NCBI GenBank assembly: GCA_017858255.1
Contig: JAFMBV010000029.1
Span: 1 to 35,906, forward strand
Direction of reading: 5' to 3'
Length of the DNA stretch: 35,906 nucleotides
Source: Bacteriovoracaceae bacterium
GTDB lineage: Bacteria; Bdellovibrionota; Bacteriovoracia; Bacteriovoracales; Bacteriovoracaceae
Notes under the pieces: model-generated
Told to the model about the DNA's origin: nothing
Databases searched by the model: none
What the model saw: the letters and a program-made list of their open reading frames with translations, nothing else
Part shown: positions 1-35,906 of the stretch, piece after piece
How the letters are laid out: each line of letters starts with the position of its first letter
Numbering within the stretch: position 1 is the first letter of the stretch
Position numbers and translations under genes: made by a program

Positions 1-2
1 TT

Positions 3-404
3 TCTGGTGGTGTTGATTCTAATGCTCTCCATAGACCTAAAAGATTTTTTGGTGCGGCCAGAAATATTGAAGAGGGTGGATCACTTACAATTATTGCGAC
101 CGCCCTTATTGATACTGGTTCTCGAATGGACGAAGTTATTTTCGAAGAATTTAAGGGTACAGGTAACTCTGAAATTCAACTTGATAGAAAGCTTCTTGAG
201 AAAAGAATTTTTCCAGCACTCGACATCAATAGATCTTCTACACGTAAAGAAGATCTACTAATGGAACCTAATGATCTCGCAAGAGTTTATGTTCTTCGTA
301 AAGTTCTTCATCCTATGAACACAATTGATGCGATGGAATTTATGCTAAGTAGAGTTACGAAAACAAAAACGAATGCAGAATTTTTAGATTCAATGAACGG
401 TTAG
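3..404 (+). CDS. rho: Transcription termination factor Rho, C-terminal part (5' end outside window)
   Basis: The window opens inside a reading frame that is open from base 3 and ends at TAG 402-404. The 133 residues match the C-terminal RecA-like ATPase part of Rho, the hexameric RNA helicase that ends transcription of untranslated RNA. Visible Rho landmarks are [19 protein letters not shown], the stretch [19 protein letters not shown], the switch/arginine-finger region [14 protein letters not shown], and the tail [18 protein letters not shown]. The gene is followed within 25 bases by a strong intrinsic terminator, so it is probably the last gene of its transcript, with prfA transcribed separately or by read-through. 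The nucleotide-binding P-loop and the N-terminal RNA-binding domain lie upstream of the window and cannot be checked. The family assignment is very secure; only the start is missing. Confidence 0.97.
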
Positions 405-425
405 CCTAAATTTACTAAATAAGGG

Positions 426-463
426 ATCCCTCCTGAAGTCTTTTGACCTTAGGGGGGATTTTT
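426..463 (+). terminator. Intrinsic terminator after rho
   Basis: The arm 426-438 (ATCCCTCCTGAAG) pairs with 447-459 (CCTTAGGGGGGAT) over about 12 bp with G-U wobbles, leaving a short loop. A run of five T follows at 459-463. It sits 22 bases after the rho stop and 15 bases before the prfA start, so it should end the rho transcript. Confidence 0.8.
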
Positions 464-478
464 GTATAAGGGAAGATC

Positions 479-1552
479 ATGTCTATATTTAATAAGCTCG
501 AAGCTGTTGTCGGTCGTTTTGATACCCTTACCGAGAAGATGGGGGATCCCACTCTTTATGAACGGCAGGAAGAATACCAAGCAATTACAAAGGAACGTTC
601 AAACCTTGAAGATATTGTGAAGGCCTATAAAGAATATAAGCAAGTTAAGGCAGACGTCGAAGAGGCCAAAGAGATTCTAAAGAGCGAAAAAGACGAAGAC
701 ATGCGTGAGATGGCCAAAGAAGAACTCTCTGAAAAAGAATCTGAAATTCCTGTATGGGAAGAGAGACTTAAGTTACTTCTTCTTCCTAAAGACCCCATAG
801 ATGACAAAAACGTAATTATTGAAATTCGTGCAGGCGCAGGTGGGGATGAAGCCAGTATCTTTGTTGGTGATGTTTATAGAATGTACCAAAACTACTGCCG
901 CTCACTTGGTTTTAAAACAGAAAATATTTCTGTCTCTGAAGGAGATGAAGGCATAAAGGAAATAATCTTTTCTATAAGTGGAGATAAGGTTTATTCTAAA
1001 ATGAAGTATGAGTCTGGAGTTCACCGAGTTCAACGGGTACCAAAGACTGAGTCACAGGGAAGAATCCACACTTCCACAATTACAGTGGCCGTCCTACCCG
1101 AAGTCGAAGATTTAGACTTCAAATTAAATATGAACGATGTGCGAGTTGATGTTTTTAGATCATCTGGAGCAGGAGGTCAGTCTGTTAACACGACAGATTC
1201 GGCCGTAAGAATGACTCATATTCCAACAGGAGAAGTTGTTTCTTGTCAGGATGAGCGCTCTCAATTGAAAAACAAAGACAAGGCGATGAAAATTCTTACA
1301 GCAAGAATTTATGACAAAATGCTGCAAGAAAAGAATGCGAAAGAAGCTGCTGAAAGAAAAGGGCTTGTTGGTACAGGCGATCGTTCAGAAAGAATTCGTA
1401 CTTACAATTACCCCCAAGGGCGCTGTTCAGATCACCGAATTGGTCTGACACTTTATAGCCTCGACAAAATTATGGAAGGTGATCTCGCAGAGGTGACTGA
1501 TTCTTTAGTTGCTCACAATCAGGCTGAGCTATTAAAGGGCCAAGAGGAGTAG
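479..1552 (+). CDS. prfA: Peptide chain release factor 1 (RF1)
   Basis: This 357-residue protein has the full family length. RF1 reads UAA and UAG stop codons in the ribosomal A site and triggers hydrolysis of peptidyl-tRNA. The catalytic GGQ is at residues 232-234 in the context SSGAGGQSVNTTDSAVRMTH. The codon-recognition tripeptide is PKT (188-190, in RVPKTESQGRIHTS), the RF1-type PxT; RF2 would have SPF. The N-terminal part (about 1-100) is the usual charged coiled-coil region. The gene is followed directly by prmC, which encodes the methylase that modifies the glutamine of GGQ. prfA-prmC is a widespread bacterial pair, and here the prmC Shine-Dalgarno lies inside the last prfA codons, implying coupled translation. 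The ATG at 479 follows the sequence aagggaagatc and is the natural start. Confidence 0.98.
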   Translation: MSIFNKLEAVVGRFDTLTEKMGDPTLYERQEEYQAITKERSNLEDIVKAYKEYKQVKADVEEAKEILKSEKDEDMREMAKEELSEKESEIPVWEERLKLLLLPKDPIDDKNVIIEIRAGAGGDEASIFVGDVYRMYQNYCRSLGFKTENISVSEGDEGIKEIIFSISGDKVYSKMKYESGVHRVQRVPKTESQGRIHTSTITVAVLPEVEDLDFKLNMNDVRVDVFRSSGAGGQSVNTTDSAVRMTHIPTGEVVSCQDERSQLKNKDKAMKILTARIYDKMLQEKNAKEAAERKGLVGTGDRSERIRTYNYPQGRCSDHRIGLTLYSLDKIMEGDLAEVTDSLVAHNQAELLKGQEE

Positions 1553-1556
1553 AGTC

Positions 1557-2423
1557 ATCAAAGACGTTATTGAAGAATTTTACAATGAAAATTCTGAAAA
1601 CTGGCGTGACAATTATCCCGGCCTTTCCTTAAGGCGACTTAATGAAGAGTTTAATACATATATAGGTTGGCTTGGACCACAATATTCACAACATCATTAC
1701 CTTGAAACACCTGGACCTTACTGGGATAACTTCTCAAGTTCTTTGAAACAAGGGGTTCCTCTTCAGTATATTTCTAAAACATCTTACTTCTATAAAAGTG
1801 AATTTTTCGTAGACCAGAGGGTGCTAATCCCTCGCTCTGAAACTGAAATTTTAGTAGAGAAGGCATGCGAGTTTGTTTCAAACAGTCCAATGACCAAAAT
1901 GCGTATTGCTGAAGTTGGTGTTGGGACAGGGGTGATAGGTCTATCCTTGCTTCAAGAAGTAGAAAATAAAGAATTATATTACCTTGGTATAGATATTTCA
2001 CAAGATGCGATAGATGTCTTTAAGGTAAATCACTTTCGGCATGCGTTTAAGATTAGCGGGGATCATAAGGTTGACCTTCAAATAGGTGATCGTTTAGAAG
2101 GGATTGAGGATAAGTTTGATGTCATCATATCAAATCCTCCTTATATTAAAGAAAAGGACGATTTAAAACTTGTCCATAAGCAGGTTAAAGAGTTCGAGCC
2201 TCATGTTGCTCTTTTTTTGCCAGACGATATTTATGAACAATGGTTTAAAGATTTTTTTTCTCAGTCGAATAAACTTTTAAATGACGGTGGGATATTTTTA
2301 ATGGAAGGTCATGAAAGTCATCTAGACCATTTAAAAACTCTTGCCCAAGAAATATTTAATAAATCAGTTGAAGTTATTAAAGACTACAATGATCAAGATC
2401 GATTTTTAAGCATAAGGAATTAA
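1557..2423 (+). CDS. prmC: PrmC/HemK: release-factor glutamine N5-methyltransferase, probable AUC start
   Basis: This is the SAM-dependent methylase of the GGQ glutamine in release factors. The SAM-binding motif is EVGVGTGVIG (about residues 119-128) and the catalytic NPPY is at about 193-196 (ISNPPYIKEKDD). The sequence VPLQYISKTSYFYKSEFFV...LIPRSETEILVE is the conserved join of the N-terminal helical domain and the Rossmann fold. The first ordinary start codon in frame is TTG 1743, which lacks a Shine-Dalgarno and would remove about 62 residues of the helical domain that binds the release factor. The frame is open without a stop back to 1536, and coding-like residues (DVIEEFYNENSENWRDNYPG, LSLRRLNEEF) continue to about 1557. 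GAGGAG at 1543-1548 stands 8 bases before ATC 1557. The alternative GTC at 1554 would leave only 5. I therefore place the start at 1557 (288 residues). The next gene, murA, starts 2 bases after the stop. Confidence 0.88.
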   Translation: MKDVIEEFYNENSENWRDNYPGLSLRRLNEEFNTYIGWLGPQYSQHHYLETPGPYWDNFSSSLKQGVPLQYISKTSYFYKSEFFVDQRVLIPRSETEILVEKACEFVSNSPMTKMRIAEVGVGTGVIGLSLLQEVENKELYYLGIDISQDAIDVFKVNHFRHAFKISGDHKVDLQIGDRLEGIEDKFDVIISNPPYIKEKDDLKLVHKQVKEFEPHVALFLPDDIYEQWFKDFFSQSNKLLNDGGIFLMEGHESHLDHLKTLAQEIFNKSVEVIKDYNDQDRFLSIRN

Positions 2424-2424
2424 T

Positions 2425-3678
2425 ATGGATAAGTTAAAAGTAAACGGCCCTACAACCTTAAGTGGTGAAGTTATGATTTCTAAGGCCAAAAATGCTTACC
2501 TCCCTTTGTTGGCAGGTTGTATTCTCGCTTCAGATAAAATTACTTTCTTAGAAGTTCCAGCGTTGCGTGATATTCGAACAATGCATAAATTGCTTGAACA
2601 TTTGGGAATGAAAATCAAAGAGGAATCGATTGGAACTTTCTCCTATCATTTAGATACATTAGAGAGCCACGAAGCTCCATATGATCTCGTCAAAACTATG
2701 AGAGCTTCTATCTGTGTTCTTGGGCCTTTATTAGGCCGCTTTAAAAAAGCAAAGGTTAGTCTTCCTGGCGGTTGTGCCATTGGAACACGACCTATTGATC
2801 TTCATTTAAAGAACTTAGAAAAAATGGGGGCTAAAATTACCATTGAAGGCGGCTACGTTTTAGCTGAAACTGAAGGACTTAAGGGAACAAAGCTTACCCT
2901 AGACTTTCCTTCAGTAGGTGCAACTGAAAACCTTATGATGGCCGCTGTGCTGGCAGAGGGTGAAACAATAATTGAAAATGCAGCTCTTGAGCCGGAGATT
3001 ACTGACTTAGGCCATTTTTTACAGGCCATGGGAGCAGATATCACTGGACTGGATTCTAAAACTATCGTGATTAAAGGGAAACCTTCTATGAATGGCTGTA
3101 CTTACACTGCCATTGGAGACCGTATTGAAGCGGCCACTTACATTATTGCAGGACTAATGACTGGATCAGAAATAACGGTAAAAGGTTTTAAGCCTGAACA
3201 TATAGATGCGGTTATTCAAAAGCTTTCGCAAATGAATGCGCAAATGGTAGTTGGAAAAGACTTTGTTAAGGTCATTCCATCAAAACTAAAGGCCAGTAAT
3301 ATTGATACTGCTCCTTATCCAGGCTTTCCCACAGACGTTCAAGCACAAATATTAGCGCTTGCAACTCAGGCCGAAGGGACATCGATTATAACAGAACATA
3401 TTTTTGAAAATAGATTTATGCATGTACCTGAATTGCAGCGAATGGGAGCTGATATTACGATAAAAGGTAATTCGGCGATTGTTAAAGGGGGAGCTCCATT
3501 AAAAGGTGCTCCGGTAATGTGTACTGATTTGAGAGCTTCTGCTGCCCTTGTCCTTGCGGGTTTCTGTGCCGAGGGAGTGACAGAGGTTCAACGAATTTAT
3601 CATCTTGACCGGGGCTATGAGAAACTTGGAAAGAAGTTTGCCTCTTTAAACGCAACTGTAACGAGAGTAGAGGAATAA
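2425..3678 (+). CDS. murA: UDP-N-acetylglucosamine 1-carboxyvinyltransferase (MurA)
   Basis: MurA transfers enolpyruvate from PEP to UDP-GlcNAc in the cytoplasm, the first committed step of peptidoglycan synthesis. The 417 residues match the family length (E. coli 419). The substrate-binding K22-N23 pair is present in SKAKNAYLPLLAG. The mobile-loop cysteine that binds PEP and is the fosfomycin target is C117 in VSLPGGCAIGTRPIDLH, so the protein should be fosfomycin-sensitive in principle. Other family landmarks are the stretch around FENRFMHVPELQRMGA and DLRASAALVLAG near the C-terminus. AAGGA precedes the ATG by 6 bases. The gene is 1 base from the prmC stop and 1 base from the HIT gene, so prfA-prmC-murA-HIT looks like one transcript. 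Confidence 0.98.
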   Translation: MDKLKVNGPTTLSGEVMISKAKNAYLPLLAGCILASDKITFLEVPALRDIRTMHKLLEHLGMKIKEESIGTFSYHLDTLESHEAPYDLVKTMRASICVLGPLLGRFKKAKVSLPGGCAIGTRPIDLHLKNLEKMGAKITIEGGYVLAETEGLKGTKLTLDFPSVGATENLMMAAVLAEGETIIENAALEPEITDLGHFLQAMGADITGLDSKTIVIKGKPSMNGCTYTAIGDRIEAATYIIAGLMTGSEITVKGFKPEHIDAVIQKLSQMNAQMVVGKDFVKVIPSKLKASNIDTAPYPGFPTDVQAQILALATQAEGTSIITEHIFENRFMHVPELQRMGADITIKGNSAIVKGGAPLKGAPVMCTDLRASAALVLAGFCAEGVTEVQRIYHLDRGYEKLGKKFASLNATVTRVEE

Positions 3679-3679
3679 G

Positions 3680-4021
3680 ATGGAGTGTTTATTTTGTAAA
3701 TTTATTTCTGGTGAAATTAAGCCGGAGAAAGTATTTGAAAATGAAACTGTATTGGGTTTTAAAGATATTTATCCTCAGGCCAAAGAGCATTATCTCTTTA
3801 TATCGAAAACACATACCGAGAATATTAATAACCTAACAAGTTCACATGGTGAACAACTAACAGAGGTTTATTCAGCTATAAAAGATTTCACAGAAAGTAA
3901 TGATCTAAGCACTGATGGCTTTAGAATAGTAACGAATATGGGAAAAAATGGCGGCCAAACGGTATTTCATACCCATTTTCATGTACTAGGTGGTGAGGCA
4001 ATGGGGCGCTTTGGTAGCTAG
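3680..4021 (+). CDS. HIT (histidine triad) nucleotide-binding protein, HinT-like
   Basis: This is a 113-residue protein of the HIT superfamily, whose HinT branch hydrolyses aminoacyl-adenylates and nucleoside phosphoramidates. The catalytic triad HTHFHVL sits at residues 97-103 with H97, H99 and H101, next to NGGQTVFH. The N-terminus CLFCKFISGEIKPEKVFE and the segment FKDIYPQAKEHYLFISK are typical of bacterial HinT. Two cysteines (C3 and C6) form the CxxC seen in metal-binding HIT members. The ATG at 3680 follows gaggaataag and lies 1 base after the murA stop, so it is translationally linked to murA. The physiological substrate cannot be read from sequence. It is the last gene of the + strand run and meets the convergent gene at 4029. 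Confidence 0.93.
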   Translation: MECLFCKFISGEIKPEKVFENETVLGFKDIYPQAKEHYLFISKTHTENINNLTSSHGEQLTEVYSAIKDFTESNDLSTDGFRIVTNMGKNGGQTVFHTHFHVLGGEAMGRFGS

Positions 4022-4028
4022 GCCTTTG

Positions 4029-4790
4029 CTACTGGAGACCCTCAAAAAGACAATTAAGGGCAGCTCTCTGTAGTGGGGTAAGGTCAAAAAGTTGTGCCAT
4101 AATGATAACAGGGCTTTCTTTAATAGACGCTAAAAACACCACCTGACCTTTTTCAATATCCAAAGAGTAAACTTCAAATGGATTGGCAAATTTACCTTCG
4201 TAGTTTTTAAAAAGAGCTTCACCAAGCTCTTTATTCTCACTAGGGTTAGGTCTTGATTTTCCTTCTACAACAACTCTTATTAATTGGTTTTTATCACCTT
4301 CTTTTTCCGCTTTCTTTAGATGATTGTACGCAACGGTCATTTGCGTAGCACCTAAGTTAGAGCGGAGAAGATGCCATAGCTCTTCAAAAAATGCTGTACG
4401 ATCATTAGGCCACAATGCTTTTAGGTGACTAAGTTGAGCGAACATATTTTCAATGAGTGAAAGGTTATTCTTAAGCGTCCATGTGGAATAAGTTTTCTTT
4501 GTAATTTCCGTGGCCGTTGTTGAGTCTAGAGAATCAAAAAGCTCTGCCGTCAACTGACTCTCAGAAACTGTTTTGATTGGAGCATACTTATTAGTTTTAT
4601 TTAGCTTTTCAGTTAGTAGTTTTGCTTTCTCTTCTTCTTCGAGAAGGAGCTTGGGCAAAAGAATGCCATGGATCTCTTTGTCCTCTAGGTCTTCGATATC
4701 AAAGATTTGGGGTTTCTCAAGCTTTTCCTGATTAAAAGTTTGATAAAGTACCTGAGATTCGTTTTTTACAAAAGCTATTGAAAGATCCAT
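4029..4790 (-). CDS. Uncharacterised cytosolic protein
   Basis: I do not recognise this 253-residue protein. It has no signal peptide or membrane segment. The N-terminal third is acidic (QIFDIEDLEDKEIHGILLP, then KLLLEEEEKAKLLTEKLN). The middle is predicted mostly helical with aromatic positions (NDRTAFFEELWHLLRSNLGA). The C-terminal part, with alternating hydrophobic strands (VEGKSRPNPSENKELGEALF, VYSLDIEKGQVVFLASI, SPVIIMAQLFDLTPLQRAAL), could be a small alpha/beta domain. The ATG at 4790 has AGGA 6 bases upstream (TTAGGAAACTC), a solid start. It converges on the HIT gene with a 7-base gap and is divergent from the secreted gene at 4916. No motif supports an enzymatic call. Confidence 0.8.
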   Translation of the reverse strand: MDLSIAFVKNESQVLYQTFNQEKLEKPQIFDIEDLEDKEIHGILLPKLLLEEEEKAKLLTEKLNKTNKYAPIKTVSESQLTAELFDSLDSTTATEITKKTYSTWTLKNNLSLIENMFAQLSHLKALWPNDRTAFFEELWHLLRSNLGATQMTVAYNHLKKAEKEGDKNQLIRVVVEGKSRPNPSENKELGEALFKNYEGKFANPFEVYSLDIEKGQVVFLASIKESPVIIMAQLFDLTPLQRAALNCLFEGLQ

Positions 4791-4850
4791 GAGTTTCCTA
4801 AAAGTTGAGTTTCGCAGACTGTTATTTTATCTAAGGAAATGGGGCTTTGA

Positions 4851-4909
4851 AAAGGTTTCTTTTGCCCATTAAAAGGCTTCTTTAGCCCCTTGCAGTCATT
4901 TGTTATAAT
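4851..4909 (+). promoter_or_regulatory. Candidate promoter with tandem direct repeats, possibly giving a leaderless mRNA
   Basis: A perfect TATAAT lies at 4904-4909, so transcription should begin near 4916, which is the A of the next gene's ATG. There is no good -35 match. Instead two near-identical direct repeats, AAAAGGTTTCTTTGCCC (4851-4867) and AAAAGGCTTCTTTAGCCC (4871-4888), lie 20 bp apart and end where a -35 would be. This layout fits an activator site, but no binding protein is known. Confidence 0.5.
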
Positions 4910-4915
4910 GATTTC

Positions 4916-5590
4916 ATGACGTTAATGCTCCGCTTCTTATGTTTAATATTAATAACACTTTCTCTCTCTGAGGGCACATGGGCTCAAGACGAGCGCTTGT
5001 TTAGAGAGCTTCTAATTCATAGTAAAAAAGAGAAGCTTAAAAATAGGGTTGAGAAGGTCTACCGTATTAAGGCCCGCTCAAACCGCCACTTCGTCGACCT
5101 TACTGCGGATAATAGGCCTGAGAGTTTAATTACCGCCAAGAGAGATGGTGAGGATTGGCTACAGATTTATAATGATAAGGGTGAAGAGGTTTTTCGTAGT
5201 TTCTTACAAGCTTCTGGTCCTTGGAGCCGACTTTTTAAAATTCAAATTAGGCGCCTAAATGACAAGACAAAGGTATTACTTCTTTATTTTTATGAAGGAG
5301 TCACAAGGTATCTAGAGTTTCAAGGAACCACACGACTCTATTTTCTAACTTATGAAGAAAATAAACTTGAGTCGCTCAAGTTGTATAAAGGACCGTTGCT
5401 CTGGGATGAAAAAAGAGGTTTCAAAGATCATTATCACCAGAAAAAATATGAAGTTAGCTTCTATGATTTAGATGGTGATAGGACTAGGGAAGTTTCCATT
5501 TCCTATGGAAGAATGAACCGTGTTTTTAAGTACCTTGGAAAAGGTGAATGGTTTAACTTTGATGACCAAAACAGCCTAAAAAGCTTTTAG
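4916..5590 (+). CDS. Secreted protein of unknown function with calcium-loop-like repeats
   Basis: The 224-residue product begins with a signal peptide: hydrophobic core LRFLCLILITLSLSEG and probable cleavage after TWAQ (about residue 24). The mature part has two Asp-rich loops, FVDLTADNRPESL (about 59) and FYDLDGDRTREVSI (about 180), each followed by a beta strand. These are the pattern of FG-GAP/VCBS-type or EF-hand-like calcium loops, so a small exported beta-propeller-like or calcium-binding protein is plausible. No catalytic motif is visible. There is no Shine-Dalgarno before ATG 4916, and the -10 box ends 6 bases upstream, suggesting leaderless initiation. ATG 4925 is an alternative. It converges with the gene at 5600; a 7-bp inverted repeat at 5582-5601 overlaps both stop codons. 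Confidence 0.8.
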   Translation: MTLMLRFLCLILITLSLSEGTWAQDERLFRELLIHSKKEKLKNRVEKVYRIKARSNRHFVDLTADNRPESLITAKRDGEDWLQIYNDKGEEVFRSFLQASGPWSRLFKIQIRRLNDKTKVLLLYFYEGVTRYLEFQGTTRLYFLTYEENKLESLKLYKGPLLWDEKRGFKDHYHQKKYEVSFYDLDGDRTREVSISYGRMNRVFKYLGKGEWFNFDDQNSLKSF

Positions 5591-5599
5591 AGACAAAAG

Positions 5600-6049
5600 C
5601 TAAGAGGCCTTCGGTAAGCTTTGATCTTCTTCGTCTTTCTTTCTTTTTTCTCTTTCTTGGTTGAGATCAACCGTATTGGCCGTAGCAGAATGAATTGGAT
5701 CAATACCTTCATAAGTTTGGAGGGATTTGTTATCAAGACCTTTCATGATTGAGTACCACAGGACAAATGGAAGGCTGATTAAACTAAAAAGAAAGAGATA
5801 AGTAGGCCAAGACTTCTTTTGGCTTCTTGTCTGCTTTATCAGCAACCTTTCAGCTGGTTCTCTTGTTGCAATTAAACTTGTTTCTTGTACAAAATCACTC
5901 TGACGCCAATTAAAACCAGGGTCCTGTTTGGGACTGACTTCCTTATACTCATCAATAGAGATACCTGTTATCGGCTCAACAGCTGGTGAGCGACCAAAGG
6001 TCGCTACAGAGAGAAGAATGAGAAAAGGAATTAAGATTTTAGCGATCAT
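5600..6049 (-). CDS. Small exported, membrane-anchored protein of unknown function
   Basis: I place the start at ATG 6049 (149 residues), because AAGGGG lies 8 bases upstream on the minus strand and the product then starts directly with a signal sequence, MIAKILIPFLILLSVATFG. A longer frame from 6112 would put 21 charged residues before it. After about 60 periplasmic residues (TGISIDEYKEVSPKQDPGFN) comes a basic stretch (LLIKQTRSQKK) and then a transmembrane helix, TYLFLFSLISLPFVLWYSIM. The tail is charged and cytoplasmic (DLNQEREKRKKDEEDQ). Topology is therefore a short periplasmic domain with one C-terminal anchor. I recognise no family. It is not obviously in an operon; the gene upstream on the same strand is the amidotransferase, about 190 bases away. 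Confidence 0.75.
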   Translation of the reverse strand: MIAKILIPFLILLSVATFGRSPAVEPITGISIDEYKEVSPKQDPGFNWRQSDFVQETSLIATREPAERLLIKQTRSQKKSWPTYLFLFSLISLPFVLWYSIMKGLDNKSLQTYEGIDPIHSATANTVDLNQEREKRKKDEEDQSLPKAS

Positions 6050-6241
6050 AATGAGCCCCTTGTATAATGTCCTTTTCGGCACATTATGGGCCGTAGATAA
6101 GGACTTTTTCACAAAATATAAACAAATGGAGGACGAGGATTATTAGGTAAGGCTTTGATATTACTGTTAGAAGAGCCTCTCTAATTATTATAAACTATCT
6201 TTGATAGAGATATCTATCGGGGTAAAAATGTCGATTACTCT

Positions 6242-7087
6242 CTAAGTTCCAGATATCTTAAGGAGCATATGCTGATCTACAGAAATCATTTGTCCTTTTT
6301 TTAAAGCCAACCAAGTATTCTCCCCACTTAATGGCTCTGAGGAGAAAATAAGATGATTAATGTAACCCGTTTTGGTTTGAGCCTCACATTCAGGGGAAAA
6401 TGAGGGACAAGAGTCTCTATCGCCACAGCGAGTTTTATAGGCAGAGTAATAAAGGTTTTTACCGCCTTGATATCCCACCATATTATTCCCATTGGTTAAG
6501 ATAAATGTGTAGTAGGTCGCATCTTCACCGGAGTCATCTTTTAAGGCAGGTTTACCTGCAACTTTAAAAAGCTCTTGCATAGATTCATTAAGAGAATCAG
6601 TTAGAAGTGAATGCTCTATAGACTTATCTCCAAGATTACATTTTGTAGAAAGGTGGGAGAGAAGAAAATAGAAAATAAGCTCACTATCTGTTTCTCCAAG
6701 TATAAAACGTCTTAAAGAGGGAGAGACTCGCGCCATAAGCTCATCTCTTTTGTCTTTAAAGTCCTTTATATTGCCATTGTGAGCAAAAACCCAATTGCCA
6801 TACTGGAAGGGGTGAGTGTTAAGAATATTGTTGTTACCAACAGTCGTCTTTCGGATATGGGCCACAACTGTTTGAGAACTTACTACCCCTGATACTCGTT
6901 TAAATATCGCATCACCAATAGCGGCCTGAGCAGACTTTACTAAATGTGGACTGTTTTCAACATAGTAGGCAACTCCCCAACCATCAGGGTGTGAATCACT
7001 TTGAATACCTAGAGCATTCTCAGCATCTACCAGGCTTGAATGAACCTGACTTTGTATAACTGATCTAAAACCAAATAGTCTACACAT
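6242..7087 (-). CDS. Class II glutamine amidotransferase (YafJ/EgtC-like)
   Basis: The 281-residue protein begins MCRLFGFRS. Cys2 becomes the N-terminal nucleophile after methionine removal, as in the Ntn-hydrolase glutaminase domain. Other glutaminase signatures are SHPDGWGVAYYV (about 32-43), VVAHIRKTTVG (about 94), NTHPFQYGNWVFAHNGNI (about 111-128) and LGETDSELIFYFLL (about 150), all in the order seen in the stand-alone YafJ/DUF-type GATase family. There is no synthase domain, so the acceptor substrate is unknown. EgtC-like gamma-glutamyl hydrolase activity is one possibility, but no ergothioneine genes are nearby. It begins 39 bases after the tetR stop on the same strand and may be a read-through member of the efflux operon. 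Confidence 0.9.
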   Translation of the reverse strand: MCRLFGFRSVIQSQVHSSLVDAENALGIQSDSHPDGWGVAYYVENSPHLVKSAQAAIGDAIFKRVSGVVSSQTVVAHIRKTTVGNNNILNTHPFQYGNWVFAHNGNIKDFKDKRDELMARVSPSLRRFILGETDSELIFYFLLSHLSTKCNLGDKSIEHSLLTDSLNESMQELFKVAGKPALKDDSGEDATYYTFILTNGNNMVGYQGGKNLYYSAYKTRCGDRDSCPSFSPECEAQTKTGYINHLIFSSEPLSGENTWLALKKGQMISVDQHMLLKISGT

Positions 7088-7126
7088 ACTAAGCTTATCG
7101 GTTTTCTTAATGAGGGACTTAAGGCT

Positions 7127-7762
7127 TTAAGCTTTTAAAGTATTGATAACTGAATTAGCTAGCTTCTTAAAATCTTTTTCTTTTTGTAGCGTGTCCATCC
7201 ATTTTTCACCACCACATTTTTTTACAATATAATTTGTATTCATAATAGTAGCAAAGTGAAGAATGTTGGCGAAAAGCATTCTCATCGCCCATTCACGATC
7301 TTCTTCCGGTACTTTTTCTCCAACATCTTTTGTTATGACTTCTAAGAGGGCCTTTCCTCCAGGTGGACCAAAAGGTTCATCTCCAGCATTAAGATTGTCG
7401 TCCTCGGGGCAAAGATGATCACTTAAAATCATCTGAAATGAATTAATACAAGCCGTTCCATTATTCTTAAAAAGTAAAAATATCTCGAAGGCCATTTCGG
7501 GGGTCTTCATACCATCTTGTTGTGATAGCTTTTTTACTTCGGACTCCATCCAACGGTAGTTATATTCAAATATTTGATGAAGAAGATTGAGCTTATTTTT
7601 AAAATGATAGTTAATAGAGGCAACATTTACTTCAGCTGTTTGAGCAATATCTCTTATTGAAACACCGTCGAAGCCCTGGCGAGCAAATAGCTCATTGGCG
7701 ACGGCCAATATTTTTGTTTTAGTATCAGTAACGTCAATATGACTTTCACTTATATTAAAGAT
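7127..7762 (-). CDS. TetR-family transcriptional regulator, probable AUC start
   Basis: The N-terminal helix-turn-helix is clear: ILAVANELFARQGFDGVSIR, then DIAQTAEVNVASINYHFKNK. The C-terminal ligand domain (about 80-211) is less conserved, with a single large hydrophobic helix region near MRMLFANILHFATIMNTNYI. The first standard start, TTG 7708, has no Shine-Dalgarno and would cut into helix 1. The frame continues upstream with typical TetR N-terminal residues (ESHIDVTDTKTK) and no ATG, GTG or TTG. AGGAG, overlapping the stop codon of the RND gene, lies 5 bases before ATC 7762, so I place the start there (211 residues). It is the third gene of the efflux operon. It probably represses the operon through the tandem palindromes at 12371-12403, an inference from position and symmetry. 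Confidence 0.88.
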   Translation of the reverse strand: MFNISESHIDVTDTKTKILAVANELFARQGFDGVSIRDIAQTAEVNVASINYHFKNKLNLLHQIFEYNYRWMESEVKKLSQQDGMKTPEMAFEIFLLFKNNGTACINSFQMILSDHLCPEDDNLNAGDEPFGPPGGKALLEVITKDVGEKVPEEDREWAMRMLFANILHFATIMNTNYIVKKCGGEKWMDTLQKEKDFKKLANSVINTLKA

Positions 7763-7770
7763 AATATCTC

Positions 7771-10700
7771 CTAAGCATTAATTGAATTCGTATTTACCGC
7801 TTTCTTTTTCATAAGAAAGCTTGGTTTCCAATTAACAACATCTTCCAAAATAGCGTAGGCACAAGGAACCCAAATTAATGTTAAAATTGTTCCTGATGTT
7901 AAGCCCCAGGCCATGGCCAGAGTCATCGGGACAAGTATCGCGTCTGTTCCTCCAATACCGTATGCCGTTGGGATTAAACCACCAATTGTCGTTAATGATG
8001 TAACAAGGACGGCCTTCAGTCTAAGGCCAGAAGCTTTTACTAAGATCTCATGTAGCTCCATTTTTCCTTCTTCTCTCATTTGATCAATAAAAGAGATAAG
8101 AACAATCCCGGAGTTAACGATAATTCCACCAAGACCAATGATACCAATAAGTGCTAGGAAACTTATCGGTCTTTGATGGGCCCAGAAGGCTATTGAAAAA
8201 CCAAGAAGGCCAAGTGGAATAGTCGTCATGATAATTGCTGGTCTTAAAAAAGAGCGAAAGAGGAAAACAAGTAAGGCAAAAATACCAATTAAACTTAAGA
8301 CGAGAGCATCCTTAAGAGAATCGAGAGACTCCTGTGTACTTTCAGCTACGCCTCCAAAAACTAAAGACACTGAAGGAAAGTCTACTGAGTACTTATCATA
8401 GAGGTTAGCAAGTATTTTATTGGCTTTAATCGCTGTTATCAATTCGTCGTTTACATTTCCAGTCAACGTTTTCGAGCGCTTAAAGTCGTACCTTTTAATA
8501 TGAGGAGTGCCCGCTATTTCATGAAATTTAGCAATACTTCCTAGTGGAACCAAGTTATCCCGGTTGTCCATAATCATAAGATTTTCTAGGTCTAAAGTAT
8601 TCTTCCTAAATGGCTCTTTAAAACGAACCATCAAGTCTACGTCTTTATTGTCGAGAGTTACTGTGGACACAATAAGTCCAGCAATCGCTGCTCTTACTGT
8701 TGAGCCAATACTATCAACATTTAAACCAAGCTGGTCGGCTTTAACATAATCTATATCTATATAGACTTCATTATCTCCAAAGACATCATCAGTTTTTAGG
8801 TCACTAATTCCTTTTGTTTGGGCGAGCTCATCTTTTATTTTTCCAATGAGCTCATTTAGATCTTTATTGGAGTTAGAACGAAAAGTCGCTTCAATATCAT
8901 TTCCAACTGGAGGACCATTTACCATGGCCTCAAAAGAAATATTTGTCGCATATTTTTGCCATGCAATTTTTCTAAGTTCCTTCAAGGCTTCAATATGACT
9001 TAGGTTGTTTTTAGCCTCTTCAGTAACGTAAATTGTCGCCATTCCGACATTGTTACCATCTTTGGCCTTAGGGTCATTTGGTTGCATTTTTGAAGTGCCT
9101 GCACGAGTGATAATATGATTTATACTCTTACCTAGGGTCTTTTCTATATCTGCCGCAAGTAATTTGAGTGAATGATTTGTCTCTTTTAAACGGGTTCCAT
9201 TCTCCATTTCAACACGGGCAATATAAACCTCCGTTTGGTCTGGAGGAAATAAAATAAACTTATTGGCCACGGCCATTAAAAAGATCGATAGAGCAAAACT
9301 TGCAATAAACCCTAGGGAGATGAAATAGCGGCGACGTACACACCACTCCATGAGTGTTTCAAATTTCTGTTGAAACCTTTCGAACCAATCGGAATGACCT
9401 TCTTCAACTTTTTTTACTTTACCACCACCTAAAACTAATCTCATAGGAAGAAGAAAAAAGGATTCAGCTAGTGATGCAATTAAGGAGATCGTAACAACGA
9501 TGGGAATATATTTAATAAATTGACCCATAATTCCTTTTGTCACAAGCATCGGAAGGAAGGCCGCGATAGTAGTAAAAGCCGTTGCAGTAATTGGTAGCCA
9601 AAGCTTTGTTACAGATTCAATGGCCGCTTCCATTGGGGTCATACCTTCGCCTTGTAGACGAGTGAAGTTTTCAGAAATAACAACGGAGTTATCAACAAGC
9701 ATTCCGAGGGCAATAACCAGCGCTAGAATGGTAATAGCATTTAAATTCATGCCATAAGTAGGCATGAGCCCCATTGTCGCCATGATGGCCAAGGGGAGTG
9801 AGAGTGAGGCCATTAAGCCAATTCGACCAGGTAGAAAAATAAAGAGAAAAACCATGACGAGTAGTAAGCCTGAAATAGCATTAGAAGTTAAAACATCTAA
9901 TCGATTTGCCACTTTAGTCGACTCGTTGTTGTAAACTTCAAAGCTATATTTGTTACCATAGCGTTTTCTAAACGATTCAAGCTTTTTATCGATAGAGTTA
10001 ACAAGTGTTATGGTATCAGCTCCACCTTTTTTACTTACTATGATTAATGTCGCTTCTTGACCATTGTGTCTGGCCTTAACCTTAATATCCTCTTCGGAGT
10101 CTTCAACTGTGGCAATATCTTTTAAATAAACTTTTTGTCCTGAGAAATTAGAACGAATAAGAATATTGCCAAGTTCTTCGGCATTTTTAATTTTTCCTTC
10201 TAGTCGTAGGAGCTTTTGCTTTTCTACATCTTTAAGATTCCCTCCAGGAACATTAACATTTCTTGCTTTTACTTTTGCTAACACTTCACGAACACCAATG
10301 TGATATTCGTTTAGTTTGGGGTAATCGAGTCTTATTTGGAATCTACGAGGAGCAAAGGCCACAAGACGAGCTTCTTTTACAAGTTTATTATCTTCAAACT
10401 CTTCTTTTAACAAATCTGATATTAGATCCCTTTTTCTATTGTCGTTGTTCCCGATGATCGCAACTTCTAATACGGGAAATTCCTCAGACTTTATCTCAGT
10501 ATAGACAGGATCATCTAATAGATCTTGAGGTAAGCCAGTAACCCCATCGATTGCTCTTTGCAAGTCGGCCATGACTTCATCTACGTTCTCGACGTTATCC
10601 ATATCAGCACGAATGTAAATACTCGAGAGTCCCGATTGCGATACAGAACGAACATCCTTTATTCCAGAGACTTCTCTGATCTTATCCTCAATAGGTTTTG

Positions 10701-10893
10701 TAATTTTAGTTTCAATATCTTCAGCGGAGGCTCCATCGTAACGAGTCGTCACAAAAGCTTGGGCAAAATCAACTGTCGGAAAAGACTCGGAATTCATTTT
10801 ACCAAGACCTTGGAGGCCGAGAATTAGTACACCAATTGTAAGAACAATCGTAAACTTTGAGTTATTTATAAAAAATTGAGTTAGGGCTTTCAT
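7771..10893 (-). CDS. RND-family efflux transporter (AcrB-like inner membrane pump)
   Basis: The 1040-residue protein has the internally duplicated RND architecture. TM1 is at about 13-30, followed by a large periplasmic domain with the RND-typical FPTVDFAQAFVTTRYDGASA and EDIETKITKPIEDKIREV. TM2-TM6 lie at about 335-485, TM7 at about 522-545, a second periplasmic loop follows, and TM8-TM12 are at about 865-1020. The proton-relay segment in TM4 reads GMLVDNSVVISEN with D401. AcrB has two adjacent aspartates here, and the second is Asn, as in many RND pumps. Such pumps use the proton gradient to export hydrophobic compounds. The start is preceded by AGGA that overlaps the stop of the outer-membrane gene. 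No membrane-fusion (adaptor) protein is encoded between or beside these genes. Substrate unknown. Confidence 0.95.
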   Translation of the reverse strand: MKALTQFFINNSKFTIVLTIGVLILGLQGLGKMNSESFPTVDFAQAFVTTRYDGASAEDIETKITKPIEDKIREVSGIKDVRSVSQSGLSSIYIRADMDNVENVDEVMADLQRAIDGVTGLPQDLLDDPVYTEIKSEEFPVLEVAIIGNNDNRKRDLISDLLKEEFEDNKLVKEARLVAFAPRRFQIRLDYPKLNEYHIGVREVLAKVKARNVNVPGGNLKDVEKQKLLRLEGKIKNAEELGNILIRSNFSGQKVYLKDIATVEDSEEDIKVKARHNGQEATLIIVSKKGGADTITLVNSIDKKLESFRKRYGNKYSFEVYNNESTKVANRLDVLTSNAISGLLLVMVFLFIFLPGRIGLMASLSLPLAIMATMGLMPTYGMNLNAITILALVIALGMLVDNSVVISENFTRLQGEGMTPMEAAIESVTKLWLPITATAFTTIAAFLPMLVTKGIMGQFIKYIPIVVTISLIASLAESFFLLPMRLVLGGGKVKKVEEGHSDWFERFQQKFETLMEWCVRRRYFISLGFIASFALSIFLMAVANKFILFPPDQTEVYIARVEMENGTRLKETNHSLKLLAADIEKTLGKSINHIITRAGTSKMQPNDPKAKDGNNVGMATIYVTEEAKNNLSHIEALKELRKIAWQKYATNISFEAMVNGPPVGNDIEATFRSNSNKDLNELIGKIKDELAQTKGISDLKTDDVFGDNEVYIDIDYVKADQLGLNVDSIGSTVRAAIAGLIVSTVTLDNKDVDLMVRFKEPFRKNTLDLENLMIMDNRDNLVPLGSIAKFHEIAGTPHIKRYDFKRSKTLTGNVNDELITAIKANKILANLYDKYSVDFPSVSLVFGGVAESTQESLDSLKDALVLSLIGIFALLVFLFRSFLRPAIIMTTIPLGLLGFSIAFWAHQRPISFLALIGIIGLGGIIVNSGIVLISFIDQMREEGKMELHEILVKASGLRLKAVLVTSLTTIGGLIPTAYGIGGTDAILVPMTLAMAWGLTSGTILTLIWVPCAYAILEDVVNWKPSFLMKKKAVNTNSINA

Positions 10894-10901
10894 AGTTAAT
10901 C

Positions 10902-12350
10902 CTAAATATTATTAAGGGGACAAGGTGTATCTGTATAAACACTTAAATAATCAATGATTGTGTTGATGACCGCGAGCTTTGTTCTTATTTCGTCTAAATT
11001 TGAATTTAGATAGGCATCTTGTTCTTGAACAAGTTGTTCAACAGTTAATCTGGCCTGGTTGTATTTCTTTTTGGAGGTCTTAAGAGAGATTCCTAAAAAT
11101 TTTGTATTATTTTTTTGATTACGAATAATTTCTTGTAGTAGGGCTATCTGACTAACTGTTTGGGTATGAAAGGCTTTAATTTTTGCAAGTTCCCTTTGCT
11201 TTTGTGAACGAAACTTAAGTTTCGTCGCTTTGTTTAAGATCTCTCTTGTTGTCTTTTTCTTACTCTCTAATGGAATACTAAGGGTTAAGCCGACAGCAAC
11301 ATTCTTCCTACCGTTTTCTTGTAAGTCATCAATAGAATCAGAGCCAGAGTTGGCGCGACCTTTTAGCCCGTATTCTGTTTGCAGCTTAATATCAATATCG
11401 TCATAAGTATCATTAATCTTTTTCTCAAGTTTTGCCTGACGGTCTAGGAGGGCCACTATTTCATCATATTTTGTAAATTTCAGGGGGGGCTGGCCTTCGC
11501 TAGCGATCGTTGCTGTGCATGCCAAAACTTTGGTGATCGTGTCATCAATATTATAAGGCTTTAATTTAACTTCACTTAGTGCGATATCTGGTAACAGCTC
11601 TTTCAAGGCTTTTACAAGAGAGGCCTTTTCGTATTTTAAGGAGATAATACTGGCCTGTTTTGCAGATACTTGTGATTGATAGCGTGCTACCTCACCCGAG
11701 TCGGCTATGTTATTTCGCTTTCTCCTCTTTGCCTCAGAGACTTGTTTAATTGAACTCTTAAGGAGGCCTTCTGAAATCTTTAGAGCTTCTTCGTTTGCAA
11801 CAATACTCCAATAAATCTTTCTAAGGGTATTATTGAAAGATGCTAGACCTATTTGATTTTGCCACTTCGCCTGTTGGCTATAAGCAGAAGCCTGATTCAT
11901 TTGAGATTCAGTTCTTTTAGAGAATAAATCTTTCCACAGATTCACGCCGAGCTGAAGACTGACTCCTGCCGTACTCGCATTTTGAACAAAGTTATTTGAA
12001 AATTGATCCGCAAATCCCCTTAGGCCAACCGTTACACCTGAAGTAAATCTACGACTTATTCTTACGTCATAGTTTTTTAGAGGGCTGGTGACTGGGATAA
12101 ATGTTGCGAATTGCTTTTCATCTGTCTTGTAATAGGAGGCACTGGCGTCGAGATTAGTATTAAACTTATCGTCGATACCTTTTTCTTGGGCCTGAGCTCC
12201 AAGAAGAGCAGCATTTAGTTGATCAACAGATGGTGGATTCGACTTTAAACTTTCTTTAAGAAAGGCTTCATCGATAAACACAGTCTCTTGGCCTTTAACG
12301 ACAAAAGATAATAGAAAGCACGCAATAAGGATTGCTGATTTAGGTGTCAT
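10902..12350 (-). CDS. TolC-family outer membrane channel protein
   Basis: I place the start at ATG 12350 (482 residues), which gives a signal peptide directly: MTPKSAILIACFLLSFVVKG, with cleavage near GQ. A longer frame to 12431 would run through the promoter and operator. The mature protein is long, helical and coiled-coil-rich with periodic Ala/Gln, as in outer membrane efflux proteins. Two roughly similar halves contain the strand segments DVRISRRFTSGVTVGLRGFA and VGLTLSIPLE and long helices (SQMNQASAYSQQAKWQNQIG; KAFHTQTVSQIALLQEIIRN). It would form the exit duct for the RND pump encoded 9 bases downstream. Two cysteines (CTATI, and C near the C-terminal TPCPL) are unusual for the family. 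The Shine-Dalgarno is weak. First gene of the operon. Confidence 0.88.
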   Translation of the reverse strand: MTPKSAILIACFLLSFVVKGQETVFIDEAFLKESLKSNPPSVDQLNAALLGAQAQEKGIDDKFNTNLDASASYYKTDEKQFATFIPVTSPLKNYDVRISRRFTSGVTVGLRGFADQFSNNFVQNASTAGVSLQLGVNLWKDLFSKRTESQMNQASAYSQQAKWQNQIGLASFNNTLRKIYWSIVANEEALKISEGLLKSSIKQVSEAKRRKRNNIADSGEVARYQSQVSAKQASIISLKYEKASLVKALKELLPDIALSEVKLKPYNIDDTITKVLACTATIASEGQPPLKFTKYDEIVALLDRQAKLEKKINDTYDDIDIKLQTEYGLKGRANSGSDSIDDLQENGRKNVAVGLTLSIPLESKKKTTREILNKATKLKFRSQKQRELAKIKAFHTQTVSQIALLQEIIRNQKNNTKFLGISLKTSKKKYNQARLTVEQLVQEQDAYLNSNLDEIRTKLAVINTIIDYLSVYTDTPCPLNNI

Positions 12351-12370
12351 AGTAGGAGAACCTTTTATAG

Positions 12371-12403
12371 TTAAACACTTGTTTGAATTAAACATTTGTT
12401 TAA
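12371..12403 (-). promoter_or_regulatory. Two tandem palindromic operators, probable TetR-regulator sites
   Basis: Two 16-bp palindromes in tandem read TTAAACACTTGTTTGA (12371-12386, one mismatch) and TTAAACATTTGTTTAA (12388-12403, perfect 7-bp arms with a 2-base centre). Their centres are 17 bp apart. They lie just downstream of a -10 box and cover the expected transcription start, where a repressor would block RNA polymerase. The operon's third gene encodes a TetR-type regulator, whose dimers bind such palindromes. The link to that protein is inference. Confidence 0.72.
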
Positions 12404-12431
12404 ATTTAGCGCTTAAGTAAAAAAAGTTCAA
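12403..12431 (-). promoter_or_regulatory. Sigma-70-type promoter of the efflux operon
   Basis: Reading on the minus strand, TTGAAC (12431-12426) is separated by exactly 17 bases from TAAATT (12408-12403), a good -35/-10 pair. The start point would fall near 12396, inside the first palindrome of the operator, and 46 bases before the chosen ATG of the TolC-like gene. Confidence 0.65.
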
Positions 12432-12489
12432 GAGAAAAGTTCTGTCTAAGTGTTCGATATTATATGAATTTCGGTTTTGTCTATTTCTA

Positions 12490-14415
12490 TCAGGCTTCTT
12501 CGAGTTTCTCGTAAAGCTTCATAAGCTCGTCTTCTTTCTCGGATTTCTTGAGAGATAGATGAGCAAGTTTGTCAGCCGTTTCAGCACTTGCTTGCAAGCT
12601 TCCTATGTCATTCATTATGTTATCTATCTTCCCAATAAAGGCCTCTATCTCATCAATAGATTTCTGAATATCAGCACGATCAAATCGATTTACCTTGGTC
12701 GTTTTCTCTGGAGCCGGTTCCTTTTTGTAGGTGGTAGAAGGTTTCATTTGTTGAGCTGGGTCCTGTCGATCTAGCTCTCTTTCAAGCGCCATTGCTTCTA
12801 AATAAGTTTCGGCCTGGTCATAACCGCCTTCAAAAACATCAAGGAGACCATCTTCTAAAACAAAAAGTCGGTTAGTGGTATTTTTAAGGAAAGCTCTATC
12901 GTGAGAAATTATAATTACAGAACCCTTAAAGCTTTCCAATGTTTTCTCTAGGATAAGAAGAGTTTCAAGATCAAGGTCGTTGGTTGGCTCGTCAAAGATC
13001 CAAATATCAGCACTCTTCTTAAGATTCAGTGCCAATTGTAAGCGATTCCTTTCCCCTCCAGAGAATGTTCGTAGAGGTCTATGGATTTCATCTCCATCAA
13101 AAAGGAAAGACTTAAAATAGCTCATTACATGCTGTGTTTTACCATCGGCCAATGCAACTTGATCAGAGCCATCACCCAAAAGTTCATAGGGAGACTTTTC
13201 TAATGGAAGCTCATCTCTTTGTTGTGAAAATAAACAAACGTTTAAGTCAGGGCTTGTTTTGATATCGCCTTCAAAACCCTTTAGCATTCCTGAGAGCACC
13301 TTTAGAAGAGTCGTCTTTCCGGCTCCGTTTTCTCCAATTAGCCCAACTTTATTTCCTCTATAGATACTGAAGTTTAGATTCTCAAAAAGTGGGTCTTTAT
13401 GAGGATAAGAGAAGCCTAAGTTCTTTGCTTCTAAAATGACTTTAGATTTCTTCTTGCTTTGATCAATATTGAGTTCAAGCTCTCTTCTGGCACCTTCTTT
13501 CACTGTACGGATATTTCTTCTTATATCATTGAAGTTTTCTACACGCTTTTTAGAACGAGTGCCCCTTGCCTTGATTCCTTGCTTCATCCAAGCATCTTCT
13601 CTTCGAAAACTATTCTTCAGTCGGTTGAGAAGGAGTAATCGATCTTTTTCTCTTTGTGCCTGTTGTTCAAGAAAGTCAGTATAATTGCCTTCAAAACTTG
13701 TGATTTTCTTTTGATTGATTTGAAAAATTCGATTTGTCGTTCTTCCAAGTAAGTAGCGGTCGTGAGTAGTAAGAATAAAGGTTTTATCGCTAGAGAGAAG
13801 TTCTTGTTCAAAGAGACGGATAGTATCAATGTCTAGGTGATTGGTTGGCTCATCGTAGAGAATAAGTTCTTTATTCGCACTTAAACCAAGCGCCAATAGA
13901 ATTTTCTTTTTTTGGCCACCACTAAGATTTTCAAGCTGTTCTTCAGTATCAAGAAGGTTGAGACTTTTACAATAAGATAGGAAGGATTGTTGAAGGTTCC
14001 AAAGGTTGTGATCTTCCATTTGAACCAAAAGATATTCTTGGCGCTTTAAGTCCTTTTCATTGCTGGCTTCAGTAAGTCGCAAATTTACAGTATCAAGCTC
14101 ATCAATAACTTTTTTCCCTTCAGGGTAAAAAAACCAAAAGACATCGTTTATCGTTGTTTCTGTTGGGATATGCGTTGGCATATCTTGAGGTACATGAAAA
14201 TAAGAATACTTTTCATTCTTATCAAAGGTGAATGGTGGGATCGATTGGTCGGCCCCAAGTTCTCCCTCTAGTATTTTAAAGAGTGAGGACTTTCCTTTGC
14301 CGTTAAGACCAAGTAAGCCAATTCTGTCCCCTTTTTTAATGACAAGTTCTGCGTCCTCAAAGAGGGCCTTGCTGCCAAAACTAAGACTAAGGTGACGAAA
14401 AGAGCATAATATCAA
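12490..14415 (-). CDS. uup: ABC-F family ATPase, Uup-like
   Basis: The 641-residue soluble protein has two ABC domains in one chain and no membrane segments, the ABC-F layout. Domain 1 has Walker A GLNGKGKSS (about 36-44), signature LSGGQKKKILLALG and Walker B ELILYDEPTNHLD. Domain 2 has Walker A GENGAGKTT (about 360), signature FSGGERNRLQLAL and Walker B DIWIFDEPTNDLD. A charged linker joins them, and the C-terminal about 70 residues (IDEIEAFIGKIDNIMNDIGS, SEKEDELMKLYEKLEEA) form the coiled coil characteristic of Uup, which binds nucleic acid or ribosomes. The start is TTG 14415, with GGAGG 5 bases upstream; there is no better ATG. It is upstream of, and on the same strand as, the efflux operon, which has its own promoter. 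ABC-F antibiotic-resistance function is less likely given the Uup-type tail. Confidence 0.92.
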   Translation of the reverse strand: MILCSFRHLSLSFGSKALFEDAELVIKKGDRIGLLGLNGKGKSSLFKILEGELGADQSIPPFTFDKNEKYSYFHVPQDMPTHIPTETTINDVFWFFYPEGKKVIDELDTVNLRLTEASNEKDLKRQEYLLVQMEDHNLWNLQQSFLSYCKSLNLLDTEEQLENLSGGQKKKILLALGLSANKELILYDEPTNHLDIDTIRLFEQELLSSDKTFILTTHDRYLLGRTTNRIFQINQKKITSFEGNYTDFLEQQAQREKDRLLLLNRLKNSFRREDAWMKQGIKARGTRSKKRVENFNDIRRNIRTVKEGARRELELNIDQSKKKSKVILEAKNLGFSYPHKDPLFENLNFSIYRGNKVGLIGENGAGKTTLLKVLSGMLKGFEGDIKTSPDLNVCLFSQQRDELPLEKSPYELLGDGSDQVALADGKTQHVMSYFKSFLFDGDEIHRPLRTFSGGERNRLQLALNLKKSADIWIFDEPTNDLDLETLLILEKTLESFKGSVIIISHDRAFLKNTTNRLFVLEDGLLDVFEGGYDQAETYLEAMALERELDRQDPAQQMKPSTTYKKEPAPEKTTKVNRFDRADIQKSIDEIEAFIGKIDNIMNDIGSLQASAETADKLAHLSLKKSEKEDELMKLYEKLEEA

Positions 14416-14626
14416 AATGGCCTCCGGCTAATTGCCCAACAATTATAATAAGTTACTTATTTTTCAAGTATATAATGAGTAATTCTTAAACCCCTTTCTC
14501 GTGCCTTTGTAAACCTTAGTTTAGGCAATACTTTCCCTATGGCCAAAACCTTATGACGCAAAATGTATAATATTTAGAGATGTAAGCGAATAGCTGATCT
14601 AATAATTCGATAAAGGGGCCGGCCTT

Positions 14627-15277
14627 ATGATCATGCCTGCGATTGCCACAAGGACTTTTAAGATGTTTCAGGAGGAATCTTCCTTCCGAAAGCTTGTTAA
14701 GCGCATGACTCAAAAAATCTCTAAGATTAGTGACCCCGTAAAAAGGGCCCGATTTGTTCATAGAAAAATTAATGAAGAAATTGAATCTCAATTTAAAGAT
14801 CAAATGGTTGAAAAATTAGTTCAATGTAAGAAAGGTTGCTCAGCCTGTTGTCACTCTCAGGTGGCGGTAACTCACTCAGAAGCTTTGTTGATTGCTGAGA
14901 AGGTTGAAGAGGGGGTTGGGATTGATTATGAGAGACTTCACCTCCAGGCCAAGGCTGGAAATTCGGCAAAAGATTTTTTTCAATTAACATACGAAGAAAG
15001 GGCCTGTGTTTTTCTTAATGATAAAAACCAGTGCAGTATTTATGAAGATCGTCCTTCGGTTTGTCGAACAAACTACGTTTTAAGTGATCCTAAAAATTGT
15101 GAAATCCGTAAAGGGCAGAGCCCGTCAGTACAGCTTTTAAATACTTTTAGCGCAGATACTTGGGTTTATAGTTATTTTAAATTGGGCAATAATAATGGGG
15201 CGTTGGCCTTTTTACTGCAAAGAGTTCTTAAAGAAAAAGATAACCAAATTAAGTTTCCCCTCTCAAAAGAATACTAG
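14627..15277 (+). CDS. YkgJ-family cysteine-cluster protein (metal or Fe-S binding)
   Basis: This 216-residue protein has the CxxxCxxCC-type cluster: CKKGCSACCHSQVAVTHSEA (about residues 66-85), then ACVFL-x6-QCSIYEDRPSVCRTNYV (about 127-150) and a later cysteine (DPKNCEIR). This is the family fold thought to chelate zinc or iron; the biochemical role of the family is mostly unknown. The N-terminal 60 residues are basic and helical, with no signal peptide. ATG 14627 has no strong Shine-Dalgarno (gccggcctt); ATG 14633 two codons on is an alternative. A TATAAT-like box at about 14566 could serve it. It is followed by a gene of the ArsC family about 60 bases on, which could be co-transcribed. 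Confidence 0.85.
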   Translation: MIMPAIATRTFKMFQEESSFRKLVKRMTQKISKISDPVKRARFVHRKINEEIESQFKDQMVEKLVQCKKGCSACCHSQVAVTHSEALLIAEKVEEGVGIDYERLHLQAKAGNSAKDFFQLTYEERACVFLNDKNQCSIYEDRPSVCRTNYVLSDPKNCEIRKGQSPSVQLLNTFSADTWVYSYFKLGNNNGALAFLLQRVLKEKDNQIKFPLSKEY

Positions 15278-15336
15278 TACAAAATCTCTAATTTATTGTG
15301 ATAGCATTCGTCTTCAATTTATTTTGGAGGTTACCG

Positions 15337-15672
15337 ATGTTTAAAATGTATGGAATCCCTAATTGCGATACAGTGAAAAAGGCGAGAAAGAGCTTAGAGG
15401 AAAAGGGACTCGATTATGAGTTTTTTAACTTTAAAAAAGAAGTACCAACCTCAGAAATGTTAAAGCGGTGGGAAAATTTTTTCGGAGAACTTCCTGCGAA
15501 TAAGAGAGGACCCACATTTCGTAAAATCAAAGAATCCTATGAAGCTGGCAACAAAGCCGCTCAAGAAAAATTACTACTTGAAAATCTATCGGCGATTAAG
15601 CGACCAATTCTTGAAAAGAAAGGCAAAGTGATTGCTATTGGCTTTGATATAGAAGTTTACGAAACCCTTTAG
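15337..15672 (+). CDS. ArsC/Spx-family thioredoxin-fold protein, YffB-like
   Basis: I start this 111-residue protein at ATG 15337, because GGAGG lies 7 bases upstream; an extra 13 hydrophobic residues from 15298 are unsupported. The thioredoxin-like N-terminus FKMYGIPNCDTVKKARKSLE has the single active-site Cys (residue 10) in the form CDTVKKA, typical of YffB. YffB is a glutathione-linked reductase-like relative of arsenate reductase and Spx. The middle (ELPANKRGPTFRKIKES) and C-terminus (LSAIKRPILEKKGKVIAIGF) match the family order, including the conserved RP turn. It lacks the CxxC of Spx regulators. No arsenic genes are nearby, so arsenate reduction is not implied. Confidence 0.9.
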   Translation: MFKMYGIPNCDTVKKARKSLEEKGLDYEFFNFKKEVPTSEMLKRWENFFGELPANKRGPTFRKIKESYEAGNKAAQEKLLLENLSAIKRPILEKKGKVIAIGFDIEVYETL

Positions 15673-15787
15673 CCACCACCTAGGCAAAAAATATTGATTA
15701 CGGCCTTTACTTCATTATGATGAAAATTATGTGTCTCAATGATGGAGGGCTCATCAAAATAATCGATGATAAAGGACGCATCCGGCA

Positions 15788-15807
15788 CTGAATGCGCAAG
15801 CATTCAG
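15788..15807. other. Perfect hairpin with GCAA tetraloop at the end of the repeat array
   Basis: CTGAATGC and GCATTCAG form an 8-bp perfect stem around GCAA. The right arm is the start of the first 97-bp repeat unit. There is no T-run on either strand, so it is not a standard terminator, but it could act as the end or processing point of the tRNA-Arg precursor read on the minus strand. Confidence 0.5.
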
Positions 15808-15993
15808 CGAACCCTACAAAGACCGAATCCTGCGTGACTTTTTAAAAGCTATGGTTTCTCGAGTCATTAATTTTTATAAAGGAAGTATTAAATGGCGCAT
15901 TCAGCGAACCCTACAAAGACCGAATCCTGCATACCTATTTAGAAGCTATGGTTTCTCGAGTCATTAATTTTTATAAAGGGAGTATTAAATGGC
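15800..15993 (-). repeat. 97-bp tandem repeat (two units) abutting tRNA-Arg
   Basis: Unit 1 is 15800-15896 and unit 2 is 15897-15993. They differ at about 6 of 97 positions, mostly in one block near 15835-15848. Read on the minus strand, each unit ends in GAATGCGCCATTTAATACT-like sequence, a near copy of the tRNA-Arg 3' end plus its flank (GGATGCGCCATTTAATACT). Each unit is therefore a tRNA 3' end plus about 80 bases of trailer. A further 11-base exact tRNA 3' match (CGCATCCGGCA) lies at 15777-15787. The array resembles the rtT repeats of E. coli tyrT in organisation, not in sequence. Confidence 0.85.
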
Positions 15994-16066
15994 GCATCCG
16001 GCAGGATTCGAACCTGCGACCATTCGCTTAGAAGGCGAATGCTCTATCCAGCTGAGCTACGGATGC
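15990..16066 (-). tRNA. tRNA-Arg (anticodon UCU)
   Basis: Read on the minus strand, the 77-base cloverleaf has acceptor GCATCCG pairing CGGATGC, a D-arm (AGCTCAGCTGGATAGAGC), an anticodon stem TTCGC/GCGAA around loop CTTCTAA (anticodon TCT, reading AGA/AGG), and a T-arm GCAGG TTCGAAT CCTGC. The CCA end is encoded in the genome (15990-15992). Downstream (lower coordinates) follow the tandem repeats containing copies of its 3' end. Confidence 0.96.
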
Positions 16067-16155
16067 GTATTTAAATGACTGTGCGCGTTGTTGCAGTCTG
16101 AAATAGTCAAATTAGTATTCGGAATTTAGGGGCTTTAACTAGAGTTGTCAATAAC

Positions 16156-16184
16156 TTGCCTACCAGTGGGACGGAATTTATAGG
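16156..16184 (+). promoter_or_regulatory. Weak candidate sigma-70 promoter for the FAD-dehydrogenase/rsgA operon
   Basis: TTGCCT (16156-16161) and TATAGG (16179-16184) are spaced by 17 bases, each matching 4 of 6 consensus positions. It lies about 25 bases upstream of the start at 16216. The rest of 16067-16215 shows nothing I can name. Confidence 0.4.
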
Positions 16185-16215
16185 GCCTTTAATTCTTTCG
16201 TGATAAATTATAGGC

Positions 16216-17580
16216 ATGGAAATTTACTCAAAGAGCTTTTCTGCCATTGATGACTTGAAAAACTATATTCGCTTAAGTGATGCGACATTCTTTCATGGTA
16301 ACCAAACCTCTACAGTAGTGCCTTACGATCGCCTAAAAGAGTATGGGCAAGAGCAGGGCTGGGACTCGATGACCCTAGGAAACCTTGGTCAGCTCCCTGA
16401 AGAGTGTACTCTCGATAAAGACAATAACCTTGTTATACGCGGCCCTGTTACTTGGAAGCAGGCCCGAGAGTATTGTCGCTCCAAAGGGCGAAATACCATG
16501 ACCTCGCCAACAGAAGAGTTGGCCGCAATTCTAAGTGGGGTGGCCACAAGCTGTACGGGTGAGAGATGTTTTGGTTATGGAACCTTAAGGGAACAGTTAA
16601 TTGAGTGTATTTACCTTGATAATCAAGGGAATGAAAAAAAACTAAGTTCCCATAAAGATCTTAAAGATCATGAATTTTTTCAGACAGAAGAATCCCAAGT
16701 TATCTTGAAAGACTATCAAGACTCTTACCTTCAATATATTGGGTTTAAAAATGCACCCTTTCCAAGACTAGAAAAAGAGACTGACCTAATGACAGGTACT
16801 GAAGGGCAGCTCGGTGTTGTTATTGAAGGAATTTTTAAAACAGCTAAGTTAGAGAATGTGACTTATATATTCTTAGCTCTTCCTAAGTGGGAAGAAGATG
16901 CTTCGATTCATTTGGATGTATTTGATAAGGTACAGGGTTTTCGCGACAAAGTTTATTCATGTGAACTCGTTGATGAAAACTCCTGGAGTTATCTGTCAGA
17001 TGACCTTGTTCCTCGAAAGGGTAAAGATATCGTCTTTTTAGAAATTGAAAATATTCACTTTGAAGAAGTATATGAGAAAATTCTTTCTCAATTTCCGCAA
17101 TTATCTGAAGATGATATTTTCGAAGTTCCAGAGTCAAAGTGTCGTCAACTGAGAATGGAAATACCTCGCGCTATCTTTGAGGTAAACTCTAAAATGGGAG
17201 TCACTAAGAAGGGGACTGATGTGCAAGTCCTGCCCCGTGACTTTGCGGGCCTTCTTGAATTTTATAAAAAAATGGCCAGAGGTGATGTGGCATACAATCT
17301 CTTTGGGCATTTCGGCGATGCCCATCTCCACTTTAACTTTATGCCAAATCCAAATGAGACTGATTCGTGCCAAGAAAAACTAGAGAGTCTTTACCAATGG
17401 GTCTATGAAGTTAAAGGTTCTCCTTTTGCAGAGCACGGAATCGGTTTGATTAAACAGAAGTTTATTCAACATTTTTATACACGAGCTCAGTATGAAATGT
17501 TCTCCTATCTTAAAAAAGTTATGGATCCAAATAATCAGTTTTTTCCGCAAGGATTTATGATGATGAGAGAAAAGGTATGA
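16216..17580 (+). CDS. FAD-linked oxidoreductase (GlcD/VAO-type, PCMH fold)
   Basis: The 454-residue protein has an N-terminal PCMH-type FAD-binding domain (about 1-200; NNLVIRGPVTWKQAREYCRS, SPTEELAAILSGVATSCTG, LMTGTEGQLGVVIEGIFKTA) and a C-terminal FAD-oxidase domain. The latter has FGHFGDAHLHFNFMPNP (about 380) and SPFAEHGIGLIKQKF (about 417), with MDPNNQFFPQGF at the end. This is the lineup of D-lactate/glycolate/2-hydroxyacid dehydrogenases. There are no Fe-S cysteine motifs, so a separate electron acceptor is expected. The His-rich GHFGDAHLH segment is where metal-dependent members bind substrate. The exact substrate is not evident. Its TGA overlaps the ATG of rsgA by 4 bases (ATGA), so the two are translationally coupled, although the functions are unrelated as far as known. 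Confidence 0.88.
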   Translation: MEIYSKSFSAIDDLKNYIRLSDATFFHGNQTSTVVPYDRLKEYGQEQGWDSMTLGNLGQLPEECTLDKDNNLVIRGPVTWKQAREYCRSKGRNTMTSPTEELAAILSGVATSCTGERCFGYGTLREQLIECIYLDNQGNEKKLSSHKDLKDHEFFQTEESQVILKDYQDSYLQYIGFKNAPFPRLEKETDLMTGTEGQLGVVIEGIFKTAKLENVTYIFLALPKWEEDASIHLDVFDKVQGFRDKVYSCELVDENSWSYLSDDLVPRKGKDIVFLEIENIHFEEVYEKILSQFPQLSEDDIFEVPESKCRQLRMEIPRAIFEVNSKMGVTKKGTDVQVLPRDFAGLLEFYKKMARGDVAYNLFGHFGDAHLHFNFMPNPNETDSCQEKLESLYQWVYEVKGSPFAEHGIGLIKQKFIQHFYTRAQYEMFSYLKKVMDPNNQFFPQGFMMMREKV

Positions 17581-18536
17581 CCGATATTATTAGGGCTCAA
17601 GTAGTTAGATCTTCTCAAAGACAATTTAGCTGTAAATTAGCTACTGGTGAAATTATTGATGCCACGGCAAAAGGTAACCAGTTGAAGGGGGACTCTATCG
17701 TTGTAGGTGATAAGGTCGAAGTTAGCATTATGGATGGTTCTAAAGACTATCAAATTGATAAAGTGTGCGAGCGAGAAAGTGAAATTTTTAGAGTATCTGT
17801 AAGAGAACAAAAGAAAAAGGTTACCGCTGCAAACTGTAACCTTTTAGTTGTTTTATCTTCAGTTTCGAAACCGGCCTTTAAGCAGGGAATCGTTGATCGA
17901 TTTTTAGTAAGGGCCTGTCAGTGGGGAATTCGCCCGATTGTGGTTTTTAATAAGTGTGACCAATTAGAAGACCTCGATTTAGAATTTGAATCAAAGCGTC
18001 TTGAGCCATTAGGTGTTGAGTCCTTTGAGATTTCAGCATTGGAGGCGAACGATTACCGGCCTCGAATTTTAAAGAATGGTTGGGATGAACTACAAGTTGT
18101 ATTAAAAGGAAGAACAGCTATCTTTTTAGGCCAATCAGGCGTGGGCAAGAGTCGCACGATTTCAGCCCTCTCTGGGGGAACGGTTGACCTTCGCATCCAT
18201 GAAGTCGGTAAAGTTGGAAAAGGAAGCCACACCACCACTTGGTCTGAACTAATTGAATTACCCCTTTTTGACCTTATTGATTCCCCTGGAATTCGCTCTT
18301 TTTCCTTAGAAGATATAAATCCTGATGATCTTCTTGCCCTTTTTCCCGATCTTGAGGAAGTTGCCACTAGGTGCAAGTTTAACGATTGTCAGCATGAAGA
18401 GAACTCAAAAGGTTGTGCATTCCATAATAATGATTGGGATGAATTTACAAAAAGACGTATATTCAGTAGGTTAAGGTCTTTTTCCCGCATAGTCGAAGAA
18501 GTTTCTCAAACTCCAGTATGGAGCAAAAAACTTTAA
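17577..18536 (+). CDS. rsgA: RsgA (YjeQ) small-ribosomal-subunit biogenesis GTPase
   Basis: The 319-residue protein has the circularly permuted GTPase order that defines RsgA. An N-terminal OB-fold (about 1-75) comes first, then the G4 motif NKCD (125-128), then the P-loop GQSGVGKS (185-192), then DSPG in LIDSPGIRSFS (about 236). The C-terminal zinc knuckle is CKFNDCQHEENSKGC (about 279-293), the usual C-x4-C-x-H-x6-C. RsgA acts late in 30S subunit assembly and checks the decoding centre. The length is normal for the family. Its ATG overlaps the stop of the FAD dehydrogenase. Confidence 0.97.
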   Translation: MTDIIRAQVVRSSQRQFSCKLATGEIIDATAKGNQLKGDSIVVGDKVEVSIMDGSKDYQIDKVCERESEIFRVSVREQKKKVTAANCNLLVVLSSVSKPAFKQGIVDRFLVRACQWGIRPIVVFNKCDQLEDLDLEFESKRLEPLGVESFEISALEANDYRPRILKNGWDELQVVLKGRTAIFLGQSGVGKSRTISALSGGTVDLRIHEVGKVGKGSHTTTWSELIELPLFDLIDSPGIRSFSLEDINPDDLLALFPDLEEVATRCKFNDCQHEENSKGCAFHNNDWDEFTKRRIFSRLRSFSRIVEEVSQTPVWSKKL

Positions 18537-18595
18537 GTCCCCCTTCTATTATTCCGATAAGTCTCTTAGATGATTGCCCACTCAAGGAGACATAA

Positions 18596-19054
18596 ATGAC
18601 CGATAAGGTATTGGATTTTTTAGAGAAAAGAAAAGAAAACATCGAGCAAAAGCGCCGTCAGTTTGAGCGTATTCTCTTTAATAACTTCCTTGGTGCTTAT
18701 ACTGTCGTTGATCAGGGTGGTTCGATCTATCCTGTAAACCTAGTGGATGTTTCACGAGAAGGTTGTCTCTTTCAAATTCCATGGAATGTGGATCGAGACA
18801 CAAAAATTGCTGAAGGCACTGAGATCACGATGAGAATGTATTTTACGAAGAATTCATTCATTCCTGTAGTGATGGAAATTAAATATGACCGAGAATTCAT
18901 AGACCAAGACGGCCTAACTTATATGCAGTATGGAGCAGAGTTTGATACCTCAATGCCTAGTTTCTCAGCTGTAGAAACCTTTATTGAGTTCATGTATAAA
19001 TTTGCTGAACACTCAAGCTTTGATAAAGGTTCGAATAAAGTCTTCTTTCTCTAA
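18596..19054 (+). CDS. PilZ-domain protein, probable cyclic-di-GMP receptor
   Basis: This short 152-residue cytosolic protein carries both PilZ signature elements in order and close together: RxxxR as R21-Q-F-E-R25 and D/NxSxxG as D51-V-S-R-E-G56. Beta strands of the barrel follow (GCLFQIPW, EITMRMYFT, FIPVVMEIKYDREF, MQYGAEFD). The RxxxR and DxSxxG residues normally contact cyclic-di-GMP, so ligand binding is likely. The N-terminal helix (DFLEKRKENIEQKRR) overlaps the RxxxR arm. The output is unknown. The start has a clear Shine-Dalgarno (AAGGAG 6 bases upstream). It may follow rsgA in transcription (59-base gap). Confidence 0.85.
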   Translation: MTDKVLDFLEKRKENIEQKRRQFERILFNNFLGAYTVVDQGGSIYPVNLVDVSREGCLFQIPWNVDRDTKIAEGTEITMRMYFTKNSFIPVVMEIKYDREFIDQDGLTYMQYGAEFDTSMPSFSAVETFIEFMYKFAEHSSFDKGSNKVFFL

Positions 19055-19134
19055 TAAGCGGCTAATAGGCTCTTTATAGCTTTTGCGTAGCATATAAATT
19101 TGCTCGAGTCGCCAATTGGTGATATCTCCTTTCT

Positions 19135-20403
19135 ATGAAAATTGCAGTAGTAGGAAGTGGGCCAGTTGCCTTTGAAGTCGGGTTATCCTTTTATTTAGAG
19201 GGAGCCGATGTCAGAATTATTGGCCATCAAAATCCTTGTTCAAAATTAATAATGATGGCCGAAAACTTTGGCCATCTATTACTAGATCCTGAAAAATATA
19301 TAACTTCTCTTGGGCGTGAATTTATAGGCCTTCAGAAAGACCCAAAAACATTTCAAGATCTTTGGTCTAATTATTATGAACCTCTTATTCAAAAAATATC
19401 TGGGCTTGGTCTTTGGCACCAGCGAGAGGTTCTAAGAGTTCAAAAAAGATTTTTAGATTCTCAAGAAAATATTGAAGATCATACGAGACTTTATGATCTT
19501 TTTCGTCTGATTTATGGGCTTAATCCAAGCGGTCTTGTTGAGGAGCAGATTAAAGAAAATCCAGAGCTAAAAGAAAAGCTTGGACCTGAAATGTTGGACT
19601 CCCTTAAAAACCAGGCAGAGTCTTTCGAAGATTTCGATCTTGTTTTTGATTGCCGTGGTCCATGTCAAAGGCCTATCCCTTTGGGAGCTGGAAATCACTA
19701 TGCCTTGAATGAGCGCTCTGTTGCAGAAATGGGTGGAGTTCTTTATGGCATTGAAGGCTTAAAGCAGTTAGAAGAAATTAAATCTCAAAAGGTAGTGACG
19801 ATAGTTGGATCAAGCACACAATCAGCTCTACTCTTCTTGTCATTAAAAACGTGGTTGGAAGTTGATGGAAATATTTTAAATATCATTTCTACTGAAAACT
19901 CTCTGTTTCAAAAGGTTTTAAAAAATAATCAAATCAGTGACTCTTTAAAAAACGAATTGAAAGCCTTGATCTACAAGCATATGGAAACTTGGCGTCAGGA
20001 ATGTCTTAAAACTGAAGAAGCTGTTCATCAATGGCGAGAGCTACCTCTTCATGAAAAAACTAAGAACCCACAGCCTCAGTTTCCAGAGCCAAAACTTAGG
20101 CTTTTCGAAGGTTACTCAGTAACCTCTGTGGACCGACTTATAGATCGAGATGGACTATTTTTAACCCTAGAGATCCCTGAATGGCGGGATTCTGAGAAAA
20201 AGGAAATGGTTACAGTGGCCCAAGATAAGGTTATTGCCGCAGTGGGATATCGTCCAGATGAGGAATTTTCACTTGGACTCAACGCAGATGAGCCAGGTTA
20301 CTTTAATTTTTCAAGAGATCTGACAACGGAAACCCCGATGCCTAGTCTAGAGCTAATTCCCTTGGTAAAATCTGAAGTCTTTAAATACTTCACGAAGGCT
20401 TAA
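19135..20403 (+). CDS. Putative FAD/NAD(P)-binding oxidoreductase of unknown substrate
   Basis: The 422-residue protein starts with a dinucleotide-binding fold: MKIAVVGSGPVAFEVGLSFY, with the acidic or positive end at ADVRIIGHQ. A second Rossmann-like segment is VVTIVGSSTQSALLFLSL (about 221-238). Between them is VFDCRGPCQRPIPLGAGNHY. The late segment DKVIAAVGYRPDEEF (about 363) resembles the ATG-like strand-turn of pyridine-nucleotide-disulphide oxidoreductases and flavin monooxygenases. There is no redox CxxC. The second fold reads GSSTQS instead of GxGxxG, so NAD(P)H binding there may be weakened. A flavoprotein is likely, but I cannot name a reaction. ATG 19135 follows ATCTCCTTTCT with no usual Shine-Dalgarno. 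The next gene begins 4 bases after its stop. Confidence 0.65.
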   Translation: MKIAVVGSGPVAFEVGLSFYLEGADVRIIGHQNPCSKLIMMAENFGHLLLDPEKYITSLGREFIGLQKDPKTFQDLWSNYYEPLIQKISGLGLWHQREVLRVQKRFLDSQENIEDHTRLYDLFRLIYGLNPSGLVEEQIKENPELKEKLGPEMLDSLKNQAESFEDFDLVFDCRGPCQRPIPLGAGNHYALNERSVAEMGGVLYGIEGLKQLEEIKSQKVVTIVGSSTQSALLFLSLKTWLEVDGNILNIISTENSLFQKVLKNNQISDSLKNELKALIYKHMETWRQECLKTEEAVHQWRELPLHEKTKNPQPQFPEPKLRLFEGYSVTSVDRLIDRDGLFLTLEIPEWRDSEKKEMVTVAQDKVIAAVGYRPDEEFSLGLNADEPGYFNFSRDLTTETPMPSLELIPLVKSEVFKYFTKA

Positions 20404-20406
20404 AAT

Positions 20407-21189
20407 TTGCTGATTTTAATACGCCCTTTATTTATATCAATGATTATTTCAGGCCTACTTCTTGGATGCACACGCTTAACCAAAGAGGAGAGTGGTCCTA
20501 ATTCTCTACAAAGAAGAAAAGTTGAAGAGTACTTTGTTAGCTCTGGTGTCGTACGTTACTTTTTGCCAGAAATACCTTATTGGGCAAACTTCTCAGAGTC
20601 AGCAAACTGCCGAAGAGAAGAGTCCATTAAATACCTAGACTTAAAAATGGTGAGAGGTTCACTTTCTCTCAGTTATGAAGAAGCAATTCAACTGCAACTA
20701 ATGCTCAACAATATGATCTTTGAATTAAAAGCTGAGAAACATATTGGCCATATTCCTTTTAAGGAAGAAGAAGCTCTATTCTTTAAGGCGAGTGACCGCA
20801 TACAGGCAGGAATACGATCTTTTAGAATACCAAAGTTTAAAAGAATTAACCTTATCTGGATTGATCCTTTCTTAGAAAAGACAGAGGGATTAAGGACGTT
20901 GATGGCTAAGAATAGTATCAGCTTGGGCCATCCTGTCTTTGTAAGCCTCTGCTTGACGAGGTCTGGACTTGATTCGTGGATGAAGACTAATAAGTTTGCC
21001 AATAAAAATATTCGTATGCTTAGTTATGAAATGCTCTCGCCTTATAATCTAAATGGAGAGCTTAAAACAAAGTATCATATTTTTGTTGATGAAATTTTTG
21101 GTAAAAATAAAAAAACTTTTTTCTATGGCCCTAAAAATAGACCTGTTCCCCAGGTCTTTGAGGGAAACTTTAAAATTATCCGATACTAG
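20407..21189 (+). CDS. Probable lipoprotein of unknown function
   Basis: The product (260 residues from TTG 20407) has a lipobox: a hydrophobic run LILIRPLFISMIISGLLLGC ending in LLLGC, with Cys at residue 21. This is a signal peptidase II site, so the mature protein would be a membrane-anchored lipoprotein. GAAGG lies 8 bases before the TTG. ATG 20440 is a possible shorter start, but it leaves a very short signal. The mature region contains a conserved-looking helix (EEAIQLQLMLNNMIFELKAE) and strand segments (RINLIWIDPFLEK, SISLGHPVFVSLCL, YEMLSPYNLNG) but no motif I recognise. It sits 4 bases after the flavoprotein gene and 8 bases before the cyclophilin gene, so the three are probably co-transcribed. 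Confidence 0.78.
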   Translation: MLILIRPLFISMIISGLLLGCTRLTKEESGPNSLQRRKVEEYFVSSGVVRYFLPEIPYWANFSESANCRREESIKYLDLKMVRGSLSLSYEEAIQLQLMLNNMIFELKAEKHIGHIPFKEEEALFFKASDRIQAGIRSFRIPKFKRINLIWIDPFLEKTEGLRTLMAKNSISLGHPVFVSLCLTRSGLDSWMKTNKFANKNIRMLSYEMLSPYNLNGELKTKYHIFVDEIFGKNKKTFFYGPKNRPVPQVFEGNFKIIRY

Positions 21190-21197
21190 GAGGAAAT

Positions 21198-21737
21198 ATG
21201 TTTGGAATGGGTAGTGTTAAGAAATCAGATTATAAAGAAGACCTTGATCGTATTAAGGTAAACTTTAAAACCAATCTTGGAGAGTTTGAGGCAGAGCTTT
21301 ATGCAAAAGAGTGCCCCGAGACTGTTTGGAACTTCGTTAATTTAGCTGAAGGACGCCAAGAAACAAGTAAGGGTGGAAACTTTTATGATGGTCTAATGTT
21401 TCACAGAGTAATTAGTGGTTTTATGATTCAAGGTGGTTGTCCTGATGGTGTTGGATCGGGTGGACCTGGTTATCGCTTTGAGGATGAATGTCGCTCTGAA
21501 CTTCCTCATGATGTTGAAGGGATATTTAGTATGGCCAACGCTGGACCTGGGACAAATGGTTCTCAGTTCTTTATTACTTTAGCACCTACACCACACCTAA
21601 ATGGACGTCACACTGTCTTTGGGAAAGTTATCTCTGGAATGGATGTAGTTAAAAAAATTGGGACTACTGATACAGATCATAGTGATCGTCCCAATGAACC
21701 TATTGTAATGGAAAAAGTAACGATTATTAGGGATTAG
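21198..21737 (+). CDS. Cyclophilin-type peptidyl-prolyl cis-trans isomerase
   Basis: The 179-residue protein covers the complete cyclophilin fold. Catalytic-site sequences are FHRVISGFMIQGGCPDG (about 74-90, with the essential Arg), GIFSMANAGPGTNGSQFFIT (about 110-130) and HLNGRHTVFGKVISGMDVV (about 136-154). The usual Trp of the cyclosporin pocket (human W121) is His in NGRHTVFG, as in many bacterial cyclophilins, predicting lower cyclosporin sensitivity. There is no signal peptide, so it should be cytosolic. A near-ideal AGGAGG precedes the ATG by 5-6 bases, suggesting high expression. It converges with recJ, 3 bases apart, without a visible terminator. Confidence 0.96.
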   Translation: MFGMGSVKKSDYKEDLDRIKVNFKTNLGEFEAELYAKECPETVWNFVNLAEGRQETSKGGNFYDGLMFHRVISGFMIQGGCPDGVGSGGPGYRFEDECRSELPHDVEGIFSMANAGPGTNGSQFFITLAPTPHLNGRHTVFGKVISGMDVVKKIGTTDTDHSDRPNEPIVMEKVTIIRD

Positions 21738-21740
21738 TTA

Positions 21741-23477
21741 TTAAATCTCATCAATGGTGATTTTATTGATCATCAATTGAATATACTCATTACCATTAAA
21801 ACGATTTATACCCAGGGTGAAATAAAGAGTTAGCTCTGCTCCCTGGGTTTGTTTCGTAAAAATCTCTTGTGGATGAAGCTTCTCAAAACCACCAATGTAA
21901 TTAAAACTAATTCCTTTAAGAGGCGCCATCTTTGGTCCTTTGAGCGCTTGAAAAGTCCAGCGAACATGGACATCTTTAAGAAGGTCAAAGTTACTTAGAC
22001 GAATGTTTTTCATCTTAAAAAGTGGTTTTTCATTACCCATACCAAAAGGCTCTAATTTCTCTAAGTCTTTTAAAAGTTTTGGGTTTATTTCATGAGGGTC
22101 AACTTCTAAGTCATATGAAAATTGAACGGTTCTTTCGATGGCCGGTATTTCTTTTAGAATCAGACTCATTCTTTCTTTAAAAGCACCTAAGTTTTCAAGC
22201 GGCATACTTAGTCCTGCTGCCGCTTTGTGACCACCAAACTTTAGAAATAGGTCTTTGCATTGATCTAAACAATTAAAGATATTAAAGTCACCGGCGGCCC
22301 TAGCACTTGCTTTAATGACCCCTTCCTCTTCAGCATTGGTAAAAACAATGGCGGAGACTTTATAGCTCTCAACGAGTTTACTGGCGACAATACCAATAAC
22401 GCCCTCATGCCAAGCTTCGTCGTAGACAATAGCAATTAAGGGATCAGAACCATCAAAGCTCTTAACAAAGACTTCTTTTGCTTCTTCAAAGACTTGGGCC
22501 TGAATGTATTTTCTTTCTTTATTACTGACTTCAAGGTGGCTATAAAACTCGTAAGCTTTTGTAGAGTCATCACTAATGAGAAGGTTTAATGCTTTTTCAG
22601 GATGATCTAATCGTCCTTTTGAATTAATAAGGGGACCAATATTAAAAGAAAGTTTTTCACTTGGTACAAGAGTTTGCTTTCTCTCTTCAGGACTAAAGAA
22701 TGCTCTAATACCAGCATATTGAGTCGTGGGGATTTGTTTAAGGCCATGGCGCACAAGCTTGATATTCATAGGTGTGAGCTTGGCCAGATCACAGATAGTA
22801 CCAATGGCAACGAATTGTAATAAAGGATATAAAGACGGGCATTCTTGGCCAATTTCTTCTAGCTTTTTCTTTAGCTCCCAGCAAACGGCAAATGCCACAC
22901 CAACTCCAGCGAGAGGTCCAAGAGGAGAATCTTTTGGCTCGTCCCTGCGATTAGGATTGACCACTGCAAGAGCGTTAGGCATTTCATCACGGCCATCTTT
23001 GTGGTGATCAGTAATGATGAGATCAAGCCCTCTTTCTTTAGCATAATCCGCTGCTTCGTTATTTGTAATTCCACAATCAACGGTAATAAGTAGGCTTATT
23101 CCTGCGCTGAGTGCCTGATCAATACTACTTGCATGAAGACCGTAGCCTTCAATAAAGCGGCTAGGCTGAATTAGTTTTACTTCCAGGCCGACCATTTTAA
23201 AAAAGTGGTAAAAGAGAGCGCAACTTGTGGTGCCGTCCACATCATAGTCACCGTAAATACCGATGACCTCCTCATTTGCAATTGCATCTAAGATACGGTC
23301 GGTACACTCTGGCATACCTTGCATGTTGGTAAGTTCTGGTAGTTCTTTGAGGTCCCAGGAAAGAAACTCTTTTATCTCTTCTGGTCCCCAGCCCCTTTTT
23401 TCAAAGAGACGGAGAATTATAGGGTGAAGGCCAGGCCTTACATTAGGTGAGGTAGTTGATGTGTGTTGTGTATTCAT
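21741..23477 (-). CDS. recJ: Single-stranded-DNA-specific exonuclease RecJ
   Basis: RecJ degrades single-stranded DNA 5' to 3' in recombination and mismatch repair. The 578 residues match E. coli length (577). DHH-family motif I is IGIYGDYDVDGTTS (aspartates at about 77-82), motif II DCGI is in LITVDCGITN, motif III is LDLIITDHHKDG, and motif IV is VAIGTICDLAKL. The DHHA1-domain signature FGGHKAAAGLSM comes later (about 400), and a C-terminal OB-fold (TQGAELTLYFTLGINRF) ends the protein. I choose ATG 23477; TTG 23483, two codons earlier, is equally possible and neither has a clear Shine-Dalgarno. The gene stands alone on its strand. Confidence 0.96.
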   Translation of the reverse strand: MNTQHTSTTSPNVRPGLHPIILRLFEKRGWGPEEIKEFLSWDLKELPELTNMQGMPECTDRILDAIANEEVIGIYGDYDVDGTTSCALFYHFFKMVGLEVKLIQPSRFIEGYGLHASSIDQALSAGISLLITVDCGITNNEAADYAKERGLDLIITDHHKDGRDEMPNALAVVNPNRRDEPKDSPLGPLAGVGVAFAVCWELKKKLEEIGQECPSLYPLLQFVAIGTICDLAKLTPMNIKLVRHGLKQIPTTQYAGIRAFFSPEERKQTLVPSEKLSFNIGPLINSKGRLDHPEKALNLLISDDSTKAYEFYSHLEVSNKERKYIQAQVFEEAKEVFVKSFDGSDPLIAIVYDEAWHEGVIGIVASKLVESYKVSAIVFTNAEEEGVIKASARAAGDFNIFNCLDQCKDLFLKFGGHKAAAGLSMPLENLGAFKERMSLILKEIPAIERTVQFSYDLEVDPHEINPKLLKDLEKLEPFGMGNEKPLFKMKNIRLSNFDLLKDVHVRWTFQALKGPKMAPLKGISFNYIGGFEKLHPQEIFTKQTQGAELTLYFTLGINRFNGNEYIQLMINKITIDEI

Positions 23478-23554
23478 GTTCAAAATCTAGCATGAGCAAT
23501 ACTCAACGGATAGAAATTGCTTTATGAAGCGACGCAAACTAGCTGTTTTTACTT

Positions 23555-23800
23555 TTACCAAAGTACACTTATGCCCTTGATAAGATCCTCTTCTTGCATG
23601 TCGTCACTGTTGGAAAATAGTTCATCGAATTCTTTAGAGTTCTTAGCGTGAACCTTACTAAAGTAATTCATCGGCAGAAAAGATTTTTTGCATTTCGTGC
23701 ACTTTTTGCGCTCAATGTAGCTCTCCATTACTGTGCCACAAAGGTGACATTTCTTAATCAGTAACTTGCCTTTTTTCGTCGGGTTTGTTGTTAACTTCAT
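23555..23800 (-). CDS. Small zinc-ribbon-like protein
   Basis: This 81-residue protein has two CxxC pairs 15 residues apart, CHLCGTVMESYIERKKCTKC, followed by KKSFLPMNYF. That is the pattern of a treble-clef or zinc-ribbon finger. The N-terminus is basic (LTTNPTKKGKLLIKK) and the C-terminus acidic (FDELFSNSDDMQEEDLIKG), a layout that suggests contact with nucleic acid or RNA polymerase. I do not recognise the family. GGAAGG is 7 bases before the ATG, a good start. It is flanked by recJ (72 bases after) and by the secreted cluster (about 130 bases before). Confidence 0.8.
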   Translation of the reverse strand: MKLTTNPTKKGKLLIKKCHLCGTVMESYIERKKCTKCKKSFLPMNYFSKVHAKNSKEFDELFSNSDDMQEEDLIKGISVLW

Positions 23801-23929
23801 TTTAGACCTTCCTTTCCTTCATTCGATGGTTTTGGGCGGTCTTACTGCCCTTAGAAAGATTTTTAAATGTCTTCCTAAGAAATATATCGACACATAGAAA
23901 TTATAATTGAGGAATATTTTGCCTCTTTT

Positions 23930-24712
23930 TTACTGGAAGAAAAGAGTCGGTTGTTGGATTCGTGGACCCATCATTTGGTTTTGATTAAAAGGCAATTGTG
24001 CTTGATATGGGTTTTGCGATTGGACCCCACTTCCAAGTGGATCACGATACATATTTTCAATATTTTGAAAGGCAGAAGGTCCTCCATAAATGGGGTTTGA
24101 TAAGTTGCCTTGAGAATCCCATTCTGGTTGCCAGTAATTATCTCTTTCCATGTTAAAGGAAAGGCGATTGAGTGTGGCCATTTGCATATAATTATTTAGC
24201 TGCTGACTGCTTGGATTATGAAAAGGACTTGAGGCCATTACCATAGGTGTCGGTATCGTCATTTGTGGACTTGGTGTTTGCATGGAGAACATCATTGCGC
24301 TTAGTAGGGCGAATTGAGAGGCTTGCCTTTCTTTTTCTTTGTCATTTTCTTTGTCACTTTTTTCTTTCTTTGCTTTTCTTTCTTTTTCTTCTTCTCGAGT
24401 GTATTTCTCAAGAGCGGCAATCACTCTATTTCTTTCTCTTTGTAAATGTTCAAGGTCCTCTTTCAAAGTTGCAAGCTGATTTTCGTTAGCACAAATTGTT
24501 TCTAACGAGGCATCGACTGAGGAATCCTCACCTTTATCTTCAGGTGAAACTGAAGAAATTTTTCTATGGCGACAAATTGAAGGAGTCTTTGGTTTTAGAT
24601 CTTTGCCTACTTTGTAATGGTCTGAGTTGCGCTTCAATCCTGCAACAAAAAGCATTGTAAGGCCTGTAAGACCTAAAACCAGCATGACTTTCATTTTTCT
24701 CTCTCTCGTCAT
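23930..24712 (-). CDS. Exported coiled-coil protein with Met/Gln/Asn/Pro-rich C-terminus
   Basis: I do not recognise this 260-residue protein. Basic residues (TRERKMK) precede one hydrophobic helix VMLVLGLTGLTMLFVAGL, a signal peptide or anchor. A short polar region with two cysteines (SICRHRKI; TICANENQ) is followed by a coiled coil at about 76-130: QLATLKEDLEHLQRERNRVI, then a very charged run of Lys/Glu (KERKAKKEKSDKENDKEKER). The last 125 residues are low-complexity and rich in M, Q, N, P and S (MFSMQTPSPQMTIPTPMVMA; NPYQAQLPFNQNQMMGPRIQ). Such tails are typical of surface or matrix proteins. AAGGAG lies 6 bases before the ATG, and a sigma-54-like element sits 26-41 bases upstream. It is a neighbour of the similarly built gene at 24872. 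Confidence 0.8.
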   Translation of the reverse strand: MTRERKMKVMLVLGLTGLTMLFVAGLKRNSDHYKVGKDLKPKTPSICRHRKISSVSPEDKGEDSSVDASLETICANENQLATLKEDLEHLQRERNRVIAALEKYTREEEKERKAKKEKSDKENDKEKERQASQFALLSAMMFSMQTPSPQMTIPTPMVMASSPFHNPSSQQLNNYMQMATLNRLSFNMERDNYWQPEWDSQGNLSNPIYGGPSAFQNIENMYRDPLGSGVQSQNPYQAQLPFNQNQMMGPRIQQPTLFFQ

Positions 24713-24737
24713 TAATGACTCCTTAGGTCTTATACAT

Positions 24738-24753
24738 CCAAGAATGATGCCAA
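24738..24753 (-). promoter_or_regulatory. Sigma-54-like -24/-12 element upstream of the 23930-24712 gene
   Basis: On the minus strand TTGGCAT (24753-24747), five bases, then TTGG (24741-24738) has the -24/-12 spacing of RpoN promoters (TTGGCAC-N5-TTGC), with G instead of C at the last position. The predicted start near 24727 leaves just enough leader for the Shine-Dalgarno. The same 16-base pattern recurs upstream of the next gene. Confidence 0.5.
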
Positions 24754-24871
24754 CTTTATTGAGGTAAGTGTTTGATATGTTCAGGCATTAGGTGAAGAGA
24801 TTGTCTAAAGATTTGACAGTGATGAGAAAGTTTTATGCACCTTTGTCACCACCGTCTTTGGAAATTAATTT

Positions 24872-25936
24872 TTAGTTAGTTACTTGATTGAAATCAAATG
24901 ATCCTGAAAACCCATCGCCTCTTTCAAAGATTGGGGTATTTGGAGCGCTAAAGCCAGCACGAAGTCCTTGTAAGTATAGTCCTTCCTGGTCTCCAGGAAG
25001 TTGGCTATTTCCAACAAAGCCGTCACGTCCAAAGTTCGTCATTGAAGGCATTCCCATATAAGTTCTTTGTTGGTTGTAAACAGGTGCATACTTGATGCTT
25101 GCTCTTGGGCTAAATATACTAGATCCTGTTAACATTTTAGTCATCATCAGAAAATTCATATCTAGTCCCATCGGGTTTTGCTGTGAAGCTAGTCCGATTG
25201 GTTGTTGAGCATTAAAAAAGTCATTAGCATTCATTTGATAAGGCTGTGAAAAGGCCCTGATCAATGCAATTGTGTCTGCTGTAGACATCTGGCCATCGTC
25301 ATTGATGACTTCTTCCTGATGATCTCCTCGAGATACCTTTGCTACCACTTCTTCTTTATCTTGAATCAGTTTTTCTACTCTTGAAGAAAGAGATGAAAGC
25401 TCTCTATTTTGCTCGCATATACTTGTATTTATTTCTCTTAGTGCTTGTTCTTGGGCAAGTGTCTTTTTCTCAATGGCCTTTTCAATTGCACCAGAGAGAT
25501 CAACTGATAACTTAACCAGTTCTAGTTGTCTAAGTTGGTCATTTACGACTCCAAGCCTTTTTCCAACTTCAGTGATTACCTCGCCTTTTTGGTTTATGCC
25601 GAGAAATTTATTTAAAGCGGCTTTTGCAACTCGATGTTCGCTCAAAGAAGATTTTAAATCTTTAAGATCTTTATCTCTATTACTTAAAAGGTTCTCTAAT
25701 TTAAGGTCTTCGGCATCAATATTTTCACGAATAGTATCTCTCAAAGAAACTATTTCGTTGGCCCTTTTCTCCATTTTAGCTATATGAGAGGAGATATTAT
25801 CAATATTAACTTCAACCACTTCCTCTGAAGCAACACCTCTCCAAAGTGGTTGACCTGTTTGATACTCATAGACAACATTAGTTGACCAACCGGTACCAAG
25901 TAAGAAGGCCGCAATGGCCAGATGACGAGTTTTCAT
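24872..25936 (-). CDS. Exported long coiled-coil protein with Asn/Gln/Met-rich C-terminus
   Basis: I place the start at ATG 25936, where GGAGG is 5 bases upstream; TTG 25948 overlaps that Shine-Dalgarno. The 354-residue product has a signal peptide (KTRHLAIAAFLLGTGWSTNV). A long coiled coil at about 40-210 follows (HIAKMEKRANEIVSLRDTIR; LNKFLGINQKGEVITEVGKR; ELSSLSSRVEKLIQDKEEVV). The C-terminal third is rich in N, Q, M, F, P and G (PYQMNANDFFNAQQPIGLAS; PMGLDMNFLMMTKMLTGSSI; YAPVYNQQRTYMGMPSMTNF). The layout matches the adjacent gene at 23930. It lacks known domains; a cell-surface or periplasmic structural role is inferred from composition alone. A sigma-54-like element lies 37-52 bases upstream. 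Confidence 0.82.
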   Translation of the reverse strand: MKTRHLAIAAFLLGTGWSTNVVYEYQTGQPLWRGVASEEVVEVNIDNISSHIAKMEKRANEIVSLRDTIRENIDAEDLKLENLLSNRDKDLKDLKSSLSEHRVAKAALNKFLGINQKGEVITEVGKRLGVVNDQLRQLELVKLSVDLSGAIEKAIEKKTLAQEQALREINTSICEQNRELSSLSSRVEKLIQDKEEVVAKVSRGDHQEEVINDDGQMSTADTIALIRAFSQPYQMNANDFFNAQQPIGLASQQNPMGLDMNFLMMTKMLTGSSIFSPRASIKYAPVYNQQRTYMGMPSMTNFGRDGFVGNSQLPGDQEGLYLQGLRAGFSAPNTPIFERGDGFSGSFDFNQVTN

Positions 25937-25972
25937 ATGTTCCTCCAAATATTTTGAATCAATGTTCTAGTT

Positions 25973-25988
25973 ACAAGAACAGTGCCAA
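25973..25988 (-). promoter_or_regulatory. Sigma-54-like -24/-12 element upstream of the 24872-25936 gene
   Basis: On the minus strand TTGGCAC (25988-25982), TGTTC, TTGT (25976-25973) fits TTGGCAC-N5-TTGC with one change at the last position, where C is T. The -24 half is a perfect match. The predicted start near 25962 leaves about 26 bases of leader. It shares 13 of 16 positions with the element at 24738-24753. Confidence 0.55.
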
Positions 25989-26142
25989 CCTTTTGGAGAG
26001 TTAAACCCTCGGTATTAGACTTTCTTTTTTTCAGGGTTGTTAAAAATTTAGACAACTGTAATCGTCGGTATTTAAAAACGAAGAGTAATCGCTACCCCCT
26101 AGATAGTAATTCAATAGATGCTTAAAATAGTAAAGGATTTAA

Positions 26143-27249
26143 ATGATCAAGGAGATCAGAGTGAGAGTTATCTTTATATACGCCATCTTATTGTTATTTT
26201 CATTTGCGGCCTCAGCAGCAGTTGATTACTCTGCATGCCAAGCTTATATGCAGCCAACTATGGTTCCTGGCATTGGTATTGGCTACCAACCCATAGTTCC
26301 TATTTCTTTTAAGGATGATGGCTCTATAGAAAAAGAAGACTTTGTTGACCTTAAAACAGAAGATGGCGGCAAAACACAAATCTTTACTTACAAAGTTCCA
26401 GGTGGTTTTCCTACCCAAGAGGGAGCTGAGATAAAAACAAATACAATTCCCATGCAGGTAACGGTTAAAAGAGATGATAAAGGAAATATCACTGAGGTTA
26501 TTCAAGGTGATAATCAAACCACAGAGATGCTAAGAAACTTTGATTCATGGACTAGAAGAAGTTATGAGAATTCAGTTCCGGAGAGTATACGAAAGCAAAA
26601 TGATGAAACTCTCGGTGGCAGTGATAAGAAGTATTCCCCACCATTCTTTGCTTACAAGGGACGGACTATTCAATTTGATGTGAAAAATGGAAAGTGTGTT
26701 CCTCTGAAAGTAAGCCTAAGTTATTATACTGAGCCTAAGAAGGATGGAGAGTCTATAGAGATCACTCAATTGGACACACAGCTTTGTCGTGACGTTAATG
26801 AGTTTATTAAAGCAAACCCTGAAGCTTCAGCTTGTTTTCGAAAAGATATTAATGATCGCATGGGTATGATTTTCAAAAAGCATATTCCTAATTATCAAGA
26901 GGAAGCATCAAATATTATGAACTCCGGTACTCCATTTGGAGGATTTGGTAGCTACGGTGGTTATGGTTCTATGGGAGGCGGCGGCTTCGGTGGTATGGGT
27001 GGATTTGCCATGAATAGTTTGGCCAATAATATTTTAGCAAATGATGAAACGTTTCTTAAGAATGTAAATGATGCTGATTATTTGGCAATAAAAAGACGCT
27101 TTGGAAATAGTCCTGTCATGAATGGTCAGCGGATACTGCAAAGTTGTTTTGATGGTGGTGTCAGAGATATAATCGAGGACGAGAGTATTTGGAGCCAGCG
27201 TTCACGAGAATCATCAAGAGACACGCCAGCATCTGCAGAAGAAAAATAA
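26143..27249 (+). CDS. Secreted protein with glycine-rich segment, unknown function
   Basis: The 368-residue product has a signal peptide (VIFIYAILLLFSFAASAA, cleavage near AVDYSACQ). The mature part contains five cysteines (SACQAY, GKCVPLK, TQLCRDV, SACFRKD, LQSCFDGG). It has beta-rich stretches (QIFTYKVPGGFPTQEGAEIK; IPMQVTVKRDDKGNITEVIQ) and a glycine-rich run at about 264-290 (PFGGFGSYGGYGSMGGGGFG), then an Asn/Ala helical part and an acidic, Ser/Arg-rich end. Two in-frame starts each have a ribosome site: ATG 26143 (AAAGGA, 5 bases) and GTG 26161 (AAGGAG, 6 bases, inside the first codons). The second gives a tighter signal peptide. It is divergent from the coiled-coil gene and ends in a strong terminator. 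I recognise no family. Confidence 0.82.
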   Translation: MIKEIRVRVIFIYAILLLFSFAASAAVDYSACQAYMQPTMVPGIGIGYQPIVPISFKDDGSIEKEDFVDLKTEDGGKTQIFTYKVPGGFPTQEGAEIKTNTIPMQVTVKRDDKGNITEVIQGDNQTTEMLRNFDSWTRRSYENSVPESIRKQNDETLGGSDKKYSPPFFAYKGRTIQFDVKNGKCVPLKVSLSYYTEPKKDGESIEITQLDTQLCRDVNEFIKANPEASACFRKDINDRMGMIFKKHIPNYQEEASNIMNSGTPFGGFGSYGGYGSMGGGGFGGMGGFAMNSLANNILANDETFLKNVNDADYLAIKRRFGNSPVMNGQRILQSCFDGGVRDIIEDESIWSQRSRESSRDTPASAEEK

Positions 27250-27254
27250 TATCG

Positions 27255-27279
27255 GCCTCCTTACGGAGGCTTTTTTTTT
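27255..27279 (+). terminator. Intrinsic terminator of the 26143-27249 gene
   Basis: GCCTCC (27255-27260), loop TTAC, GGAGGC (27265-27270), then nine T (27271-27279). This is a textbook rho-independent terminator. The T-run touches the stop codon of the convergent gene at 27278. Confidence 0.9.
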
Positions 27280-27553
27280 ACATATTTTCTAGGTTTTCTA
27301 AATTTTGAGCGAAAGCTTTCTTCATTTTCTTCATGAGCTCAATTTCTTGGCGCAGTCTTAATGTTTCAATTTGCTTGCGCACTAGAGCTTCGTTTCTTGC
27401 TTCTAGCATTTTTCTTTGAAGCTTAAGGCGTTCAGCTGGTGTAGCTCTCTTTTGATACTGACCATTAATATTAATTGGCTCTTCCATATTATGAGTTTCT
27501 GCACGCGTTGCAGCAGAAAAAGTAATAAAGATAAGAGGAATGAGTATTCTCAC
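27278..27553 (-). CDS. Small exported coiled-coil protein
   Basis: This 91-residue protein has a signal peptide (MRILIPLIFITFSAATRA, cleavage before ETHN). The mature 70 residues are almost entirely a predicted amphipathic, charged helix: ATPAERLKLQRKMLEARNEA, VRKQIETLRLRQEIELMKKM, KKAFAQNLENLENM. There are no cysteines and no recognisable family; short periplasmic helical proteins of this type can be chaperone-like or structural. AAAGGA lies about 15 bases upstream and GTGAGA directly before the ATG. It is downstream of icd on the same strand but separated from it by a terminator. It completes the cluster of exported proteins 23930-27553. Confidence 0.75.
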   Translation of the reverse strand: MRILIPLIFITFSAATRAETHNMEEPININGQYQKRATPAERLKLQRKMLEARNEALVRKQIETLRLRQEIELMKKMKKAFAQNLENLENM

Positions 27554-27626
27554 TGATATTTCCTTTTAAAAATTAATCGCTTCAGTGTGTTACTTAAGAT
27601 TTCAGGCTTTGACAAGATGGGTTAGT

Positions 27627-27659
27627 AAAAAAAGGGCCGAAAACTAGTTCGACCCTTTT
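27627..27659 (-). terminator. Intrinsic terminator of icd
   Basis: On the minus strand AAAAGGGTCGAA, loop CTAGT, TTCGGCCCTTTT forms an 11-12 bp stem with one wobble pair, ending in a run of seven T. It lies about 25 bases after the icd stop codon. The A-rich 5' arm gives a weaker terminator for the opposite direction. Confidence 0.8.
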
Positions 27660-27683
27660 AATCATTCACAATTTTTTAATTAA

Positions 27684-28910
27684 TTAGCTATTAAGTTTTC
27701 TTTGAAGTCCTTCATCAAGGGCCGCAAGGAAATCTTCAGTATTGAGGTAATGACTTTCGTTTAAGGCCTTACCATGAATACAAAGGGCCAAGTCTTTTGT
27801 CATTTTACCTGACTCAACAGTCTCGACACAGACAGCTTCAAGAGCTTGAGAAAAACTAATAAGATCTTGGTTGCCATCTAGTTTGCCTCTGTGGGCAAGA
27901 CCGCGAGTCCAAGCAAAGATAGATGCAATTGGATTCGTTGAAGTCTTCTTTCCTTGCTCGTGCTGACGAAAGTGACGAGTTACTGTCCCATGAGCAGCTT
28001 CTGCTTCAACAGTTTGCCCATCTGGTGTCATAAGAACTGAAGTCATAAGACCAAGTGAACCAAAGCCTTGAGCGACTGTATCTGACTGAACATCACCATC
28101 ATAGTTCTTACAGGCCCAAACAAATTCTCCGTGCCATTTTAGAGCTGAGGCAACCATGTCATCAATGAGGCGATGCTCATAAGTAATACCAAGAGACTCA
28201 AATTTCTTTTGAAATTCATTTTCGTATACTTCTTGAAAAATATCTTTAAAGCGACCATCGTACTTTTTAAGAATGGTGTTCTTAGTTGATAGGTAAAGAG
28301 GCCACTTTTTCTGAAGAGACATATTAAAACAAGAACGAGCAAAACCAATAATTGATTCATCAGTATTGTACATTCCCATGGCAACACCATCGCCTTGGAA
28401 ATCATAAATATGGTGTTCTTGGGCCTCACCATTTTCAGGTGTAAAGGTAATCGTCAACTTGCCCTTACCCTTAGTTTTCATATCTACGGCTTTGTACTGG
28501 TCACCATGAGCATGCCGGCCGATAACAATAGGCGCTGTCCAGTTTGGAACTAAGCGGGGAACATTTTTACAGATGATTGGCTCTCTAAATACAGTTCCAC
28601 CGATAATATTACGGATGGTTCCGTTAGGTGAACGCCACATTTTCTTTAGTTTGAATTCTTCAACACGTTCTTCATCAGGAGTTATAGTCGCACACTTGAT
28701 TCCCACTCCATATTTCAATATTGCTTCTGCAGCATCAATCGTGATTTGGTCATCAGTCTCGTCGCGTTTTTCCATTCCAAGATCGTAATATTTAATATCA
28801 ATATCTAGGTAGGGAAGGATTAGTTTCTCTTTGATAAACTTCCAGATAATTCGAGTCATTTCATCGCCGTCAAGCTCAACGACAGGATTGGCCACTTTGA
28901 TTTTTTCCAT
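27684..28910 (-). CDS. icd: NADP-dependent isocitrate dehydrogenase, eukaryote-type (type II)
   Basis: Isocitrate dehydrogenase makes 2-oxoglutarate, CO2 and NADPH in the TCA cycle. The 408 residues match the homodimeric type II enzymes of mitochondria/cytosol and some bacteria, not the 416-residue E. coli type. Landmarks are [20 protein letters not shown] at the start, [20 protein letters not shown] (isocitrate-binding Ser/Asn/Arg), [39 protein letters not shown] (metal-binding Asp), and [20 protein letters not shown] (NADP-contacting Arg/His). ATG 28910 has AAGGA upstream. It ends in a terminator and probably has its own promoter in the 93-base gap to the receiver gene. Its product is the substrate of the E2/E3 type complex encoded at 33221-35906, if that complex is 2-oxoglutarate dehydrogenase. 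Confidence 0.97.
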
Positions 28911-29003
28911 AGCGTCAAATTCCTTTTAAATTAGAGGTTAAAGATGCGCGAATAATAGGTTTAGAGGGTCGTTAAGCCAAGGTGCAGCGAAACAAGCAAT
29001 AAT

Positions 29004-29402
29004 TCAGGTGGCCAATGGAGCTAGTTTTTGAATTTTGGTTACGATTTGCCCATCATTCTGAGTCTCAACGATGTAGTCATTCGCGCCTTCTTTAATTACT
29101 TGGATAATATGGGTGGGATCATTTTCTGGGTTAACAAAGAGAATAGGTAGTCTCTTCTTGTTATCGTTAACCTGCCTCATGAGGAGAAGGATTTCTCTAC
29201 CTGGCATATCCTCTGACTCCCCAACAATCACAACTAGCTTATAGACCTTACTAGAGGTATTACTTTCTTCCAAAAGGCTTATCGCCTGAAATCCAGAAGA
29301 AGAGAGCTCTGTCGAATAACCCATCATTCTTAGGCGAGAGCTAATATTATTTTTGCGGGTATGGTCTTGGTCCACGATTAGGACAATATTTTCTTTTTTC
29401 AT
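29004..29402 (-). CDS. Stand-alone response-regulator receiver domain, degenerate (pseudo-receiver)
   Basis: The 132-residue protein is a single CheY-like domain with no output domain. The fold order is recognisable: ENIVLIVDQDHTRKNNISSR, GYSTELSSSGFQAISLLEES, YKLVVIVGESEDMPGREILL, KRLPILFVNPENDPTHIIQV and KEGANDYIVE. The phosphorylation chemistry is lost. The second acidic residue of the usual Asp-Asp pair is Gln (VDQD). The phospho-acceptor position four residues before the Pro of MPG is Ser, with acidic residues only at other positions. The switch Thr/Ser is Asn (FVNPE), and the invariant Lys of the DYLxKP turn is Glu (DYIVE). It should act without phosphorylation, as a protein-binding module. 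The start lacks a strong Shine-Dalgarno. Confidence 0.85.
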   Translation of the reverse strand: MKKENIVLIVDQDHTRKNNISSRLRMMGYSTELSSSGFQAISLLEESNTSSKVYKLVVIVGESEDMPGREILLLMRQVNDNKKRLPILFVNPENDPTHIIQVIKEGANDYIVETQNDGQIVTKIQKLAPLAT

Positions 29403-29560
29403 AACTTACTTAAAGAATATTAAGTTAAAAATATGAAGGTATCAATACACTTGCTTTTCTCCGGAATATTTAACCCTTTCATTGCTTCTATTTTTTCTTT
29501 TAATGTCTGCAGGAGTAGATAGGAAATTGCTTTCCATCTCAAACATTTGAGTTAATCAAT

Positions 29561-29595
29561 AATGCAAGTGTAAGCAATTGCTTACTCTTAGCATT
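29561..29595. repeat. 35-base imperfect inverted repeat with a perfect 16-bp palindrome
   Basis: GTAAGCAATTGCTTAC (29570-29585) is perfectly self-complementary. Outer arms AATGC (29561-29565) and GCATT (29591-29595) extend it with a small bulge. It lies between the start of the receiver gene and the 3' end of tRNA-Gly. It may be an operator, or a structural end for the tRNA transcript read on the minus strand; there is no clear T-run on that side. The rest of 29403-29626 shows nothing else I can name. Confidence 0.6.
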
Positions 29596-29626
29596 AATGA
29601 AAAAAAATTTGCGATGAAAATAAAAA

Positions 29627-29702
29627 TGGAGCGGGCAACCCGATTCGAACGGGCGACCTTCTGCATGGCAAGCAGACGCTCTACCAACTGAGCTATGCCC
29701 GC
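29627..29702 (-). tRNA. tRNA-Gly (anticodon GCC)
   Basis: Read on the minus strand, the 76-base cloverleaf has acceptor GCGGGCA pairing TGCCCGC, D-arm TAGCTCAGTTGGTAGAGC, anticodon stem CTGC/GCAG around TTGCCAT (anticodon GCC, reading GGC/GGU), and T-arm GCCCG TTCGAAT CGGGT. The CCA end is genome-encoded (29627-29629). A -35/-10-like pair lies upstream at 29735-29763. Confidence 0.97.
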
Positions 29703-29734
29703 ATCAAAGGACTTAAGTCTTTTAAAGCTAGGGC

Positions 29735-29763
29735 ATCTTGCCGCTAGGTACTGGCCTTGTCAA
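29735..29763 (-). promoter_or_regulatory. Candidate promoter of tRNA-Gly
   Basis: A perfect TTGACA (29763-29758) is followed after 17 bases by CAAGAT (29740-29735), a weak -10 box, on the minus strand. Transcription would begin about 25 bases before the mature tRNA. Confidence 0.45.
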
Positions 29764-29862
29764 GAATGAAGTCGGAATTTAATTGAGCATGCCCTTTTCT
29801 TGTCATAGTGGAGGCTTTGCGTTACTGTCCGCGCAAATACAACTAAGGGTAAGGAACGATTG

Positions 29863-30906
29863 GTGTCGATGAGATTATACTTTCTAGCACTATGCTGTTT
29901 ATTCAGTTCTGTAGTTTTTGGAAGCAGTATCTGCCGTCGCTCGCCCTTTATGGTTGAAGCACTTGAAACGACTTTTCAGACAATATGCGCTGATATTTCC
30001 CTTGATGACATTGGTAAACTCAAAAGCTTGAATCTAAGTAATATTAGCTTGGAGAGGGTCGATATTGATGACTTCTTAGGGTTTACCTCCCTAGAGTCTC
30101 TTGATATTTCTGGTAATAACATCAAAGAGCTACCCGAAAGCTTTTTGAGTCTATTTCCAAACCTCAAGGAACTTCAGGCCCGATCAAATATTCTTTCTGC
30201 TTTGCCAGTAACTGGGTTTTCAAAAAATAGAAAGCTGGAGTGGCTCGATCTAGGTCAAAATAAACTTGTTCTATTAAGAGAGGATGCATTTTCTAAGAAC
30301 CGAAGCTTAAGGGCTCTCGACCTTGGACAAAATTATATTGAGAAAATACCGAGGCAGATATTTAGTAATAACTCATCTCTTAGAAGCCTTTCTCTTGGAG
30401 CCAATAAAATTTCACTTATTGAGCTTGGGGCCTTTGACTCCTTGGTTAACTTAAGGAACCTAAGTATGTACTCAAATGAGTTGAGATACCTAAGCGTTGG
30501 ACAGTTTGATAATTTGGAAAGCTTAGAAGAAATTTCATTTAGTTTAAACCGAATTACTTGGATACCAGGAGATGTTTTTAAAAACTGTACTCGTTTGAAA
30601 AGAATCTACCTTGGTGGCAACCCTTTGCGCTTTTTACCAATGGGGCTTTTTAAAGGTTTATTTTTGGTCGAAGAGATTTTTCTAAACTATCTTGAAATTG
30701 TTGACCTCAATAAGTCCCTCTTTCATGGCCTACCAAATATAAAATCAATCCTATTAAATGATAATAAAATAAAGAATCTTCACGAAGACACATTTAAACC
30801 GGGCCTATTTAACGAGAAGGCCTTTGTTAATATGGTTAGAAATCCTCTTGATAATAAATATAAGGACCTTGTAAGGGCTCAACTAATCGAACGTGTTTCT
30901 TTCTAG
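29863..30906 (+). CDS. Secreted leucine-rich-repeat protein
   Basis: The product has a signal peptide (MRLYFLALCCLFSSVVFG) and then about ten leucine-rich repeats of the 24-residue typical eukaryote-like kind, with consensus LxxLxLxxNxIxxIPxxxFxx. Examples are LESLDISGNNIKELPESFLS, LEWLDLGQNKLVLLREDAFS, LRALDLGQNYIEKIPRQIFS and LKRIYLGGNPLRFLPMGLFK. There is a cysteine-containing cap before them (ICRRSPF...TICADIS). Such repeats form a curved protein-binding surface, and an exported one suggests contact with other cells or surface proteins. No catalytic domain is attached. Start codon options are TTG 29860, GTG 29863 and ATG 29869; AAGGA is 7 bases before GTG 29863, so I choose it. The stop shares CTAG with the stop of epmB on the other strand. 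Confidence 0.88.
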   Translation: MSMRLYFLALCCLFSSVVFGSSICRRSPFMVEALETTFQTICADISLDDIGKLKSLNLSNISLERVDIDDFLGFTSLESLDISGNNIKELPESFLSLFPNLKELQARSNILSALPVTGFSKNRKLEWLDLGQNKLVLLREDAFSKNRSLRALDLGQNYIEKIPRQIFSNNSSLRSLSLGANKISLIELGAFDSLVNLRNLSMYSNELRYLSVGQFDNLESLEEISFSLNRITWIPGDVFKNCTRLKRIYLGGNPLRFLPMGLFKGLFLVEEIFLNYLEIVDLNKSLFHGLPNIKSILLNDNKIKNLHEDTFKPGLFNEKAFVNMVRNPLDNKYKDLVRAQLIERVSF

Positions 30907-31904
30907 GAATTAAGCGCAAATATTTTGCCTGCACCATTAGGTTGTTCCACAACATAATGAGGTAGGAGAAATCCACTAGACTCTTCTTTTAACTTTTTAT
31001 AAATCAATTCTCCCTCTTCCCTCGAGAGCATAAAGTGCATGGCGCCTTTAGTTGGGTCGGGGTGATGTAGGTAGTATGGGTTTACTCCATTAGCTACCAG
31101 TGAAGAGAAAAGTACTTTTAAATCCAACCAGTTATCGTTAACACCCTTAAGAAGCACACTTTGGCTTAATAAATTAATTCCTAACGGTCTAAGTTTTTGT
31201 AAAGCATATAGAAACTCAGGGGTCCATTCTGAGAGATGGTTGGTATGAATAACCAAGCTTAAAATAGTAAATTTGTGGGCATAACGTTTTAGAAGATCAA
31301 GAAGCTCATCATCAAGTCGATTCGGAAGAATTATTGGGGTTCTAGTATGAAAGCGAATCATTTTAACTGAAGGTACTTTTGAAAAAGCCTCCAATATTTG
31401 TTCGATTTTATGATTTGCTAAAACGAGAGGATCGCCCCCAGTTAAAATGACTTCTTCAACCTGAGGATTGTTCTCTAAATAGTTAATGGCGACCTCTAAA
31501 TTATTTTTAAAGACGTCACTATTTTGAAGTAGCTCATTTTTTCTAAAGCAGTATCTACATTGTATGGGGCATACCTCTGTTGGTGTGTAGAGGATGCGGT
31601 TCTTGTAGCGATGAATGATGCCTTTGCCCTTGGAATAGTGTTCATCGGCAATAGGGTCAACTAACCCTCCATCTTCACTTTCTTCATCGGCCGGTAAAAA
31701 CTGACGCCATAGTGGAGATCCTTCTCCTGCATTCTTAATCTTTAAGGCAAAGGGACGCGGAATAAATTGCGAGTAAGGTGTTTGTGGAAAGCCTACTTCA
31801 AAGTATTCTTCAAGGTCGGTTAAACTTTTTAAGGCCAACCTAAAGTCTTGTTGCCAATCAGGAGAGTAAACTCCTTCTCTTATTGGAGAAACATTATTAT
31901 TCAT
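30903..31904 (-). CDS. epmB: EpmB/KamA-family radical SAM lysine aminomutase
   Basis: The 333-residue protein matches the length and order of EpmB, which converts (S)-alpha-lysine to (R)-beta-lysine for modification of elongation factor P. The radical-SAM cluster motif is C112-PIQ-C116-RY-C119 (TEVCPIQCRYCFRKNELL). Upstream conserved parts are FIPRPFALKIKNAGEGSPLW and RQFLPADEESEDGGLVDPIA. Downstream are VEEVILTGGDPLVLANHK (SAM GGDPL), VKMIRFHTRTPIILPNR, and the Asn/Lys-rich KGVNDNWLDL. A true lysine 2,3-aminomutase is the alternative. The start ATG 31904 overlaps the stop of the upstream small membrane gene (ATGAATAA); a longer poly-Lys reading is the shifted translation of that gene's repeat. 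There is no clear Shine-Dalgarno, so coupling probably drives its translation. Confidence 0.87.
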   Translation of the reverse strand: MNNNVSPIREGVYSPDWQQDFRLALKSLTDLEEYFEVGFPQTPYSQFIPRPFALKIKNAGEGSPLWRQFLPADEESEDGGLVDPIADEHYSKGKGIIHRYKNRILYTPTEVCPIQCRYCFRKNELLQNSDVFKNNLEVAINYLENNPQVEEVILTGGDPLVLANHKIEQILEAFSKVPSVKMIRFHTRTPIILPNRLDDELLDLLKRYAHKFTILSLVIHTNHLSEWTPEFLYALQKLRPLGINLLSQSVLLKGVNDNWLDLKVLFSSLVANGVNPYYLHHPDPTKGAMHFMLSREEGELIYKKLKEESSGFLLPHYVVEQPNGAGKIFALNS

Positions 31905-32196
31905 CTTGTTTCTCTTTTTCTTTTTCTTTTTCTTTTTCTTTTTCTTTCTCTTTATCTTTCTCTTTATCTTTCTCAATATCAAGATGGTAGCGATACTTAC
32001 CCCAAGCTGCACAGCCTCTTATTAGCACAGCTCCATAGATCGACATCCCAAGATAATGGACCAAGACAATGCTTGTCTTCTCGGTCCCAAGTTCTGCAAG
32101 TGTGTAATACATCCATTTCAAAAGAATCAGATGCAGCACCAAAATAAGAAGTTGCTGCAGTCGATATTTGATATTTTCGTTATTTAGGATGTTCAT
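31897..32196 (-). CDS. Small membrane protein with Lys-Glu repeat tail
   Basis: The 99-residue protein has two predicted transmembrane helices, LLILVLHLILLKWMYY (about 16-31) and TSIVLVHYLGMSIYGAVLI (about 41-59). A basic turn (RGCAAWGKYRYH) and then a tail of alternating charges follow (residues 75-96: KDKEKDKEKEKEKEKEKEKE). The tail is encoded by eleven tandem hexamers at 31909-31974. I recognise no family. It lies 9 bases after the exonuclease stop and overlaps the epmB start by 8 bases, so it is the middle gene of an operon. The tail is hydrophilic and zwitterionic, cytoplasmic or periplasmic depending on topology, and would vary in length by slippage without frameshift. It is a real gene because of position and coding pattern, not homology. 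Confidence 0.72.
   Translation of the reverse strand: MNILNNENIKYRLQQLLILVLHLILLKWMYYTLAELGTEKTSIVLVHYLGMSIYGAVLIRGCAAWGKYRYHLDIEKDKEKDKEKEKEKEKEKEKEKQDE
31909..31974 (-). repeat. Hexanucleotide repeat tract, 11 units, in coding sequence
   Basis: On the plus strand the tract is TTTCTC, then (TTTTTC)x5, then TTTCTC, TTTATC, TTTCTC, TTTATC, TTTCTC: eleven 6-base units. Because the unit is a multiple of three, copy-number changes alter the Lys-Glu/Asp tail length but keep the frame. It ends 5 bases before the epmB start codon, in the place of its ribosome-binding site. Confidence 0.9.
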
Positions 32197-32205
32197 GACC
32201 TATAT

Positions 32206-33099
32206 TTAGGTGTTTTTTACTACTTTATCTAGGTCTTTGAAGCGTTTACTTATTTCTTCAGCATTAAGCTCCTTAACCTCTTGAATCTTGTTTAGTGCAA
32301 AACTTTTGTGAAGATTCGAAAGGAGGCATAGAGCATAGAGAATATTTCCCTCTGGCATTGGTAGCAGGCTTATCGGCTTAACTGGCCGAAGCTTCCCCTT
32401 GTGACTACCGCCCTTGTATTTTATGTCTACGAGGATCTGCTTTTCTACTTTTTTAATAAGGACCTTTAACTTATCTGGAAGGTCTAGCTGCTTATTTTTT
32501 TTAAACCCTTCAAGATTGAAGAGAAGTGAGTCCTTTAGGACCCTTTTCTTATTTTCTTGCTCCATGGCCTTATTAAATAGTCGCAAGCAGGCGAGGCTAT
32601 CATCTAGGGCCCTGTGATGGTTTTCTAGACCCAGGTTTAAGGCCTTCGCCAATGTGCCAAGTTTGTGATTTTCCATCTGTGGAAAGGCCTTTCGGCTGGC
32701 CTTCACACTACAGAAAACGTCATTTTTTCGAAGCTTCATTTTTTGTTGATGCTGGGCAAAGACAAGAAAGCCAATATCAAAACGTGCGTTATGGGCGACC
32801 AAAGGTAAATCACCAACAAAATCTAAAAAGTCTGTAAGAACTTCAGAGAGCACTGGGCTATCCTGAACCATATCTTGAGTGATGCCGTGTATATCGATGG
32901 TAAAAGCAGGGATTTCAACCTTGGGGTTAATGAGTTTGGACCAAGTGGTTACTCCGGCCTGATCGACCTTAATAGCTGCGACTTCGATAACTTTATCGAC
33001 GAGGGGAGAGAGGCCCGTCGTCTCTAAGTCGATGGCCACAATCCCTTGGGGGAATTCTTTTAGTAATGGAGCGAATTCTCGCTGGTCAATATTCAACAA
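32206..33099 (-). CDS. DnaQ-like (DEDDh) 3'-5' exonuclease with C-terminal WYL-like domain
   Basis: The N-terminal 180 residues are a DEDDh exonuclease: motif I AIDLETTGLSP (D24, E26), motif II VAHNARFDIGFL (D108), motif III HHRALDDSLA (H162, D167). Conserved DIHGIT and FCSVKASRKAFPQMENHKLG lie between. This is the Pol III epsilon fold, but with no polymerase-binding tail. Residues about 215-276 look like a WYL domain: ILVDIKYKGGSHKGKLRPVK, then PISLL, NILYALCLLSNLHKSFALNK and IQEV. WYL domains bind ligands or nucleic acid and are usually fused to HTH regulators. The RTF-type Arg is Lys here (HKSFALNK). The start is TTG 33099 or 33096, with no ATG and no good Shine-Dalgarno. First gene of the operon with the small membrane gene and epmB, and divergent from lpd. 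Confidence 0.85.
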   Translation of the reverse strand: MLNIDQREFAPLLKEFPQGIVAIDLETTGLSPLVDKVIEVAAIKVDQAGVTTWSKLINPKVEIPAFTIDIHGITQDMVQDSPVLSEVLTDFLDFVGDLPLVAHNARFDIGFLVFAQHQQKMKLRKNDVFCSVKASRKAFPQMENHKLGTLAKALNLGLENHHRALDDSLACLRLFNKAMEQENKKRVLKDSLLFNLEGFKKNKQLDLPDKLKVLIKKVEKQILVDIKYKGGSHKGKLRPVKPISLLPMPEGNILYALCLLSNLHKSFALNKIQEVKELNAEEISKRFKDLDKVVKNT

Positions 33100-33138
33100 T
33101 GTTAATCAGTTAGTGGTGTGCGTTAGACCTTAGTTTCG

Positions 33139-33167
33139 TTGACATAAGGCCGGTCGAATTCTAAAAA
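33139..33167 (+). promoter_or_regulatory. Sigma-70 promoter of lpd-E2
   Basis: A perfect TTGACA (33139-33144) is followed after 17 bases by TAAAAA (33162-33167), matching 4 of 6 of the -10 consensus. The start point near 33174 leaves a leader of about 47 bases before the lpd ATG at 33221. Confidence 0.6.
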
Positions 33168-33220
33168 TGCTTATCTAATGTCACAGTACATAACTTAAAA
33201 AGTGAAGGGTTACAAATCCT

Positions 33221-34609
33221 ATGAAAAGTTTTGATGTAGTTGTAATTGGTTCTGGTCCTGGTGGTTACGTTGCGGCGATACGTGCCAGCCAACTTGGTTT
33301 AAATGCTGCCATCGTAGAATACGATAAAATGGGGGGCGTTTGCCTTAACAAAGGCTGTATTCCAACTAAGGCTGTTTTAAAGTCTGCTCACTCAGTTCAT
33401 GAGATTAGTGACTTTAAAGACCTTGGAATTAATGTCGAATTAAAAGGTCTTGATGGTTCACAAGCCGTTAAGCGTGCCAAGGGGATTTCTGAAAAGATCT
33501 CTAAGGGCGTTGAATACCTTATGAAAAAAAATAAAGTTGAAGTCTTCAATGGTAGGGCAACAATTAAAAGTAAGACCACAATTGAAGTAAAAAGCGATAA
33601 AGGTCATACGGATACTATTCAAGCAAAAAATATCATTGTGGCGACTGGTGCAAATTATAAAACATTTCCTGGTCTTGAGCATGATAACAAAAGACTCATT
33701 GGTGCTTGGGAAGCCATTAAGATGGAAGAACTTCCTAAAAGTATCGGAATCATTGGTGCCGGTGCCATCGGCGTTGAATTTGCCTATTTTTGGAATGCAT
33801 TTGGTGTAGATGTTCATATTTTTGAACTTCAAAAGCACCTTCTTCCCATTGAGGATGAGGACTCTTCTAAGGAAGTAGAAAAGGCCTATAAGAAATATGG
33901 CATCAAGATGTCTTTAGGTGTTGAGAAGGTGTCTGCTAAAAATAACGGAAAAGACATTACAATTACAGCTGTAGAGAAAGGTAAACCTGTAGAGTATAAA
34001 TTCGAGAAGGGCTTAATCGCTGTTGGAATGGTCGGTAATATTGAAAACGTTGGTCTTGAAACTGTAGGCGTAAAAACTGAGCGAGGCTTTGTTGAGGTCA
34101 ATGATAATTATCAAACAAATGTAGAAAATATTTATGCTATTGGAGATGTTTCTGGTCCTCCACTTCTTGCCCATGCGGCCTCTCACGAGGGGGTCATTGC
34201 AGTTGAGCATATGGCAGGTAAACATCCTCATCCGATGGATAAATTGAATGTCCCAGGGTGTACCTATTGCCAGCCTCAAGTGGCTTCTATTGGTTACACC
34301 GAAAGGGCACTCAAGGAAAAAGGAATTAAATACTCTGTTGGTAAGCTTCCTTTTCAAGCAAATGGTAAGGCCGTGGCTTCAAATGAAACTGTGGGATTTG
34401 TTAAAACATTGCTTGGTGAAGATGGAGAGTTATTGGGAGCCCATATTGTCGGGACTCAAGCAACAGAACTTATTCATGAATATGCTCTCTTTAGAACGAT
34501 GGAAGGCATCGATGAAGAGATTTTTGCTACGGTTCATCCCCACCCAACTCTTGGAGAGTGGTTGTCTGAATCGGTAATGGCAGCAAAAGGTAGAGCGCTA
34601 AATTTTTAA
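33221..34609 (+). CDS. lpdA: Dihydrolipoamide dehydrogenase (E3)
   Basis: E3 reoxidises dihydrolipoamide on E2 and passes electrons to NAD+. The 462-residue protein has the FAD fold VVVIGSGPGGYVAAIRASQL (8-27), the redox disulphide C41-LNKG-C46 in GGVCLNKGCIPTKA, the NAD-binding fold SIGIIGAGAIGVEFAYFWNA (about 174), the second FAD motif NIYAIGDVSG (about 303), and the catalytic dimer-interface HPHPTLGEW (about 440). The Lys within CLNKGC is less usual than Val but occurs in the family. The length is normal. The gene is the first of an operon with the E2 subunit, 12 bases upstream, under the promoter at 33139-33167. E1 is not visible in this window and may lie beyond the right edge or elsewhere. 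Confidence 0.96.
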   Translation: MKSFDVVVIGSGPGGYVAAIRASQLGLNAAIVEYDKMGGVCLNKGCIPTKAVLKSAHSVHEISDFKDLGINVELKGLDGSQAVKRAKGISEKISKGVEYLMKKNKVEVFNGRATIKSKTTIEVKSDKGHTDTIQAKNIIVATGANYKTFPGLEHDNKRLIGAWEAIKMEELPKSIGIIGAGAIGVEFAYFWNAFGVDVHIFELQKHLLPIEDEDSSKEVEKAYKKYGIKMSLGVEKVSAKNNGKDITITAVEKGKPVEYKFEKGLIAVGMVGNIENVGLETVGVKTERGFVEVNDNYQTNVENIYAIGDVSGPPLLAHAASHEGVIAVEHMAGKHPHPMDKLNVPGCTYCQPQVASIGYTERALKEKGIKYSVGKLPFQANGKAVASNETVGFVKTLLGEDGELLGAHIVGTQATELIHEYALFRTMEGIDEEIFATVHPHPTLGEWLSESVMAAKGRALNF

Positions 34610-34621
34610 GGAGAATATGTA

Positions 34622-35906
34622 ATGGCAAAGCACGAAATCGTGATGCCTCAAATGGGTGAATCAATTACTAATGGTACGATCACCAAGTGGCACAAGCAAG
34701 CAGGAGACATGATTGAACTTGATGAAATCTTGTTGGAGATTTCAACTGACAAAGTTGAATCAGAAATACCTTCTCCAATGGAGGGAAGAATTGAAGAAAT
34801 TCTTTTTCCAGAGGGGGAGACAATTGATATAGGCATTAAAATTGCCGTTATTGAGGATGACCCAAGTAATGTTGCGTTCGGTGGTGGAGCTTCAGCAGAA
34901 GCAAGCAGTGCCCCGAAAGCAGCGGCACCAACTGAAGCTTCTGCTCCTGCAGCGACCGAGCCTGAGGCTCCCGCTAAAGCGGCAGCACCAGAAAAGGGTG
35001 AAGGCCGTCGCTTCTATACTCCTCTAGTGAGATCTCTTGCAAATAAGCATGGAGTTGAGCTTTCTGAGCTTGAGCACATAAAAGGTAGCGGAGCTGCTGG
35101 TCGTGTAAATAAAGCTGACTTTATGAACTTTCTCGATAATAGAGGATCTGCTCCAAAAGCAGCTTCAACTTCATCATCTGCCGCAACTCCAGCTGCTGCG
35201 AAGCCAACTATTCCGGCATTTGCTGCAGGAGATAGGGTTGAGATTATCCCGATGGATAACATGAGAAAAGTGATTGCTAGAAATATGGTCGCATCTAAGC
35301 AAATTTCTCCACACGTAAACTCTATCGATACTGTCGATATGACTAAGTTGGTAAAGTTTAGAGAAGGCTTTAAAAATGAGTTTAAGAAACAAGAAGGGTT
35401 CGCTCTTACTTATACTCACTTTATTCTTTACGCCATCGTTCAGGCGCTTAAAGAGTTTCCCTATGTAAATGCTTCTATTGATGGGGATAACATTATTCTT
35501 AAGAAAGACATTAATCTTGGCTGTGCTGTTGCCGTTCCTGGAAATGGTCTTGTCGTTCCTGTAATTAAAGGCGCCGACAATCTCAATATTACAGGAATAG
35601 CTCGTAGCTTAAATGTTCTTGTTGAAAAAGCGAGAACCAAAAAGCTTACAATGGATGATCTAACAGGTGGTACTTATACATTCACCAATAATGGTTCATT
35701 CGGAATTTTGGCAGCGACTCCAGTGATTCTTCAGCCTCAGTTAGGAATCTTTTGCGTAGGTACTATTAAGAAGACTCCTGTTGTAACTGCTGATGATGCC
35801 ATTGCAATTCGTCAGATCATGTATGCGACCCATAGTTACGATCACCGCCTAATTGATGGTGAGATTGGTTCTAAGTTCCTTAAGCATGTTCTAAATACTT
35901 TAGAAG
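34622..35906 (+). CDS. 2-oxoacid dehydrogenase complex E2 subunit (dihydrolipoyl acyltransferase), 3' end outside window
   Basis: 428 codons are visible. The N-terminal lipoyl domain has the lipoylated lysine K44 in EISTDKVESEIPSP. An Ala/Pro-rich flexible linker (about 88-125) leads to a peripheral-subunit-binding domain (RRFYTPLVRSLANKHGVELS, GSGAAGRVNKADFMNFL, about 130-172). A second linker leads to the acyltransferase core with VEIIPMDNMRKVIARNMVAS and the active site SYDHRLIDGEIG (H408, D412). The substrate class is not settled: the N-terminus (VMPQMGESITNGTI) resembles both succinyl- (SucB) and branched-chain types, so the complex may be 2-oxoglutarate or branched-chain dehydrogenase. 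GGAGA lies 8 bases before ATG 34622. The frame runs open off the window. Confidence 0.93.
   Translation, partial: MAKHEIVMPQMGESITNGTITKWHKQAGDMIELDEILLEISTDKVESEIPSPMEGRIEEILFPEGETIDIGIKIAVIEDDPSNVAFGGGASAEASSAPKAAAPTEASAPAATEPEAPAKAAAPEKGEGRRFYTPLVRSLANKHGVELSELEHIKGSGAAGRVNKADFMNFLDNRGSAPKAASTSSSAATPAAAKPTIPAFAAGDRVEIIPMDNMRKVIARNMVASKQISPHVNSIDTVDMTKLVKFREGFKNEFKKQEGFALTYTHFILYAIVQALKEFPYVNASIDGDNIILKKDINLGCAVAVPGNGLVVPVIKGADNLNITGIARSLNVLVEKARTKKLTMDDLTGGTYTFTNNGSFGILAATPVILQPQLGIFCVGTIKKTPVVTADDAIAIRQIMYATHSYDHRLIDGEIGSKFLKHVLNTLE

Follow-up and report, generated by a model that had tools for sequence, protein, structure and literature searches.

A conserved Zn-ribbon-recJ locus of Bacteriovoracaceae carries fast-changing, predicted exported coiled-coil genes preceded by sigma54-type promoter elements

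The window analyzed here, 35,906 nucleotides of DNA from a Bacteriovoracaceae bacterium, is contig C159 (JAFMBV010000029.1) of a 4.08-Mb draft genome (G000). A first-pass annotation, made from the sequence alone, had proposed that four neighboring genes for exported proteins with no recognizable domains form an undescribed surface system. All four open reading frames (P1 to P4) are present at or near the coordinates proposed for them, and they lie among the following genes.

21741-23483, minus strand: single-stranded-DNA exonuclease gene, taken to be recJ from its sequence; syntenic flank
23555-23800, minus strand: small Zn-ribbon-like protein, 81 aa, with four Cys; lies downstream of P1 and serves as a syntenic marker
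23930-24712, minus strand: P1, predicted exported protein of 260 aa with an N-terminal hydrophobic stretch, Cys74, a short coiled coil and a Q/N/M/P-rich tail
24872-25936, minus strand: P2, predicted exported protein of 354 aa with a variable coil, an invariant single Cys174 and a Met/Gln/Asn/Pro-rich tail
26143-27249, plus strand: P3, predicted exported protein that contains Cys and a Gly-rich stretch; outside the conserved locus
27278-27553, minus strand: P4, predicted exported helical protein, 91 aa, which carries a ~65-aa domain on its own
29004-29402, minus strand: receiver-domain protein of 132 aa, often adjacent to the family locus

The pN/pS values relative to the nearest congener (0.29 for P1, 0.17 for P2, 0.26 for P3 and 0.21 for P4; five flanking genes gave 0.03-0.18) show that P1-P4 are real genes under purifying selection. 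As the first-pass annotation had stated, none of the four contains a domain above the curated cut-offs of Pfam or NCBIfam. A search of PHROGs with P1-P4 returned weak coil-like matches only, which gives little sign of a phage origin.

The gene order receiver-P4-P2-P1-Zn-ribbon-recJ recurs, in full or reduced form, in congeners and in other genera, including Halobacteriovorax marinus, and in some genomes members of the block are replaced or missing. Genes resembling P1 and P2 lie upstream of the Zn-ribbon gene and recJ in ~20 of the 26 Bacteriovoracaceae genera inspected, and also in H. marinus; in 6 of the 26 the Zn-ribbon gene has no such gene alongside. The Zn-ribbon gene itself occurs in 33 of 59 genomes and in none outside Bacteriovoracaceae. 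When the receiver neighbor was aligned to a CheY reference sequence, both the phospho-acceptor Asp and the conserved Lys were found to be replaced, and the protein therefore looks like a pseudo-receiver. Farther along the window (29860-30906) is a gene for an exported leucine-rich-repeat protein (LRR_8, E 2.9e-48).

Of the proposed four-gene cluster, P4-P2-P1 is conserved in relatives and P3 is not part of it. We rejected P3 as a member of the system because it is encoded on the opposite strand, resides at the locus in only three of seven congeners (the window genome and two others) and has homologues placed elsewhere in other genera. It is followed by a terminator-like hairpin (27254-27271). 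A model of P3 (mean pLDDT 59.8, pTM 0.60) gave no Foldseek match with E <0.3, and its best VIA-align Z was 5.7. At the position of P3 in one congener (G006, L062 10364-12232) there is an unrelated gene for a 622-aa HExxH protein that looks like a thermolysin-type protease, and the interval ahead of P2 looks like a site of insertion. In another genome (G015, L067 875-4954), a P3 homologue is found near three pilin- or pseudopilin-like genes.

P1 and P2 matched one another when their profiles were compared by hhalign (probability 99 %, E 1.4e-18). A rerun gave 97.6 %, compared with 15-22 % for reversed alignments and ~0 for shuffled columns. Judged by these profiles, P1 and P2 are tandem homologues belonging to the same undescribed family. 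The search for further members was anchored on the Zn-ribbon gene, the neighbors of which were inspected. In most genera that lack a BLAST match to P1 or P2, the neighbor of the Zn-ribbon gene still encodes a predicted exported coiled-coil protein whose end is rich in Q/N/M/P. The resulting collection comprises 45 proteins from 29 loci, and 23 genus-level groups when three named records from outside the numbered genome set are counted separately. We propose the name “Cys-coil-tail” for this family, whose sequences change fast and which is represented by one or two members per locus. Neither the P2 profile nor the Zn-ribbon marker was found in 22 genomes of other families, and the P2 profile also misses many members inside Bacteriovoracaceae; the family may be confined to Bacteriovoracaceae. 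Our literature search, with the terms used, found no treatment of such proteins in this group, and a comparative study searched by term (PMC11656739) makes no mention of coiled-coil, sigma or recJ.

What unites the 45 proteins is their architecture: an N-terminal export signal, a coiled coil that differs widely in length, and a C-terminal module that extends from a usually unique Cys to a tail rich in Q, N, M, P, Y and F. The distance from the Cys to the C-terminus is 174±23 aa (range 123-246) and that from the N-terminus to the Cys is 197±113 aa (range 14-638). For these statistics the Cys in front of the coil was picked in each protein; exactly one Cys lies beyond residue 35 in 35 of the 45 proteins (10 differ), and there was therefore little room for choice. 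P1 and P2 each have a Cys followed by a coil of ~30 aa within a C-terminal module in the 123-246-aa range (186 aa from C74 to the end of P1, 180 aa from the Cys to the end of P2), and both lie beside the Zn-ribbon gene and recJ. The Met/Gln/Asn/Pro-rich C-termini pointed out in the first-pass annotation proved to be a feature of the whole family, in which the tails contain 9.9 % Q, 9.4 % N, 8.2 % M and 7.5 % P, compared with 3.6, 5.1, 2.3 and 3.7 %, respectively, in the other proteins of the window. The tail of P1 contains SPFHNPSSQQL and YWQPEWDSQGNLSNPIYG.

Within the P1-type proteins Cys74 and Pro196 are invariant, and within P2 the invariant residues are Met1, Arg33, Ala36, Cys174, Pro314 and Arg339. 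Two of the latter belong to a short motif encoded at the following position.

25826-25840, minus strand: RGVAS codons of P2; R33 and A36 are invariant in 14 P2 sequences, and the motif also occurs in many P1-type proteins

A motif of the form R-x-[IVLP]-A-[SGTNQ] is found shortly behind the N-terminal hydrophobic stretch in many family members. P2 starts at the ATG at 25936, after GGAGGA, and not at the TTG at 25948; its homologues start likewise. Signal peptides had been assigned to these proteins in the first-pass annotation. P1 and P2 do have N-terminal hydrophobic stretches, but since neither has a clear A-x-A site, a cleaved signal peptide is uncertain.

The first-pass annotation had also noted a promoter motif shared by two of the genes, which turned out to be its best clue. 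The elements in question precede P1 and P2.

24737-24753, minus strand: P1 promoter element TTGGCATCATTCTTGGA, sigma54-type -24/-12, 41 nt ahead of the ATG
25972-25988, minus strand: P2 promoter element TTGGCACTGTTCTTGTA, sigma54-type -24/-12

Sigma54 promoters consist of a -24 element with GG (TGGCAC/T) and, at a fixed spacing, a -12 TTG element with GC, canonically TTGC. Using the pattern TGGC[AC][CT]-N5-TTGN[AT] on the coding strand and identical windows for family genes and others, we found sites upstream of 36 of 45 family genes, compared with 2 of 391 other genes of the same loci and 1 of 45 on the opposite strand (Fisher p 9e-42, a value inflated by relatedness of the genes). Nineteen of 23 genus-level groups were site-positive. 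Of the nine family genes without a site, five stand second in a closely spaced pair and one (in G028) is truncated at the end of a contig. Most sites lie 40-75 nt from the corrected start codon. Genome-wide, counts of the strict pattern against a reversed control were 14:1, 9:1, 12:2 and 7:2 in four genomes, and rpoN is present in 56 of 59 genomes (in G000, PF04552 E 2.1e-64). In the -12 element, for the most part TTG[TGA]A, the G is present and the base after it is usually T, G or A, with C in a few cases; we use the label “sigma54-type” because the canonical C is usually missing. Control of the genes by sigma54 in the cell would be consistent with this distribution. A TTGTC-N-GACAA palindrome upstream of P1 and of P2/P3 was considered as a common motif and rejected, as it occurs 4 times in the window vs 3.1 expected and 34 times in the genome vs 28 in the reversed control. 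The number of sigma70-type sites in the region (23 vs 14.1±4.2 in shuffles) was judged uninformative. The apparent pseudo-receiver gene (29004-29402) adjoins this locus with its sigma54-type promoters.

Other intergenic sites precede operons with PapD-type chaperones in G000, G002 and G008 (the domain itself was tested in G000 and G008), one precedes fliL-fliM in G022, and others precede several exported proteins. The sites that precede the fimbrial operons with PapD chaperones and fliL-fliM lend indirect support to a structural role of the P1/P2 family at the surface, although the regulon argument is weak because sigma54 drives non-structural genes too. PapD-type chaperone-usher fimbriae of the same genomes share with P1 and P2 a sigma54-type promoter and exported structural subunits, but no PapD-type chaperone is encoded at the P1/P2 locus and neither P1 nor P2 has a pilin domain. 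The link with fimbrial operons, together with fast divergence of sequence under a conserved architecture and the presence of the family in the predator H. marinus, could also mean that the proteins are surface adhesins or prey-contact fibers whose fast-evolving tails bind prey or surfaces and which are expressed in the attack phase via sigma54. We consider this unlikely: the proteins have no known anchor or signal for crossing the outer membrane, the tail is under purifying selection (pN/pS 0.15 for that of P2), so that the positive selection possible for a contact surface is not seen, and the idea presupposes that the organism of the window is a predator. Like the P1/P2 family, YadA-type trimeric autotransporter adhesins have an export signal and a coiled-coil stalk that varies in length, and the terminal [YF]-F-x-F of several P1-type members is reminiscent of the signal at the C-terminus of outer-membrane proteins. 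However, Pfam did not find the C-terminal anchor domain of the YadA type in P1, P2 or four relatives, and the tail of the P1/P2 family is instead Q/N/M/P-rich, and disordered in the P2 model.

That model, an AlphaFold monomer (mean pLDDT 61.9, pTM 0.38), has low confidence outside the coil. Its confident helical part spans residues ~48-204, with Cys174 inside the helix from 140 to 204, and the tail is modeled as disorder. The earlier description as a long coiled coil suits P2 better than P1. A search of solved structures with the P2 profile gave a best E of 0.42. By our reading of the sequence, the Cys occupies a heptad position that seems to lie outside the core, and a disulfide inside one coiled coil is therefore not obvious.

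Coiled-coil filament proteins of cell curvature are known in crescentin (CreS) and CrvA, and P1 and P2 share with both a filament-type coiled coil, CrvA also being periplasmic; the likeness is one of how the proteins might work. Neither CreS nor CrvA is known to us to have an end module with one Cys and a Q/N/M/P tail. If the likeness were to hold, the product would be a periskeleton, that is, a periplasmic polymer under the outer membrane that acts as a scaffold for cell shape or envelope spacing, like CrvA of Vibrio or the cytoplasmic crescentin, rather than a surface structure. The vibrioid shape of Caulobacter and Vibrio has been attributed to cytoskeletal or periskeletal proteins (PMC8938487). 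The variable length of the coiled coil, the lack of a known surface anchor and a link of P4 to a beta-barrel (see below) suit a polymer of this kind. P2 has weak similarity to the crescentin rod (PF19220; E 0.0069), but at 15.9 bits it is far below the cut-off of 100, any coiled coil gives such similarity, and a constant shape factor under sigma54 control would be unusual. We regard a periskeletal role as unlikely, though marginally less so than an adhesin.

The ~65-aa domain of P4 is helical, with invariant R47, L50, E51, E55, I62, E63, R66 and E70. Named matches come from Bacteriovoracaceae, Bdellovibrionales, other MAGs of the group and Halobacteriovorax, including H. marinus. P4 often adjoins the family genes and is missing or unrecognizable in several genera. 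The same domain occurs in a paralogue in the window genome (contig C68), where it lies ahead of an outer-membrane beta-barrel (PF13505, E 2.4e-10); P4 shares the helical domain with this small barrel protein of the OMP_b-brl type but has no barrel of its own.

G000, contig C68, locus L056, 5767-6840 and 6969-7211: P4-barrel paralogue and an 80-aa pilin-like gene with a Flp/class III signal

The paralogue and the Flp-like pilin gene have the same layout in a congener (L073). Non-TAD flp pilins have been reported in H. marinus (PMC5430801).

Because its paralogue is fused to a beta-barrel, P4 may be a link to the outer membrane. A small exported helix beside genes for tail proteins might alternatively be a periplasmic chaperone for aggregation-prone proteins, which would then be envelope stress or storage proteins forming no defined fiber. 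P4 has a weak similarity to LTXXQ (Spy/CpxP; PF07813, E 0.14) that would suit such a chaperone, but at 13.4 bits against a curated cut-off of 24.3 it is not significant, and the barrel fusion fits a tether better. We consider a chaperone quite improbable.

Together, these data suggest that the members of the P1/P2 family are probably components of a cell-envelope or surface structure that is so far undescribed. Tentatively, and with slightly less than an even chance of being right, we propose that P2 and P1 are sigma54-controlled exported structural proteins of an envelope or surface fiber or scaffold, encoded at the Zn-ribbon-recJ locus of Bacteriovoracaceae. RNA polymerase with sigma54 would turn on the P1/P2 genes along with other surface genes, and the proteins would pass the inner membrane and associate via the coiled coil, which an intermolecular disulfide at the single Cys could lock in the oxidizing envelope. 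The N-terminal coil would be a length-adjustable spacer and the Q/N/M/P/Y/F-rich module the assembly or binding end, with the P4 helix as a putative periplasmic partner or adaptor that ties the assembly to the outer membrane. A fuller version, in which a sigma54-controlled filament system with an adjustable spacer, a fixed disulfide-locking end module and a P4 tie to the outer membrane exists lineage-wide and is used in the predatory attack phase, seems unlikely to hold in all its parts.

An undescribed locus for exported coiled-coil proteins, as the first-pass annotation had it, is borne out by the conserved neighborhood and the common promoter type, and for P4-P2-P1 we encountered neither loss of the neighborhood in relatives nor homologues with clearly unrelated functions. 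What is new is an apparently lineage-specific family of exported proteins with a putative structural role. Its place, promoter type and architecture have been kept across ~20 genera while its sequence drifted beyond the reach of BLAST, and sequence-based annotation would for this reason list the members as unrelated hypothetical proteins. The locus in H. marinus, a cultured predator, is a concrete candidate for an envelope or surface structure. Predation genes of Bacteriovoracaceae are poorly known, and the locus offers a handle on sigma54 targets in this family. Sigma54-type sites are also found before a conserved exported protein of 113-123 aa with a YPEE motif in four genomes and, in two genomes, before a 138-167-aa protein followed by an exported protein of ~207 aa; the loci of all these other sigma54-type sites, those at the PapD-chaperone operons and fliL-fliM included, are L077, L160, L173, L176, L159, L163, L179, L165, L084, L166 and L177.
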